Below are positions 1 to 64,000 of a DNA stretch of 64,000 nucleotides, piece by piece; the stretch's first letter is position 1; each line of letters opens with the position of its first letter. Position numbers and translations under genes: made by a program. Location: positions 868,001 through 932,000 of the forward strand of contig NZ_QUOK01000001.1 of assembly GCF_003390325.1 (NCBI RefSeq), written 5' to 3'. Under the pieces are notes generated by a model. That model saw nothing but the letters and a program-made list of their open reading frames with translations. It was not told the origin of the DNA and ran no database searches. The stretch is from Rhodohalobacter sp. SW132 (GTDB taxonomy: Bacteria > Bacteroidota > Rhodothermia > Balneolales > Balneolaceae).

Positions 1-417
1 GACAATCGGGGAGTCGTTCGGATCAAATTTCCGCACCCTGGGCGGATCGGCCTCTTCGGGTAAACTTCGCCTGACCCGATCCAGCGCCGCCCGAACATCA
101 TTGGCGGCCTCATCGAGGTTGGTGTTTCTTGAAAAATTAAGATTTACGCGCCCCTGCCCTTCAGATGACGTTGAGGTTACTTCTTCGAGGTTTGCAACAC
201 CAGACAGCGCATTTTCGAGCTGATCGGTAATGATGGTTTCGATCTCTTCGGGACCTACATTCGGGTAGTCTACTGAGACGGAAAGCCGGGGGTATTCAAT
301 TGGCGGCAGAAGATCAACCGGCAGATATCTGAAGCCGGTAATTCCAAGCACAATTACAATCAGGTAGACCATCGCCGTAGCGATGGGACGTTTTACGGAG
401 GTTTCTGTTATTCCCAT
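1..417 (-). CDS. RND efflux transporter, N-terminal part (cut by window edge)
   Basis: This is the first 139 codons of an AcrB/MexB-type inner-membrane pump subunit; the rest lies beyond the left edge. The N-terminus MGITETSVKRPIATAMVYLI gives the short cytoplasmic start and first membrane helix. It is followed by the family-typical LPVDLLPPIEYPRLSV segment and a porter-domain stretch with GPEEIE, ITDQLENALSG and a VRAALDRVR helix. Such pumps use the proton gradient to export drugs, metals or lipids through a tripartite complex. It starts 9 bp after the stop of the adaptor gene, so the two form one operon. The substrate class cannot be told from this part. Confidence 0.93.
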   Translation of the reverse strand, partial: MGITETSVKRPIATAMVYLIVIVLGITGFRYLPVDLLPPIEYPRLSVSVDYPNVGPEEIETIITDQLENALSGVANLEEVTSTSSEGQGRVNLNFSRNTNLDEAANDVRAALDRVRRSLPEEADPPRVRKFDPNDSPIV

Positions 418-426
418 TTTATTTCC

Positions 427-1731
427 TTACGATTGTGTTGACAGATCTTCGGATGACCGGTTTGCTGCGCGATCATTCATAATATCCCGCAGTAAATCCT
501 GGGGCTGCATTTGCTGCATGTGCATGATTCGATTCCATGATACAGCCCGGATTCGTGCGCTTTCACTTTCATTATTGATCAGCATGTTCTGCCCAACCGT
601 AACGACCCAGTCGCCGCTTTGTATCCCGGCCACTCCTGCCGATTCCCGGCCCTGCGCAATCACATCTATCGGCACAAACTCAACAGGCATTGGCTCACTT
701 AAGGGAGGTGGGTTTGCGCTGTCAACCTGCTCCACCGGCTCCGACTCTGCCCCAAATTGCGGAACGATATAAACACCGGTTTCCCCGGTTCTTGGATGCC
801 TGTAAATCGCACTCAAGGGAATAATCGTTGCCTGCTCACTTTCTCCGTAAAAAATATCAACGGTAACGAACATCCCCGGCATAAGCAGATCTCGCGTATT
901 TGAGATATCAATTTCAGCTTCGGTGCTGAATGATCCGGCACCCAAAAAAGGAGAGATTCGGGAAACCGTCCCTTCCAGCATGCGATCGCCCATATATTCT
1001 GACTGCACACGTACGGTCTGCCCCTGGTTGATATAGGTAAGCATTCGCTCGGTGAGGTTCACCGTTATTTTTGCATCGTTCAGGTTTCCTACAATAAACA
1101 TTCGCGTAGTGTTACTTACCTGCATGCCGATATCCGCATTTCGCTGACCTACGGTCCCATCAATTGGAGACCGGATTATCGTTTGGGCCAGTAAATCTTT
1201 TTGTTCTTCTACATTCGATTCAGCCTGCTCAACCTGTGCCCGAACCAATTCATGATTGGCTTCGGCAGACTGTTTTTGCGCCTCCAGCCGTTCCATTTCG
1301 ATCTCACTGCTCAGTTCCCGCTCAGCCAGAATAGTCTGTCGCCGAAGCTGAGATTCCGCTTCATTTAACTCTGCAAGCGCTTGCCGTTCACGTGCCCGGT
1401 TGATCCTCAATTCGGCTTCAGCCTGCCGAAGGCGCTCATTGTATTCGTTATCACGCAGGCGCACAAGAGGATCTCCGCGGTTAACCTGGTCACCATTTTG
1501 CACATAAACCTCTTCTACAGGTGCTGATATTCGGGGATAAATTTCAACCTGCTGCTGCGCCCGAACAGAACCACTCAGCCGTTCTTCAAGCGGCAGCGAG
1601 CCAAACTGTGCCTGAACCGCTTCCACAGATGGAATTGAAAGATTATCCCTTGAATCGGCTTCGTTCTCTCCTGAGCAACCTGCGATAATAAGAGTGGTAA
1701 TAACTGTAGCTGTAGCGAGTATTTTTTTCAT
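427..1731 (-). CDS. RND efflux periplasmic adaptor (HlyD/MFP family), lipoprotein
   Basis: Periplasmic adaptor that links the inner-membrane RND pump to an outer-membrane channel. The signal peptide ends in a lipobox (LIIAGC, Cys19), so the protein is lipid-anchored. A first lipoyl-half segment (about 45-85) with the RISAPVEEVYVQNGDQVNRG pattern is followed by a long Glu/Arg/Gln-rich coiled-coil hairpin (about 90-185). The second lipoyl half (IIRSPIDGTVGQRNADIG) and a beta-barrel domain come next. The length of 434 aa is usual. The pump gene starts 9 bp downstream. A membrane hydrolase gene is divergent, so the promoter should lie in 1732-1902. Confidence 0.93.
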   Translation of the reverse strand: MKKILATATVITTLIIAGCSGENEADSRDNLSIPSVEAVQAQFGSLPLEERLSGSVRAQQQVEIYPRISAPVEEVYVQNGDQVNRGDPLVRLRDNEYNERLRQAEAELRINRARERQALAELNEAESQLRRQTILAERELSSEIEMERLEAQKQSAEANHELVRAQVEQAESNVEEQKDLLAQTIIRSPIDGTVGQRNADIGMQVSNTTRMFIVGNLNDAKITVNLTERMLTYINQGQTVRVQSEYMGDRMLEGTVSRISPFLGAGSFSTEAEIDISNTRDLLMPGMFVTVDIFYGESEQATIIPLSAIYRHPRTGETGVYIVPQFGAESEPVEQVDSANPPPLSEPMPVEFVPIDVIAQGRESAGVAGIQSGDWVVTVGQNMLINNESESARIRAVSWNRIMHMQQMQPQDLLRDIMNDRAANRSSEDLSTQS

Positions 1732-1902
1732 AATAAAATAAGTGTCATTTGATCATCAAGATAACGAGTTTATCGGCAGCGTAACGCTCAGCCCTTGTTA
1801 AAGCTTTTAAAACGACGTCAAAACTTTGAAAACAGAATGTTCATATCGGACAACCCCGAACATGATTCTGTTCTCGACACTTTGTAAATAGATAATAAAT
1901 CG

Positions 1903-2925
1903 ATGGACTCTATTACTCAGGCTACCCTGGGCGCTGCCGTTGGAGAAGCTTTGCTTGGAAAAAAAGCAGGGTACCGTGCAGCAGCGTGGGGAGCCGTATT
2001 GGGAACCTTGCCCGACCTGGATATCCTGATCGACCCTTTTGTTGATGCGGTGAACGAACTTTATTTTCACCGCAATTTTACCCATTCGATAATTTTTGCT
2101 TTAGCCACTGCTCCGGTATTTGGATGGCTCATCGACCGGTTTCACATAAAACTTGAAGTTGGGTGGCTCCGCTGGGCAAACTTATCGTTCTGGGTGATTT
2201 TTACACATATACTGATTGATCTCCCAACAACATATGGAACGCAAATTCTGCAACCGTTCACAAATCACCCGTATGCCCTCGATTCTATATTTATTATCGA
2301 TCCGCTGTTTACACTTCCGCTGCTCACCGGCCTGGTCGGGGCTCTCGTGCTTCGGCGTTCAAGGCCCGATACTGCCTCGCTTCTCAACCAGGCCGGGTTA
2401 GCAATTGCCACGCTTTATATGCTTTGGGGACTCGGGATAAAATCGCACGTTCATTCGGTTTTCCAGGAATCCTTTAAGAACCAGTACGGATATTTCGAAC
2501 AGATAAAATCTACACCCAACGGCCCCACCACTTTTCTCTGGAACGGGTATATCATCAAGCAGGATACTCTCTACCATTCTCTCTATTCAATATTTGATGA
2601 GTCAACCGATCTGCAGTTCGAAAAAATTCCCCGCAACTCACACCTGATTCAACCGTTTGAAGGCGACCGCGCCTATGAAGCACTGATGTGGTTTTCGCGA
2701 GGATATTATTCTATGGAAGAAACCGATGAAGGAGATCTCATACTCTACGATTTGCGGTTCGGAAGGGATGATTTATGGCTGAATGATACCGGGGATTATG
2801 TGTGGGGAAACAGAATTATTCTCGATGAAACCGGAGATGCTGAAATGTTTGAAGCGTACCTGCCTTCTTTTGATGTGAGGTCACGAAATCTTAAGGCGTT
2901 CTGGCATCGCATTTGGGGCAAATAA
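1903..2925 (+). CDS. YdjM-like membrane-bound metal-dependent hydrolase
   Basis: The N-terminal half matches the YdjM/DUF457 family of inner-membrane proteins annotated as metal-dependent hydrolases. Visible marks are MDSITQATLGAAVGEALLG, the PDLDILIDP acidic motif and HRNFTHSIIFAL, which carry the putative metal ligands. Several hydrophobic helices follow between about residues 60 and 180. The last 150 residues are soluble and contain aromatic and acidic segments (LWLNDTGDYVWGNRI); their role is not clear. The reaction catalysed by this family is not established. The gene stands alone, 67 bp before the thioredoxin-fold gene. Confidence 0.85.
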   Translation: MDSITQATLGAAVGEALLGKKAGYRAAAWGAVLGTLPDLDILIDPFVDAVNELYFHRNFTHSIIFALATAPVFGWLIDRFHIKLEVGWLRWANLSFWVIFTHILIDLPTTYGTQILQPFTNHPYALDSIFIIDPLFTLPLLTGLVGALVLRRSRPDTASLLNQAGLAIATLYMLWGLGIKSHVHSVFQESFKNQYGYFEQIKSTPNGPTTFLWNGYIIKQDTLYHSLYSIFDESTDLQFEKIPRNSHLIQPFEGDRAYEALMWFSRGYYSMEETDEGDLILYDLRFGRDDLWLNDTGDYVWGNRIILDETGDAEMFEAYLPSFDVRSRNLKAFWHRIWGK

Positions 2926-2992
2926 ATTCGTATTTTTACTCGTTGATTACTGAACCCGAATATTTCTATCCAAATACTTTTACTTTATTGAT

Positions 2993-3475
2993 ATGAAGCG
3001 TTCACTTGTTATTACAGTATTTATAGCATCTTTTCTTGGAGTATTTCTCTATTTCGCATTTTCACAGATTACACCCGAAGAGATTGAAAATGCACCCGAC
3101 TGGCTCACCATTGAAGAAGCGATGGAAAAAGCGCAGGATGATGGCCGCCTAATCGTTATTGATATTTTTGAGGTGGGATGCCAGTTTTGCCGCGCCATGA
3201 ACCGGGATGTTTACCCCGCACCATCTACACGCGCTGTGATCGACCGTGATTTTCATCCTGTTAAAATCAACGGAAATTCCGATGATATGATCACATTCAT
3301 GGGTGAAGAAATGACCGAAAGTCAGTTTGCAAACAGCCTTGGCCTCACCGCATTCCCGTTTACCGTGATTCTGGATGCCGAGGGTAATGTAATCGACCGG
3401 CGAAGAGGGTACCTGGGGGTAAGTGAAATTACGCGCTTCATGAGAAATGCACGCGAAAAAGTAGCGGAAGGGTAG
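2993..3475 (+). CDS. Thioredoxin-fold protein, membrane-anchored or secreted
   Basis: A 160-aa protein with an N-terminal hydrophobic segment (about 3-23) and a thioredoxin-like domain. The redox motif is CQFC (Cys63, Cys66), preceded by VIDIFEVG, and the cis-proline segment is LTAFPFTVILD. The pattern matches the thioredoxin_7/SoxW-like group, which acts in periplasmic thiol reduction or quality control. The substrate is unknown. It follows the YdjM-like gene on the same strand and may be co-transcribed with it. Confidence 0.85.
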   Translation: MKRSLVITVFIASFLGVFLYFAFSQITPEEIENAPDWLTIEEAMEKAQDDGRLIVIDIFEVGCQFCRAMNRDVYPAPSTRAVIDRDFHPVKINGNSDDMITFMGEEMTESQFANSLGLTAFPFTVILDAEGNVIDRRRGYLGVSEITRFMRNAREKVAEG

Positions 3476-3658
3476 GATTGACAAATATTGAATATCGAAT
3501 ATTGAACGCCAAACGCTGAATAATGAAGTGAAGGGTTCGAAATTTTAATCATTCCTGCAGTTCATACAGACCGATACCTGATGTGATCTTTGGGTGAATA
3601 AGCCATTCTCCCTTATTTTTGAAATTGTTGTTTTCACCCAAAAATCAATCCCGCAACT

Positions 3659-6592
3659 ATCAAATCTCTGCTATCACCTATTCCGCGTGTCCTGATTTTT
3701 CTTCTGTTTCCGGTTTTTGTATCGGGACAAAGCCTCACTCCGAATTTTTCCCATGAGCCCGGCTTTTACAGTTCAGAGATTATACTTCACATCGAAGCAG
3801 ATCATCCGGATGCTATGATTTACTATACAACAGACGGGTCTGTACCGACTCTTCTCTCCCAGCCATACAACGAGCCGCTGCTTCTGGGACAGAGAGACGG
3901 GGATCCGAATGTTATTTCGGTAATACCTACCAATAATTTAGCCAGTGGTCATCACTACCGTGAAAACTGGCAATCTCCTGATGGCGAGGTTTTTAAAATT
4001 CATGCGCTTCGGGCAAAGGCTTTTTTACCAAATGGTGATTCAGGTTCTGTGAGTACTGCATCATACATCATAGATCCGGATGGATTGGATCGCTTTTCTA
4101 TGCCGGTTTTCTCAATCATTACCGATCCGGATCATTTATTTAGTGAAAACGAAGGAATTTATGTGCCCGGTAATACCGGTGGAAATTATTATGAACGCGG
4201 ACGGGACTGGGAGCGTGAAATTCACCTGGAGTTTTTTGAGAATGATGGAAGCCGGGTAATAGCACAGGAAGCGGGTGTTCGTATTCATGGCGGGTCAAGC
4301 CGAAACCGCCCTCGAAAATCCCTGCGGTTCTATGCCCGGTCGGATTACGGAACGAGTTGGTTCAACCATCAACTTTTGCCCGATAAACCTGTAATGCGAT
4401 ATAAAAGATTTCTGCTGCGTAATTCAGGGAATGACTGGAGTGAGTCCCTGTTTCGCGACGCCTACCTGCAGAGGCTCATCCAGGGAAATACAGACGTTGA
4501 CCTTCAGCACTCGCGCCCTGCAATTCTGTTTATTAACGGTGAATACTGGGGAATCCACAATATTCGCGACCGCTATGATAGCCGTTATTTACAAGCAAAT
4601 TACGGCCTTGATAATGACCGGGTGATTATAATGGAGAACGATTCAGAATTTGATGATGGAAACGAGGATGGGATTGAAAGCTATCATGAGCTCTATAATT
4701 ATGTTACGGACAACTCAATGTCTGTGGATGCAAATTTTGAACATGCCTCCCTCCTGATGGATATGGAGAATTTCATCGATTACCAAATTTTGCAGATCTA
4801 TGTAAGAAATACAGACTGGCCCGGTAATAATGTGCGGTTCTGGCGATATCTTGATGGTACCCCTGACAACAATCAATCTCCAGCAGAAGATGGGCGGTGG
4901 CGGTGGATGATTTTTGATCTCGATTTCGGGTTCGGTCTCGATTTCGATTATGTCGAAGACCGTGGCGCTTTGTATGGCGGAAATGATCCGCAACACAATA
5001 CTCTTGATTTTGCTCTTGAATCCAGCAGGCTGGCATGGCCAAACCCGGGTTGGAGTACAGCATTATTTCGAAATCTCATGGAGAATGATGAATTTAAAAA
5101 TAAATTCATCACCCGTTTTACAGATCTGCTGAACAGCTCTTTAAAATCTGAACGGGCTGAGTCTCTTCTCAATACCATGAAATCAACATACCTGGTTGAA
5201 ATCGATGAGCATATAAGTCGCTGGCGGGAACCGACCAGAGATCACTGGGAAAATGATATTGAAACCATGCGTAACTTCGCAAAAGAACGCGAAAATGCCG
5301 TCCGGTCCATTCTGGATGACAAATTTTCTCTGGGTGAATCAAATCAGATCACTCTTTCCGTCAATCATCCGGGAATGGGAACCGTTAAGGTAAATTCACT
5401 TCGGATTGAACACGACCTTCACGGCACAACGGATGAGCTTTTTCCCTGGAGCGGCAGCTATTTCAGCAATCAATTGATCCGGCTGATCGCTATTCCGGAG
5501 GCGGGTTATTCGTTTTATGGCTGGCAGGGTGATCTCAGCTCAGCTGCAGATACCGTTGAGATAATCCTGTCATCGGCGATGGAACTTACCGCACATTTTA
5601 CTGAAGGCGAACCGTTTGATGGGGATGAAATGAACCCATCGCCATACCGAATCACCAACCAGGCGTACATTTTTGATCACTGGAGTGAAGATGAACCGGA
5701 AGGAAGTTTTCCGCCACACATGGTTTTCCAGCAAAGTTCAGTTGACGATCCCGGTCTGGATGAAGAGATGACAGCGCCCTATTTCATCCCTTTCGCTGAT
5801 GAAAACGACAACGACTATCATGCAGATGATCAGGATAAATTCGGGTTCCCCTACAAACTTACCGGCCGCACGCGGATTAATGGCCTGGGGAATGATGGCA
5901 TTTCGATGATCAACACAGGCAGGGGGCGTGATCTTGGCGCCATTGTGCTCGCATTAGATACACGTGAGATTGAAAATTCATCCTCCATCATACATCAAAT
6001 CGAATGGGAAGCGCAGACACTCGAAGCCAACAGCCGGGTATATCACGTGCGTCCTCAGTACAGAATTGGACTGAGCGGTGAATGGACAAACTTTTACGAA
6101 AACGGAGAACCTGTAGAGTACGAAAGAAATGAAAACACTTCCGAAACAAGCTATTTCCAGCATAATTTCCCGAATGAAATAACGGGCCAGCCTTATGTTC
6201 AGGTTCGCTGGAAATATTACTACACAGGTACTCGGTTGTCAGAAGAATCCGGACAACGCGACAAAATACGCCTCAATAATATCTCCACCATGGCTTACGG
6301 GCTTTCCACAGAACGTTCTGAAAATCCGGGTGGTTTTGAGCTCAAACAAAACTATCCGAATCCGTTTAACCCTGGTACAACTATAGAATTTACAACCCAT
6401 CAAACTATGGATGTCCGACTGGAAGTTTTTGATGCTTTGGGAAGGCAAATTGCAGTACTGGTTGACCAGCGCCTTAAGGAAGGGATTCACCAGGCATACT
6501 TTAATGCATCAGGGCTGTCGAGCGGGTTGTATTTATACCGATTGGAATCAAATGGCGGCCAGCACGTGCGAAGGATGACATTGATTAAGTGA
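3659..6592 (+). CDS. Secreted CotH-kinase-like protein with C-terminal sorting domain
   Basis: Large extracellular protein. From the N-terminus it has a chitobiase/beta-hexosaminidase-like C-terminal type module (MIYYTTDGSVPT), then a CotH region (SIITDPDHLF, RIHGGSSRNRPRKSLRF, LRNSGNDW, INGEYWGIHNIRDRYD, WRWMIFDLDFGFG). An InlB/Flg_new-type repeat (SFYGWQGDL) follows, and the last 80 residues form a NYPNPFNPGTTI sorting domain as used by type IX-like secretion in Balneolales. CotH proteins are atypical protein kinases or spore-coat-like proteins; the role here is unknown. The first ATG in frame is 3815, but the frame stays open upstream to 3623 and encodes a good signal peptide (IKSLLSPIPRVLIFLLFPVF, then VSG). 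No ATG, GTG or TTG lies upstream of it, so the start given is the ATC at 3659, by inference. Confidence 0.85.
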   Translation: MKSLLSPIPRVLIFLLFPVFVSGQSLTPNFSHEPGFYSSEIILHIEADHPDAMIYYTTDGSVPTLLSQPYNEPLLLGQRDGDPNVISVIPTNNLASGHHYRENWQSPDGEVFKIHALRAKAFLPNGDSGSVSTASYIIDPDGLDRFSMPVFSIITDPDHLFSENEGIYVPGNTGGNYYERGRDWEREIHLEFFENDGSRVIAQEAGVRIHGGSSRNRPRKSLRFYARSDYGTSWFNHQLLPDKPVMRYKRFLLRNSGNDWSESLFRDAYLQRLIQGNTDVDLQHSRPAILFINGEYWGIHNIRDRYDSRYLQANYGLDNDRVIIMENDSEFDDGNEDGIESYHELYNYVTDNSMSVDANFEHASLLMDMENFIDYQILQIYVRNTDWPGNNVRFWRYLDGTPDNNQSPAEDGRWRWMIFDLDFGFGLDFDYVEDRGALYGGNDPQHNTLDFALESSRLAWPNPGWSTALFRNLMENDEFKNKFITRFTDLLNSSLKSERAESLLNTMKSTYLVEIDEHISRWREPTRDHWENDIETMRNFAKERENAVRSILDDKFSLGESNQITLSVNHPGMGTVKVNSLRIEHDLHGTTDELFPWSGSYFSNQLIRLIAIPEAGYSFYGWQGDLSSAADTVEIILSSAMELTAHFTEGEPFDGDEMNPSPYRITNQAYIFDHWSEDEPEGSFPPHMVFQQSSVDDPGLDEEMTAPYFIPFADENDNDYHADDQDKFGFPYKLTGRTRINGLGNDGISMINTGRGRDLGAIVLALDTREIENSSSIIHQIEWEAQTLEANSRVYHVRPQYRIGLSGEWTNFYENGEPVEYERNENTSETSYFQHNFPNEITGQPYVQVRWKYYYTGTRLSEESGQRDKIRLNNISTMAYGLSTERSENPGGFELKQNYPNPFNPGTTIEFTTHQTMDVRLEVFDALGRQIAVLVDQRLKEGIHQAYFNASGLSSGLYLYRLESNGGQHVRRMTLIK

Positions 6593-6629
6593 ATTGCACA
6601 TGCAACTGTTAGTGTATATCCTATGCCTG

Positions 6630-7625
6630 CTATTCATTTAAAAACTTCAGCAATTCAGAATGAAATTCTTCAGGGGCTTCCAGGTGCGGATTGTGGCCTA
6701 TATTTTCCAGGAGCCTGAGCCGGCAGTCAGGAATAGCATTACATGTAGTTTGCGCGTGTTCAGGGAAATCAGTCCCGTCTTTTTCACCGGAGAGAATTAA
6801 TGCAGGCACTTCGATATGCGGAAACTCATACACTACCGGCTGGGAATATACCATCTGCCGGTTGATTGCCCTTACTTTTGCCAGGCGCGGCCATTCGGGG
6901 CTAAGCTGCCATCCATAATGAATGCGGATATATTTTTCATATTCCTGATCCCAATTCACATAGTAATTTTCCTGTTGTTGCCTGATGTCCTCATACGTCC
7001 GATTCATTTCTCCTCTGTATAATTCTTCAGTGCTTTCCCATTCCCTGAGTTTTCTGAAATCCTGTTTACCGATCATATTCACGAGAACCAGTTGCTCGGT
7101 AAAATTTGGGTAGGAGAATGCGAAACGTGTGGCAAGCATCCCGCCCATAGAATGGCCAATGATTACGGCATGATCTACGCCGATTTCATTTAAAAGCGTA
7201 TATGTGTTCGCCGCTTTTTTTTGAAAACTGTATGGAATAATCGGTTTTGATGAACGCCCAAACCCAATTTGATCGGGCACTACCACGCGAAAGCCTGCAT
7301 CAGATAACACTGCAATCGTCTCATCCCAGTATTCCCCAAAAAAATTGAGGCCGTGAAGTAAAACCACGGTTCTGCCGTTCTCTTCGCCTGTTGGCGCCAC
7401 ATCCATATACGCCATCCTGACATCTTCTCCAAGAATGGAAAATTCGAAATATTCAACGGGATGGGGGTATGGAATATCCTCAAGTGATATGCTTACCGGG
7501 CCCCATTCATCAGGCGGTGAGCTCGTATCCTGCGCAAAATGCTTTTCCGGCAAGAAAAAAATGAAGACTGCTAACAGCGTCAAACCGACTGTGAATTTAT
7601 ACCAATAATTTAAAGACTGGATCAT
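6630..7625 (-). CDS. Alpha/beta-fold hydrolase, exported
   Basis: Serine hydrolase of the alpha/beta superfamily, 331 aa. An N-terminal hydrophobic segment (about 10-25) ending near HFAQD suggests export or an anchor. The oxyanion motif is LLHGLNFFGEYW (His91-Gly92), the nucleophile elbow is GHSMGG (Ser159), the acid lies around SGEKDGTDFP and the histidine is in IGHNPHLEAP. These form a complete triad. The fold includes esterases, haloalkane dehalogenases and C-C hydrolases, so the substrate remains open. It lies 86 bp downstream of the gamma-glutamyltransferase on the same strand. Confidence 0.88.
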   Translation of the reverse strand: MIQSLNYWYKFTVGLTLLAVFIFFLPEKHFAQDTSSPPDEWGPVSISLEDIPYPHPVEYFEFSILGEDVRMAYMDVAPTGEENGRTVVLLHGLNFFGEYWDETIAVLSDAGFRVVVPDQIGFGRSSKPIIPYSFQKKAANTYTLLNEIGVDHAVIIGHSMGGMLATRFAFSYPNFTEQLVLVNMIGKQDFRKLREWESTEELYRGEMNRTYEDIRQQQENYYVNWDQEYEKYIRIHYGWQLSPEWPRLAKVRAINRQMVYSQPVVYEFPHIEVPALILSGEKDGTDFPEHAQTTCNAIPDCRLRLLENIGHNPHLEAPEEFHSELLKFLNE

Positions 7626-7711
7626 AATTCGTACTGTTTGCTTATCAGTTTATTAATTTAATAACCTCCGGTGTTGCATCCTGAACCTTGAACCTTGCAT
7701 CCTGCCCCTTG

Positions 7712-9445
7712 TCAATACCCCGCAGCCTGTCCATCAAACCGGGATTCACTTGCCCCGTAATAGACGCCTTTTTCGTGGTCATACATAATTCCCTGGTAGC
7801 GGCCAAAGAAGCTTTCTCCAATGCGCACAGTGTGGCCGCGCCGGCGCAGTTCACGTACCACATCGTAATCGATTCCCGACTCGACATTCAGAGTTCCGCC
7901 ATCGTCCAGTGAAGCATCTCCAACTTCTGTCGGTTCAGTGGAGCCGTTATGCATCCATCGAAACGCATCCCCTGCTTCTTGTATATTCATCCCAAAATCG
8001 ATCACATTGGTGATGATACTTACATGACCAACCGGCTGATAGGCTCCGCCCATATTCCCGAAGCTGAACCACGGCCGCCCATCTTTCATCGCAAAACCCG
8101 GAATAATGGTGTGAAATGGCCGTTTGCCCGGCTCATAGACGTTTGGGTGATTCGGATCAAGCGAAAAGAGCTCACCCCGGTTCTGAAAACTGAATCCTGT
8201 TCCCGGCACGACAAACCCGGTACCCATGCCCCGGAAATTACTCTGAATCAGCGAAACCATATTTCCCCTGTTGTCGGCTGTAGTTAGGTAGATGGTATCC
8301 CCGTCCTCCATCACATCCACGCCGGTGGTCACATCATTCATCGCCCGATCTCCGATGAGTTCCCTCCGATCTTCTGCATACACTTTTGAGAGCAGGTGAT
8401 CCGTGGGCTGATCATAAAAGTCGGAATCTGCGTAATGTTTTGCGCGATCTTCATACGCCAGTTTTTTGGCTTCAGTCATCAGGTGCAGGACCTCGGCAGA
8501 ACCAAACCCTTTTTCTGAAAGATCATATCCCTCCAGAATATTGAGCATCTGCAATACGGCCGTGCCCTGGTTATTGCCGCCAATCTGGTAGATATCGTAC
8601 CCGCGGTAGTTCACTGTAACCGGGTCTACCCACTCGGATGTGTGCTGCTCAAAATCTTCGAAACGGAGATAGCCTTCGTTTTCAATCATCCACTCATCAA
8701 TTTTCTCCGCAATCTCACCCCTGTAAAACGCATCGCGCCCCTGTTCGGCGAGAAGGCGAAACGTATTTCCAAGATCGGGATTTCTGAACATTTCTCCTTT
8801 TTCCGGTCCGCGCCCATCTATCGTAAATGTCTCTTCAAACGCGCCCGGCTGTTCGCTCAAAAAACCGGCAGAGCGCTGCCAGTACATTGAAATGGCTTCA
8901 CTGACCGGGAACCCCTCTTCGGCATAATAGATCGGCTCGGCGAGAATTGTACTCATAGGGACCGAACCAAACCTGTCGTGCATCTCAAACCATCCGTCTA
9001 CCGCACCGGGCACCGACACCGAAAGCAAATCATAGGCCGGGATGCTTTCCTCACCTTTATCATCCAGGATCTCCATCAGTTCATCATACGAAAGGTTCCG
9101 GGGTGATCGTCCGCTCGCGTTGATTGCATAAAGCTGTTCACTTTCAGCATGCCAGATGATGGCAAATAGATCTCCGCCAATTCCGTTGCCTGTAGGCTCC
9201 ATCAAACCAATCGCTGCATTTGCCGCGATCGCTGCATCTATCGCGTTACCACCCTGACGAAGTATATCAAGCCCAACTTGTGTAGCCAGCGGCTGGCTTG
9301 TCGCTACCATTCCACGATGCCCAATCACTTCGGAACGGGTTGCAAACGATTCGCCAGCTTCACGGTCGATTTGTGCGTGGAGGATGTCAGTAAAAACAAG
9401 AAGTGAAATGAGAGCAAACAGCGGGAGTATTAGACGTGATTTCAT
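7712..9445 (-). CDS. ggt: Gamma-glutamyltransferase
   Basis: Ntn-hydrolase that cleaves gamma-glutamyl bonds, for example in glutathione, in the periplasm. A signal peptide (MKSRLILPLFALISLLVF, cut after HAQ) precedes the family start with GHRGMVATSQPLATQVG and ILRQGGNAIDAAIAANAAIG. The precursor cleaves itself at a conserved Thr; here the matching site is the Thr in GDTIYLTTADNRGN, followed by the small-subunit motifs NFRGMGTGFVVPGTGF and NMGGAYQPVGH. The site reads T-I-Y-L-T-T rather than the TTHxSV of E. coli Ggt, which resembles YwrD-type members. The length of 577 aa is normal. Confidence 0.93.
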   Translation of the reverse strand: MKSRLILPLFALISLLVFTDILHAQIDREAGESFATRSEVIGHRGMVATSQPLATQVGLDILRQGGNAIDAAIAANAAIGLMEPTGNGIGGDLFAIIWHAESEQLYAINASGRSPRNLSYDELMEILDDKGEESIPAYDLLSVSVPGAVDGWFEMHDRFGSVPMSTILAEPIYYAEEGFPVSEAISMYWQRSAGFLSEQPGAFEETFTIDGRGPEKGEMFRNPDLGNTFRLLAEQGRDAFYRGEIAEKIDEWMIENEGYLRFEDFEQHTSEWVDPVTVNYRGYDIYQIGGNNQGTAVLQMLNILEGYDLSEKGFGSAEVLHLMTEAKKLAYEDRAKHYADSDFYDQPTDHLLSKVYAEDRRELIGDRAMNDVTTGVDVMEDGDTIYLTTADNRGNMVSLIQSNFRGMGTGFVVPGTGFSFQNRGELFSLDPNHPNVYEPGKRPFHTIIPGFAMKDGRPWFSFGNMGGAYQPVGHVSIITNVIDFGMNIQEAGDAFRWMHNGSTEPTEVGDASLDDGGTLNVESGIDYDVVRELRRRGHTVRIGESFFGRYQGIMYDHEKGVYYGASESRFDGQAAGY

Positions 9446-9714
9446 AGTTCAAAAATAGTGAAGTTGAAATTGAGCGTGGCAGAGGATGATACAGATTAAT
9501 GTAAAGCAAAAGGATAAATAGAGAAAATCTATTCCGCATGTTAGTCCAGACAAGACAGATGGTTTTGGTGAAGTGATCTCATGACCTGCCAGAGTGCTGA
9601 ACGGAGTGAAGCTCCTGGTAGAGTCAGGAAGGAGTGTTGTACGGTTTTGAACCGATGAACTGACGAACAGAAGAACAGAGAAATGATAAAGTTGAGACTG
9701 AGCTTACCTATAAT

Positions 9715-10016
9715 CTATTTGTCCCATCGATCTTTCCAGTATCTTGGGTTTCTTCGCAGATGCATTACCGCAACAATATAGATATGGGCCGATTCCGGGT
9801 CATAATGATAGAGTAAACCAAAGGGAAATCGCTGTACTAAAATTCTGCGAATGGCTCCGCTCACTTTTGTCCACGAACGGGATTTTCCTTTACCCTTTGA
9901 ACCGTTTTATAAACTTCCACAGAAAATTCAAAACCAAGCTCTCTCTGTTGATCTTCAAAATAATCGATAGCCTTTGTTAATTCGTTTTCAGCTTCAGGAT
10001 GAAAACTGTAGTTCAT
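9715..10016 (-). pseudogene. ParE/RelE-family toxin, broken by a single-base frameshift
   Basis: Read on the minus strand, the first part gives MNYSFHPEAENELTKAIDYF and continues to VYKTVQRVKENPV before a TGA. Shifting frame near 9870-9876 restores the rest: WTKVSGAIRRILVQRFPFGL, then IVAVMHLRRNPRYWKDRW and a stop. Joined, the two parts make a normal toxin of about 100 aa that lacks one base. ParE/RelE toxins poison gyrase or cleave mRNA. The start overlaps the antitoxin stop by 4 bp (ATGA), the usual coupling. A sequencing error cannot be excluded. Confidence 0.8.
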
Positions 10017-10246
10017 TCAGAAAAGCGTTTTTGAATTCTTTCAAATACATCATCTCCTGGAATGGGTGAGGTTTTTCCCGATTTTAAATCAAGAAGGCGA
10101 TTTTCTGCCACTTCTATCCACTGATCTTCAATCTCCTGATCCACCGGGTTTAACGTTTTTAAAACGGAATCGGCAACCCGGATTCTTTCGTCTACTGGTA
10201 GTGATTCTATCTCTTTAATTAGTCTGTTCGTGGTTCGATCACTCAT
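10013..10246 (-). CDS. Addiction module antitoxin (PF09720-type)
   Basis: A 77-aa protein starting MSDRTTNRLIKEIESLPVDE, with the family pattern LPVDERIRVADSVLKTLNP and a C-terminal GDDVFERIQKRF. Members of the putative addiction module component family neutralise a ParE/RelE-type toxin encoded just downstream. That toxin gene overlaps by 4 bp and is frameshifted, so this antitoxin may be an orphan in practice. An autoregulated promoter should lie in 10247-10330, but no operator was identified. Confidence 0.85.
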   Translation of the reverse strand: MSDRTTNRLIKEIESLPVDERIRVADSVLKTLNPVDQEIEDQWIEVAENRLLDLKSGKTSPIPGDDVFERIQKRFSE

Positions 10247-10463
10247 GGCAGCATAAAAATTGAAATTGATTAGAAGTTATCTCAAATAACGACTATATCT
10301 GTGAATTATTCAAAATCTGTTGATTCTGTTAATTGCTCATCATAATAATTTACGTTATATCTGCTGAACGGTACCCTGCAGATTGACGGTTAAAGAACTG
10401 CCATTTACTTACTATCTTTCTTATTCACTTTTAAGCTGTAAACATTTTAAAGATCGTTTTTTC

Positions 10464-10841
10464 ATGATCCAGGAATATTTAAACTCTGTTGATAAATTTA
10501 TCATTATCGGGGATCGGGTCCTCATCAAACCGCGTGATATGGAAACGCACACCAAAAGCGGACTGGTGCTGCCTGCCACGGTGAAAGAGAAAGAGGAAAT
10601 TCAGAGCGGTTATATTATTAAAACCGGGCCCGGCTACCCGATTCCATCGCAGGATATCGAAGAGCCATGGAAAGATTCATCCAGCGACACAAAATATATG
10701 GGGATGCAGGCTGAAGAGGGCGATCTTGCCATTTTCCTGAAAAGCCGCGCTCATGAAATCGAATTTGAAAACGAGAAGTTTCTGATTATTCCCCACGCCG
10801 CGATTTTATTGCTGATACGGGATGATCATCAGTTGGAATGA
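10464..10841 (+). CDS. GroES-like co-chaperonin family protein
   Basis: A 125-aa protein with the GroES core: FIIIGDRVLIKPRDMETHTKSG, LVLPA, GYIIKTGPG and GDLAIFLKSRAHEIEFE, ending in FLIIPHAAILLLI. Classical GroES is about 97 aa; this one carries an insertion (about 70-90, EEPWKDSSSDTKYMGM) between the halves. No groEL is adjacent, so it is a paralogue outside the groESL operon. The frame is open from a TTG at 10383, but the ATG at 10464 gives the protein start that fits the family. The function as a true co-chaperonin is unproven. Confidence 0.82.
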   Translation: MIQEYLNSVDKFIIIGDRVLIKPRDMETHTKSGLVLPATVKEKEEIQSGYIIKTGPGYPIPSQDIEEPWKDSSSDTKYMGMQAEEGDLAIFLKSRAHEIEFENEKFLIIPHAAILLLIRDDHQLE

Positions 10842-10850
10842 TGTAGCACG

Positions 10851-10985
10851 TCATCGCGAAATACAGTCATCCCGGGCTTGACCCGGGATCTCCCATTTTC
10901 GCTCCAGCCTGGGATTTGAACATTGGCAAAACACATAGTTTTGCATGAACGGGAGATACCGTCCCGATGCTTCGGGACGGTATGA
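10851..10985. repeat. REP-like intergenic repeat, copy 1
   Basis: A GC-rich stretch with two hairpins, GTCATCCCGGGCTTGACCCG... and ACCGTCCCGATGCTTCGGGA followed by CGGT, with GATCTCCCAT and GGGAGATACC as internal inverted parts. Related sequence occurs at 29667-29745 and, more degenerate, at 59640-59695. The pattern resembles bacterial REP/BIME elements. It ends just before the MBL-fold gene. Confidence 0.7.
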
Positions 10986-11029
10986 CCCCTCAACGAGCTT
11001 TTACACTTATCAAACAAACCCCAATCACC

Positions 11030-11914
11030 ATGAACCGATCCTCTTTCCTCAAACATCTCGCACTGCTTTCTGCAGGTACTGCACTTCTGCCACGGCTGAA
11101 GGTTTTTCAAAACTCTCCATTTACTGAAATAAGAAACGGAATCGGCACATTTAGCATGCGGGGCGGCACGATTGGCTGGATGGCACGTCCCGGTTTTACA
11201 GTTGTAGTGGATTCGCAATACAGTGATACAGCCTCCGATTTTCTTGAAGGAATTTCGCGGTTTGATAGCGGCCCTGAAACCGTTCTGATTAATTCGCACC
11301 ATCACGGGGACCATACTTCCGGAAATGGTACATTTCGCGAAGCGGGATACCGAATTTTTGCTCATGAGCAGGTTCCGGTCCTGCAGCGCCGCGGTGCCGA
11401 TAATCCTGATGAAGTTGTAGCCGCCGATGAAACCTACAGCGAAAACCTGGAGCTGGATGCCGGCAACGAAACCGTTCTCCTGAAGTATTACGGGAATGCA
11501 CACACTGGCGGCGACTCGGTCACCTGGTTCGAAAATTCCAACATCGCGCATATGGGCGACCTGGTGTTTAATCGTCTCTATCCATTTATCGACCGCGACG
11601 GCGGTGCTTCGATCGAGGGGTGGATCAATCTCCTGGAGCGTGTAAGTGATGAAGCAGATTCCGACACGATATTTATCTTTGGACACGGAAACCCGGAATT
11701 CGGTATCACGGGCAGTTCTGCTGATCTGCTTCACATGCGCGATTTCCTCTCCAAAGTTCTTGAACACACACAGCAGGGCATTTCAGCCGGACGCAGCCGC
11801 GAAGAGATTACGCAGATTGAGTCGTTTGATGAATTTCCAGATTACATCAGTCCAAGCGATTTTCTTTCACTCCCCCGCAATTTAAATGTTGCCTATCGTG
11901 AACTCACCGAATAA
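11030..11914 (+). CDS. MBL-fold metallo-hydrolase, exported
   Basis: Metallo-beta-lactamase-fold hydrolase of 294 aa. The zinc-binding motif HHHGDH lies at 90-95 (INSHHHGDHTSGNG). The remaining ligands are in GNAHTGGDSV, HMGDLVFNRLYP and FGHGNPEFG. The N-terminus MNRSSFLKHLALLSAGTALL looks like a signal sequence with a TAT-like phage. The frame is open from 10967, but ATG 11030 fits the signal peptide. The closest group is the cyclase/beta-lactamase-like secreted MBL proteins; the substrate is unknown. Its 3' end overlaps the next small gene. Confidence 0.88.
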   Translation: MNRSSFLKHLALLSAGTALLPRLKVFQNSPFTEIRNGIGTFSMRGGTIGWMARPGFTVVVDSQYSDTASDFLEGISRFDSGPETVLINSHHHGDHTSGNGTFREAGYRIFAHEQVPVLQRRGADNPDEVVAADETYSENLELDAGNETVLLKYYGNAHTGGDSVTWFENSNIAHMGDLVFNRLYPFIDRDGGASIEGWINLLERVSDEADSDTIFIFGHGNPEFGITGSSADLLHMRDFLSKVLEHTQQGISAGRSREEITQIESFDEFPDYISPSDFLSLPRNLNVAYRELTE

Positions 11915-12086
11915 AACTGACGCCAGAAAACCAAAAGGTACTGAATGCTCCGTCAATCGCCGCTGCCTCTATTGCGGTCAGATAGCCGGAATGGTGTGGG
12001 TTCACGGCCACGGTCAGTGCGCATCGTGCGGCGTGAATGTGGATGAGTGCTGCCGGGGGGAGAACCAGATACAAGATAAAAGGTGA
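11886..12086 (+). CDS. Small Cys/His-rich protein, probable zinc binder
   Basis: A 66-aa protein with CLYCGQIAGMVWVHGHGQCA, then SCGVNVDECCRG. The paired CxxC motifs, HGH and a terminal CC suggest zinc binding. Similar short proteins are, from memory, common and uncharacterised in Bacteroidota. The ATG at 11886 lies 29 bases inside the MBL gene; a GTG at 11898 is an alternative. The overlap suggests translational coupling. No function can be assigned. Confidence 0.65.
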   Translation: MLPIVNSPNKTDARKPKGTECSVNRRCLYCGQIAGMVWVHGHGQCASCGVNVDECCRGENQIQDKR

Positions 12087-12196
12087 CAGATGTTAGGTAG
12101 TTCGAGCATAATTTCACTTCGTTTAACAGCAGAAGTTTGATTACATTTTTATCCTGATTTCTAACCACCGTTTTCGAAGCCGGATTTTCCTATTGA

Positions 12197-13555
12197 ATGA
12201 ATGATATGCATCAAAACAGATCTCTCCCCTTCCTTTTTGCTCTTTTAATTTCACTGTCAGCCTTTCCCGCTTTTGCGCAGCAGATCAGCTACGATCATGT
12301 GGATTCCAAAGATGTGCACGCCATTTTTATGGATTACGATGAAACCACCGGCGGATGTGTAATTGGTATTGCGGATCATGGTGAGCTGATTTTTTCAAAT
12401 GGCTACGGAATGGCCAACCTTGAGTATGGAATTCCACTCGAATCCGATTCGAGACTGATGATCGCATCAATATCAAAACAATTTGCCGCAGCTGCAATGC
12501 TCATGATGGAGCAGGAAGGAGTGCTCGATCTGGATGAAAACCTTCAAACCTACATCCCCGAAATTCCCGATTTTGACGAGCCGATCACCGCCCGCCAGCT
12601 GATCCATCACACTTCCGGCCTGCGCGATCTTTTCTCACTGCTGCACCTGAAAGATCTCGGACTCGATCCCACCACAACCACCGAAGACGCTCTTGAGCTG
12701 ATCAGAAATCAGCAGCGGCTGAATTTTCGTCCGAATACAAATCACGTCTACAGCAACAGCGGTTACGTACTGATGTCAGTTCTGACTGAAAACCTCACGG
12801 GGATGACGCTCAGAGAGTATACAGACAAACATTTTTTCAAGCCCCTGGGGATGAACGCCACTCACTTTCATGATGACCTGGAGATGATCGTGCCTAAGCG
12901 GACCGACAGTTATCGGCCGACGGATAATGGGCCCGGACGTTTTTATCGTGACAATATCGACAGAGTGGGTGCGCGCGGCCTGTTTACCACTATTGAGGAT
13001 TTTGCGCTTTGGGATGCCAACTTCATCGATAATCGCACAAACCTGGATCAGTTCACCGAACGAATGACCGAAAAAGGAGTGCACAATAACGGAAGATCGC
13101 ACAGTTACGCCGCCGGGCTGAGAATCGGCACGTATCGCGGTCTTGAAACCGTTGGTCATGGCGGAAACTATATGGGGTTTCGATCCAGCTACATGCGATT
13201 CCCTGAGTATGAACTGGGAATCATGGTTTTTTGCAACATGAGTGATATAAACCCTGCAGCGCATGCGCGTCAGCTTGCTGATCTCTACCTGATGGAGTTT
13301 TTCGAGGAAACATTCAGCGAGTTTGCCGGCCGATACCGAAACGAGGGATTTGCCCGTGAATATGATCTGCTGATTGAAGATGGTGATCTCTACCTGAAGA
13401 AATCATCCCGCGATAAAGAGCGCCTGATCTGGCAAAACGGCGACCTTTTCAGCGCCGGCGGTTGGACACTCGAATTCACACGTGAAGATGAATCCATCAC
13501 CGGGTTCACCGTTGAAACTTCCCGTACCGGTAAAATCACTTTTAACAGGCTGTAA
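12197..13555 (+). CDS. Serine hydrolase, class C beta-lactamase/PBP4* family (first of tandem pair)
   Basis: Periplasmic penicillin-recognising hydrolase, 452 aa. A signal peptide (LPFLFALLISLSAFPAFAQQ) precedes the catalytic SISK motif (Ser91, Lys94), a YSNSGY Tyr motif and a C-terminal GHGGNY in the KTG position. A C-terminal lipocalin-like beta domain follows from about 370 (RYRNEGFAREYDLLIEDGDL). Such enzymes act as esterases, D-amino peptidases or peptidoglycan-modifying hydrolases. A paralogue begins 43 bp downstream, so this is a tandem duplication in one operon. The ATG at 12206 is an alternative start. Confidence 0.9.
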   Translation: MNDMHQNRSLPFLFALLISLSAFPAFAQQISYDHVDSKDVHAIFMDYDETTGGCVIGIADHGELIFSNGYGMANLEYGIPLESDSRLMIASISKQFAAAAMLMMEQEGVLDLDENLQTYIPEIPDFDEPITARQLIHHTSGLRDLFSLLHLKDLGLDPTTTTEDALELIRNQQRLNFRPNTNHVYSNSGYVLMSVLTENLTGMTLREYTDKHFFKPLGMNATHFHDDLEMIVPKRTDSYRPTDNGPGRFYRDNIDRVGARGLFTTIEDFALWDANFIDNRTNLDQFTERMTEKGVHNNGRSHSYAAGLRIGTYRGLETVGHGGNYMGFRSSYMRFPEYELGIMVFCNMSDINPAAHARQLADLYLMEFFEETFSEFAGRYRNEGFAREYDLLIEDGDLYLKKSSRDKERLIWQNGDLFSAGGWTLEFTREDESITGFTVETSRTGKITFNRL

Positions 13556-13598
13556 GTCCATCAAAAGCTGTATCTCTATCTTAAACAGACCGAATCCA

Positions 13599-15002
13599 AT
13601 GAACCGAACCATTTTTATCACACTTCTGATTCTCATCTCCGCTTTTTTCTGGACAGCAAACATGAACGCTGCCAGCAACGACAATCCGGAAACAGTTCAG
13701 GGTGTATCCACCGAAAAAATTGAAGAGATTTTTGCGATCTATGAAAGCTCAGATGCGCCGGGATGCGCCGTTTCGGTTTACAGTGAAGGAAACGAAATCT
13801 ACAAAAATACGTTCGGCCTCTCCAATCTCGATTATGGAATTGCGCTTAGTGACTCCTCTGCGTTTTACATGGCTTCGGTATCCAAGCAAGTGACTGCAGC
13901 AGCGGCAGGCCTGCTTGTGATCCGCGGTGAACTTGATGACACTGCCCCGGTCTCCGATTATATTGAAGAGTGGCCGGATTACGCCTCCGATGTTCAGGTT
14001 CACCATCTATTCAGTCACACTTCCGGTCTGCCCGATATCTACGGTTTGATGGAGATTGCCGGTGTGCCGGTCAACAATCCGATGGATATTGAAGATTATA
14101 TGGAGCTGATCCGCCATGGGGAGTCACTGAAATTTTCGCCGGGAACTGACTACGCCTATACCAACAGCGGATACACAACTCTGGCTCACCTTGTGGAGAT
14201 AATCTCTGAAAAACCGTTTTTTCAGTTTGTTGAAGATGAGTTTTTTAAACCATTAGGTATGAGTTCGACTCATTTTCACAGTGACCGCCTCAGGGTGATT
14301 CCCAACCGGGTAATCAGCTATCGCCCCGGAGAAGAGCAGTTTCGGCGCACCTATCTCGGGATGTTCCAGGGCGTGGGTCCGGGCGGGCTCTATTCCACAT
14401 TGAATGATTGGGCAAAGTGGGAAGCATTCTGGTACGGCAGTCTTGATTGGGATGGCGGAATTACGGTTGAAGAGGCTTCGGAATTGAAATCTTTGATGGT
14501 CACTCCTGCAATTGCGGATGGCGAAGAGCTTGACTATGGCTGGGGCCTCCACATCGAAAAGAGAAAAGGACAGCTCATGATCGGGCACGGCGGTTCTTTT
14601 ATGGGTTTCCGTACCGACTACCGTCGTTATCCGGATCATGGATATTCGTTCTTAACCCTTTGCAACCGCGGCGATGCCGAACCGCGCGATTTCAACGACC
14701 GGCTCGCAGATCTTTTTCTGCAAGATGATTTTGAGGCCTACCTGGCTCCTTATGGCGGAACCTACCGAAATGATGAGCTGCCCATTGAGTATGAACTTAC
14801 TGTGGAAGAAGGGAATCTAAATCTGATCAGAAGAAACTCACCCAACGGAGCGATGACGGAAGACGCAGAAGATATCTGGCGCGCCGGTTCATGGGATTTT
14901 GTATTCGAACGCAGCGATGAAGGGCAAATAACGGGGTTTGTCGTATCAACCGGGCGTGCCCGTGATGTGGAGTTCACAAAAATCAATGGGGATCAGTTAT
15001 AG
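13599..15002 (+). CDS. Serine hydrolase, class C beta-lactamase/PBP4* family (second of tandem pair)
   Basis: Paralogue of the upstream gene, 467 aa from the ATG at 13599, which opens a signal peptide (MNRTIFITLLILISAFFW). The frame extends upstream to 13482, but that part is the shadow of the preceding gene. Motifs are SVSK (Ser93, Lys96), YAYTNSGY and IGHGGSFMGF, with a C-terminal beta domain (GTYRNDELPIEYELTVEEGN). The order and spacing of motifs match the first copy, while the sequence has diverged clearly, so the duplication is not recent. Confidence 0.9.
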   Translation: MNRTIFITLLILISAFFWTANMNAASNDNPETVQGVSTEKIEEIFAIYESSDAPGCAVSVYSEGNEIYKNTFGLSNLDYGIALSDSSAFYMASVSKQVTAAAAGLLVIRGELDDTAPVSDYIEEWPDYASDVQVHHLFSHTSGLPDIYGLMEIAGVPVNNPMDIEDYMELIRHGESLKFSPGTDYAYTNSGYTTLAHLVEIISEKPFFQFVEDEFFKPLGMSSTHFHSDRLRVIPNRVISYRPGEEQFRRTYLGMFQGVGPGGLYSTLNDWAKWEAFWYGSLDWDGGITVEEASELKSLMVTPAIADGEELDYGWGLHIEKRKGQLMIGHGGSFMGFRTDYRRYPDHGYSFLTLCNRGDAEPRDFNDRLADLFLQDDFEAYLAPYGGTYRNDELPIEYELTVEEGNLNLIRRNSPNGAMTEDAEDIWRAGSWDFVFERSDEGQITGFVVSTGRARDVEFTKINGDQL

Positions 15003-15062
15003 AAATTCTTCTCCGGTGTTTATCGATGCTCTGTGCGACATCCTTGTGGAATGATATACTCA

Positions 15063-16826
15063 TCACTCAATCAGCAGATAGGAAACCGAACGGCCCGGCA
15101 CCCGAAGCTTGATTCCGCCATCTGTTTCTGCTGAAAACGCCTCCATCTCTTCATAATTCAGGGGACCACCGGATGCGTATTCCGGCCCGATATTATTTAT
15201 TTCGACCTGACGCGAAAAATCGCCGCCCTCACCTCCTGTGATTGTATACCAGTAGTATCGCTCACCCGGGTCGGCATCAATCAGGTCGACTTCCACAATC
15301 CTGGGAAACCCGCCGGTATTCGCTATCACCATACCGGTGTGGCCTGAACTGTAACGGGAAGCGTAGCTGTGGATATCTGGTGCGTTCAGTCCCTGCTCCC
15401 AGGAAAAAATCATCGTATCTCCGAATATTCTTTGAAAAAAGTAAAGGTGGAAAAAATCGGGCCGGGGATGCCAGCGGGGAATCCCGCCGGGTTCGTCGCC
15501 TGCGTTAAACATTCCATGATCATTTCCATCTTCCCAACCGTTTGCCAGATTCCACCGGGCAGCCATGCCATAGCTGTTTTTCATCATCTCACCCACAACC
15601 ATGGTGGCGTGCATGCCCGAGATATCCGACACCATCTGGCTGGATCCTGTTGCAAAAATGTTCCACTCCGTAAAAGCGATCGGTTTTGTAGTTGCTCCAT
15701 GCCTGCTGAACGTTGTATTCATCCACTCCATGACATCGTGTGTAACCGGTTCGGCACTTGACAGGATCGCATCCGGGGTTGAATCTTCATCATACTCCGT
15801 GAAATAATCATGTACGATGTAGTAATCAGCCGTATTTCCGGCGGATTGAAAATATCCTTCGTTCCAATCCCGGTCGGCCGGGTTCCAGGAGTTGGCTGCA
15901 TCAAAATGGATGAGCTGTGCCCCGATTTTGATATCGGCCCCGATTTCATCGGCAGCAGCTCTCATGGAGTCGGCAAAAACGTTAAAATGTGATCCGTACA
16001 GAGCCCCGGTAATTCGTTCGGGCTGGCCATCCTGGTTTTGATCCGTATCAATCAAATACCCCGCCTGCCACGGCCCTCCGTTTTCGTTACCAATCTCCCA
16101 GTATCGTGTGCGGCCGTTATCATATCGAACCCAGTCTGCTGCAAGTTTTGCTGCCGTTTGCAACGGGTTAGGGCCTGTGCCGTATCGGGCATAGCTGTAG
16201 TTGACCGTAAACATGCCGGTGCTTCCGGTTCGGTTTAACACTTCGTAAAAATTATCGAGTGATATCGTCCAGCTTTGCGTGTTATTCCCATACCAGTAAC
16301 CCGCATCGTACGCATTGCCGCTGTTTCCATCGATGAGCTGATCCGGGGCGTCATCCGGCGGATTTCCGGGATCGGCATTCCAGAAATACATATTGCTAAG
16401 ATTTCCGCCGGGAAACCGGATTACATTAGGTGAAAGACTGCTAATGTAGTGCATCAGGTTCGGCTGATCAATCATCTGTGTCATATATGTGTTGGCATTA
16501 TTGCCAAACAGGTAGGGTGATACCCGGGTGATTTCATCATCCGGATCTGCATAGATAAAAACTGAGGCATCAGCCTGAACTTTTTCTACAGGCCGATGAT
16601 CAGGTATCACCGCATCTTTTGGCTCCCAGCTATCCAGAAAGAATCCCGGGTTACCGCTTTGACCATCAAATGGTGGCTTGACGATCTCTCCTTTAGTGCC
16701 GTTTTCATTTGGGTCCCGGTCATTTGAATCCACACCTGAAGTACTATCACTACAGGCATTAAACAGACCAATGAACACTACTGCAGTGATCCAAAGTATG
16801 GAGGACTTCGTATGACGCATGTTCAT
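15063..16826 (-). CDS. Clan GH-A glycoside hydrolase, lipoprotein (arabinofuranosidase-like)
   Basis: Surface or periplasmic glycosidase of 587 aa and last gene of the polysaccharide locus. A lipobox (GLFNAC, Cys25) gives a lipid anchor, followed by an Asp/Asn-rich linker. The TIM-barrel begins near RVSPYLFGNNANTYM, with IRFPGGNLSN in the strand-2 region. Acid/base Glu248 lies in YWEIGNENGG and nucleophile Glu387 in AFTEWNI, a spacing that fits the GH51/GH30-like part of clan GH-A. The exact family and substrate are not certain. A perfect 15-bp hairpin lies between it and the upstream SGBP gene. Confidence 0.82.
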   Translation of the reverse strand: MNMRHTKSSILWITAVVFIGLFNACSDSTSGVDSNDRDPNENGTKGEIVKPPFDGQSGNPGFFLDSWEPKDAVIPDHRPVEKVQADASVFIYADPDDEITRVSPYLFGNNANTYMTQMIDQPNLMHYISSLSPNVIRFPGGNLSNMYFWNADPGNPPDDAPDQLIDGNSGNAYDAGYWYGNNTQSWTISLDNFYEVLNRTGSTGMFTVNYSYARYGTGPNPLQTAAKLAADWVRYDNGRTRYWEIGNENGGPWQAGYLIDTDQNQDGQPERITGALYGSHFNVFADSMRAAADEIGADIKIGAQLIHFDAANSWNPADRDWNEGYFQSAGNTADYYIVHDYFTEYDEDSTPDAILSSAEPVTHDVMEWMNTTFSRHGATTKPIAFTEWNIFATGSSQMVSDISGMHATMVVGEMMKNSYGMAARWNLANGWEDGNDHGMFNAGDEPGGIPRWHPRPDFFHLYFFQRIFGDTMIFSWEQGLNAPDIHSYASRYSSGHTGMVIANTGGFPRIVEVDLIDADPGERYYWYTITGGEGGDFSRQVEINNIGPEYASGGPLNYEEMEAFSAETDGGIKLRVPGRSVSYLLIE

Positions 16827-16985
16827 GGCTAACCTTAAATTGCGGGAAAAAATAGTGAGCCTGTTTTCGTGACAACGGTGAGCTACTCCAAGAAAATCAT
16901 CGGGTGAGTCATCAATGATTCATTTATTCAACCTGCTTAACTCGATTTTTCGAAAAACTCATCCGATGACGCTCTTCAGATAAAA

Positions 16986-17026
16986 TATCCGGCCTTTTAA
17001 CAGGGTATTCATTAAAAGGCCGGATA
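16986..17026 (-). terminator. Perfect 15-bp hairpin between SGBP and glycosidase genes
   Basis: TATCCGGCCTTTTAA, an 11-base loop, then TTAAAAGGCCGGATA. On the minus strand it follows the SGBP stop by 20 bases and is followed by TTTTAT, a weak U-run. It may be a partial terminator or an RNA-stabilising stem that lowers expression of the downstream glycosidase gene relative to the SusCD part. Confidence 0.6.
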
Positions 17027-17045
17027 AGCAAAAAAAACAGAATTG

Positions 17046-18251
17046 TTAGTTAATCTGTACGATTCTGAAGTTATCGTAAGCCACACTCAGTTCATCTACA
17101 GGTACACCGGTGTCTGGATTAACATAGAACATGTGCATGTTCACAGCTATATCGGCATAGGTGGTTGCGCCCAGATCGTAAAGAACTTCCAGAGGGATGG
17201 TGAAGGTTTCCCAGCCATCGGTTTGAATGGTAATGCGCTCATCGTTACGGGTAACAAACGGATTCCAGTCGTACTCAAAGTTCCAGTTGAAGTTGAATTT
17301 GATCCAGCCGGAATTTAATCCGTCGGGAATATTCATTTCAAACCGAAGTACCAGGTTTTCTAAATCTGTATTCGGATCGATATCGGGCCAGTCGGTTTCA
17401 GCTTCCATCGGCGTTGCCAACTCCTGCGACCACCAGAGTCCTGCTGGAATATCGGTCAGATGCCAGTGCAGGTAATTTCCATCCACCGGCTCAATTCCTT
17501 CGACATCATTGGTCACCACCGGAGTATCGCCCCAGGGTGTAAACGGGTTTTTATCATCAAAATTGACAAATATTCCGGTGGTATTGTTAAACATATTCCG
17601 GTAGGAGTTATATGTTGTACCGCTTGATGTGGTTACATTCACAAATCCCTCTTCCGTTATGCCGTCCGGCACGGTAACGGTCATATAACTGCCGTCGTCG
17701 GATGATTCAAAATCAGCTGAAACTATTCCCCCGGGAAATGTAACCTCTGTAACGAGGTATAGATAATTCCCTGTAATCGTTAATGTTTCACCGCTTTCAG
17801 CAAATTCCTTATTGATGTGCTGAATGTTTGGCATAGGCGGTAAAATTGGAAACTGAAAGACAATTTCACCGTAGGATGATTCCAGTTTAATGGTGTTCAT
17901 CTCCTCTGCTTCCGGATCAAGTGTTCCAAACGGCATATTTCCCGGAATGGTAACGATCATATTTGTATTGGTTACCAGAACGGGGTTGAAAGATGCTTCA
18001 ATTCCGTTAAAAAACACTTTTGTTGCGCTTTTCAGATTTCTTCCCGTGATGACAAATGTTTCACCGGGACCAACCTTTTCAAGCTGCATTGTAGCGGCTG
18101 AATCCGGATGGATATGCCTGACGCCTTCAATTTCCGGCATGCCGCCGCTATCACTATCACCGGCCAAATCGCAACCGGTATAAAGGGCAAAGATTCCGGC
18201 AATGGCAACCAGATAAAGTAGATGCCGAAGTGTAAATATCTGCTTTTCCAT
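17046..18251 (-). CDS. IPT/TIG-domain surface glycan-binding lipoprotein (SGBP)
   Basis: Outer-surface lipoprotein encoded in the SusE position. From ATG 18251 the signal peptide MEKQIFTLRHLLYLVAIAGI ends in a lipobox LYTGC. Two IPT/TIG modules follow (GETFVITGRNLKSATKVFF and GETLTITGNYLYLVTEVTF), then a C-terminal carbohydrate-binding domain with many aromatic residues (DGNYLHWHLTDIPAGLWWSQ, FNFNWNFEYDW). Such proteins hold the glycan next to the SusCD pore. The frame is also open from 18293. It follows SusD closely and belongs to the same operon. Confidence 0.87.
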   Translation of the reverse strand: MEKQIFTLRHLLYLVAIAGIFALYTGCDLAGDSDSGGMPEIEGVRHIHPDSAATMQLEKVGPGETFVITGRNLKSATKVFFNGIEASFNPVLVTNTNMIVTIPGNMPFGTLDPEAEEMNTIKLESSYGEIVFQFPILPPMPNIQHINKEFAESGETLTITGNYLYLVTEVTFPGGIVSADFESSDDGSYMTVTVPDGITEEGFVNVTTSSGTTYNSYRNMFNNTTGIFVNFDDKNPFTPWGDTPVVTNDVEGIEPVDGNYLHWHLTDIPAGLWWSQELATPMEAETDWPDIDPNTDLENLVLRFEMNIPDGLNSGWIKFNFNWNFEYDWNPFVTRNDERITIQTDGWETFTIPLEVLYDLGATTYADIAVNMHMFYVNPDTGVPVDELSVAYDNFRIVQIN

Positions 18252-18304
18252 ATCGCTTGTTCCTACGTTCTTATTAATTGACAATTGATTCATAATTCCA
18301 GCTC

Positions 18305-19906
18305 CTATTCATCAAAATTATATGGAACCGGACTATCCATCAGGTTCGGATTGGTAGATACTTCTGCTTCCGGATAACTGAGCCGGAAATCAGACTCATT
18401 TACCGTAATGGATGCGGACGGAGGTTCAATGATGTATTCTCCTTCACCCTCAGAATACTCTAAATTTGAGTTTCTCTGCTGGTCGTTGATCAGGTTCATC
18501 GCCATTTGCGGCTGCCAGTTGTAGAGTCGTACCAATTCAAACCAGTTCTGCCCTTCGTAGGCCAGTTCCTTCCATTTTTCTTCAAACAGGTCCATGTAGG
18601 AAATAGAGTCAATTGCCGGGAGTCCCGCCCGTTCGCGCACCGCATTCACGTATCCTACTGCTTGTCCATTATTTGTGGAATTGTCGTTCCCCAGGACGGC
18701 CTGTGCATAGCTAAGGTATACTTCTGCCAGGCGCAGCATGTATGTATTGATGTCTGTTTCCATAAAACCGACCCGTCCTTCATTATCCCCCGGAGTTCCG
18801 ATGACATACTTTTTAATAGGAGCGCCGGTGCCCTCATACGTGTAGCCGCCATCATTTTGCAGAAGCTCGGGATAGTGGTCACCCCGGGTCATAAACGTTG
18901 CTTTGCGGCGCCGATCCTGTGCATCTGAGCCGCCATAGAGTTCATACAACCAGGCAGAAACACTTGTACCGCCTCCCCAGCCATCTCCTACTCCGGTCAG
19001 ACGGGCTTCAGGAGCATAATAGGCCTGAAAGGTGTTTTGTACACCCCACTCATCGGCACCATACACCCACTGAAGTGCAAACAGACTCTCTGAATTATTA
19101 TTAAACTGCCGTTTGAACAGATCTGCAAAGTTATCCATCAATTCCGCGCCGCTGTTCAGGATTACATCCTCGGCATACTCACGGGCAAGATCCAGATCAC
19201 TCTGTACCAGGCTTCCGCCCTGGCTGTTAAAATGCGCCCGGGTGAGATATAATCTTGCAAGCATTCCTTTTGCAGACCAAGTATCCACACGCCCTGCGGG
19301 ATCATCCAGAATCAGGTGCTCCTCGGCATAAAGCAGGTCATTGATTGCAAAATTCAGTACATCTTCACGAAGATTACGCCTTACGTTAGGATTTTCGATC
19401 AACGCGGTAGTATTTGTGATAATCGGCACATCGCCCCAAAGCTGCGCAAGATAGGAGTAAGCAGTCCCGCGCATAAACCGTGCTTCCGCAACACGATGGT
19501 TTTTTACTGCCTGGGGAATCGCATCCGAAGAGTTCACATTGATATTGTGAATGTGAGTATTCGCATGAGCGATCACAAGGTAGAGCGATCTCCACAGTTC
19601 GTTCAGCCTTGTATTGGCAGCCGTAGTGCTGAAGATCACAAATTGCTCCCGGCCTCCATCCGTTGTAATCAGGTTTCCGGCTCTTGCATCCCCGATTTCG
19701 GTTTTAGCTTTGTCGTTGAAATCAAACCAAACCGTATTGTACAGCGAACCGGTTGCCATCGCCAGATCCTGCTCCGTCTGGTAGAAGTTGCCTTCCACAA
19801 TCTGGTCCTGTGGCGGGCGGTCGAAAAAACTATCTCCGCATCCGGCCAACAGAAAAACTGACGCGAGGACAGTGCTCATCATTAATTTTGTACTTACTGC
19901 TTTCAT
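18305..19906 (-). CDS. SusD/RagB-family nutrient-binding outer membrane lipoprotein
   Basis: Lipoprotein of 533 aa that caps the SusC channel and binds the glycan. The signal peptide ends in LLAGCGDSF, and FFDRPPQDQIVEGNFYQTEQ is the typical SusD N-terminus. TPR-like helices follow (RVAEARFMRGTAYSYLAQLWGDVPIIT, the hallmark segment), then LRLAEVYLSYAQAVL, INAVRERAG-type helix (VNAVRERAGLPAI) and WKELAYEGQNWFELVR. The gene lies 34 bp after SusC. The substrate is not readable from the sequence alone. Confidence 0.95.
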   Translation of the reverse strand: MKAVSTKLMMSTVLASVFLLAGCGDSFFDRPPQDQIVEGNFYQTEQDLAMATGSLYNTVWFDFNDKAKTEIGDARAGNLITTDGGREQFVIFSTTAANTRLNELWRSLYLVIAHANTHIHNINVNSSDAIPQAVKNHRVAEARFMRGTAYSYLAQLWGDVPIITNTTALIENPNVRRNLREDVLNFAINDLLYAEEHLILDDPAGRVDTWSAKGMLARLYLTRAHFNSQGGSLVQSDLDLAREYAEDVILNSGAELMDNFADLFKRQFNNNSESLFALQWVYGADEWGVQNTFQAYYAPEARLTGVGDGWGGGTSVSAWLYELYGGSDAQDRRRKATFMTRGDHYPELLQNDGGYTYEGTGAPIKKYVIGTPGDNEGRVGFMETDINTYMLRLAEVYLSYAQAVLGNDNSTNNGQAVGYVNAVRERAGLPAIDSISYMDLFEEKWKELAYEGQNWFELVRLYNWQPQMAMNLINDQQRNSNLEYSEGEGEYIIEPPSASITVNESDFRLSYPEAEVSTNPNLMDSPVPYNFDE

Positions 19907-19940
19907 GATCCTGGGTTTTAAAATTATCAGTTATTCTTTA

Positions 19941-22900
19941 TTACAGCCCGATGTTAATACCGAATGTAAAGATCCGCTGGGAAGGGTATCGCCCGTTATC
20001 AACCCCGATGAGGAGCGGATCCTGGATCTGTGATCCAACTTCAGGATCATACCCTGAATACCCGGTGATCGTGAAGAGGTTTTCTCCGCTGAAATAGAGC
20101 CTCACGGTTCTCATATTATATCTGCTAAGCAGACCGACCGGCAGCGTGTACCCTACCGTGAGGTTTTTCAATCTCATATAGCTTCCATCCTCTACAAATC
20201 TGTCGGAGATTCGCTGATTATTGTTTGGATCAGATGAGGTGATCCGCGGAACAGTTGTTCCGGGATTTGTGACCCGAACGTTTGTAATATCGTTTGGTGA
20301 GCCTGCAGGATCAATCAGTTCAATTCTGGCATGTTCATTAACAGATGCCAGAAGCCCGAAATTACTGGAAGGATCTTCATTCTGCCGTTTCACCTGGTTG
20401 AAGATGTCATTCCCGTAACTGCCGTTGATAAACACGGACAGGTCGAAATTCCTGAAATAGAAGTTGTTGGTAATACCAAACTGAAAATCCGGGTTTGGAT
20501 CTCCGATTACCGTTCGATCCTGCTCATCAATGATGCCGTCTCCGTTCAGGTCTCTGAATTTCAGATCTCCGGCCCAAACACCCTGGGTGGGGTGAACGTT
20601 ATTATTTTGCTGTGCGTGATTCTGAATATCTTCGGCATCTTCAAACACACCATCCACCACATAACCGTAGAACTGCCCAACCGGCTGACCCACAATTGTT
20701 CGCGAAACCGGATCAAAGAAGTTAATCTGACGCTCGATGAAGCTCGTCGATTGGTCCATCTCGGTCACCTTGTTTCGGTTCATCGAATAGATAAATGTGG
20801 ACTCCCACCGTAGGTTTCGGTTCACATTTACCGTGTTGAGGGCAATTTCAATTCCCCTGTTCTCAAGCGACCCGATATTTACCGTTGGCGCACCGATAGC
20901 CCCCGTTCCGGATGTTCCGGCATAGAGCGGCAGCGGCTGTCTGAGCAACAGATCGTTGGTCCATTTTTGATAGACATCCGTCGTCAGGCTAATTCTGTCA
21001 TTCAGAATGGTTACATCAAGCCCCAGATTGATCGATTCTGTAGATTCCCACCGAAGCGCAGGGTTTGCGATATTTGCGGGACGTACACCGCTTCCCCATC
21101 GTGTGGCTGTAACGTTCAGTGCAGAACCGAACAGGTAATTCCCGATATTTTGATTCCCTACAAAACCATATCCTCCTCTTAAACGCAGTTCATTAACCAG
21201 GTCGATATTAAAGAACGGTTCATTCGCAATTCTCCATGCTGCTGCAAAAGAAGGGAAATACCCCCAGCGGTTTTCAGAGCCAAATCGCGAAGAGGCGTCT
21301 GCCCTGATTGTACCGGTGAGCATATATCGATCGCCGTAATTCAAATTCACGCGGCTGAATAGCGACTGCATGGAATTTGAGCCGGCCCAGCTGTTGTTGC
21401 CTGCAGTGGCGGCATCTCCTGCTGCAAGTTCCTGGATATTGTTTCCGGGAAAGTTTTGCCTTGATCCGCTTAACCCTTCAAACTCAAACACTTCAATTTC
21501 ATGACCCAGAACCGCATTCATAGAGAGCTGTTCACCAAACGGCTGAACGTAAGTCATATACGTCTTTGATTGCCAGTATTCAGAATTACTCCTGCTTCTT
21601 GAGGATTCGTTCAGTTCATTCGTACGGGCATTAAATTCGTATGTAGGCGTAAACTGATTACGGTTTGTGAAATTGTACGATACATTCAGCTCACTACGGA
21701 GTGACAGATTATCCAGGAAATTTATGTCTGCATAGATGTTTCCAAGAACCTCACGGCGGTGGCGGGTATCATCCACGATTTGCGCCATCGCAACGGGGTT
21801 TTCCAGTGTAAATTCTGATTGTGTAGGGCCTCCCCAGCTACCGTCCGGTGATCGCACGGGAATATCGGGGGACTGGCGAATGGCCAGGTTTACAAGATCT
21901 GCCTCTGAAACAGTCAGTCGCTCATCGGCCCGGCTAAGGTTAAGGCTCGTTCCCACCTGCAGCCATCTGGTCGGGTTGTTATCCAGGTTCAGCCTGGCAG
22001 AGTACCGGTTGAAATTGGAACCGGTGGCGATACCGTCTTGTCCAAAATATCCTGCTGATAACCGGTACCTGGTATTCACGTCACCGCCGCTGATCGCAAG
22101 TGTATGATTTTGCATCGGTGCCGTCTGGAAAAGCTCATCCTGCCAGTTGGTGCCATCACCGAGAATCGAAGGATCCTGGAATTCTGCCCGTTCGCCAAAT
22201 CCAACAAGTTCAGCCTGACGATTGCGATACTCTGCATATTCAGGCAGATTCATCACATCAATCCGGCCAGGAAGCTGCTGAAACCCTACGTACGCATTGT
22301 AATCAACATGAGTTTCCCCGGCAGTTCCCCGCTTTGTGGTAACTAAAACAACACCGTTTGCAGCACGTGCACCATAAATCGCGGCCGCAGATGCATCCTT
22401 CAGAATATCAATCGATTCAATATCATTTGGATTCAATGTGGCAAGCGCGTTGGTTCCGTCACCGGTTTGCGCTGATACCGGGATTCCGTCAATCACATAA
22501 AGTGGTTCTGCATCACCAGTTAAACTGTTTGTACCCCTGATTCTCACGGAAACACCGCCGCCAGGCTGACCGGAGTTGGTCATCACCATTACGCCGGCAG
22601 CCCGTCCCTGCAGAGCACTATCAAAGGAACTGGTTATACTTTTATCAAGGTCGTCTGATCGCACGGACGAGATTGACCCTGTAACATCCTGACGCCTCAG
22701 ATTTCCATATCCAACCACTACAATTTCATCTCCTACAAGCGCCATTGGCGTTAAGGTAAGGTCAATCTGAGATCGGCCGCTTATCGGTACTATCAGTTCC
22801 TGATACCCGATATAGGAGGCAACAAGTGTATCTGACAACGACGGCACGTTCAGGCTAAATTCGCCATCTACATTCGTGCTCGTTCCAATTGTGGTGCCTC

Positions 22901-23438
22901 TAACTAAAATATTAACACCCGGAAGAGTTGAACCGGTCTGCCCGTCGTAAACTACTCCGGTCACCTCTTCAGACTGATCTTCTTTTGGTATGGTCAATGG
23001 AGCATTTGTTCGCTTTACAACCACCTGACCGCCCGGTGAAGCAAGCGCTTCCAGTCCCGTGCCGTTTACAAGCTCTCTAAACGCATCGATAATGGTTACA
23101 TCTTTCATTACCATGGTGAGCCGTCCTTCCGGAAGATCTCCTGAATCGTATGATAATCTGATTTTCCCTTCTGTTGCAATCCGATTCAAAGCCTGCTGAT
23201 AGGTTGCGCTGCGAAGCTGCAGATCAATCTTTTCTTTGTAAACCGATTGGGTCCCCGGGTGGTTGTACCAGCTGATCGGTACAAAATTACTTCCCGTGCC
23301 AGAATTATATGCGTAATCCTGACCTGATACCTCTTCGTGAGCCATTATTGACAAAACAAAAACAGCAGATAAAGATAGCAGAAACAGCCTGAAACGCTGA
23401 TGTATGATCGATTCTGTATCTAACTTCATGTATTTCAC
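19941..23438 (-). CDS. SusC/RagA-family TonB-dependent outer membrane transporter with STN domain
   Basis: TonB-dependent glycan importer, 1165 aa. After the signal peptide, an STN domain (about 70-120, LQLRSATYQQALNRIATEGK) marks it as able to signal to an anti-sigma factor. A CarboxypepD_reg-like domain (VTGVVYDGQTGSTLPGVNIL) comes next, then the plug (GDEIVVVGYGNLRRQDVTGS, DILKDASAAAIYGARAANGV) and the beta-barrel ending in the aromatic-rich RIFTFGINIGL. The start is a GTG that overlaps the FecR stop by 4 bp (GTGA); ATG 23429 is the alternative. The coupling with FecR shows one regulated transport unit. Confidence 0.95.
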   Translation of the reverse strand: MKYMKLDTESIIHQRFRLFLLSLSAVFVLSIMAHEEVSGQDYAYNSGTGSNFVPISWYNHPGTQSVYKEKIDLQLRSATYQQALNRIATEGKIRLSYDSGDLPEGRLTMVMKDVTIIDAFRELVNGTGLEALASPGGQVVVKRTNAPLTIPKEDQSEEVTGVVYDGQTGSTLPGVNILVRGTTIGTSTNVDGEFSLNVPSLSDTLVASYIGYQELIVPISGRSQIDLTLTPMALVGDEIVVVGYGNLRRQDVTGSISSVRSDDLDKSITSSFDSALQGRAAGVMVMTNSGQPGGGVSVRIRGTNSLTGDAEPLYVIDGIPVSAQTGDGTNALATLNPNDIESIDILKDASAAAIYGARAANGVVLVTTKRGTAGETHVDYNAYVGFQQLPGRIDVMNLPEYAEYRNRQAELVGFGERAEFQDPSILGDGTNWQDELFQTAPMQNHTLAISGGDVNTRYRLSAGYFGQDGIATGSNFNRYSARLNLDNNPTRWLQVGTSLNLSRADERLTVSEADLVNLAIRQSPDIPVRSPDGSWGGPTQSEFTLENPVAMAQIVDDTRHRREVLGNIYADINFLDNLSLRSELNVSYNFTNRNQFTPTYEFNARTNELNESSRSRSNSEYWQSKTYMTYVQPFGEQLSMNAVLGHEIEVFEFEGLSGSRQNFPGNNIQELAAGDAATAGNNSWAGSNSMQSLFSRVNLNYGDRYMLTGTIRADASSRFGSENRWGYFPSFAAAWRIANEPFFNIDLVNELRLRGGYGFVGNQNIGNYLFGSALNVTATRWGSGVRPANIANPALRWESTESINLGLDVTILNDRISLTTDVYQKWTNDLLLRQPLPLYAGTSGTGAIGAPTVNIGSLENRGIEIALNTVNVNRNLRWESTFIYSMNRNKVTEMDQSTSFIERQINFFDPVSRTIVGQPVGQFYGYVVDGVFEDAEDIQNHAQQNNNVHPTQGVWAGDLKFRDLNGDGIIDEQDRTVIGDPNPDFQFGITNNFYFRNFDLSVFINGSYGNDIFNQVKRQNEDPSSNFGLLASVNEHARIELIDPAGSPNDITNVRVTNPGTTVPRITSSDPNNNQRISDRFVEDGSYMRLKNLTVGYTLPVGLLSRYNMRTVRLYFSGENLFTITGYSGYDPEVGSQIQDPLLIGVDNGRYPSQRIFTFGINIGL

Positions 23439-24532
23439 CTTTCGTGTTGATTATTGTAAAATGTAAACGTGTTTGCCAGGTAGGAGTGGTGCTTATATTC
23501 AAAATCAAGCACAAGAGAGATCGACTCTAAAACCTCACCCAATCGCTGCCTGTCCGTGAATGTAGCCGTCAATCTTTTGCCTGAATTTTCTTCCGGTTTT
23601 ATTTCCAGTTCGATATCAATTCCGTACCACCTTTCCAGTTTCTGGATTACCGCAGCCAGTGAATCCTGTTTAAAAACCAGCTCGCCGTTTGTCCATCCAA
23701 TAAATTGAGACAGATCAGTCAACTCCGCTACGTGCGTTATACCATCCTGCGAAACCGTTCCAATCTGGCTTTTATTGATCGTTTTACCAGAAACCATGTC
23801 GTCACCTGCGCTTTCAAGAGAAACGGCTCCATCAGCCACCGCCACCAATACCCGATCTCCTTCGGAATAGGTGTTAACGTTAAATTTTGTACCTAAAACT
23901 TTTGTAACCGCCCATTCTGTGGTCACCACAAACTGTCGGGTCGGGTCGTGTGTCACTTCAAAATAGGCCTCACCTTCCAATGTAACTTCGCGGCGTTCAT
24001 TTGAACCAAATGTTTCCGGCACGAGAAGACGGCTTCCGGCATTCAGGTGAATCGTACTCCCATCGCTCAATCGCAGACGGGTTCGCTGCCCTTTATCCGT
24101 TTTCACTTCCCTGTACTCAATTTCTTCAGCAATCTCCGTTACATCAGACGAAAGATCGATATCGGCAAACTTTATCGACATAAACACGATTAAAGTTACA
24201 GCCGCTGCCACTGCACTCCAGCTTAACCAATGCATAGAAACCGATTTATGTTGCGATCGGTTATAATTTCCGGATGCTGCTTCCTTAATACCTGCACCGG
24301 TTTGCTTATCGTCCAAATCGAACTGATTATTAAACCTCAGCCAGGCCGAATCAACATCCTGAAATTTTTTCTTCTCGGTTGATGTATCCCAAATTTTCTT
24401 TACAAAAAGCAGAAACTCTTCATTTTCAGAATCTTCCTGCATCCACTCCCTAAGCTGAATTTCTTCATCCATAGAACAGGTTCCGTTCAGGTAACGGATA
24501 ATAATTTGAAGATTGATTTTGCTGTAATCCAT
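23435..24532 (-). CDS. FecR-family anti-sigma factor
   Basis: Inner-membrane anti-sigma factor of 365 aa. The cytoplasmic N-terminus (YLNGTCSMDEEIQLREWM) should hold the sigma factor. A membrane helix lies at about 103-120 (WSAVAAAVTLIVFMSIKF). The periplasmic FecR domain follows (about 135-245; RTRLRLSDGSTIHLNAGSRL, FEVTHDPTRQFVVTTEWAVT), and a C-terminal DUF4974-type domain (about 290-355) contacts the STN domain of SusC. It sits between the ECF sigma gene (241 bp upstream) and SusC (4-bp overlap), the standard arrangement for glycan-induced control. Confidence 0.94.
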   Translation of the reverse strand: MDYSKINLQIIIRYLNGTCSMDEEIQLREWMQEDSENEEFLLFVKKIWDTSTEKKKFQDVDSAWLRFNNQFDLDDKQTGAGIKEAASGNYNRSQHKSVSMHWLSWSAVAAAVTLIVFMSIKFADIDLSSDVTEIAEEIEYREVKTDKGQRTRLRLSDGSTIHLNAGSRLLVPETFGSNERREVTLEGEAYFEVTHDPTRQFVVTTEWAVTKVLGTKFNVNTYSEGDRVLVAVADGAVSLESAGDDMVSGKTINKSQIGTVSQDGITHVAELTDLSQFIGWTNGELVFKQDSLAAVIQKLERWYGIDIELEIKPEENSGKRLTATFTDRQRLGEVLESISLVLDFEYKHHSYLANTFTFYNNQHER

Positions 24533-24773
24533 TCAGTTTCGTTTAATCATCAACATGATTTTTGCCTGCGTACTCTTAATACCCGAAATGATGGTTTTAC
24601 CCTGACAAACTTTTTTTATTTTTTTGAATTCCATCAAACCATGAATGCAGAATTCTTCAAAAATTACGTCTTGGAGAGTTTCAGAGGAGTTTTTATCCGA
24701 AATCAGAGATGTTTATTAACTGCACAGTGGAAGGAGAAAGGAACAGGCCGAAATGCCTGGCACAAAAATAACT

Positions 24774-25379
24774 TTACCTAAATCGCGATAACTGATCAAT
24801 TAAAAACTTCATGGAACGGCTGATTTGAGTCTCTACAGTTTTGATAGAGATATTCAGTACTTCGGAGATTTCCCTGTAGGTGAGGTGATCTTCACGGTGC
24901 ATTAAAAAGATATTTCGGCGCTTTTCCGGTAGTTTTTTTAATGCGTACCTGTAGGCTTCTTTGAACTCTTTTAACTCCAGAATTATTTCGGGATTGTTGT
25001 CAGTATCTGACTGGGTGGTTTTATCAGAAAGTTCAACCGTATTTTCACCTTTATTTTTCGCCAGGTATTTAAACGCCTGATTCTGCACGGCTTTAAAGAG
25101 ATATGCTTTTAAGGTTCCATCAGCCCGAAGCCGCTCGCGATTTTCCCACACTTTATAAAATACGTTGTGAATAATATCTTCAGCAACCTTTTCAGAATTT
25201 ACATAACGCAATAAAAAAGGCCCCAGCTGAGGATAGTAGCACCTGTAGATTTCCTCAAATGCTTTACGTTCTCCTTTGTTTACACCTTCAACCCATTGGT
25301 TGTCACGAATGGCTCGTTCATCCTTCCCCAAAGAAAGACCCACACCCCCAATGCTATTGAGTTTTTGCTCTAATGCCAT
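24774..25379 (-). CDS. ECF RNA polymerase sigma factor, FecI-like
   Basis: Sigma-70 family factor of 201 aa, of the extracytoplasmic type. Region 2 is AFEEIYRCYYPQLGPFLLRY with VAEDIIHNVFYKVWENRERL, and region 4 is LPEKRRNIFLMHREDHLTYR, EISEVLNISIKTVETQISRS with a helix-turn-helix. A somewhat long N-terminus precedes region 2. By position it is paired with the FecR protein downstream and would turn on the susCD genes when substrate binds the STN-bearing transporter. Its own promoter is not resolved. Confidence 0.94.
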   Translation of the reverse strand: MALEQKLNSIGGVGLSLGKDERAIRDNQWVEGVNKGERKAFEEIYRCYYPQLGPFLLRYVNSEKVAEDIIHNVFYKVWENRERLRADGTLKAYLFKAVQNQAFKYLAKNKGENTVELSDKTTQSDTDNNPEIILELKEFKEAYRYALKKLPEKRRNIFLMHREDHLTYREISEVLNISIKTVETQISRSMKFLIDQLSRFR

Positions 25380-25752
25380 TCCTGACTGGTTATATGATTC
25401 ATTTCACTTCTTCGAAATTCTGCAGCGATTGGATGTGCTGAGCAAAATGAGAAGTCTGAGTTGTGATCGCGCAAATTAAAAGCGCTTTTTTAACCTGGAG
25501 TAGCTTACAAATAAATTTCCAAAAAGAATAGGTATTTCTTCAAATTGATTGATTAAATCAGTTTGACATCAAACCACCCTCAAATACCGAATACATAAAT
25601 ATATGCTAAACAATTACTTACCTCTTGAATTGTGAAGTGTCAAATACGATCCGGGAAAAGAGGAATCGAAATAGTTCAGGGCAGAAACAGAAACGGACCG
25701 GTTTTTTACGCCGGTCCGTTCAAGAAGCATTTGATGAGCTGCGCTGATTAAC
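25380..25752. other. Intergenic region between sigma factor and alkaline phosphatase genes
   Basis: No coding sequence is visible. The right part holds the hairpin at 25692-25720; the left part should contain the sigma factor promoter. It is AT-rich otherwise and no repeat family was recognised. Confidence 0.6.
25692..25720 (-). terminator. Hairpin downstream of alkaline phosphatase gene
   Basis: AACGGACCGG, a 9-base loop, then CCGGTCCGTT: a perfect 10-bp stem about 33 bases past the stop of the phosphatase gene. No clear U-run follows on the minus strand, so termination is likely but not certain. Confidence 0.6.
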
Positions 25753-27216
25753 TCACCCCTCCGCATACGCTCTAACATCCGTCATATCCACCATCAGATC
25801 AAACAGAGCGGTGTTGCGCACAAAGGTTGGGATGCGGTCACTGCCCGGGCCCCAGGCGGCAATTTCCACATAGTCCGCCGTGTGGCTGGTGCTGATAAAA
25901 TTGATACCGTTGTAATTAGCAAGAACACCCGACATCACCCCGGCCGGTGACTGACGATTTCTGAATGGCGACCTGAATTGTCCCTGAAAAGCCCGCTTCA
26001 CCATAATCGCCTCTTCATTTGTAATCTGGGTATTAGTGGCATACTCAAACAGATCCTGAATTTTTTTCACCGTTACACCTTCGAGCGAATCATCCGACCA
26101 GTGAAAACCAAGTTCACCGTACATCCACTCAAAACTGTGCTTGTAATCGTACAGAGTAGCCATCATGCTGGGTGAATCACCATAGGCGCTCCCCAGTCCG
26201 CTCAGGCCGGGATTCGCATTTCCGTGATCCGTTGTAATAATCACAAGCGTATCATCGCGTCCGTCGGTGAAATCCATCACTTCTTTGATGGCATCATCAA
26301 AAGCGATCTGATCGTACACGAGTCCAGATGGGCAGTTTCCGTGCGCAGCGTGATCCACCCGGCCGCCTTCGATCTGCAAAATAAATCCATTTTCGTTTTG
26401 ATCCAGACGCTCAAGCGCCGCTTTCGACATTTCAGCCAGTGTAGGAACATTTTCCTGCAGTTCAGGCAGTGTTTTATGATCGACCGTATAGGGCAGATGG
26501 GAGTCGTAAAAAATTCCCAGCAGCTTACTGTTTCTTGTGGCCCGGTTCAGTTCCGGTTTTGTTTTCACAACCGTGTATCCGTTGCTTTCAAACGCGGAGT
26601 AAAGATCTTCGCCGTCGGAACGCCGGTCTGCCCGGAAGTGCCGGTCACCTCCGCCCATCAGTACATCGTAATCCCGCTCGGAGTACTGTTTTGCAATTTC
26701 ATCTTCCATTCCCCGCTGAGGCATGTTTATCCCAAACCCGGATGGTGTGGCGTGGGTGATACGTGTTGTAGTTACAAGGCCTGTCCCCTTCCCGGCATCA
26801 CGAAATATTTCGCAAATTGTTTTGTATTGCTCATCATTCGGCCCCCAGTTTACCGCTCCGTTGTTAATTCTGTGTCCTGATCCCCATGATGACGCTGCCG
26901 ATGCAGACCCTGTGACGGTTGAATTCAGCGATGCCATATCCATCAACCCGCGGTGGTACTCCCGGTCCGATTCATACAACTTCACCCAGTTTGTCTTTTC
27001 GCCATACTGATCCTGTTTCACGAGGTCAGCAATTGCAAGAGTTCCCGCACTCATCCCATCAACCACCAGAAAAATTACATTTTTGGCATCACCATATTGG
27101 CTTTTGATTTTTTTATCGGCTGCAGAAGCGCGCCCGGCCATTCCTCCACCAAGTGCGAGGGTTGAGAGGGCTCCGGTTTTCAGGAAATCGCGTCGGGAGA
27201 AGTTGTTTTTACTCAT
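25753..27216 (-). CDS. Alkaline phosphatase (PhoA superfamily), TAT-exported
   Basis: Phosphomonoesterase of 487 aa for phosphate scavenging in the periplasm. The N-terminus has a twin-arginine signal (FSRRDFLKTGALSTLALGGG). Metal-binding and catalytic motifs are FLVVDGMS, VTGSASAASSWGSG, TRITHATPSGF, IEGGRVDHAAHGN, TTDHGNANPG and STSHTADYVE. The nucleophile is Ser104 within VTGS. In E. coli PhoA this Ser follows Asp101; here that residue is Gly103, a notable change next to the active site. The rest of the metal shell appears complete. A pho-type control is possible, but no box was identified. Confidence 0.92.
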   Translation of the reverse strand: MSKNNFSRRDFLKTGALSTLALGGGMAGRASAADKKIKSQYGDAKNVIFLVVDGMSAGTLAIADLVKQDQYGEKTNWVKLYESDREYHRGLMDMASLNSTVTGSASAASSWGSGHRINNGAVNWGPNDEQYKTICEIFRDAGKGTGLVTTTRITHATPSGFGINMPQRGMEDEIAKQYSERDYDVLMGGGDRHFRADRRSDGEDLYSAFESNGYTVVKTKPELNRATRNSKLLGIFYDSHLPYTVDHKTLPELQENVPTLAEMSKAALERLDQNENGFILQIEGGRVDHAAHGNCPSGLVYDQIAFDDAIKEVMDFTDGRDDTLVIITTDHGNANPGLSGLGSAYGDSPSMMATLYDYKHSFEWMYGELGFHWSDDSLEGVTVKKIQDLFEYATNTQITNEEAIMVKRAFQGQFRSPFRNRQSPAGVMSGVLANYNGINFISTSHTADYVEIAAWGPGSDRIPTFVRNTALFDLMVDMTDVRAYAEG

Positions 27217-27464
27217 AATTTCGGGAGGTTATATCACAGTTTATGCTTTTTGACAGGCCAAGATACAAACTATATGTTGAGAATTGTATCCTGCAGGCGC
27301 CCATTTAAGTTTCATTACAAAAATAAGCGCCAAAAGAGTATTTTCAAGACTGAAAAGAATGAACTCTTCTTCAAAAACGCTAATTATCTTTATGTTACCG
27401 GTCTGATTATCAAGACGTGAACCAATCAGATCGCCTTAAACCCATATTAATCAAACCTTTCTTT

Positions 27465-29522
27465 ATGATGGATAAAAGAATGCGACCTTTTCTAAAGACG
27501 GCCTTTTCGGCAATTCTGCTGTTAATGATTGCCATTCCAATGGTTTTTGCACAAGGCGTAACACCCGAACACGTTGCAAAAACTCAAAATGTGACCAGCT
27601 CTCTGATTTCTGATGATGGAAATTATGTTGCCTATACCGTAAGTATTCCGGCTGATCCATACGAGGAGAATGCCGGCAACCGCACCGAGCTGCACGTTTT
27701 GAATGTGGAATCCGGTGATTCGAAACCCTACTACTCTGTCTCCGGCATTGGCAGCCTGCAGTTCCGCCCCGGCAGCAATAGCGTGACGTTTCTGACCAGC
27801 CGATCCGGAGATGCCACTCGCTCCCTCTATGAGCTTCCGCTGGACGGTGGCGAAGCGACTAAAATATTCGAATTTGAGCGGAATATATCAGACTACAAAT
27901 GGCATAATGATGGAAACCATATTGTTTTCTCATCATTCTATAGCCCGGAAGAAACCGAATCTCCGCTGCCTTACCAGGCCGATGTGTATGAAGAGAATCA
28001 AACCCAGCGCCCGGCATATATCACCAATGTATCGCGCGAAGGGCACGAGCCGCATAAAATTGATGTAGAAGGAACCGTTTACTCCATGGAATGGAGCCCG
28101 GACGGTAGTAAAATTGCCCTTTCGGCAGCCCCGACTCCCGGCGTGGATGATTCGTTCATGGCTCAGAGCATCTACATTGTAGACTACAGAAGCCGTGAAG
28201 TTGCCGCAGAAGTGAATAACGAAGGGAAACTGGGACAGATAGAATGGAGCCCCAATGGTCAGCGAATTGCCATCCGTGCCGCTGCCAATATTAACGACCC
28301 TATTGACGGCCGCATCCTCATTGTTTCTGCCGATGGCGGAACTCCCGGAATTATTGATGAAGATTTTGAAGGTAAATATGAACAGATCAAATGGACATCA
28401 AACAACGAAATTCACTTCCTGGCAAGTGAAAGCACATCGTCCGTTATCGGTTCGATCCGGCCCAACGGTTCGAATAAGCAGACGATCTTTCGTTCTGATG
28501 AACATGCCATCAACTCTTTTTCCCGTTCCGGCAACGGAGTGATCTCTTTTGTAGCGAGTAGCCCTCAGCATCCCGCTGAACTATTCGTGAGAGGATCCGG
28601 CCGCAATGCGCAGCCTGAAAAAATGACCAACCACAATGAATGGCTTGAAGGTGTGGAATTGGGTCGTCAGGAAGTGATCACCTACACCGCACGTGATGGC
28701 GAGTTTGATATCGATGGCATTATGATCTACCCGGTAGGATACAATGATGGAGATCAAATTCCGGTGATAACGATGGTTCATGGCGGACCCGAAGCGCATT
28801 ACAGCAACGGATGGCTCACCGGATATCAAATTCCGGGGCAGATGGCCGCCGCCAAGGGATACGGAGTTTTCTACCCGAATTATCGAGGAAGCACAGGCCG
28901 GGGCATTGAATTCGCCTTTAGCAGTCAGGCCGATCTTGCCGGAAAAGAGTTCGACGATATTGTTGATGGTGTAGATTACCTGATTGATCAGGGGATTGCA
29001 GATGCAGACCGTATCGGTGTAACCGGCGGATCCTACGGCGGATACGCCTCTGCATGGATGAGCACTTACTACTCCGATCGCTTCGCTGCATCGGTAATGT
29101 TTGTGGGCATCAGCAACAATTTGAGTAAATGGGGAACCAGTGACATACCGGAAGAGCTCTACCTGGTACACTCCCGTGAACGAATGTGGGAATCGGACGA
29201 AAAATGGATGGATTACCTGAAACGAAGCCCGATTTACTGGGTGGATCGTGCCGAAACTCCAATCCTGATCATGCACGGTGCGGAAGATACGCGTGTTCAC
29301 CCGGCGCAGTCTCTTGAGCTTTATCGCCACATTAAAGTACGGAAGCCCGACGTACCGCTTCGTCTTGTCTGGTATCCCGGTGAAGGGCACGGAAATACCA
29401 GGGCCGCCTCCCGGTTTGATTACACCCACCGGATGCTGCAGTGGTTTGATACCTACCTGATGACCGGGGATTCATCCGCGGAAATTCCCCACTGGGATGC
29501 CCCGGTTCCGGAACGCGAATAG
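27465..29522 (+). CDS. S9-family peptidase (prolyl oligopeptidase/acylaminoacyl peptidase type)
   Basis: Exported serine peptidase of about 685 aa. The signal peptide (FLKTAFSAILLLMIAIPMVF) is followed by a beta-propeller with WD40-like PD40 repeats (YSMEWSPDGSKIAL, GQIEWSPNGQRIAI). The C-terminal alpha/beta domain carries GGSYGGYASAW with Ser at about 523, HGAEDTRVHP for the Asp and GEGHGN for the His. Such enzymes trim short peptides in the periplasm. The frame is open from a GTG at 27417, but ATG 27465, 27468 or 27480 fits the signal peptide better. A clear terminator follows at 29551. Confidence 0.92.
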   Translation: MMDKRMRPFLKTAFSAILLLMIAIPMVFAQGVTPEHVAKTQNVTSSLISDDGNYVAYTVSIPADPYEENAGNRTELHVLNVESGDSKPYYSVSGIGSLQFRPGSNSVTFLTSRSGDATRSLYELPLDGGEATKIFEFERNISDYKWHNDGNHIVFSSFYSPEETESPLPYQADVYEENQTQRPAYITNVSREGHEPHKIDVEGTVYSMEWSPDGSKIALSAAPTPGVDDSFMAQSIYIVDYRSREVAAEVNNEGKLGQIEWSPNGQRIAIRAAANINDPIDGRILIVSADGGTPGIIDEDFEGKYEQIKWTSNNEIHFLASESTSSVIGSIRPNGSNKQTIFRSDEHAINSFSRSGNGVISFVASSPQHPAELFVRGSGRNAQPEKMTNHNEWLEGVELGRQEVITYTARDGEFDIDGIMIYPVGYNDGDQIPVITMVHGGPEAHYSNGWLTGYQIPGQMAAAKGYGVFYPNYRGSTGRGIEFAFSSQADLAGKEFDDIVDGVDYLIDQGIADADRIGVTGGSYGGYASAWMSTYYSDRFAASVMFVGISNNLSKWGTSDIPEELYLVHSRERMWESDEKWMDYLKRSPIYWVDRAETPILIMHGAEDTRVHPAQSLELYRHIKVRKPDVPLRLVWYPGEGHGNTRAASRFDYTHRMLQWFDTYLMTGDSSAEIPHWDAPVPERE

Positions 29523-29550
29523 GGTTTACTTCTTTTTTGCTTTTGATTTA

Positions 29551-29579
29551 AAAACCCGGCCTTTGAGCCGGGTTTTTTT
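29551..29579 (+). terminator. Rho-independent terminator after S9 peptidase
   Basis: AACCCGGC, loop CTTTGA, GCCGGGTT and a run of seven T, 29 bases after the stop codon. This is a textbook intrinsic terminator shape. Confidence 0.9.
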
Positions 29580-29666
29580 ATAGCTGTTTTCAATAATAAA
29601 CTCAGGAAAAAATCTCAAACAACCCGCGGATGCGCGTGAAAAACTGTAGGTGTCTATCCAAAAAGG

Positions 29667-29745
29667 ACGTCATCCCGCGCTTGATGCGGGATCTCCCATT
29701 TTTGACACAGTTAGGAGATACCGGATCGGGGTCCGTCATAACGAT
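29667..29745. repeat. REP-like intergenic repeat, copy 2
   Basis: Contains GTCATCCCGCGCTTGATGCG, then GGATCTCCCAT and a matching GGAGATACCGG. The sequence matches the first half of the copy at 10851-10985 closely. It lies in the gap between the S9 peptidase terminator and the transglycosylase gene, which otherwise holds nothing recognised. Confidence 0.65.
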
Positions 29746-29821
29746 TCAATAACACCTACCCACTGACATAAAACCCGTAATATAATTTGAAACAGATCGA
29801 TCGTTGGGGAGTTATAGAAGT

Positions 29822-30775
29822 ATGGAACCTGAAAACAATGTACAACCTCAACAAAAACCGTTTTATAAACGGCCGCGCGTTTACCTGGTCTCAGCGCTAT
29901 CTGTTGCAGCAGGAATAATTCTGCTGATCATCCTCACCGTATTTGCACTTCGTTGGGTCAATCCATCTGTTACAAGCTTTACGTACCAGGAAAACTGGGA
30001 TGAACTGGAGACAGAGCGATACAGCTTAACCGACTACTGGGTTCCTGCAGATGACATACCCGAACATATGAAATGGGCGGTGATCGCTTCGGAGGATCAG
30101 CTTTTTTATGAACACTGGGGATTTGACCTTGAATCGATCCAGGAAGCGTGGGATGAGCGTCAGCAGGGCGAACGTGTTCGGGGGGCAAGCACGATCTCTC
30201 AGCAGGTTGCAAAAAATCTGTTTCTATCACCGGCACAATCGTTTTTTCGAAAAGGAATTGAGGCTGGTTTCACCGTATTGATTGAGTTATTCTGGCCTAA
30301 AGAGCGCATCATGGAGGTGTATCTGAATATCGCGGAGTTCGGCCCCGGTGTATTCGGCATCGGAAAAGCCGCTGAAGTGTTTTATGATCTTCCTGCCGCA
30401 TCACTCGACCCTGAAATGTCAACCCGTCTTGCTGCCGTACTGCCCAGCCCGAAGCGGATGCGAGTCAATCCGCCCTCCCCTTACGCAGAAGAACGCAGCG
30501 GCTGGATTCTTCGCCAGATGACCCAATTGAGCGGCATCGCCTACTATCAGCCACCCGCACCGGAACCGGACGAGCTGGGCACTTTGCATGAACCGATTTC
30601 CGATTCACTTTCAACACCTGAGAGCAATTGGAATGAAGAAGAGTTCCACATCAGCAGGCTCGACAGCCTCATTTTCGCATTGGAAGAGCCGGAACCATTT
30701 GCGGATGTGGATTCACTGCAACCACCAGCATCCGCAGCTTCTGATACATTACAGATTGAACAGCAGGAGTATTAA
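29822..30775 (+). CDS. mtgA: Monofunctional biosynthetic peptidoglycan transglycosylase
   Basis: Glycosyltransferase family 51 enzyme that polymerises lipid II into glycan strands at the inner membrane, 317 aa. An N-terminal membrane helix (VSALSVAAGIILLIILTVFA) is followed by the GT51 motifs ASEDQLFYEHWGFD (catalytic Glu), RGASTISQQVAKNLFLSPAQ, KERIMEVYLNIAEFGPGVFG and a LAAVLPSPKRM segment. There is no transpeptidase domain. The C-terminal 80 residues are acidic and Pro-rich and are an extension beyond the core. ATG 29822 is preferred to the TTG at 29804. Confidence 0.9.
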   Translation: MEPENNVQPQQKPFYKRPRVYLVSALSVAAGIILLIILTVFALRWVNPSVTSFTYQENWDELETERYSLTDYWVPADDIPEHMKWAVIASEDQLFYEHWGFDLESIQEAWDERQQGERVRGASTISQQVAKNLFLSPAQSFFRKGIEAGFTVLIELFWPKERIMEVYLNIAEFGPGVFGIGKAAEVFYDLPAASLDPEMSTRLAAVLPSPKRMRVNPPSPYAEERSGWILRQMTQLSGIAYYQPPAPEPDELGTLHEPISDSLSTPESNWNEEEFHISRLDSLIFALEEPEPFADVDSLQPPASAASDTLQIEQQEY

Positions 30776-30835
30776 ATCAGGTTATGAAGAAGCAATTGAA
30801 ACCGGAATCAGTCGGTTTAACCGTATGAACTTCTT

Positions 30836-32170
30836 TTACCGGCTGCTGACTGCCTGCAAAATTGATTCATAATAACTCGTTCGCTCCTCACGATCTGCCG
30901 GAATCATGAATTCATCCAGCACATCGCCATTCATGCCAAATGCGGTAATTCCTATGTGATCTTCATTAAACTCAACAAAATGAACATTATATGCTGATTT
31001 TGTCATTCCGGGTGATTGCAGGTACCAGCGATCTGACACCACTTCCCGGGTTGAAACGCCTAAACCACCATCACCGATGTAAACGATACCGTTGGGATCT
31101 GCTTTTTCATTTAAAATCGGAACTGTTCTTTTGAGGGCGTGATCATGTCCTACAGCCACAAAATCTACACCGTGCTCTTCAAGCAAAGGCCCCCATGCTC
31201 TTCTTCGTCTTTCCGATCCGTCATAAGCTCTTACACTTGGATATAACGGTTTGTGAAACATTACCGCGACATTCCGGTTGTTTGGTCTTACCTCTTTCAG
31301 AGTTTGCTCCAGCCAGTCCTTCTGATCACCCGAAATACTAATTTCCGTATTCAGCACAATCATAACCGTTTCAGAATTTATCTGAGTCGCGTAATAAAAA
31401 TCGTTTTCCCGATTGGGCCAGTAAAATTTCTCCTCAAATCCTACATCCAAATCGTGATTACCTCTCGACGGAATGATGGGCAGCAGCCGGTTATCTGATG
31501 CGGTGGTCGTTTCATAGTGATCTTTCAGCCACCAGTAAAGTTCCGACCAATAGGCCCGGTTGGTGTAATCGGCTGTATGGGCCAGTGCAAGTATATGCGG
31601 ATGCTCTTCAAACAGCTGTTTCATGCGTTCATTCATCTTTCGGCGATTATTATCCTCCTCTATCCGGGAATGACCTACTCTTGAATCTCCACCCATCAGA
31701 AGTGCCACCGATCGGTCATCATCCGGCGCGGTGATAAAGTAGTATTCGTCAGATTTTGATTCGTCTGTTTCCACCATCACGTAATATGAAGTGTTCGGTT
31801 CAAGATTACTCATGTAGGCGTGATGGTACCAGGAATCCATTCCTTCTTCCTCCGGCCTCAGGCTATATTTTCCGGAGTGAATATCCTCACTGCTGAAACG
31901 ATAGGCCGATGCCTCTCCCCCTCTCGGCTCTGTATCAAAATAGAGAATATGGTTATCTCCTTCCGCGGTTGTAGTCCATGATACCTGTGCTTCCGTTGCC
32001 GGATTCTGCTCAAACAGCACCCTGATATGAATCGGTTCAGAAGATGGTTCAAGCTGTATAACATGTTCCGGGATCTCCTCAGACGAACCCTTTGCCAGCA
32101 GCACGATTACAGTGATTGTCAGCAGTGCCATTGCGGTGAGTAAAACTATTCGAATATAATTTCTTTGCAT
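30836..32170 (-). CDS. Metallophosphoesterase with fibronectin-like N-domain (purple acid phosphatase type)
   Basis: Exported calcineurin-like phosphoesterase of 444 aa. An N-terminal membrane segment (LLTAMALLTITVIVLLAKG) precedes a Fn3-like domain (RVLFEQNPATEAQVSWTTTA, LEPNTSYYVMVET). The metal ligands lie in MGGDSRVGHSR, PSRGNHDLD, MFHKPLYPS and VGHDHALKR. This order fits the purple acid phosphatase group, which releases phosphate from esters or nucleotides. The tail end (30836-30886) runs close to the end of mtgA on the other strand. Convergent with mtgA. Confidence 0.9.
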   Translation of the reverse strand: MQRNYIRIVLLTAMALLTITVIVLLAKGSSEEIPEHVIQLEPSSEPIHIRVLFEQNPATEAQVSWTTTAEGDNHILYFDTEPRGGEASAYRFSSEDIHSGKYSLRPEEEGMDSWYHHAYMSNLEPNTSYYVMVETDESKSDEYYFITAPDDDRSVALLMGGDSRVGHSRIEEDNNRRKMNERMKQLFEEHPHILALAHTADYTNRAYWSELYWWLKDHYETTTASDNRLLPIIPSRGNHDLDVGFEEKFYWPNRENDFYYATQINSETVMIVLNTEISISGDQKDWLEQTLKEVRPNNRNVAVMFHKPLYPSVRAYDGSERRRRAWGPLLEEHGVDFVAVGHDHALKRTVPILNEKADPNGIVYIGDGGLGVSTREVVSDRWYLQSPGMTKSAYNVHFVEFNEDHIGITAFGMNGDVLDEFMIPADREERTSYYESILQAVSSR

Positions 32171-32210
32171 ACTGTTTTTGTGATATTGATTAGGTTTATA
32201 GTTGCCCGTA

Positions 32211-33080
32211 TCAGGTAGAGAGTTGATGTTTTTTGCCCCGGCTTACAAGGGATTGAATTGGAACAGCCTGAACGATCCACGCTGGTTGATACATAATGGC
32301 CCACAAGGCAAACGGAGCCAGAATATGGGATGCACGCAGCAGCACTTCGATGTAGGCTGTACTTCCAATTGCTGTAATCCTGGAAAAGGCCGTTAGTGCA
32401 CCCCAGAACAGCGCCCAAAAAAGCACCCCTTGCAATGGCTTGAATAAAAGGCCCAGAACCACTATTAAATCGAGGATTCCAATCCCTTTCATTATTTGAA
32501 CAGCCATACTTTCCGTTATTCGCACACCTGCAAGATTGTTTGCGGAACCGATAATCAGATCGGCAAAAACCGGGTGCCCAAGCCAGGCTTCCAAACCGTG
32601 TATGAAGAACAGTACAGCCAGCGAAATACGCAAAAGCCACTCAACGGATAAAAGCCTCGCCTTTTCTGATAGTATTTTTCGGAAAGGAACGGTACACAAA
32701 ACAACAAGTACGACCGGCGTCATATACCTCATGACATGTGCATATAGAGTAAATTCGCTGTATCGATACGCGGCTTGATAGTAACCTGCCCATGCCTCAA
32801 ACAAAATGTAGGCTGCAATTGGCAAGAGTGTGTACATCCTTGTATGAAACAGATTCACCAGGCACAAAAAAAGAAAAGCCGAAACTGTGATTCGCTCGTA
32901 AAATAGCGCATCGCCATGCGGCATTCCCATAACCATGAAAAGGTAGTTGCCAAATTGCGTTTGCCGCATTTCAAAAACAGTGGCAAACAGCCCAGCTGCA
33001 TGGATCAAAATAGCGATTGAAAGTATCCATCGGATAACTTCAATCAGCTTTATGTGATAATTTTTGTTATGCATATTCAA
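32211..33080 (-). CDS. Polytopic membrane protein, DoxX-like
   Basis: A 289-aa protein with about eight hydrophobic helices. The second half (about 145-270) resembles DoxX/TQO-small-subunit-like proteins (LLRISLAVLFFIHGLEAWLG, IGILDLIVVLGLLFKPLQGV). The first half looks like another four-helix unit (ILSIAILIHAAGLFATVFEM). No catalytic residues are seen. It lies 40 bp upstream of the phosphoesterase gene on the same strand and may be co-transcribed. The function is unknown. Confidence 0.75.
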   Translation of the reverse strand: MNMHNKNYHIKLIEVIRWILSIAILIHAAGLFATVFEMRQTQFGNYLFMVMGMPHGDALFYERITVSAFLFLCLVNLFHTRMYTLLPIAAYILFEAWAGYYQAAYRYSEFTLYAHVMRYMTPVVLVVLCTVPFRKILSEKARLLSVEWLLRISLAVLFFIHGLEAWLGHPVFADLIIGSANNLAGVRITESMAVQIMKGIGILDLIVVLGLLFKPLQGVLFWALFWGALTAFSRITAIGSTAYIEVLLRASHILAPFALWAIMYQPAWIVQAVPIQSLVSRGKKHQLST

Positions 33081-34102
33081 TTACTGTTATTCACGTAAAT
33101 GATGCCGATTTCAGATTAACAGAGTATTACTCAATCGTAATTTTATCTGCATGATAGTTCGGCTTCACAGCTGTTGAATGTAGATGGGCTGGGTGTAGAT
33201 TTTTATCGTCTCTCCGATAATTTCAACACGTATAAACCTGAGTTCGATTTTTAAATTATTTAAAAAAAAGCCCCCCTTAGAAAAGGGCTCCTCTTTTATC
33301 CCGCGCCAACTGGCGTTTTTTCAGTCCCGATTATCAGGGCGAGATTGAGGGGGATTTTCATCAGAATTTGGAAAATAACGATGCCCCCTGTATCTCCCCT
33401 TGTTAGTAATGTCAATAACATTAGCCAATTATGGATTATTCTCCTGATACTTTTGAACGGTCAAAAGTATCCAAAACCCGCCGGGCTGGTGATTCCTTCA
33501 GTCGGGATTTGCGGTACGTTTTGCGATGTAAAAACAAAGGTCCACATCACTTAGTGACAGTAATCTTAGATTTGGCCGGTAGTTTTTACAAGCATCGCAT
33601 GCACTCCCCGCAAACCAAGCACCTCCTTCAGTAATCAAAGGCCGGAAGAACTACAAAATCGACATAAGATCTATTGTGCAAGAGTTTATTAGATTTCGTT
33701 TGCAAGCTAGTTATCATAGTTAGTGGTATTGCCCTTTTTAGGCGCCTTAATACCGAATAAATAAAATTATTTATAAATCGAAATCAGTTATAAAGGTTGC
33801 GTATGAGGGGGGGGTATATATTGTGGGTTCAATTTCGGGTGAGTGGTAGCTGTATCAACACGCCTCCGGCTTGATCCCGGAAAAACAGCGATCATTATAT
33901 ACGATGATGATGATGCGTCTCCCGAATCTGAAATATCTGTATGGCTCGCCGATGTTTCCGCTTGGGAACGGGGAATTTAAGCAAACTGCAAATGCAGAGG
34001 TGATTTTTGAGATTCAGGTTTTTTTGTCGATTTGAACCTGTTCAAGAATCTAAATATTTCACGCAAAAAATCGTGGTTTAAAAAAAGATCTCAGCAGTGA
34101 TC
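33081..34102. other. Long intergenic region with repeats and a coding-like relic
   Basis: About 1 kb without an intact gene. It holds a degenerate C/G-rich repeat (33268-33400, related in style to the CCCCCTT families elsewhere), copy 1 of the structured inverted repeat (33416-33733), and at about 33846-33980 a short open stretch encoding LDPGKTAIIIYDDDDASPES and ending ADVSAWERGI, with a possible GTG start. That stretch looks like a gene fragment, but its source was not recognised. The rest is AT-rich. Confidence 0.55.
33416..33733 (+). repeat. Structured inverted repeat, copy 1
   Basis: The core 33446-33645 (about 200 bp) matches the reverse complement of 40675-40901 with few differences. 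Flanks TTAGC at the left and GTTAGTGGTATTGCC at the right are also shared, while about 70 bp near the right end differ. At the left of the core is a perfect 11-bp hairpin, GATACTTTTGA-ACGG-TCAAAAGTATC (33446-33471). No conserved reading frame is evident in both copies. It could be a non-autonomous mobile element or a structured RNA. Confidence 0.8.
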
Positions 34103-34984
34103 TTATTCTAAAATTATATCGGAAATTACCGGTAGGTGATCGGATGGAAAACGTCCATCATAGCGATCATCAAGAATTCTGTGATTGAGAACACGAACGC
34201 CATCAGATACAAAAATATAATCGATTCGTGATTCCGGCTCACGCAGTTCCTCCCAGTCGTTAAAGGTAGCTGTTGGACCTTCGTGGCCCGTTTCCGAAGC
34301 GTATCGAGCATCATGAAGATTGTCGGCTTCACTTAATACGTTGTATGCATCATTCCGTTCGTTGATATTTAGATCCCCGGTTAAAATGACGGGGATGTCA
34401 GGATTGAGTGAAGCAATCTTATCGATTATAATTCTGGAACTTTCATAACGAGCCTGCTGACCCTGATGGTCAAAATGGGTGTTCAGCACATAAACGTCCT
34501 GCCCTGTCTGTTTATCTGTGAAACGCGCCCACGTTACGATTCGGGTAATCGCAGCATCCCAGGACTTGCTTCCCGGATACTCTGGATTCTCCGACAGCCA
34601 GAATGTATTGGTTGCAACAAGGTCAAATCGATCTGCTCGATAGAAGATGGGCGAAAATTCACCCTGATCTTTGCCGTCATCCCGACCTACGCCCACCCAG
34701 TTATAGCCAGGCAGACGGTCCTGCAACTCTTCGATTTGGTGCAAGAGAGCTTCCTGCAATCCAACGATGTCGGTGCTATATTTATCAGGCCCCATCATTT
34801 CGGCTACATGATCTTTGCGGTGCGGCCAGGCATTGATGCCGTCATTTGGATTGTCGAACCGGATATTATAAGACATAACCGTAATTGGGTTATCCTCATT
34901 GAATTCCGGAGAGACACTATCAGCCTGGGTTGAATTGCCCAGGCTAAACGTTAAAAACATGAATACAATCAGCATTTTTGCCAC
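34103..34984 (-). CDS. Endonuclease/exonuclease/phosphatase-family protein, secreted
   Basis: EEP-fold metal-dependent phosphoesterase of 293 aa. The N-terminus (KMLIVFMFLTFSLGNSTQAD) is a signal peptide. Family motifs are VMSYNIRFDNPNDG, DIVGLQEALLHQIEEL, LNTHFDHQGQQAR, ILTGDLNINERNDAY, RIDYIFVSDG and PSDHLPVISD. This set contains the catalytic Glu, Asp, Asn and His. Secreted relatives cleave phosphodiesters such as DNA or lipids; the substrate here is not known. It lies 82 bp downstream of the GntP permease on the same strand. Confidence 0.9.
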   Translation of the reverse strand: MAKMLIVFMFLTFSLGNSTQADSVSPEFNEDNPITVMSYNIRFDNPNDGINAWPHRKDHVAEMMGPDKYSTDIVGLQEALLHQIEELQDRLPGYNWVGVGRDDGKDQGEFSPIFYRADRFDLVATNTFWLSENPEYPGSKSWDAAITRIVTWARFTDKQTGQDVYVLNTHFDHQGQQARYESSRIIIDKIASLNPDIPVILTGDLNINERNDAYNVLSEADNLHDARYASETGHEGPTATFNDWEELREPESRIDYIFVSDGVRVLNHRILDDRYDGRFPSDHLPVISDIILE

Positions 34985-35066
34985 CCTGAATTTTGTGAAA
35001 GATTAGGATTTCTGAGTATATGAACCTGTGGCACCGGGTAAAGATAATTTTTTTGGATTTAAGCTT

Positions 35067-36389
35067 CTACACCAACACCCAGACCATAATTTGTATGGTT
35101 ATCAAACCGGTAATACCCATGATCAGTGTAGCGATGGTGTGAGTTTTAAGGGCGGTTGAGGTCTCCATGTCAGAAAATTTGGCTACTACCCAGAAGTAGC
35201 TGTCGTTCAGGTGAGATACGGTTAGCGAGCCGGCTCCGATTGCCAGTACCGCAAGTGCTGTGCCCATGGATGAATCGAGGCCGAGCGGTTCAATCAGCGG
35301 AGCGCAAATAGCCGCCGCCGTGATGATGGCAACTGTGGATGATCCCTGCGCCGTTTTCAAAAATGCGGCGATCAAAAATGGAACCAGCACACCCAACCCG
35401 CCGATAGCCGCAAATTGCGATGCAAATTCTCCGAGATCGGTCTCCCGAAGTACCTGTCCGAATGCCCCGCCGGCGCCGGTAATCAGAATGATAATCCCGG
35501 CTTTTTTCAGACCATCTTCCAGCCACTCGTTTTGAATTTTCTTCCGGCCGCCCGTTACCATTAAAAATGCCATTCCTACCCCAATCAAAAGTGCAATGAT
35601 CGGATCCCCAAGAAAAACCGATGCACTGAACACCCATCCATCCCCAAAAGGAGCCGTTGGATACTCGGCGATTGATTTCAGAGCAATGAGGATAATTGGA
35701 GTCAAAATTGGAGCAATCGCCACTTTAAATGACGGCAAGGGATAATCCGGAGTTTTTGAAGCCTGGTAGGAGTCTGTATCCGTGTTCTCGTAATTACAAA
35801 AGAGCACCGCCCATGCGAGTGCGGCTGCCATCACCGGGATCGAGACAATGAGGCCCAGGATCAGTACCAATCCGATATCAGCATTCAATGTTGCAGCGGC
35901 GGCCAGGGGGCCGGGCGTAGGCGGGACAAAAACGTGTGTGGCGTAGAGACCCGATGCTAGTGCAACAGCCAGTACCGTCAGTGAGATTTTTGTACGTTTT
36001 GCGATCGCCTTATTCAGTGCCGAAAGTACGATAAACCCGGAATCGCAGAAAACCGGGATGGAGACAATGTACCCGGTCAGGCTCATAGAAAGCGGCGCGA
36101 ATTTCTCTCCCGATTTATTCAGAATCTTGTTTGCCAGCACCCTGGCGCCGCCGCTTCGATCGAGATACTCCCCGATAATAGCTCCGGCTGCGATGACAAT
36201 ACCTATACTTTGCAGTGTGGACCCAAAACCTCCGGCCAGGGATCCGATCAGGGTTTCTGTATCCAGACGTGCAAGAAACCCGATCCCAATCGCCCCGAAA
36301 ATCAAGGCAAGAAACGGATGCACTTTCCACCTCGCCGTCATCCAGACAATGGCAGCAACTACCAGCAGTAACCAGAAGAAAATGATCAT
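35067..36389 (-). CDS. GntP-family permease (gluconate/sugar-acid symporter type)
   Basis: Inner-membrane transporter of 440 aa with about 12-14 helices. Family segments include FGAIGIGFLARLDTETLIGS, LAGGFGSTLQSIGIVIAAGA, IIGEYLDRSGGARVLA, STVAIITAAAICAPLIEPLG and GAGSLTVSHLNDSYFWVVAK. GntP proteins import gluconate, idonate or glycerate with protons. No sugar-acid catabolic gene is adjacent, so the substrate is open. Upstream is a repeat-filled gap of 466 bp. Confidence 0.92.
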   Translation of the reverse strand: MIIFFWLLLVVAAIVWMTARWKVHPFLALIFGAIGIGFLARLDTETLIGSLAGGFGSTLQSIGIVIAAGAIIGEYLDRSGGARVLANKILNKSGEKFAPLSMSLTGYIVSIPVFCDSGFIVLSALNKAIAKRTKISLTVLAVALASGLYATHVFVPPTPGPLAAAATLNADIGLVLILGLIVSIPVMAAALAWAVLFCNYENTDTDSYQASKTPDYPLPSFKVAIAPILTPIILIALKSIAEYPTAPFGDGWVFSASVFLGDPIIALLIGVGMAFLMVTGGRKKIQNEWLEDGLKKAGIIILITGAGGAFGQVLRETDLGEFASQFAAIGGLGVLVPFLIAAFLKTAQGSSTVAIITAAAICAPLIEPLGLDSSMGTALAVLAIGAGSLTVSHLNDSYFWVVAKFSDMETSTALKTHTIATLIMGITGLITIQIMVWVLV

Positions 36390-36442
36390 TTAATTGTTTC
36401 CGGCTTGAATAACGCGTTTAGTATCTGAAATTTTTAAGAAGT

Positions 36443-36782
36443 GTCCCCCTTTGAGAGGCTGTGAGAAAATTGTTTTCCAAAGAAAATGCACTTAAATAAA
36501 GTAAGATTTCTGCCATTCTCGCGGCTCCCAGACTTTCTGACCCACCCCCGTCCCCTCCCTATCGCGCCCTAACGGGACTTGATAGGGAGGGGAGCTTCAA
36601 CACAAGCTTACACTCCTAAAAAAATAAATAATGCCCACGAATGAGAGTGTAAATTCTCACAGCCTCTCGAAGGGTGTAATGGGGGATGACCTTCCGTGCT
36701 TAAGAACAAAAAATGGACACTTCCGAATACAGAGAGTCATCCCCCTGCTCTCTCCGTTCGCTTTCCCCCTTCGAAGGGGGAC
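36443..36782 (+). repeat. C/G-rich palindromic repeat (family B), copy 1, interrupted
   Basis: Ends are GTCCCCCTTT at the left and AAGGGGGAC at the right, with ATGGGGGATGA and TCATCCCCCTGCTC as inner inverted parts. The related copy at 61235-61371 has the same ends and inner parts without the insertion. Here the left arm is split by the 216-bp element at 36453-36668. This shows an order of events: family B first, then the insertion. Confidence 0.8.
36453..36668. mobile_element. MITE-like element with 15-bp terminal inverted repeats (family A), copy 1
   Basis: Starts GAGAGGCTGTGAGAA and ends with the exact reverse complement TTCTCACAGCCTCTC; 216 bp long with no open reading frame of note. Internally it has the palindrome CCCCTCCCTATCGCGCCCTA-, ACGGGACTTGATAGGGAGGGG. 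The related copy is at 50463-50668 in the opposite orientation. The size, perfect ends and absence of a transposase fit a non-autonomous element. The target duplication is not clear. Confidence 0.82.
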
Positions 36783-36855
36783 ATCATTCTTTTCCGGCCC
36801 AGAGGGGCGGAAATTAAACCACATCATGATTAAAACACTTTTATAGCAAAATCTC

Positions 36856-37674
36856 TCACAATTCCCGCACCCAGATATTCCGGAAGCTCACGTAATCGCC
36901 ATGATCCTGTAACCCGATCGGCATTTTAGAATCGTGTGGCACATATTCCGGCAAACCAATATATACCGTTGGACCCTGCAGTTTTTGCCGGTGATGAATC
37001 AGCACATGGTTATGAAGTACCGTGATATAGGCCGGTTTGATTACAGTGCCGTCCTTATCAAAATGCGGTTGCTCAAAAAAGATGTCGTACGTTTGCCATT
37101 CCCCCGGCGGCCGGCTGGCATTTACCATCGGGGCTTTCTGTTTATAGATGGATCCCGCCTGGCCGTTGGAATAGGTTGGATTTTGCCAGGAATCGAGCAC
37201 CTGGATTTCGTAGAGGTTCATCAGAAAAACGCCGCTGTTTCCCCGGCCCTGCCCGTTACCGTCAATCTCTTCCGGTGTTCTCCACTCCACGTGCAGGTGA
37301 ACATCCCCAAATCGCTGGCGTGTCATAATATTACCGCTGCCCGGCACTACAGTCATCGCATCTCCTTCGATTTGCCAGGACGCTTCTTCTTCATGCTGCG
37401 GTATTTCTTCAAGATAATCCGGTACCCTGGAAATATCCGTAAAATAGCCGGGTGCCGTGGTCCATTCCGAAAGGTCGGTTCCATCAAAAAGAATGATAGC
37501 GTCGGATGGCGGTTCTCCATAGGTGCCCGTTGCAACAGAGTCTTCAACGGGCGTCCAGTCATCCGTAAGATCAGGATGCCACTCGGGGCCATCGTTCTGA
37601 TCTTGTGCAGAGAGATGATCTGCACAAAGGGCAATTACAAGCACAGTGAGAAGCATTGAGAAGATGTTTTTCAT
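36856..37674 (-). CDS. DUF1080-domain protein (3-keto-disaccharide hydrolase type), exported
   Basis: A 272-aa secreted protein with a concanavalin-like jelly-roll domain. The signal peptide is MLLTVLVIALCADHLSAQ. The DUF1080 start is AIILFDGTDLSEWTT, followed by GDAMTVVPGSGNIMTRQRFG, DVHLHVEWRTPEE and RGNSGVFLMNLYEIQVLDSW, and ends with YVSFRNIWVREL. Family members include 3-keto-glucoside hydrolases and many with unknown role. It begins 25 bp after the ion channel gene ends and so shares its transcript. Confidence 0.9.
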   Translation of the reverse strand: MKNIFSMLLTVLVIALCADHLSAQDQNDGPEWHPDLTDDWTPVEDSVATGTYGEPPSDAIILFDGTDLSEWTTAPGYFTDISRVPDYLEEIPQHEEEASWQIEGDAMTVVPGSGNIMTRQRFGDVHLHVEWRTPEEIDGNGQGRGNSGVFLMNLYEIQVLDSWQNPTYSNGQAGSIYKQKAPMVNASRPPGEWQTYDIFFEQPHFDKDGTVIKPAYITVLHNHVLIHHRQKLQGPTVYIGLPEYVPHDSKMPIGLQDHGDYVSFRNIWVREL

Positions 37675-37699
37675 AACGGTTGTCCCATTAGATTTTGTG

Positions 37700-39676
37700 T
37701 TAATAGTTCATCAGAATAACAAATTGATCATTTTCTGTAACTTGAAATTCATGATTTTTTGATGGATTGAGAATCAATTTTTTTGTGCCATTTGAACTAA
37801 AATAGTTTTTGTAAATACCCATTGCAGTCTCACCAGAGCCAGATGCAATCTCTTCAATCCTGGAAAACTTGAATGTTCCCGCAGATAAATTGTACTGATT
37901 CAGGCTCCTGAACTCTATTTCAGCACCTCCCACTGTAAATAGCTCTGTATAAATAGATTGAAGTTCCCTCCTCAACGCAACCTGGGCTAAAAGGTGACTG
38001 ATAATCACCGGACTGATGATGACTTCCGATCCCGGACTTTTGATTAGATGGTTATTGTCGGCATTTGCAAGTTCCAATAAAACATGAGGACTGTTTCCGG
38101 CTTGATTTTCAATAATATTCTCAAGCATAATTTTACCCACAATCGTACGTGCATCAGCCTCTTCTCCATCTGACAACAAATCAGAACTCATAAAAAGGAT
38201 GTGGTTGAACGTTTGTGGCTTAACGGACCGGAGTTCGTTTTCCTCCATAAAATCGGCTTCAACATGTATACAGCTAATTTTTGATGCTTTTTGGCTGTAG
38301 TCAGATATTCTCTTTTTTCTGATCTTTTCCGGGATGATAGATATAATCGTTATTTCAAAATGCACATCTTCATACGTACTCAACTCATGTATTAATGCGG
38401 GAATTCTCTTATTCCAGCCAAGAATCAAAACTTTTTTGATCTGAGCCGAAGAAGTTGACCTGTATTTTATTTTCTTATCATCAGGAGGTGAGAAAATTGC
38501 TTTATGTTGAACCGAGCTCTCTTTTCGGGGATTGGTATCATCATGAGAATTTGCGAGGAAAATAATTCTGTCATTTTCCTGGATTTCTGCATCATGCCTC
38601 ACATTCAGCATGGGTATAAACACTGAATTTTCTGTACGGACAAGCCCCAAAATGATACAATTTGGGAAACGGGGTTCGATTTCATAGATCTTTTTCCCGA
38701 TGAACTCTTTATGCTCCCGAGTGTATAAATCGGATTTTATTCCTCTCGACAGGAGTTCCCTGTACACTTCAGATAACCCGATATGCCGGATATTCTGGGC
38801 GATAAGCCTGCTGATAATGGAATCCCCGGAAATAACTTCCAGCGGACCGGGATAGGACCGTTTCGCAACCGTAAGCTTTTTTTCATCCTGAATCTCTGCA
38901 ACCACATAGGGCAGCTGATTGTTTTCCTTCAGCTTTGGATTATTGCTCAGTGAAAGAAGGGTTTTAACGGTTTCTACATCCGCTGAAACCAAATCCTGTC
39001 CGCCTTTTTTACTGCTTGGAATGATGATGGCTGATGCGTTGTAGCAATCCGCCCTCAGCAGATGTTCGGTTTGAAGGGGGTTCCCGGTTCGTAATATGAT
39101 CTCATCAGCCCGTTTTCCAATGAATCGGTCAGCTTTAAGCTCCCGTGTAAGTTTAGCTGATGAGTTTTCAGCCAGAATCACAAGCTGAAGTTTGGAGGTG
39201 CCAAACCGGGCTAAAAACCGTTTCAGTTTGCCCTCTGACTGAAACAGTTCAACGACAATAGAATGAGTCCGGTCGGTCCATCCCAGAATAACGATATGAT
39301 TTTTTACTGCAACAGGTGTTAACCCCTGTTCCAGCTCTGCCATTTTACTTGTGAGCCACTGTGTCATAATGGCGACGAGCGCCCCGAGAAAAACCACATA
39401 TCCGCTGACGGTAAGAAACGTTGAGATGATGCGTCTCATGGTTCCCTCATCATCACCGAGATAGCCGGGGTCAGTGAGCCTCAGAAACGCCCACCAGATT
39501 GATTCCCCGACTCCATCAACATCTCCTCCTGTGGGAAGGGCCAGTATGCCGCCAATGAGTGATATGAACCCGATCAGTGCAACAACTGCAAGCAGCTGAT
39601 ATTTTGCACCCTTTACAAACTGACGCTCAATAAAGAACTTTATCGGGTGGGTTAATCGAAATCTGGATTTTGCCAT
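37700..39676 (-). CDS. CASTOR/POLLUX-type ion channel with two RCK domains
   Basis: Putative cation channel of 658 aa. Helix 1 lies at about 27-47 (LLAVVALIGFISLIGGILAL), a pore-like loop with SIWWAFLRLTDPG at 59-71, and helix 2 at about 85-106. Two Rossmann-type RCK domains follow, opening with NHIVILGWTDRTHSIVVEL (from 126) and VLILGWNKRIPALIHEL (from about 425). The pore lacks the GYG signature of potassium channels and matches the plant DMI1/CASTOR relatives. Ion selectivity is unknown. The stop lies 25 bp before the DUF1080 start. Confidence 0.87.
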   Translation of the reverse strand: MAKSRFRLTHPIKFFIERQFVKGAKYQLLAVVALIGFISLIGGILALPTGGDVDGVGESIWWAFLRLTDPGYLGDDEGTMRRIISTFLTVSGYVVFLGALVAIMTQWLTSKMAELEQGLTPVAVKNHIVILGWTDRTHSIVVELFQSEGKLKRFLARFGTSKLQLVILAENSSAKLTRELKADRFIGKRADEIILRTGNPLQTEHLLRADCYNASAIIIPSSKKGGQDLVSADVETVKTLLSLSNNPKLKENNQLPYVVAEIQDEKKLTVAKRSYPGPLEVISGDSIISRLIAQNIRHIGLSEVYRELLSRGIKSDLYTREHKEFIGKKIYEIEPRFPNCIILGLVRTENSVFIPMLNVRHDAEIQENDRIIFLANSHDDTNPRKESSVQHKAIFSPPDDKKIKYRSTSSAQIKKVLILGWNKRIPALIHELSTYEDVHFEITIISIIPEKIRKKRISDYSQKASKISCIHVEADFMEENELRSVKPQTFNHILFMSSDLLSDGEEADARTIVGKIMLENIIENQAGNSPHVLLELANADNNHLIKSPGSEVIISPVIISHLLAQVALRRELQSIYTELFTVGGAEIEFRSLNQYNLSAGTFKFSRIEEIASGSGETAMGIYKNYFSSNGTKKLILNPSKNHEFQVTENDQFVILMNY

Positions 39677-39695
39677 TTAAAATATACGTCTGGTT

Positions 39696-40241
39696 TTAGT
39701 CCGCTAACCGGGTCATTTCCGCCCTGAATCTCGGCTCTTCATGCCGTTCGAGATAGTACACAAACATTTCGTTTTCAAGATCCATATCCATCATCCAAAC
39801 GTTTGTGACGGCTTCGGGAAGGATTTCTGCAGTGTGATCATCCGCCGGAAAGTACTGCCGGGTAGCCGATCCCCTGTCATCCGCATAGCCGCCATAGCCG
39901 GTGTTCGGTTCTTCGCCCTCTTCATACACCTTATCGCCGATATGTTCGTGATAGAGATGCAGGCCGTTTTCCCGCTGCTCCACAACCCAGGTTGCGTGCC
40001 AGGTATCACCGCCTTCACGGTAGAGATCAACCTCAATAACATCGCTGCTGCATGATGAGATGTGTGCCCTTAACTCGGTATCCACCAGGGTGTGATCCGG
40101 ATCATCGGGATAGGTTGCAGCGCCGACAAACGTTTCCCCGCAGAGTGAACCTAAATTCGCAAAAAACTGGTTGTGATAGGAGTCATTGGCGCATGAGGAG
40201 AAGAGTAACATTGCAATTATAAGAGAACCCGCGTATTTCAT
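39696..40241 (-). CDS. Uncharacterised lipoprotein
   Basis: A 181-aa protein with lipobox LLFSSC (after MKYAGSLIIAM). The mature part is acidic, with two internal Cys (SLCGETFVGA, HISSCSSDVIE), HATWVVEQRENGLHLYHEHI and a long MDMDLENEMFVYYLERHEEP segment. No known domain was recognised. It lies 19 bp upstream of the channel gene, so the three genes probably share a promoter in 40242-40357. Confidence 0.75.
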   Translation of the reverse strand: MKYAGSLIIAMLLFSSCANDSYHNQFFANLGSLCGETFVGAATYPDDPDHTLVDTELRAHISSCSSDVIEVDLYREGGDTWHATWVVEQRENGLHLYHEHIGDKVYEEGEEPNTGYGGYADDRGSATRQYFPADDHTAEILPEAVTNVWMMDMDLENEMFVYYLERHEEPRFRAEMTRLAD

Positions 40242-40357
40242 TGAACGATTGTTTTATTGTGATTGAGAATTTGAACTAAAATCATCAATCGCCACTTAAA
40301 TTCAAAAACTGTATCTTTAATCTTTTCAATCCCCGTTTCACCCGGTATACCCTTTTT

Positions 40358-40567
40358 ATGAGCCGCACAATTGAATCTTACAACCTTGGAAAAGTAGAAG
40401 TTGTCATCTCAGAAACCGACAAAAAAGACCGGCTTCATGTAGACTGCAACGACGGCAACTATCACTCTGAATTTACGGTCCGCCGTTACGAGTACGAGAA
40501 TTACAAACGGCACATGAATCAGAAAATCACCCTCGCCTACAACAAGCAGTACGAAAAAGAGAACTGA
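40358..40567 (+). CDS. Small uncharacterised protein
   Basis: A 69-aa charged protein, MSRTIESYNLGKVEVVISET then a basic C-terminus (RYEYENYKRHMNQKITLAYN). No transmembrane segment, signal or motif is seen. It is divergent from the lipoprotein operon and is followed by repeat copy 2. Codon use looks like its neighbours, which favours a real gene, but no family was recognised. Confidence 0.55.
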   Translation: MSRTIESYNLGKVEVVISETDKKDRLHVDCNDGNYHSEFTVRRYEYENYKRHMNQKITLAYNKQYEKEN

Positions 40568-40593
40568 TTTTTATGGAATGTCCTTTTTTAGAG

Positions 40594-40930
40594 GCAATAC
40601 CACTAACATTAGTATTTATTCTTTTCTGTTTTTTTACAATGTGACTCATGAACTAATTGTTTGTCAATAATTCACCGGCCTTTGATTACTGAAGGAGGTG
40701 CTTGGTTTGTGGGGAGTGCATGCGATGTTTGTAAAAACTACCGGCCAAATCTAAGATTACTGTAACGAAGTGATGTGGACCTTTGTTTTTACATCGCAAA
40801 ACGAACCGCTAATCCCGACTGAAGGAATCACTAGCCCGGCGGGTTTTGGGTACTGCCGCCTGCCCCGAGCGCTTTTGTCTCGGGGACCGTTCAAAAGTAT
40901 CAAGAAAAAAACTCATAGTTAGCTAATATT
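40594..40930 (-). repeat. Structured inverted repeat, copy 2
   Basis: Reverse complement of the element at 33416-33733. The core 40675-40901 contains about 30 extra bases relative to copy 1, which form a hairpin CCCCGAG-cgcttttgt-CTCGGGG (40863-40885). This copy keeps its own middle segment near 40610-40670, different from that of copy 1. It fills the gap upstream of the first beta-propeller lipoprotein gene. Confidence 0.8.
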
Positions 40931-41084
40931 GTTGAAAGTGCTTTCGAAAATGGACTATATCCTGTTTTCCGATCCAGAAAGTCTCCAGAATCCCTCACTA
41001 CAAATTATAAACCCTTTCAAAATCCCTAGAACGCAAACTTGCACTTATACGAAAGGGATAGTATCATATACTAAAAAATTAGTT

Positions 41085-42146
41085 ATGATATACCGATACG
41101 CATTTATTCTCCTCCTGATGCTGATAAGCGCCTGCACTCAAACGGCAGATGAACCTTCCTTTACGATAGAAAACCACACCGTTGATACCGCTGATCTTTT
41201 ACTTTCACCCGAAACGGTATCCGAACTCGGCATGCCGTCGGGACTTCTTTCTGATGAAGACCGCCTTCTTGTTTACGATTCACAAGCCGTTTCCATGATG
41301 GTGTTCGACAGCAGCGGAGAAAAAGAGTTTCAGTTTGGCCGGGAGGGAGACGGCCCAGGGGAGTTTCGTTTCATCCCCGAATTCTGGCTTTTTGATGATA
41401 CCTACGTGCTTTATGACCGCTCTGCCGCACGAATCCTCCATTTTACAAGAGATGGTGATTTCATTGAAGATTTTGCTGTTGAGACAGGCAGTCTTGCCAT
41501 ATCCATTGCCACTCGTTCGGCGACGGAGTTTTATCTTCCCGCCGGGGGAGAAGGGAGCGCGCTGATCCAGTTCAGTCATCTCACGGATGATGAGGAAAAC
41601 CGGCGGTTCGGTGAAAAATTTGCGCAATCAGATGGTGATATTGATATACAACAGGCCCAGAGCGATGCCATTTCGGGAAGAGTCCCCTCATTTATGCAGA
41701 ACCAGATTTTGCTGAGTAGTAATGAATCCGGGCTCTACTCTTTTCAGCAGAGCACCGGACTGTTGCAAAAATATTCTCACGAAGGAGAACTGGAATGGGA
41801 TCAAACCCTGGAACTTCCCGCATCAGACGGTATTTTTGATCAATATGTTGAAAATAACCAAATGATGTCGGAACGGGGGCAGGGAAATGTGATTATGCTA
41901 CAGTACGCCACACAAATTGAAGCCGATGAAGACGGCGTTGCCATCCTTTTGAGCACCCTTGAGCCAAACCCGGTAACCATAGCCTGGCTACCCAATGACG
42001 GATCATCCATGCAGGAAATCCAGTTTCCCGGACTTGACGAATATGAAGCCCGCCCGAGATCGTTTACAATTTCAGATGACGGGAGTACCATCTATTTCAC
42101 TGCCGCAATGGATGGATCGGTTTACAGTGCAAACTGGCCGTTGTAG
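41085..42146 (+). CDS. 6-bladed beta-propeller lipoprotein (first of pair)
   Basis: A 353-aa lipoprotein; from ATG 41085 the signal is IYRYAFILLLMLISAC with lipobox LISAC. NHL/6-bladed propeller features include LLVYDSQAVSMMVFDSSGE, FQFGREGDGPGEFRFIPEFW and YDRSAARILHFTRDGDFIED. Such propellers are frequent near the cell surface in Bacteroidota with unknown partners. The frame continues upstream to 40929 into the repeat, but that part lacks a signal peptide. A second propeller gene follows after 60 bp. Confidence 0.82.
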   Translation: MIYRYAFILLLMLISACTQTADEPSFTIENHTVDTADLLLSPETVSELGMPSGLLSDEDRLLVYDSQAVSMMVFDSSGEKEFQFGREGDGPGEFRFIPEFWLFDDTYVLYDRSAARILHFTRDGDFIEDFAVETGSLAISIATRSATEFYLPAGGEGSALIQFSHLTDDEENRRFGEKFAQSDGDIDIQQAQSDAISGRVPSFMQNQILLSSNESGLYSFQQSTGLLQKYSHEGELEWDQTLELPASDGIFDQYVENNQMMSERGQGNVIMLQYATQIEADEDGVAILLSTLEPNPVTIAWLPNDGSSMQEIQFPGLDEYEARPRSFTISDDGSTIYFTAAMDGSVYSANWPL

Positions 42147-42206
42147 AATGGGGTGATTAGAATTTCATATTCAGTTCCACATATTACATCCAACCATCCA
42201 TCACTC

Positions 42207-43343
42207 ATGATCAGAGATTCTTTCATAAAAATACTAACTCTACTCCTCACTATTTCATATGCGATAATCCTTTTCAGCTGCAGCAGTGAGGAGATTAGGA
42301 CACCACCAGTCACCGAATCCGAAAATCTAAATACACTGCTCAACGCTGCCCCGATAAGCTGGATTGATTTAGATAATGCAGAAGTTGATACTTTGGTTAT
42401 ACCTGAAAATTCAATTTTTGAAGAGAGGCTTTTTGTAGATGAATCGCTCTATGTTCGACTTCCGATTCAGATGAAAGCATTCCAGGATCATTTAATCACC
42501 CTCGAATTTTCATCCGGAAATGTCGTTGCGTTAAGCAAAGAGGGTGAACCCGTTCAAACCATTGGCCGCAGCGGACGCGGTCCCGGCGAATTTGAACGTC
42601 CAATTGCAGTAATGGCCGATAGTGAAAATCTTTATATTTATGATGATGGTCTCAGAAGAATGAGTGTCTTCAATTCCGATTTATTACTCCTGGATACCTT
42701 CGACTTCAAAGACGCCGTATATTCTGAAAACAAAATGAAAATGAATGACAGATATCTTGTCTATCAAAATTCAAATGCTTCGGGGTTTCATGCACCTGAT
42801 CCGGAATCATTTCTGTTAACTGTACGGGAAATTGAAAATCTGGACACAGTGTACTTTGAAGCTTTACCCAGAATTGTTCCTTCAGGCAACCATCCCGGAG
42901 CATACAATAACCTTGGGCTTTCCATTAATTCTAAAAATAAAATCTTGGCCGCTTTTCCTGGCGTACCCTACCTGTACTTATACCGTGATTTTGAACACGC
43001 AAGAACGATTGTGCTTGAATCCGTTTATTATGACACCACCGGCAATCCCTCACTACGACCATATCCTCCGGTTGATAATACAGGTGTAGGTGTAAGTAAT
43101 ATTTTGAGTAACATCTACTTATTAGAAAACAGTGATATATTAATTGCAAGCTTCGGGCTCTTTCATCATTTGAAATCTAATTCCAATGGCGAATACGACC
43201 ATCACCGATCATATTATCTTAAAAGAGAAGACACTGGTGAACAAATTATGATCTTCAGGGATATCGATTCTTTTCCAGATGATCCTTTCCGATTCTTTGC
43301 TTTAGGATGGGGCTTTATTTTTGAGCTAACTTTACCTGATTAA
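42207..43343 (+). CDS. 6-bladed beta-propeller lipoprotein (second of pair)
   Basis: A 378-aa lipoprotein starting at ATG 42207 with a signal peptide (IKILTLLLTISYAIILFSCS). Propeller marks are GEPVQTIGRSGRGPGEFERP, VMADSENLYIYDDGLRRMSV and LAAFPGVPYLYLYRDFEHA. The gene is paralogous in style to its upstream neighbour but differs strongly in sequence. The pair probably forms one transcript. Function unknown. Confidence 0.82.
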   Translation: MIRDSFIKILTLLLTISYAIILFSCSSEEIRTPPVTESENLNTLLNAAPISWIDLDNAEVDTLVIPENSIFEERLFVDESLYVRLPIQMKAFQDHLITLEFSSGNVVALSKEGEPVQTIGRSGRGPGEFERPIAVMADSENLYIYDDGLRRMSVFNSDLLLLDTFDFKDAVYSENKMKMNDRYLVYQNSNASGFHAPDPESFLLTVREIENLDTVYFEALPRIVPSGNHPGAYNNLGLSINSKNKILAAFPGVPYLYLYRDFEHARTIVLESVYYDTTGNPSLRPYPPVDNTGVGVSNILSNIYLLENSDILIASFGLFHHLKSNSNGEYDHHRSYYLKREDTGEQIMIFRDIDSFPDDPFRFFALGWGFIFELTLPD

Positions 43344-43420
43344 ATATAAACCGAACCCAACCGTCTTTTCTGAGCAGATTATCAACTCTTCTAACCATAA
43401 ATTGCGAATACGTTCATACT

Positions 43421-44422
43421 TCACAAAATCAGCATAGCATCACCAAAAGAGTAGAATCGATAGTTCTGTTGTATCGCGTGCTGATAGATTTTTTTCATCT
43501 CATCAAATCCCGTAAATGCCGCAATCAGCATTAGAAGTGTGCTTTTCGGCAGGTGAAAATTGGTGATCAGGTGATCCACCGATTTGAATGTATATCCCGG
43601 CGTGATGAAAATATCGGTCTCGCCCGAGCACGGGATAAAACTACCCTCCTCTTTTGGCGCTGATTCCAGCACACGCACACTCGTGGTTCCCACCGCTGTA
43701 ACCCGTTTCGTTTTATTTAGCGCATCTGCCTGCTGCTGCGAGATTTGATACCATTCGCTGTGCATGATATGATCCTCAATCCTGTCAGCCTTTACCGGCG
43801 CAAACGTACCCAGCCCAACATGGAGCGTAACCTCGTTTTTACGGATTCCCTGCGCGGCCAGTTTTTCCAGCAGCTCCGGCGTGAAATGAAGGCCTGCCGT
43901 AGGTGCAGCTTTACTCCCTGAATCTTTTGCGTATACGGTTTGATATCGCTCCGAAAGAGATTCGTCCCGTTCAATATAAGGCGGAAACGGCGTGTGTTTA
44001 TACGGAGTTACCACCGGGTGATCCAGCGGGTGGCTCAGCTCAATCGTGCGAATTCCATCGTCAGCTATACTGATGGTTTTTGCAGAAAGTTCATCAGTTA
44101 AATCCACGGTTTTTCCCGACCGAAATTTCTTCCCGGGACGGACCATCGCCTCCACCACACGATTATTCACCGCCCGGGTGACAAAAATCTCCACTTTCCC
44201 GTCATTAAACAGCAGGCGGCATTTTTCAACTTTGCTGTTGTTTACGACAAGAGATGTATCAGGCGGCAGATAATCACCGATGTTGTAGAAATAGTCGTCG
44301 GTGATTTCACCTGTTTCCCGGTTGTAAACCAGCAGTCTTGAATGGTCACGCGGGGTTGCCGGTTTTTGGGCGATGAGCTCTTCCGGGAGATTGTAGTCAA
44401 AGTCGTCTAATGTAAAGGACAA
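43421..44422 (-). CDS. queA: S-adenosylmethionine:tRNA ribosyltransferase-isomerase
   Basis: Cytoplasmic enzyme that moves the ribosyl part of SAM onto 7-aminomethyl-7-deazaguanine in tRNA, forming epoxyqueuosine. The N-terminus FDYNLPEELIAQKPATPRDH and motifs SRLLVYNRETG, PTAGLHFTPELLEKL, HVGLGTFAPVKADRIEDHIM, HSEWYQIS and NFHLPKSTLLMLIAAFTG are typical. The length of 333 aa is normal. It stands alone, convergent with the propeller gene. No other queuosine gene is in the window. Confidence 0.97.
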   Translation of the reverse strand: MSFTLDDFDYNLPEELIAQKPATPRDHSRLLVYNRETGEITDDYFYNIGDYLPPDTSLVVNNSKVEKCRLLFNDGKVEIFVTRAVNNRVVEAMVRPGKKFRSGKTVDLTDELSAKTISIADDGIRTIELSHPLDHPVVTPYKHTPFPPYIERDESLSERYQTVYAKDSGSKAAPTAGLHFTPELLEKLAAQGIRKNEVTLHVGLGTFAPVKADRIEDHIMHSEWYQISQQQADALNKTKRVTAVGTTSVRVLESAPKEEGSFIPCSGETDIFITPGYTFKSVDHLITNFHLPKSTLLMLIAAFTGFDEMKKIYQHAIQQNYRFYSFGDAMLIL

Positions 44423-44913
44423 AATTCTGTGTTTTTATGATCTGTGCTTTATAACCTGATGAAAATAGAGAAATCCATAGAAACCTTTTGGGAGAAGCAC
44501 AATTCATAGCTGGTCAAATTATAATTCTACCCCCTACTACAGAAACAGCTCTGTTTTTTACAGATTTTCGCTGTGTATATCGCGGAATATGCTGATACCT
44601 CCTGAATGAATAGAATACTTTCTGCGAAAATCAGCGGATGAATCAGCGCGTCTCTGCGTGAATAAATATATGGCAGAAATACAATTTATCCATTCACCTT
44701 ATTGGAATCCACGTTTTGGACAGTTTTGTGAACATCTATGTAATAGCCCACCTTTAATCAAATAGCATGCAACAATCATGTGCCGGTTTTGTTACATCAT
44801 ATGATATGAATAGAAGTCTTTAAAGAATCTAATTGGAAGAGATTTTATTCTTTCATTATTTCATAAACACCTTAAACCTGATACCTCACTCTTTATAAAA
44901 GGGAAAACATATT
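44423..44913. other. Intergenic region before the repeat-domain lipoprotein
   Basis: AT-rich, 491 bp, no open reading frame of note and no recognised repeat family. It should contain promoters for queA (leftward) and for the lipoprotein (rightward). Confidence 0.5.
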
Positions 44914-45648
44914 ATGAAAAGAATTTTGGTATTGCTGACGATTATACTGGCTCTGTTCATCTACAGCTGCGATACTACTGAATCTTCATTTGATGATACG
45001 CTACCGGAACAGTTAACCCTTTCCTTATCCGCATCCCCGGATGAGGGTGGAACGTTAACCCCAGCGGAAATCGAGTATGTAAAAGGTCAAGAAGTGCAAA
45101 TAGAAGCTGTCTCATCAGACGGGTTTATATTTGAACGATGGACTGGCGACTTTGAAAGTGAAACCAACCCTGCGACCCTGGTGATGACTGAAAACAAATC
45201 GGTCACCGCCCTGTTCAAAGAAATCAGTTCACTTATCGCTATTGAAACCACGGGGGAGGGAACTATTGAAACCGATTTTGACGGTCAAACCGTATCTCTC
45301 TATGCGGTGCCGTCTGATGGATGGACATTCATCCGCTGGGAGGGCGATTTGTCGGGAAGCGAAAATCCTGAATCACTATTCCTGGATGAAGATAAAAGCG
45401 TAACCGCACATTTTGAACAGCGGTTTGATCTTTCCGTTACTATTGACGGCAGTGGAAATGTAGAGATAGATCCGGTGAAGGAGTTTTACAATCACGGCGA
45501 TACTGTAACCTTCACGGCAACGCCCGAACCGGGATATCGTTTCTCTCATTGGGAAGGAGATCTTTCGGGGAGTGAAAACCCTATTCAAACCACCATGGAC
45601 CGTGATAAATCTGCCACAGCCGTTTTTGTATGGTGCATATTATGCTGA
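44914..45648 (+). CDS. Lipoprotein with three InlB/Flg_new-type repeats, possibly truncated
   Basis: A 244-aa protein with signal and lipobox (LALFIYSC). Three repeats of about 65-70 residues follow, each with the pattern GYxFxxWxGDLSGSENP and a KSVTAxF end: FIFERWTGDFESETNP, TFIRWEGDLSGSENPE and YRFSHWEGDLSGSENPI. The same fold unit occurs in the CotH-like protein. The protein stops abruptly after SATAVFVWCILC, right at the end of the third repeat, so a longer ancestor may have been cut. These repeats often serve as stalks or adhesive modules. Confidence 0.8.
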   Translation: MKRILVLLTIILALFIYSCDTTESSFDDTLPEQLTLSLSASPDEGGTLTPAEIEYVKGQEVQIEAVSSDGFIFERWTGDFESETNPATLVMTENKSVTALFKEISSLIAIETTGEGTIETDFDGQTVSLYAVPSDGWTFIRWEGDLSGSENPESLFLDEDKSVTAHFEQRFDLSVTIDGSGNVEIDPVKEFYNHGDTVTFTATPEPGYRFSHWEGDLSGSENPIQTTMDRDKSATAVFVWCILC

Positions 45649-45716
45649 TAGATTAAATGAGGGGTTTCCTGAGGTTATTCAAAGTCACGGCTTGAAAAAG
45701 CCGGCTCTTAACTCAT

Positions 45717-47639
45717 TTACCCTACAAAAATACCCAGCCTTTTTCGTACTTCCTTCACAATCCCATCCGGCCCAAGTCCCACTTCGTCGTGCAGTTCTCT
45801 TTGGGTGCCGTGTTCGATGATGGTATCGGGTGTACCCATTATTTTTACAGGAACGCCCACACCTTTCTCTGCCACATATTCTGCCACGGCTGACCCAAAT
45901 CCGCCGAGCTTTGTACCATCTTCAATGGTGATGATCTGATCGTATCTGGCGAGTACATAATCGATCATCTCCGTATCCAGCGGTTTGGCGTAGCGCATAT
46001 CAAAGTGGCCGGTTTCAATGCCTTCTGCAGCGAGTGTATTGGTGGCTTCAGACACATAGTTACCGATCGGCCCGAAACTGAGTACCGCTACTTTTCCACC
46101 TTCCCGGATAACCCTTCCTTTTCCGATTTCCGTTTTCTTGAATTCCTCACGGACCTCCATACCGGTTGAGCGGCCCCGGGGATAGCGGATTGCCCAGGCG
46201 GCATTTTCATATTCAGACGCCGTGTACATCATATCACGAAGATCCTGCTCATCCATCGGGGAGGATACAATCAGGTTAGGCACCGCCCTCAAATAACTTA
46301 CATCATAAAGACCGTGATGCGTTGGCCCGTCAGCGCCCACAAGTCCGGCACGATCAATACAGAAAACAACAGGAAGATTTTGGATCGCCACGTCGTGAAT
46401 TACCTGGTCGTAGGCGCGCTGTAAAAATGTGGAATAAAGTGCAGCAAAAGCTTTTTTCCCCTCTGCTGCAAGTCCGGCCGCAAACGTAACGGCGTGCTGC
46501 TCGGCAATACCTACATCAAACGCTCGATCCGGAAATGTTTTCATCATCGGCCAGAGGCTCGATCCGCTGGGCATAGCGGGTGTCATCGCCACAATATTTT
46601 CGTTTTTCGCCGCAAGCTCAACAAGTGCTTCACCAAATACATCCTGGTACTTCGGCGGCTGATTGCTGCTTGTGGTTTTTTGGGGCAGCGATTTGCCGGT
46701 AATCTTATCAAACGGACTGCTCTGCGCGTGCCATTTGGTCTGTTCGCGTTCTGCAGGGGCAAACCCTTTCCCTTTCACGGTAACAATGTGCAACAGTTTC
46801 GGCCCGGATACGGTTCTGAGATCTTCAAGATGGCGACGGAGTGCATCCACGTTATGGCCGTCTACCGGACCATAATATTTAAATCCAAGTGCCTGGAAGA
46901 GTGCTCCGGGGGTAATTGCAGCAGTAGCGGCGCGTTCCAGTTTTGATGCAACTTTCCGCATCTTTTCACCCGCGCCTTTCAGGTGCCCGAGAAGATCATA
47001 AATCTCGTCACGCAGCTTGTTAAATGTCTTCGTGGTAGTGATTTCTGCCAGATACTCTTTCAAGGCTCCTACATTCGGGTCGATCGACATATTGTTGTCG
47101 TTCAACACTACGAGCATGTCCGATTTGAGAGCACCGGCGTTGTTCATCGCTTCAAATGCCATTCCGCCCGTCATGGCACCGTCACCAATTACAGAAACAA
47201 TTTTTTTGCCTGATTTATCAAGATCGCGGGCAATTGCCATTCCGAGCCCGGCAGAGATCGATGTACTGGAGTGACCCACACCAAACGCATCATACTCACT
47301 TTCGGAGCGGTTGGGAAAACCTGACAGGCCTTTATATTTTCGATTTGTATAAAAATCCTCGCGCCGCCCCGTTAAAATCTTATGTCCGTATGCCTGGTGA
47401 CCCACATCCCAGATCAGCTTATCGGTTGGTGTGTTGTACGTGTAATGAAGGGCAACCGTGAGCTCAATCACACCCAGGCTGGCACCAAAATGGCCTCCAT
47501 AGACTGATACCGTATCAATGATAAACTCACGTAGTTCATCGCACAGATCCTGAAGTTGTTCAGGTTTCAGCTTTTTCAGATCATCAGGAGAGTTGATCTT
47601 GCCAAGCAATGGGCCCGGAACCGGTTTGTAGCTTTCCAT
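45717..47639 (-). CDS. dxs: 1-deoxy-D-xylulose-5-phosphate synthase
   Basis: First enzyme of the MEP isoprenoid pathway; joins pyruvate and glyceraldehyde 3-phosphate with thiamine diphosphate. The 640-aa protein shows GGHFGASLGVIELTVALHY, WDVGHQAYGHKILTGR, the ThDP motif GDGAMTGGMAFEAMNNAG ... NDNNMSIDPNVG, GIAEQHAVTFAAGLAAEG and DRAGLVGADGPTHHGLYD. The length is usual. The xseB gene lies 11 bp upstream on the same strand, a common linkage. Confidence 0.98.
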   Translation of the reverse strand: MESYKPVPGPLLGKINSPDDLKKLKPEQLQDLCDELREFIIDTVSVYGGHFGASLGVIELTVALHYTYNTPTDKLIWDVGHQAYGHKILTGRREDFYTNRKYKGLSGFPNRSESEYDAFGVGHSSTSISAGLGMAIARDLDKSGKKIVSVIGDGAMTGGMAFEAMNNAGALKSDMLVVLNDNNMSIDPNVGALKEYLAEITTTKTFNKLRDEIYDLLGHLKGAGEKMRKVASKLERAATAAITPGALFQALGFKYYGPVDGHNVDALRRHLEDLRTVSGPKLLHIVTVKGKGFAPAEREQTKWHAQSSPFDKITGKSLPQKTTSSNQPPKYQDVFGEALVELAAKNENIVAMTPAMPSGSSLWPMMKTFPDRAFDVGIAEQHAVTFAAGLAAEGKKAFAALYSTFLQRAYDQVIHDVAIQNLPVVFCIDRAGLVGADGPTHHGLYDVSYLRAVPNLIVSSPMDEQDLRDMMYTASEYENAAWAIRYPRGRSTGMEVREEFKKTEIGKGRVIREGGKVAVLSFGPIGNYVSEATNTLAAEGIETGHFDMRYAKPLDTEMIDYVLARYDQIITIEDGTKLGGFGSAVAEYVAEKGVGVPVKIMGTPDTIIEHGTQRELHDEVGLGPDGIVKEVRKRLGIFVG

Positions 47640-47650
47640 ATATGGGGTCT

Positions 47651-47848
47651 TTATTTCTTCTTCTCGATCTCCTCGATCTTTAACTCTGCGCTTTCCAGCG
47701 TTGCACTGCAGATTTTGGAGAGTTTTAAGCCTTCTTCGTAAAGTTTAACGGATTCTTCGAGTGTTATCTCCTCGTCATCCAGCTTTTCGACTATGGCTTC
47801 CAATTGTGTTAAAGCTTCTTCAAAGCTCGGGCGTTCCGCTTCGTTCAT
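47651..47848 (-). CDS. xseB: Exodeoxyribonuclease VII small subunit
   Basis: A 65-aa, mostly helical protein with the family core SFEEALTQLEAIVEKLDDEE and ITLEESVKLYEEGLKLSKIC. It forms ExoVII with the large XseA subunit, which degrades single-stranded DNA. No xseA gene is in the window. It sits 37 bp after the end of the comEC gene and just before dxs. Confidence 0.93.
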   Translation of the reverse strand: MNEAERPSFEEALTQLEAIVEKLDDEEITLEESVKLYEEGLKLSKICSATLESAELKIEEIEKKK

Positions 47849-47885
47849 TTATTCTGTTTGTGAGACTCTTCCGGCAGGCGGGATT

Positions 47886-50333
47886 TCATTTGAGAACCGC
47901 AGATACCTTTTGTTTTATTTCTTTTTTTCTGATCTGTTCACCATCCGAACTAAATATAAGGGCTCCCGACAGGCTTGTGAAATATTTTTTTGCCCCGGCC
48001 TGTTTAACGTTTAACACTGCATCCCGATTTGGATGACTGAAACGGTTGTGAAAGGCTACAGACGTGACCGCAATTTCAGGTCGCACCTGCTCGATAAAGA
48101 TGGGTGTGGAGCTTGTCCGGCTTCCGTGGTGGCCGGTTTTCAGCCAGTTAACATCAAGAAAATCTCCATATCTTTCAGCCAGTTGCCTCTCCTGGTTTAC
48201 TTCCGCATCGCCTGTAAATAGAAATGACGTTTCTCCATATTGCAACCTAAATGAAAGTGAATGGTTATTAGGATTGCGATCCGGCGGCACATCTTTTTCC
48301 GGGCCCAACACAAAGATCCGTGTCAGCGGGTCAAGTTCGATCATATCGCCTGATAAAACATCAACTATCGGAATTTCTAATTCGTCAGCCAGCCGGTTAT
48401 ACGTTTCATACAACCTTGAATCATACGGGTAATCACTGTGATATATTGCGTCAATCGGAAAATGGCGCATTAGTGAGGGTAATCCGCCTATGTGATCAGC
48501 GTGAGGGTGAGATAAAATTACACCATCCAGTTTTCTGATTCCATAATGTTCGAGGAAAGGAATAAGCACTCTTTCCCCGCTGTTTCCCATCGGGTTCCAT
48601 CTGCCGGCATCCACAAAATAATGCCTGCCCCCCGGCGTCTGTATATGTACGGCATCCCCCTGCCCCACATCAAGTACGGTAACAATCAGTTCCGGTGTGG
48701 AGGTTTTTACTTTGATTTTCTCTATCAAAAATAAATTGATGGAGAGCAGCAGCAGAATCAGCATTTTCCATCGTACGCTGGGATATTTTATTCCTGCACA
48801 GCCCAAAATTCCTGTTATCCATATCATAAACAGCCATATTGATGGATTTTCGATCGATACATATCCCGTCAATTCATCTCCGAAAAAGAACGCTACCGAA
48901 CCGATCCACTGCAACACCCATTGTACCGGCACGATCATCCACTCCGATATGCCCGGCAGCACGCCGTACAAAAAAGAGCCTGCCAGGCCAACCGGCACTG
49001 CGATAGACAGAAGAGGTACAACGGCTGCATTTGCGGCAGGACCGGCAAAAGAAAACTCTCCAAAATAGAGCGCCAGAATTGGTAACAAACCCAGTTGTAC
49101 AATCACCGATATCCATATCACAGATAATAATCCGCCTTTCCAGGTATACCGGATTTTGAGCGGGATTAACTTTTGTGCTTCCGGCATAATCAGCAAAATG
49201 ATCATTACAGCAGAGAATGAAAGTTGAAAACCTACATCAAAAAGTTGTGAGGGCTGTATAATCAACAGAATAATGGCGGCTACGGCAAGCAGATTCACCG
49301 AGTGGCGCAGTTTGTGATACAGTTTTCCATACGTGAGCAGCCACGCCATGATGGATGCCCTGCATACGGAAGCGCTGAACCCGGTTAACCCGGCATAGCC
49401 GATCAGAAGCAGAGTCATTGCAATCAGTCCGCATAATTTCCCCCATTTCCATCTCCAAAACCAGGGAATCAACAGCCAGAACGGAGCAATGATAAACCCT
49501 ACATGCATCCCGGAAACCGCCATGATATGCGAAAGGCCGGATCGTGAAAACGAAAGCCTTTCTTCATTGGTAAGCTCCTCTTTGTAGCCAATCATAAGCG
49601 CTTTTGCCAGGGGAGCACGTTCCGCATCAAACATCCGGTCGATATTTCCCTGAACATAGCTTCGAATCCCCTCCCATCCTATACGACGGTTTTCGCTTAT
49701 GCTGTGAATCGCCTCAATTTCACCATGACTGGTTATACCCCGACCATGCAGCCACCCACCGTAATCAAAATCATGCGGATTCCGAACTTCTGGAAATGCA
49801 TAAAGCCGGACATCCGCAACAACCATCGTGCCCGGTGTTAATTTAGTGGTATCCTCATCACTTCCATACAGCCTGATTTTGTACGATTCATACCACAAAG
49901 CGCCTTCTGGAAGAACGGTTTTTGATACGCTGGCTTCATAAACATCTCGTCCTGACTGGCTTCTTCCGCCTGACTTAATTTTTGCACTCACCTGAACCGT
50001 TTCCCATTCGTAGAGCGTCAGCGGATCGGATTTTGTAATGGTTTGATGTAACCTTTCCTGAGACACCTGGTACATCCCCGCACCGAAGAGAACAACCATC
50101 ACCAGGTAAAAAAGCGTGCAAACCGTTGATCTCCAGACCGTTAACTTTCTGGAAAGCAACAGTTCCGCGCCTATCCACATAAAACAGGCAGTGGTGAATA
50201 CGCCGAGTGTTTGCCATAGGGTGAGGCTATCGCCCCAGAAATATGCAGCGATGATTCCTGCTATCATCAGCAGAACAATTCTCAGTGCCGGCAGTGACGC
50301 GAAAGGAAATTGATATGTAGTACTGGAATCCAT
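47886..50333 (-). CDS. comEC: ComEC/Rec2-family DNA-uptake channel
   Basis: Inner-membrane channel for single-stranded DNA in natural transformation, 815 aa from ATG 50333 (a GTG at 50363 would add 10 residues). It has N-terminal helices and a DUF4131-like segment. The competence domain follows (LSRSGLSHIMAVSGMHVGFI, GFSASVCRASIMAWLLTYGK). The C-terminal metallo-beta-lactamase-like domain has VTVLDVGQGDAVHIQTPGGR, ILSHPHADHIGGLPSL and WLKTGHHGSRTSSTP. All three domains are complete, so the protein seems functional. No other competence gene is here. Confidence 0.94.
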   Translation of the reverse strand: MDSSTTYQFPFASLPALRIVLLMIAGIIAAYFWGDSLTLWQTLGVFTTACFMWIGAELLLSRKLTVWRSTVCTLFYLVMVVLFGAGMYQVSQERLHQTITKSDPLTLYEWETVQVSAKIKSGGRSQSGRDVYEASVSKTVLPEGALWYESYKIRLYGSDEDTTKLTPGTMVVADVRLYAFPEVRNPHDFDYGGWLHGRGITSHGEIEAIHSISENRRIGWEGIRSYVQGNIDRMFDAERAPLAKALMIGYKEELTNEERLSFSRSGLSHIMAVSGMHVGFIIAPFWLLIPWFWRWKWGKLCGLIAMTLLLIGYAGLTGFSASVCRASIMAWLLTYGKLYHKLRHSVNLLAVAAIILLIIQPSQLFDVGFQLSFSAVMIILLIMPEAQKLIPLKIRYTWKGGLLSVIWISVIVQLGLLPILALYFGEFSFAGPAANAAVVPLLSIAVPVGLAGSFLYGVLPGISEWMIVPVQWVLQWIGSVAFFFGDELTGYVSIENPSIWLFMIWITGILGCAGIKYPSVRWKMLILLLLSINLFLIEKIKVKTSTPELIVTVLDVGQGDAVHIQTPGGRHYFVDAGRWNPMGNSGERVLIPFLEHYGIRKLDGVILSHPHADHIGGLPSLMRHFPIDAIYHSDYPYDSRLYETYNRLADELEIPIVDVLSGDMIELDPLTRIFVLGPEKDVPPDRNPNNHSLSFRLQYGETSFLFTGDAEVNQERQLAERYGDFLDVNWLKTGHHGSRTSSTPIFIEQVRPEIAVTSVAFHNRFSHPNRDAVLNVKQAGAKKYFTSLSGALIFSSDGEQIRKKEIKQKVSAVLK

Positions 50334-50462
50334 TAACTGTATGACCCAAAACCGGGGGATCACTTACAGTTTTTTTTCAGAATAGATAGAAAAGCTGGTG
50401 TTGTAAGAGTGGTGAGCAAAAAAAAGTCCCCTCCCCGAAGGAATCGGGACCAAGTGTGACTT

Positions 50463-50668
50463 GGGAGGCTGTGAAAAAATACGGAAACAAATTTCGATTC
50501 AGTTAACCTTTTAAGGCAAATAGATTTATGTCGAAGCTCCCCTCCATATCAAGTCCCGTCAGGGCGCGATAGGGAGGGGACGGGAGTGGGTCAGAAAGAC
50601 TGGTAGTGTTGAAATTGACAGAAACCTTAAATTAATTAGGTGCATTTTCTTTGGAAATCTATTTCCTC
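50463..50668. mobile_element. MITE-like element (family A), copy 2, inverted and diverged
   Basis: Matches the element at 36453-36668 in reverse orientation over its whole length, including GTCAGGGCGCGATAGGGAGG and the segment TGCATTTTCTTTGGAAA. The ends are eroded: GGGAGGCTGTGA on the left and only TTTCCTC on the right, so it is older than the perfect copy. Confidence 0.75.
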
Positions 50669-50820
50669 ACCCCCTCTTGAGAGGGGATTTAGGGGTGTGT
50701 TCACCGTAGCCTCGATCAAAACCGGTTTCGCATTTTGGCTCATGTCCCTATCAACACACCCCTCGGTTTGAAAATCTGCGTTCCGCAGTTTTCAAAACCA
50801 TTTCCCCTCTCAAGAGGGGA
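50669..50820. repeat. Palindromic repeat C
   Basis: About 150 bp: ACCCCCTCTTGAGAGGGGAT at the left, TTTCCCCTCTCAAGAGGGGA at the right, with inner pair GGGGTGTGTT / AACACACCCC. Both ends are themselves palindromes (CCCCTCTTGAGAGGGG). It is a hairpin-rich non-coding unit next to MITE copy 2. Confidence 0.7.
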
Positions 50821-50888
50821 TTTTTCTTCAATATTCCTACGGCAAGCGTGCATTCTTGAAGAAAGAGCACGATTTAATCCCAACCCGG

Positions 50889-51341
50889 CTACTCTTCCTC
50901 TTTTACTCCCAGCTTTTTGCAGATTTCTGCAAGCGTGTTTTTCTCCTCTTCGCTAAGTACGGAGAACTCCTCTTTAATTTTTTCAAGGTGTTTTGGGAAA
51001 AAATCGGCAATAAACTTTTCGCCGCTTTCCGTGAGATGAATTAATACTGCGCGGCGGTCATTCGGGTCTTTCTGTCGCTCCACGTGGCCGCATCGCTCCA
51101 GGTTGTCGATCACCATGGTAATATTTCCACCGCTTTTCAGAAGTTTTTCACCGATCGTGCGCTGGTTAAGCGGCCCGAGATGATGAAGCACTTCAAGCAC
51201 ACCAAACTGGCTGACGGTCAGGTCGGCTTCGGCAAGGTGCCGGTTAAGCCGGTTGTTCAGAGATTCTGTGGAACGCATCAATTTTATGAATGCATTCAGT
51301 GTGTTCTCTTCACTTTTATTTCCTTTAAAGTGTGTGCCCAT
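50889..51341 (-). CDS. MarR-family transcriptional regulator
   Basis: Winged-helix repressor of 150 aa: helix LMRSTESLNNRLNRHLAEAD, LTVSQFGVLEVLHHLGPLNQ, recognition region TIGEKLLKSGGNITMVIDNL and wing RQKDPNDRRAVLIHLTESG. MarR proteins sense phenolics, oxidants or antibiotics and control neighbouring genes. No obvious target gene is adjacent, so it may act elsewhere. It is downstream of tyrS on the same strand. Confidence 0.93.
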   Translation of the reverse strand: MGTHFKGNKSEENTLNAFIKLMRSTESLNNRLNRHLAEADLTVSQFGVLEVLHHLGPLNQRTIGEKLLKSGGNITMVIDNLERCGHVERQKDPNDRRAVLIHLTESGEKFIADFFPKHLEKIKEEFSVLSEEEKNTLAEICKKLGVKEEE

Positions 51342-51405
51342 CTTTTTAAAATTTAAATAGTTATGGCAGACAATATCGGCAATTCAATATACATATTGAA
51401 GTGTA

Positions 51406-52620
51406 TTACTGACTAATTAATTTTGCGAATTTTCGCTTACCTACCTTCAGGTTCAGCGTTTCACCTTCTGAAAACGTGATTTCATGGTTGATATCATCCA
51501 CTTTTTCATCGTTGATGCTTACCCCGCCCTGTTTGATCATACGCTTGGTTTCGCCGTTGCTCTGAGTCATCCCGGCATCAGATATAATATCGAGTAAGCG
51601 GTGAGTTGTTCCCGCATCGAATGTAATCTCCGGTGCGTCATCCGGCACTTCTTTGTTGATGACTGTCTGTTCAAAATGTTTCCTTGCAGCTTTTGCCGCT
51701 TTTTCACCATGGTACATCCGGGTAATTGTAAACGCCAGATCGTGTTTTGTATTCCGCGGATCTTTGGCAACTTTATCGAGAATGGATGGTAACTCATCCG
51801 TCGGCAGATCGGTAACAAGCTCGAAGTAGCGGTAAATCAGGTTATCAGGAATAGAAAGCACTTTTCCGTACATATCATTCGGCTCCTCGCTGATCCCGAT
51901 GTAGTTATCATACGACTTACTCATCTTCAGCGTGCCGTCTGTACCTTCCAGAAGCGGCATCATGAGGCAAACCTGGGGATCCTGACCATCAATTCGCTGC
52001 AGATCACGCCCGACAAGCAGGTTGAATTTCTGATCGGTTCCGCCAAGTTCCACATCTGATTTTAAGTGAACGGAATCCTGCCCCTGTGCCAGCGGGTAGA
52101 GAAATTCGTGGAGTGAAATCGGCTCGTTATTGTTAAATCGCTTTGAAAAATCATCCCGCTCAATCATCCGGGCAACGGTAAGTTTTGAGCTCAACTTGAT
52201 TACGCCTTCAAATGAAATCGGCCCCAGCCAGTCGGCGTTGTATACGATTTCGGTTTTTTCACGATCCAGAATTTTACCGGCCTGGTCGAGGTACGTTTTG
52301 GCATTTTCCTTAATATCCTCTGCTGAAAGCGATGGGCGGGTTTTGTTTTGGCCGGTCGGATCGCCGATCAGTGCAGTAAAATCCCCGATAATCAGAATAA
52401 TATGATGCCCCAAATCCTGGAACTGACGCATTTTTCTAAGGATCACTGAATGACCGAGGTGGAGGTCGGGGCGGGTGGGATCACAGCCCAGTTTAATTCT
52501 TAGCGGCTTTTCTGTTTTACGCGATTTTTTCAGTTTTTCAACCAGTTCCGGTTCCGGTACAATTTCAACGGTTCCGCGTTTAATCACCTCAAGCTGTTCT
52601 TCTACTGTAGGAAAACTCAT
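51406..52620 (-). CDS. tyrS: Tyrosyl-tRNA synthetase
   Basis: Class I aminoacyl-tRNA synthetase that charges tRNA-Tyr, 404 aa. The HIGH-type motif is PTRPDLHLGHSVILRK and the KMSKS motif is LKMSKSYDNYIGISEEP. GGTDQKFNLLVGRDLQ lines the site. A C-terminal S4 domain (MIKQGGVSINDEKVDDINHE) binds the tRNA. It belongs to the shorter TyrZ-like type. The stop of the cvpA gene overlaps the start by 4 bp (ATGA), so the genes are coupled. Confidence 0.97.
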   Translation of the reverse strand: MSFPTVEEQLEVIKRGTVEIVPEPELVEKLKKSRKTEKPLRIKLGCDPTRPDLHLGHSVILRKMRQFQDLGHHIILIIGDFTALIGDPTGQNKTRPSLSAEDIKENAKTYLDQAGKILDREKTEIVYNADWLGPISFEGVIKLSSKLTVARMIERDDFSKRFNNNEPISLHEFLYPLAQGQDSVHLKSDVELGGTDQKFNLLVGRDLQRIDGQDPQVCLMMPLLEGTDGTLKMSKSYDNYIGISEEPNDMYGKVLSIPDNLIYRYFELVTDLPTDELPSILDKVAKDPRNTKHDLAFTITRMYHGEKAAKAARKHFEQTVINKEVPDDAPEITFDAGTTHRLLDIISDAGMTQSNGETKRMIKQGGVSINDEKVDDINHEITFSEGETLNLKVGKRKFAKLISQ

Positions 52621-53180
52621 AAATCTAACTGTTCAAAAAATGGATTGTTTCGGATTGGGTTATCCTCCTGAATGGCTGATTCAAGAGTATCAATAAAATT
52701 TTCGATTCCCGGCACAACAGCAGCGATCATGTTATAAGCTGCAGGAGCGAGAGAAATGACAACCGGATAGGTTAGCGATTCATTTCGTGTTTCTTCTGCC
52801 GGCATATTAAAACCTGCAAAAAGCCACAAAAAAGCACTGATAACGATAGCTGATTTCAACGCTCCAAACAAAAGCCCGGCAAGACGGTTGATAAAATTCA
52901 GGCGGATCATCTCCAGAAACCTTTTTGCCGCGTAACCAATTGCCTGCACAATGGCGATCGTACCGATAAAAAGGATCAGCCCGGCGATAATGGTGGGAGT
53001 ATCTCCCCCATCAAAAAGGGGGGCGATGATGTCGGACACTGGTTTCATGTAGGCAAACGTCACAAATACGGCAAGAATTATCCCGGCAATGCCAAGAACC
53101 TCCTGTATAAATCCTGCGGTAAACCCTTTGTAGGCAAAGTAGGCAACCGGCAGAATAATCAGAAAGTCGAGGACATTCAT
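52617..53180 (-). CDS. CvpA-family membrane protein
   Basis: A 187-aa inner-membrane protein with four helices, beginning FLIILPVAYFAYKGFTAGF and including AGIILAVFVTFAYMKPVS and AGLLFGALKSAIVISAFLWL. CvpA proteins are linked to colicin V production and membrane stress, though the molecular role is unsettled. It lies between yqeY (4 bp upstream) and tyrS (4-bp overlap), a typical tight cluster. Confidence 0.9.
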   Translation of the reverse strand: MNVLDFLIILPVAYFAYKGFTAGFIQEVLGIAGIILAVFVTFAYMKPVSDIIAPLFDGGDTPTIIAGLILFIGTIAIVQAIGYAAKRFLEMIRLNFINRLAGLLFGALKSAIVISAFLWLFAGFNMPAEETRNESLTYPVVISLAPAAYNMIAAVVPGIENFIDTLESAIQEDNPIRNNPFFEQLDL

Positions 53181-53184
53181 ACGG

Positions 53185-53640
53185 TCAGGATAGTTCCTCT
53201 TTTACAACTTTACTCACTACTGATCCTTCGGCTTTTCCTTTCAGTTTACCCATCATCACGCCCATTACTTTGCCCATGTCGGCCATGGATGATGCGCCCA
53301 TACTTTCAATTTGGTCTTTTACTTCAGCACGAACTTCTTCTTCGCTCATCATTTTTGGCAGAAACTCTTCAATAATTTCCAGCTCGGCTTTCTCTTTTTC
53401 TGCGAGATCGCCCCTTCCGCCATCTTCAAACTGCTCGATCGATTCTTTACGCTGTTTTGCCGCTTTCATAAGCACTTCAATAACCTGCTCATCAGAAAGC
53501 TCAGCTTCGCCATCTTTTCGTTCGCTGATCTCCTTTTCAAGAATTTTAGCCTTTAGTGACCTCAGTACCCTGAGCCGGTCGGCCTCTTTCTGCTTCATTG
53601 CGGTTTTAAGATCATCCAGAATCGATTGTTTGATACTCAT
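53185..53640 (-). CDS. GatB/YqeY domain protein
   Basis: A 151-aa helical protein: IKQSILDDLKTAMKQKEADR, LRVLRSLKAKILEKEIS, IEEFLPKMMSEEEVRAEVKD and MADMGKVMGVMMGKLKGKAE. The YqeY family shares the tail domain of the GatB amidotransferase and may bind tRNA, but its role is unproven. First gene of the yqeY-cvpA-tyrS cluster. Confidence 0.93.
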   Translation of the reverse strand: MSIKQSILDDLKTAMKQKEADRLRVLRSLKAKILEKEISERKDGEAELSDEQVIEVLMKAAKQRKESIEQFEDGGRGDLAEKEKAELEIIEEFLPKMMSEEEVRAEVKDQIESMGASSMADMGKVMGVMMGKLKGKAEGSVVSKVVKEELS

Positions 53641-53781
53641 AACTGATGTTGTTTTGATTGAAGATATCGTTCAGGAAACAAAAATTCTGAATCCGTTCCA
53701 AAATGGATTCACATAATAGTAATCATTTCCTGCTTTGTATATGATAAAAGCTTCACTCCGCCTGATTGATAACAGATGCAC

Positions 53782-53824
53782 AAAAAAAAAGGCTCCACTC
53801 CGTAATGTACGGAATGCAACCTTT
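53782..53824 (-). terminator. Intrinsic terminator of the rpmB-rpmG-DUF4295 operon
   Basis: On the minus strand, AAAGGTTGCATTCCGTAC and GGAGTGGAGCCTTT form a stem with small mismatches, followed by nine T. It lies about 32 bases past the DUF4295 stop. Confidence 0.85.
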
Positions 53825-53855
53825 ACAATTTGTTTGTAAAACCGTTTATCCCTGA

Positions 53856-54023
53856 TTACTTATTGTTCTGGATATACTCTTTTACATTGTCCTGGTCCAT
53901 CATCACTTCTTTATAAGCGTATTTACCACGCTCATTTTTTGTAGCAATAATCACCTTAGCCATCTTACGCTGAGCATCTTTCAGCGCTTGTGCTTCTTCA
54001 CCAAATGCCTGTTTCTTAGCCAT
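53856..54023 (-). CDS. DUF4295 small protein of the ribosomal-protein operon
   Basis: A 55-aa basic protein found by translating the gap: MAKKQAFGEEAQALKDAQRK, MAKVIIATKNERGKYAYKEV, then MMDQDNVKEYIQNNK. This is the DUF4295 family, which in Bacteroidota follows rpmB and rpmG. A ribosome-linked role is inferred from context. It starts 10 bp after the rpmG stop. Confidence 0.92.
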   Translation of the reverse strand: MAKKQAFGEEAQALKDAQRKMAKVIIATKNERGKYAYKEVMMDQDNVKEYIQNNK

Positions 54024-54033
54024 AACTTAGCCC

Positions 54034-54198
54034 TTATTTGATTTCTTTATGCATGGTGTGCTTTCGCAGCACCGGGTTATATTTTTTCAGTTCAATACGC
54101 TCGGTGGTATTTCGCCGGTTTTTAGTAGTTACATACCGTGAGCTGCCCGGTTTTTCGGTGCATTCGAGTATAACCTGTATACGATTGCCTTTTGCCAT
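54034..54198 (-). CDS. rpmG: 50S ribosomal protein L33
   Basis: A 54-aa protein read from the gap: [54 protein letters not shown]. It is the L33 family in its Cys-poor form (one Cys, so no zinc ribbon). Part of the large ribosomal subunit near the E site. It starts 3 bp after the rpmB stop. Confidence 0.97.
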
Positions 54199-54201
54199 AA
54201 T

Positions 54202-54447
54202 TTATACCTCTTTTAGTAAAGTACCTTTCTTTCTTGCATCCTCAAGCACAGCAGAAATTCCCTTCTTATTGATTGTGCGCAGAGTTTTTGCCGATACTTT
54301 TAACGTTACCCAACGATCCTCTTCAGGAATAAAAAATCTTCTTTTCTGAAGGTTCAGCTGAAATTTGTGCTTCGTTTTATTGTTGGATTTGGAAGACCTG
54401 TAACCGTTCAGTGCACCCTTCCCTGTAATATCATCCTTTCTTGCCAT
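54202..54447 (-). CDS. rpmB: 50S ribosomal protein L28
   Basis: An 81-aa basic protein: MARKDDITGKGALNGYRSSK, SNNKTKHKFQLNLQKRRFFI, WVTLKVSAKTLRTINKKGI. It belongs to the L28 family and begins the three-gene cluster. The promoter should lie in 54448-54500, divergent from gyrB. Confidence 0.96.
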   Translation of the reverse strand: MARKDDITGKGALNGYRSSKSNNKTKHKFQLNLQKRRFFIPEEDRWVTLKVSAKTLRTINKKGISAVLEDARKKGTLLKEV

Positions 54448-56771
<2,324 letters not shown>

Positions 56772-56819
56772 CCCATACTTCAAACAGAAATACGTTTACC
56801 TTTAATCCAGTTTTCATAG

Positions 56820-59291
56820 ATGGCAAGCGAAAAGATTATACCAATTACAATTGAAGACGAGATGCAGTCTTCCTACATCGATTACTCGATGTCGGTTATT
56901 GTATCAAGAGCGTTACCTGATGTGCGCGACGGACTTAAACCGGTTCACAGACGTGTACTTTATGGGATGAGCGATCTTGGAATGCTCCACAACAGAAACT
57001 ATAAAAAGAGTGCCCGTATTGTGGGTGAGGTTCTCGGTAAGTATCACCCTCACGGTGACTCTGCCGTTTATGACTCCATCGTTCGGATGGTTCAGGACTT
57101 CTCACTGCGCTATCCGCTTGTGGATGGCCAGGGGAACTTCGGTTCTGTGGATGGCGACTCTGCAGCAGCAATGCGTTACACTGAAGTTCGCATGCAGCGA
57201 ATTTCCGAGGAGCTTCTCGCAGATATCAATAAAGAAACGGTTGATTATCAAACCAACTTTGATGATACGCTTGAAGAGCCGACGGTTCTGCCATCGATGC
57301 TCCCCAACCTTCTGCTGAATGGTGCCTCCGGTATTGCCGTAGGGATGGCAACCAATATGGCTCCTCACAACCTGAAGGAAGTTGTAGATGGTGTAATCGC
57401 ACTACTTGATGATCCCGAGATTGATGCATCCGGGTTGATGGAACATATTACAGCCCCTGATTTTCCTACAGGCGGGATTATTTACGGATATGAAGGAGTA
57501 AAAGAAGCGTATGAAACCGGCAGGGGTAAAGTTGTGATGCGGGCCCGCGCCAATGTGGAAGAACTTCGTAACAGCCGTGAGCAAATCGTTGTTACCGAAA
57601 TTCCCTACCAGGTAAATAAAGCCACGCTGATCGAAAAAGTGGCTTCGCTGGTCAACCAGGAAAAAATTACTGAAATCAGCGAAATTCGTGATGAGTCTGA
57701 CCGCGAAGGCATGCGTGTTGTCATTATTCTGAAACGCGGATCAAACGCCGGAGTAGTGCTGAATCAGCTCTACAAGTATACGCAGATGCAGCAGACGTTT
57801 GGTATCATCAACCTGGCGCTGGTGAAAGGCCGGCCAAAGGTCATGGCTCTGAAAGAGCTGATTGAGCGCTTCATTGAGCACCGGATTGATATTATCATCC
57901 GGCGTACTATGTATGATCTGGATCAGGCCGAATCCCGTGCTCATATTCTCGAAGGTCTCAAAATCGCCCTCGACAACCTTGATGAGGTGATCAAAACGAT
58001 CCGCGCATCAAACAGTCCGCAGGAAGCGAATGTAGAACTTCGCCGGAAATTTGCGCTTACAGATCTCCAGGCAAAAGCCATTCTCGATATGCGTCTGCAG
58101 AAACTGACTGGCCTCGAACGTGAAAAGGTCGACCAGGAGTACCGGGAAATCGCAGATCGTATTGAAGAATATCGTAAAATATTGTCGAACAGAGATGAGC
58201 AAAACGCCATTATTAAAAATGAGCTGCTTCAGCTGAAAGACCGCTATGGTGATGAACGCCGTACCGAAATTGTCTACTCCGCCGATGATTTCAACATCGA
58301 GGATATGATAGCCGATGAAGATGTGGTGGTTACCATTTCTAACAAAGGTTTTATCAAACGAATGCCTGTGAGCGGCTACAGACGTCAGCGACGTGGCGGT
58401 AAAGGGATGAAGGGAACCACCACGAAAGATGATGAATATGTAGAACATCTTTTTGTGGCCACCAATCACAACTATATTCTTTTCTTTACGGAGAAAGGAA
58501 ATTGTTACTGGCTTAAAGTTTATGAAATTCCGGAAGGATCACGCCTGGCCCGCGGCCGTGCAATCGTAAACCTGATCGACATTGAAAAGGACGATTCGAT
58601 TCAGACGTTTGTGCCGGTGAAGACACTTGATGATGAGGAGTATATAAAATCTCACTCTATTATCATGGCAACAAAAGGAGGACTGGTAAAGAAATCCTCA
58701 CTTGAGGCGTATAGCCGTCCGCGTCGTGATGGAATTATTGCAATTAACATCAAAGAGGGCGATTCACTGCTGGGTGCCGCACTTACAGATGGTGAAAGCA
58801 ATATTATTCTGGCCAACAAGAAAGGCCGTGCAATTCGGTTCCACGAATCAGATGCACGTGAGATGGGCCGGAACACGTCAGGTGTGAAAGGAATGACGCT
58901 CGATAAAAATGATGAGCTGGTGGATATGGTTGTGATCAAAAACACACATGAAGCCACAGTACTTGCAATCTCCGAAAACGGATACGGCAAACGCTCCCTT
59001 GTAGATGATTACCGGGAACAGAGCCGTGGCGGTAAAGGAGTCATTACTCTCAAAATCACTCCAAAGACCGGAAATCTTGTTGCACTGAAGGAGGTCTCAG
59101 ATAAAGATGATCTGATGATCATTACCGAACGCGGAAAGGTTATCCGAATGCAGTGCAAAGGTTTACGGACTATGGGACGTAATACTCAGGGTGTTCGGAT
59201 CATGCGATTAGACGAAGATGGTAAGATTGGTGGCGTCACCCGGGTTGTAAATGAAGATGACGATGATGCAGAAGCACCTGTCGTTACCTAA
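56820..59291 (+). CDS. gyrA: DNA gyrase subunit A
   Basis: Catalytic DNA-breaking subunit of gyrase, 823 aa. The active-site Tyr is Tyr120 in [11 protein letters not shown]. The quinolone region [15 protein letters not shown] has Ser81 and Asp85, matching the wild-type sensitive residues of E. coli GyrA. The C-terminal wrapping domain contains the GyrA box QRRGGKG, which separates it from ParC. Forms an operon with gyrB. An intrinsic terminator follows at 59320. Confidence 0.97.
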
Positions 59292-59319
59292 ACGTTTCAC
59301 ACGTCAACACACTTGTAAT

Positions 59320-59352
59320 AAAAAAAGGCTCCGGAAACGGGGCCTTTTTTTT
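59320..59352 (+). terminator. Intrinsic terminator after gyrA
   Basis: AAAAAAAGGCTCC, loop GGAAAC, GGGGCC and eight T, about 30 bases past the stop. One mismatch in the stem. Confidence 0.88.
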
Positions 59353-59746
59353 GAATCTAAAGGAAAATTTGTGGGTGAAAATCAATTGAGGAATTTTCCT
59401 GACTTCGATATTGGGACACCCAAATTCGTGATTATGGGGCACCTAACGTATTGTTAGTATTTAAAAACGGGTCTACTGTGGAAAAGTGTCGGACTCAGTA
59501 AAAAGTCACGCCGTACAATGATGCAGCCCTCCTAACTTTGATTTGAAAAGCATAGCTTTGTAGGTAAGCGTTCCGGTCCAGAGCACCGAATCGAGGAAAG
59601 GAAGTAATGAAATTTGATCATTGGCAATATACTTTGCAGTGAGGAGGATGGGAGATCGCGGTTCCCTTCGGGAAGAGTCCGCGATGACGTGTAAGTAAAA
59701 TATGTACTTGTTATAAATTCCAGTCTTTTCGATTCGGCGAACCGAG
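59353..59746. other. Intergenic region between gyrA and WYL regulator
   Basis: No gene. At about 59640-59695 is a degenerate REP-like unit (GGGAGATCGCGGTTCCCTTC, then GGGAAGAGTCCGCGATGACG) related to the copies at 10851 and 29667. The rest is unremarkable. Confidence 0.55.
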
Positions 59747-60700
59747 CTACGATGGATCCAACATTTTCTTGAGAAGATCTTGCCGTTTATCTATTAGCTT
59801 CTTAGGAGAGAGAATTTTGATCTTATCTCCAAATTGAAGCAGCCACTCGTTGATGTAATCTAAATTTTCAAATCTGAATGAAACTTTAATTATTTTATTT
59901 TTGACTGCCGATTTCTTAATTATTTTAGTCGGCAGATTTGCCGTAAACGCGCGATCTGCCGATTCCTGTACATGCACCTCTATTTCATGACCCATCTCGT
60001 TAGAACCGAAAATAAGTGCCTCTGCGTTAATTTCTTCTGATGCAGTGAATTCTTCATCCAAAATCTTCACATTTTCCATTCGGTCGAGCACAAAATTCCG
60101 AATGGCTTCTCTTTTTTTAGAAAACCCTATGACATTCCAGTGGTCGCGATAAAAAACGAGAAGGTATGGTTCGATTTCGCGATCTGTTTTATTACCGTCA
60201 GATTTTGCGGTATAGCGAAACGATATTTTTTTCTTTTGAGAGATCGCGCTGCTGATCAGGTACCAGTTTCCACCGTCTGTTTTTTCCGCTCCAAAATGCA
60301 GAAACGGATCCACAACCGTATGCTTGCTCAGAGACTCCATAAATGATTTCAACTCATTCGGAATGGTGTTTTTAATTTTCAACTCCACTCCCCTGGCGTC
60401 TTCAACCATTGAACTGTCTACCTGCGACTTCACAAAATTCAGCCCAACCATGATGGTTGCAAGTTCTTTTGACGTAAACATTAGCGGCGGAACTTTGTAT
60501 CCTTCCATCACCCCGTAACCACTGTACTTATCCCAGGTAACCGGCACGTTAATTTCTGATAAGACATTGAAATCCCTGAATATAGTGCGCCTGGTTACAC
60601 CGAATTCCTCAGCTAACTCATCAACGGTCAGCCTGCGTTTTGATTCCTGTAGCATTAGGATCAGTTTCATTCGGCGTTCTGAACTTTTTAATCGGGACAT
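59747..60700 (-). CDS. HTH and WYL-domain transcriptional regulator (YafY-like)
   Basis: A 317-aa regulator. The N-terminal DeoR-type HTH is RRMKLILMLQESKRRLTVDE with LAEEFGVTRRTIFRDFNVLS. The WYL domain (about 150-225) has ISFRYTAKSDGNKTDREIEP and YLLVFYRDHWNVIGFSKKR, and a C-terminal WCX extension follows. WYL proteins bind nucleic acid or other ligands and control stress or defence genes. No target gene lies nearby. Confidence 0.92.
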   Translation of the reverse strand: MSRLKSSERRMKLILMLQESKRRLTVDELAEEFGVTRRTIFRDFNVLSEINVPVTWDKYSGYGVMEGYKVPPLMFTSKELATIMVGLNFVKSQVDSSMVEDARGVELKIKNTIPNELKSFMESLSKHTVVDPFLHFGAEKTDGGNWYLISSAISQKKKISFRYTAKSDGNKTDREIEPYLLVFYRDHWNVIGFSKKREAIRNFVLDRMENVKILDEEFTASEEINAEALIFGSNEMGHEIEVHVQESADRAFTANLPTKIIKKSAVKNKIIKVSFRFENLDYINEWLLQFGDKIKILSPKKLIDKRQDLLKKMLDPS

Positions 60701-61436
60701 TTTCGAAGTTCTTTGGTTCTGGTTGATTTAGAAGGTAAGAAAAGGAGTCCCTTTGGTCACATTTATTCTGATTTTAAAACGGGGTGAAATCTCTAATACA
60801 GCTCATATTTTAAGCATATATGTATGTGATTCTTACACTCACTCTCTTATAATCATCGATTTTACCCAAAACACAACACCCATCCCCATTTCAAAATAAG
60901 TATCACACCTTCTCTATCTTCTCTTTTTTGTGAAGAGTTACTTTTTGCCATATCACAACTCCATAACACCCCCCGCCTTCGCCATGCTTCGGCACTCCCC
61001 CTGAAGGGGAGAACTATTCCCAAATCACAATCACCTCTTGAAATATAGCATTTATCATCGCACTCATTAAAAATGATACCCCGCTTTGTGTAAGTAATAG
61101 AAGCAACAATTACTCTCTTTTTTAAAAAGGGGAACTGAGGGGGATTTATTTAATGAACTACCTCGGGGCAGAGCCCGCGAGGTATCAACTAAGAACCCTT
61201 AACTTTTTGGTCGATATGGAGTTTATTCTTGAGTGTCCCCCTTTGGCGGAAGGGGGCAATGGGGGATGATTTGTAGAGTTTTGAGATCCTAAAATGGTTA
61301 TTTATTTGAATCAGCGCCTGTCAATTCATCCCCCTGCTCACTCCGTTCGCCTTCCCCCTTCTAAGGGGGACTTATTTCTCCGACATAAATGACCAGAAAA
61401 TTAAATCATTTAAAGTTCAAATCCGGTAACGCCGAA
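60701..61436. other. Long intergenic region between WYL regulator and rsmG
   Basis: 736 bp with no gene. The right half is repeat-rich: short C/G-rich pieces at 60968-61012 and 61128-61150, then the intact family B repeat (61235-61371). The left half is AT-rich and holds the WYL promoter. No cluster of DnaA boxes was seen, so it is not claimed as the origin. Confidence 0.55.
61235..61371. repeat. C/G-rich palindromic repeat (family B), copy 2, intact
   Basis: GTCCCCCTTTGGCGGAAGGG, then CAATGGGGGATGA ... TTCATCCCCCTGCTCACTCC and TTCCCCCTTCTAAGGGGGAC. It is 137 bp and matches the interrupted copy at 36443-36782. Confidence 0.8.
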
Positions 61437-62075
61437 TTATCTTTCTACTTTCAGCAGCCCTTTGCCGACATAAAATTCTTCGTTCGCGCCAAAATCAAAT
61501 TCAAACAGCGTATACCGAAGCTTCTTTTTTGACTGCGCAATTTCATCAAGCGCACCATCAACTCCCTTCCACATGATGATTGTTTTCCAGGGTTTTGATC
61601 CAAGAAGACGAAGAAGATCATCCACTTTGAATGCATGTTTGGTTACGATTCCGGTCCCCTTTTTTAAATCCACAAGCGAGATGCTTTTTGCAATCACCTC
61701 CGAATTTTCAAGCCCTGTTTTCTCGATGATACCTGAAAGCGCCCTCATCTTTTTCTTCACGTTGTCGTTGAGCAGCCAGTGTTTTTCCGGTGCGCATATA
61801 GCGAGCGGCACCCCGGGCAGTCCGCCCCCGGTCCCGGTATCAATCCAGGAATCATGATCATCAAGTATGCCGAGAACATGTGGAATCAGAGAATGAACGA
61901 CGTGTTCACGAACTGTTTCACGTGAAACACTCCGGCTCACAAGATTTATCTTCTCATTCCAGTCGAGAAGATTGTCGAGGTATTTCTCGAGATGAACTTC
62001 GTTTTTTCGGTATAATTCACGTGCATCTTCCAATGTTTCACGTGAAACAGAATGTTTTTGAATGGATTGTTTCAC
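61437..62075 (-). CDS. rsmG: 16S rRNA (guanine-527-N7)-methyltransferase
   Basis: SAM-dependent methyltransferase of 212 aa that modifies G527 in 16S rRNA. Motif I is WIDTGTGGGLPGVPLAICAP and the N-terminal part has YLDNLLDWNEKINLVSRSVS. The start is a GTG that lies inside a parS-type palindrome. The peptide SVSRET occurs twice (near residues 9 and 48) because two more such palindromes sit in the coding sequence. Follows mnmG on the same strand, with its start 8 bp upstream of the mnmG stop on the map. Confidence 0.95.
   Translation of the reverse strand: MKQSIQKHSVSRETLEDARELYRKNEVHLEKYLDNLLDWNEKINLVSRSVSRETVREHVVHSLIPHVLGILDDHDSWIDTGTGGGLPGVPLAICAPEKHWLLNDNVKKKMRALSGIIEKTGLENSEVIAKSISLVDLKKGTGIVTKHAFKVDDLLRLLGSKPWKTIIMWKGVDGALDEIAQSKKKLRYTLFEFDFGANEEFYVGKGLLKVER
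61914..61929. promoter_or_regulatory. parS site 1 (inside rsmG)
   Basis: TGTTTCACGTGAAACA, an exact match to the widely conserved ParB-binding centromere palindrome. It encodes the SVSRET peptide of RsmG. Confidence 0.92.
62034..62049. promoter_or_regulatory. parS site 2 (inside rsmG, near the start)
   Basis: TGTTTCACGTGAAACA, a second exact palindrome, 120 bp from site 1, again read as SVSRET in RsmG. Confidence 0.92.
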
Positions 62076-62083
62076 GTGAAACC
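62068..62083. promoter_or_regulatory. parS site 3 (rsmG start / mnmG stop)
   Basis: TGTTTCACGTGAAACC, matching the palindrome except for the last base. It contains the GTG start of rsmG, and its last base is the final base of the mnmG stop codon. Confidence 0.85.
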
Positions 62084-63972
62084 TATCGTTTTAAATAAAT
62101 CATGAGAACAGAAAGATCGCTTGCGGACACTCCGCTGATCCTCGACGCTTGCCCGATCGTTTCGGGTTTAATTTTTTCAAGCTTAGAACGGCCTTCTGAA
62201 GAGAGACTTTTTATTCTCTCGTACTGAATATCCATCGGGATAGGCGCCTCCTCTTTCTGTTTAAGTTCTTCTACCATTTCAAATTCACGCTCGATATATC
62301 CGGCATATTTAATCTGTATTTCAACCTGCTCCAATACACGTTCATCGGATGAAATATTTTCTACCTGAGATTTCAACTCTTCATCCGCATCCAAAAGGTG
62401 TTGCAGATGAAGTTCCGGTCGGGGTATTAATGATTTTGCTTTTACAGGCTGACTCAGAACAGATGTTCCCTGCTCTTTAAGCATCGGGTCCATTTTTTCT
62501 GGCCTGACCGTGTAGCTGCTGATCAAATCATACAGGCGATCGATTTCGTCTTTTTTCTTTTCGAACTGAGCAAAACGCTCTTCATCTATCAATCCGAGTT
62601 TACGGCCGAGTGGTGTCAGGCGAAGGTCCGCGTTATCCTGACGTAATAAAATTCGGTGTTCAGCACGCGAGGTAAACATCCGGTACGGCTCTTCTGTCCC
62701 CTTGTTGATCAGGTCATCAATCAGCACCCCGATGTACGCTTCCGAACGTTTTAAAACAAAGGGATCTTCATTATGAACAAATCGGGATGCGTTGATACCC
62801 GCAATTAATCCCTGGCAAGCCGCCTCTTCATACCCGGTAGTTCCGTTAATTTGTCCGGCAAAGAAAAGTCCGTTAACTGCCTTCGTTTCCAGGCTTCTTT
62901 TTACCTGGTATGGCGGAAAATAATCATACTCAATGGCGTAACCCGGCCGGAGCATCACAGCATTTTCAAATCCGGGAATGGTTCGGAGTGCGTGGTACTG
63001 AACATCTTCGGGTAAGGAAGTGGAAAATCCATTCAGATACATCTCATAGGTATCCCACCCTTCCGGTTCCAGAAACAACTGGTGACTGTCTTTATCAGAA
63101 AAACGATCAATCTTATCCTCGATACTCGGGCAATACCTGGGGCCAACAGATTGAATCCGTCCATTAAACATAGGACTTCGATCAAAACCGGTTTTAAGCA
63201 CATCATGTACTTTGGAGTTGGTGTAACCGATCCAGCACGTTAGCTGTTCATCTTTCGATGGGAGTGAATCCGTAGTAAATGAAAATGGATTGGGGTCTTC
63301 ATCCCCGTACTGAATTTCAAGCTGACTGTAGTCAATCGAACGGCCGTCAATTCGGGGTGGTGTTCCGGTTTTTAAGCGCCCGACTTCAAACCCAAGTTTT
63401 TCCAGGGAAGCAGAAATTCCAACGGACGCCCTCTCCCCTGACCGGCCGCCGCCATGCTGACTCTCCCCGATATGAATAAGCCCATTCAAAAACGTACCGC
63501 TTGTAAGAACTACGGAAGATGCCTCAAACGTCTGGCCGGTTTGCGTAACCACGCCGGTAACCTTATCCCCCGAACTGTTAGTGAGAATATCCACAACATT
63601 ATCCTGGCGAAAATGAAGATGATCAATCTGTTCAAGCTGACTTCTCATCAGTTTAGAGTAGAGAGAGCGGTCGCTTTGGCAGCGCGGACTCCACATTGCC
63701 GGACCCTTACTCAAATTCAGCATCCGAAACTGCACCCCGCTTTGATCGCTAACAATGCCGCTCAATCCGCCAAGTGCATCAATCTCACGCACAAGCTGAC
63801 CTTTGGCAACCCCACCCATAGCCGGGTTGCAGGACATCTTGGCAATGGCATCCAGGTTCATTGTAATTAGCAACGTTTTAGCACCGCTTTTTGCAGATGC
63901 GGCCGCAGCCTCACTGCCGGCATGGCCCGCACCCACTACAATAACATCGTAGGCGGGATATAAACTACTCAT
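62083..63972 (-). CDS. mnmG: tRNA uridine-5-carboxymethylaminomethyl modification enzyme, large subunit
   Basis: FAD-dependent enzyme of 629 aa that, with MnmE, modifies the wobble uridine of tRNAs. The FAD motif is [18 protein letters not shown], followed by [20 protein letters not shown] and [20 protein letters not shown]. The C-terminal GidA-associated domain ends with [10 protein letters not shown]. The length is normal. The ATG at 63972 is 28 bases from the window end. Lies directly upstream of rsmG in the transcript; this pair near gyrase genes and parS sites is typical of origin-proximal regions. Confidence 0.97.
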
Positions 63973-64000
63973 ATCTCTTTGTTTTTATTCACTTTATAAA

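Follow-up and report, generated by a model that had tools for sequence, protein, structure and literature searches.

A palindrome-targeting MITE family in Rhodohalobacter sp. SW132, very probably mobilised by IS1182

The window analysed here is a stretch of 64,000 nucleotides (G000:C1:868001-932000) from the 5.08-Mb, 45-contig draft genome of Rhodohalobacter sp. SW132. It contains a 212-bp MITE, A1, lying within a second repeat, B (GTCCCCCTT...AAGGGGGAC, 36443-36782), whose left arm it breaks, and a form of B that carries no MITE (Table 1). Both the interruption and the uninterrupted form had been described in an original prediction for this locus and are borne out, so that filled and empty B sites do occur within one genome. 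No open reading frame of at least 100 aa overlaps the window copy of A1, and no Rfam match was obtained in the window at gathering scores. When A1 and its flanks are folded as single-stranded DNA, the terminal stem comprises some 21 bp and the complete fold has a z of -5.5. Elsewhere in the window, two 180-nt stretches 7 kb apart (33466-33645 and 40675-40854) form an inverted repeat pair that is 96% complementary and has no Rfam match. The sequence TGTTTCACGTGAAAC, a putative parS-like site, occurs in three stretches (61914-61938, 62034-62058 and 62068-62092) adjoining two minus-strand open reading frames (61437-62075 and 62083-63972).

Table 1. Positions of MITE A1, repeat B and their parts within the window
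Feature	Position	Strand	Remarks
Repeat B hairpin, outer left arm	36443..36450	+	cut off from its partner by the MITE
Left 4-bp target copy	36451..36454	+	TTGA
MITE A1	36455..36666	+	212 bp; TIR GAGGCTGTGAGAA/TTCTCACAGCCTC
Core hairpin (inner palindrome) of MITE A1	36551..36593	+	
Right 4-bp target copy	36667..36670	+	TCGA, one base off the left copy
Remainder of repeat B	36671..36782	+	left arm partner, interior and right hairpin CCCCCTTCGAAGGGGGAC
Second MITE A1 copy	50465..50676	-	inverted, diverged (24.5% from consensus)
Repeat B without MITE	61235..61371	+	paralogous empty site

Comparison of many copies places the ends of A1 at a perfect 13-bp TIR whose outermost bases are GAGGCTG. Ends of 15 bp (GAGAGGCTGTGAGAA...TTCTCACAGCCTCTC, 36453-36668) had been proposed; those letters are exact, and we shorten the element end to 13 bp because the outermost two bases are part of the 4-bp target copies. 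The inverted, diverged copy predicted at 50463-50668 is likewise present, with its ends corrected to those in Table 1. Between the window copy and the family consensus, 10 of 212 positions differ (4.7%), a distance typical of the family, and the two target copies of the window element are one base apart; the suggestion that its insertion was recent is not supported by these values.

Repeat B has 45 matches in the genome. Its left arm could be anchored upstream at 13 of 30 B loci and is intact at 11 of these 13, while one of the remaining two holds A1 and the other a different short insertion. Starting from the flanks of A, four A1-bearing copies of B were found (the window copy, L007, L011 and L017), two in each orientation. 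The original prediction had named one circumstance under which A1 would not be an insertion, namely that the inner part is an ancestral component of B, the form at 61235 then being a deletion derivative. That A1 occupies the same position in all four B copies speaks for such an ancestry, whereas the presence of target copies, the location of most of the 43 curated copies of A outside B, the preponderance of uninterrupted B arms and the two orientations of A all speak against it. We regard it as very improbable, and reject it on the opposite orientations and the empty B copies. A1 is therefore an insertion, and its opposite orientations in the four B copies indicate that these insertions were independent. 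B copies match one another less well than A copies do, which is in line with the proposed age order, B being older than A; the identification of a MITE nested in an older repeat is supported. At the orthologous site of two congeners, alignments leave gaps of 153 bp (G001) and 35 bp (G002), and of about 460 bp here; on reading, neither A nor B is present in the gap of either congener. The original prediction missed that A1's place in B exemplifies a general palindrome preference.

The genome-wide search that had been proposed for both families returned, besides the matches to B, 41 BLAST matches to A1. With up to one mismatch allowed, the 13-bp end occurs at 68 sites in the genome and the reversed control pattern at none, a count far beyond chance. 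Three subfamilies carry these same ends around different cores. Besides the 212-bp A1, they comprise a shorter form of some 190 bp, with 30 matches, and a third of 162-169 bp, with 9. Of the 41 matches to A1, nine cover the core only (query 72-147), as do several matches to the ~190-bp form (about 39-141), and the cores therefore seem to be dispersed repeats in their own right; at single matches, decayed ends are possible. In an alignment of 22 A1-like copies, divergence from the consensus is at most 9.0% in 16 and 10.5-34.1% in the other 6; left out of it are L029, L087 and L138, which have the right length and low word sharing.

We curated 43 insertions in this genome, 41 of them 162-233 bp long and two being composites of 349 and 352 bp. 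They were drawn from 64 candidate end pairs, 21 of which were dropped by eye as secondary pairings, most having a 4-mismatch end or re-using an end that another pair had claimed. Truncated copies, among them L015, L020, L024, L028 and L030, stand outside all counts. In relatives, nine pairs were kept by eye, to the exclusion of pairs whose length did not fit or whose ends were unclear; three complete copies in G002 (L257-L259, with tetramers TTGA/TCGA, ATTA/ATTA and TCGA/TCGA) enter no count. In this genome, 39 of the 43 copies have no open reading frame of at least 100 aa crossing either element boundary, and at L017, L078, L086 and L133 a frame of 107-135 aa crosses one boundary; the comparison covers open reading frames only, and seven loci have less than 400 bp of flank on one side. 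Most insertion sites therefore look intergenic. The family thus described is short, has TIRs, many dispersed copies and a target duplication and, judged on the window copy, is non-coding, as bacterial MITEs are. Two 233-bp A1 copies in opposite orientations (L016 and L017) have in common an extra piece of about 21 nt inside the core hairpin, so this variant form may itself have transposed. At L014 (G000:C3:122831-123182), copies of two subfamilies adjoin one another in the 352-bp composite.

The target duplication, which the original prediction had left to be defined from filled and empty sites, is 4 bp long in the compared copies. Exact direct copies of 4 bp flank 13 of the 43 insertions, against 5.3 with permuted flanks (1 of 2000 shuffles reaches 13). 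When self-complementary tetramers are excluded, 8 of 43 remain, against 1.4 (0 of 2000), and among the 43 insertions no comparable signal was obtained at 2, 3, 5, 6 or 7 bp. The copies are inexact at the other 30 sites, differing by one base in 17 and by two or more in 13. The tetramers vary (TCGA, TCAA, AATA, GTTA, AAAA, TCTA and TAGA are represented), and the last base of the left tetramer is a nearly constant A. Exact inverted tetramers occur at 3 of 52 sites (L128, L143 and L148), against 2.6 with permuted flanks, which is no excess; they could reflect chance, later correction of the palindrome or a loop replacement of the kind described for IS1272.

Both the 43 insertions in this genome and the 9 in relatives sit on or close to the axis of palindromes that are rich in GC and have the form CCCCT...AGGGG. 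At zero shift, at least 6 of 10 arm positions pair at 18 of 43 sites, compared with 2.1% of random positions in the same loci. When the best shift of up to 3 bases is allowed, at least 7 arm positions pair at 15 of 43 sites (3.0% at random), the chosen shift being zero in 16 of the 43 and 1-3 bases in the remaining 27. A run of C/T followed by a run of A/G surrounds 34 of 43 sites (4.7% at random). Genome-wide, 83 occurrences of the strict form CCCCTT-N0-10-AAGGGG compare with one of the reversed control, and 7 of the 43 joined empty sites conform to it; a few sites, such as L009, L021 and L023, have no clear palindrome.

These palindromes might be recognised as structures or as sequences. Permuting the right flanks barely lowers arm pairing, from 4.98 to 4.77 at zero shift (163 of 1000 shuffles reach the observed value, not significant) and from 6.26 to 6.07 at the best shift (128 of 1000), so that in this genome a preference for the sequence CCCCT-N-AGGGG explains the targets as well as structure does. 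It is accordingly quite possible, if somewhat short of an even chance, that the transposase reads the primary sequence CCCCT-TYGA-AGGGG and strikes palindromes as its commonest carriers, a reading with which the near-constant A also agrees. The variety of the target tetramers argues against it, as does a test of exact 6-bp inverted matches beside the element: these occur at 7 of 52 sites once relatives are added, against 2.0 with permuted flanks (1 of 2000), in a pool of genomes that differ in their repeats, and at 3 of 43 sites, against 1.8 and not significant, in the genome of SW132 alone. Some other IS1182 elements, moreover, lie in unrelated palindromes (L172, L174 and L175, among ten loci judged by eye).

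A transposase for family A was sought through its ends. The original prediction had called for an autonomous transposase with the same ends; TIR pairing and searches with the IS1182 model NF033551 recovered none in the draft assembly of SW132, no two of its 68 end sites form a pair 1-3 kb apart, and its only trace of IS1182 is a remnant with other ends (2 matches at C7:225558-225969, below the cut-off). Among 92 genomes of the family, which include Fodinibius halophilus 2W32 (G065) and the Balneolaceae MAG MES10 (G021), the exact end is present in 21, and NF033551 has matches in 24, in 7 of them above the cut-off. F. halophilus has an end some 60 bp away from an IS1182 transposase frame of 360 aa, which extends to the edge of its contig (L164, identical with L200); the match to NF033551 is partial (E 1.8e-72, 244.8 bits) and falls below the 270-bit full-length cut-off, and the frame matches Pfam PF13751/PF01609. 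Its flanks can be paired as TCCA/TCCA or in inverted fashion. In MES10, an end lies beside the C-terminal part of a transposase (E 1.9e-15; L152, identical with L202), and in G093 a decayed copy has its end near an IS1182 match with stops. Of the matching IS copies fetched, these three alone have a transposase close to the end. The copies fetched from relatives stop at contig breaks, and an IS complete with both ends was not obtained; ends in G003 likewise lie at contig breaks. The sharing of ends between family A and an IS1182 element was thus found through G065 and G021, in both of which the IS breaks off at the contig end. A search of viral contigs with one protein query, suited to close relatives only, gave no relatives of the transposase, and four stretches there that match a pattern encode none.

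The MITEs and the IS1182-bearing ends of relatives have a bipartite end in common, GAGGCTGTGAGAAAAT-N7-CAA. Of 104 MITE ends, 67 have CAA starting at position 24, as do 12 of 13 IS-type ends; at other positions within 16-33 it starts in at most 9 MITE ends and at most 3 IS-type ends. A later, overlapping set of 29 IS-type ends, most so classed from a contig break inside the element and without a transposase in view, has CAA in 24, and 28 of the 29 have a C/T-run arm outside the end, compared with 10.7% of random positions. Together with the 4-bp duplication, these comparisons lead us to consider it likely that the MITEs of family A are non-autonomous and depend for their movement on a DDE transposase of the IS1182 family, acting in trans. 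Mobilisation by a transposase of another family, for example IS5 or RAYT, with the end shared by convergence or hitchhiking, seems improbable. The IS1182 fragment does match IS5-type models weakly as well, and the genome has six Y1_Tnp matches; yet the bipartite end is common to IS1182-bearing ends, and TIRs with a 4-bp duplication are foreign to the Y1 mode of transposition. The palindrome CCCCTT/AAGGGG, looked for as a sign of RAYT activity on B, was absent from the flanks fetched for all six Y1 loci, and RAYT is rejected on this ground as a mover of A or B.

Ten loci of IS1182 elements with other ends, examined by eye and without a control, fit a picture of the family in which 4 bp are duplicated and targets are palindromic. 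L172, L174 and L175 have palindromic flanks; ATTA stands on both sides of L194, neither palindrome nor repeat is clear in L171 and L173, and L197 has no ends. L176, L177 and L178 belong to a further IS1182 lineage whose ends approximate GAGTCTGTCGG; L176 and L178 have CTAG on either side, and L177 has CTAT and CTAG.

Mobilisation by IS1182 may be pictured as follows. The transposase would bind the bipartite end and join the element across the axial bases of the palindrome with a stagger of 4 bp; in a palindrome extruded as a cruciform, these bases would make up the loop. The inserted element would then be flanked by the target stem, which could pair together with the TIRs as one stem, so the hairpin would be lengthened and not destroyed. 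We propose, tentatively and at some remove from probability, that the transposase recognises the extruded cruciform itself and joins the ends across its 4-nt loop, duplicating the loop while the stem is kept and lengthened by the TIRs. Because no transposase bearing these ends was found in the assembly, the A copies of this genome are probably stranded, or dependent on an IS that is unassembled or lost.

Among the described elements closest to A is MITEPye1 of Paracoccus yeei, found with ISPye18 (PMC11578231), a non-coding element of 159 bp with 18-bp IS1182-type TIRs and 4-bp direct repeats, intergenic, predicted to form a long stem-loop and present in 1-3 copies per chromosome. It resembles A in its coding status, type of TIR, direct repeats, intergenic location and stem-loop, a likeness by description and not by end sequences; it differs in copy number, and a palindromic target goes unmentioned in the relevant passages of PMC11578231. 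ISPse1, an autonomous IS1182-family element of 1653 bp with 16-bp ends (PMC3281130), has 4-bp direct repeats like A; unlike A it is autonomous, and the passages of PMC3281130 that describe it state no palindrome targeting.

Hairpin targeting is known in the IS1182 family. IS1272 and TnSha1 of staphylococci are described as inserting into inverted repeats or hairpins, several of them terminators, without a sequence consensus, the stem-loop being wholly or partly deleted and no target duplication arising (PMC5678879, PMC4923244); a review by Siguier and colleagues, as cited in both articles, has some IS1182 members targeting palindromes. A resembles these elements in its IS1182 type and hairpin targets. 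It differs in duplicating 4 bp at the axis and retaining the stem; its direct 4-bp copies and preserved stems are not those of a stem-loop replacement, and resemble 'pathway c', the loop duplication drawn for IS1272 as a possible branch (PMC5678879). Insertion into repetitive extragenic palindromes also links A to the REP-targeting elements IS1397, ISKpn1, ISRm22 and ISPsy8, of which ISRm22 lies at the axis of palindromy (PMC1525189). These are, in contrast to A, autonomous, with other duplication sizes, and the families named for them in that account are IS3, IS110, IS4, IS256 and IS5, not IS1182. What PMC9769881, PMC3733652 and PMC2817692 describe in the parts concerned has little bearing on A. 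No publication on family A was found in the open-access literature, judged mostly from listings.

Family A is very probably best read, from its ends and targets, as a palindrome-targeting MITE mobilised by IS1182. Well sampled, it clearly belongs to a known kind, MITEs with IS1182-type ends and 4-bp repeats and hairpin-targeting IS1182 elements having already been published; what it adds is a high-copy series and a duplication in place of stem-loop deletion. More than 40 insertions in one genome, all with one transposon end and accompanied by paralogous and orthologous empty sites, provide a natural test series for palindrome targeting by IS1182, and they show a 4-bp duplication at palindrome axes, whereas the best-studied IS1182 member deletes its target. 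If the transposase does recognise the extruded cruciform, the element could spread through terminator- or REP-type hairpins as through safe havens, leaving each hairpin intact, and the MITE subfamilies would have acquired their palindromic cores as captured targets.
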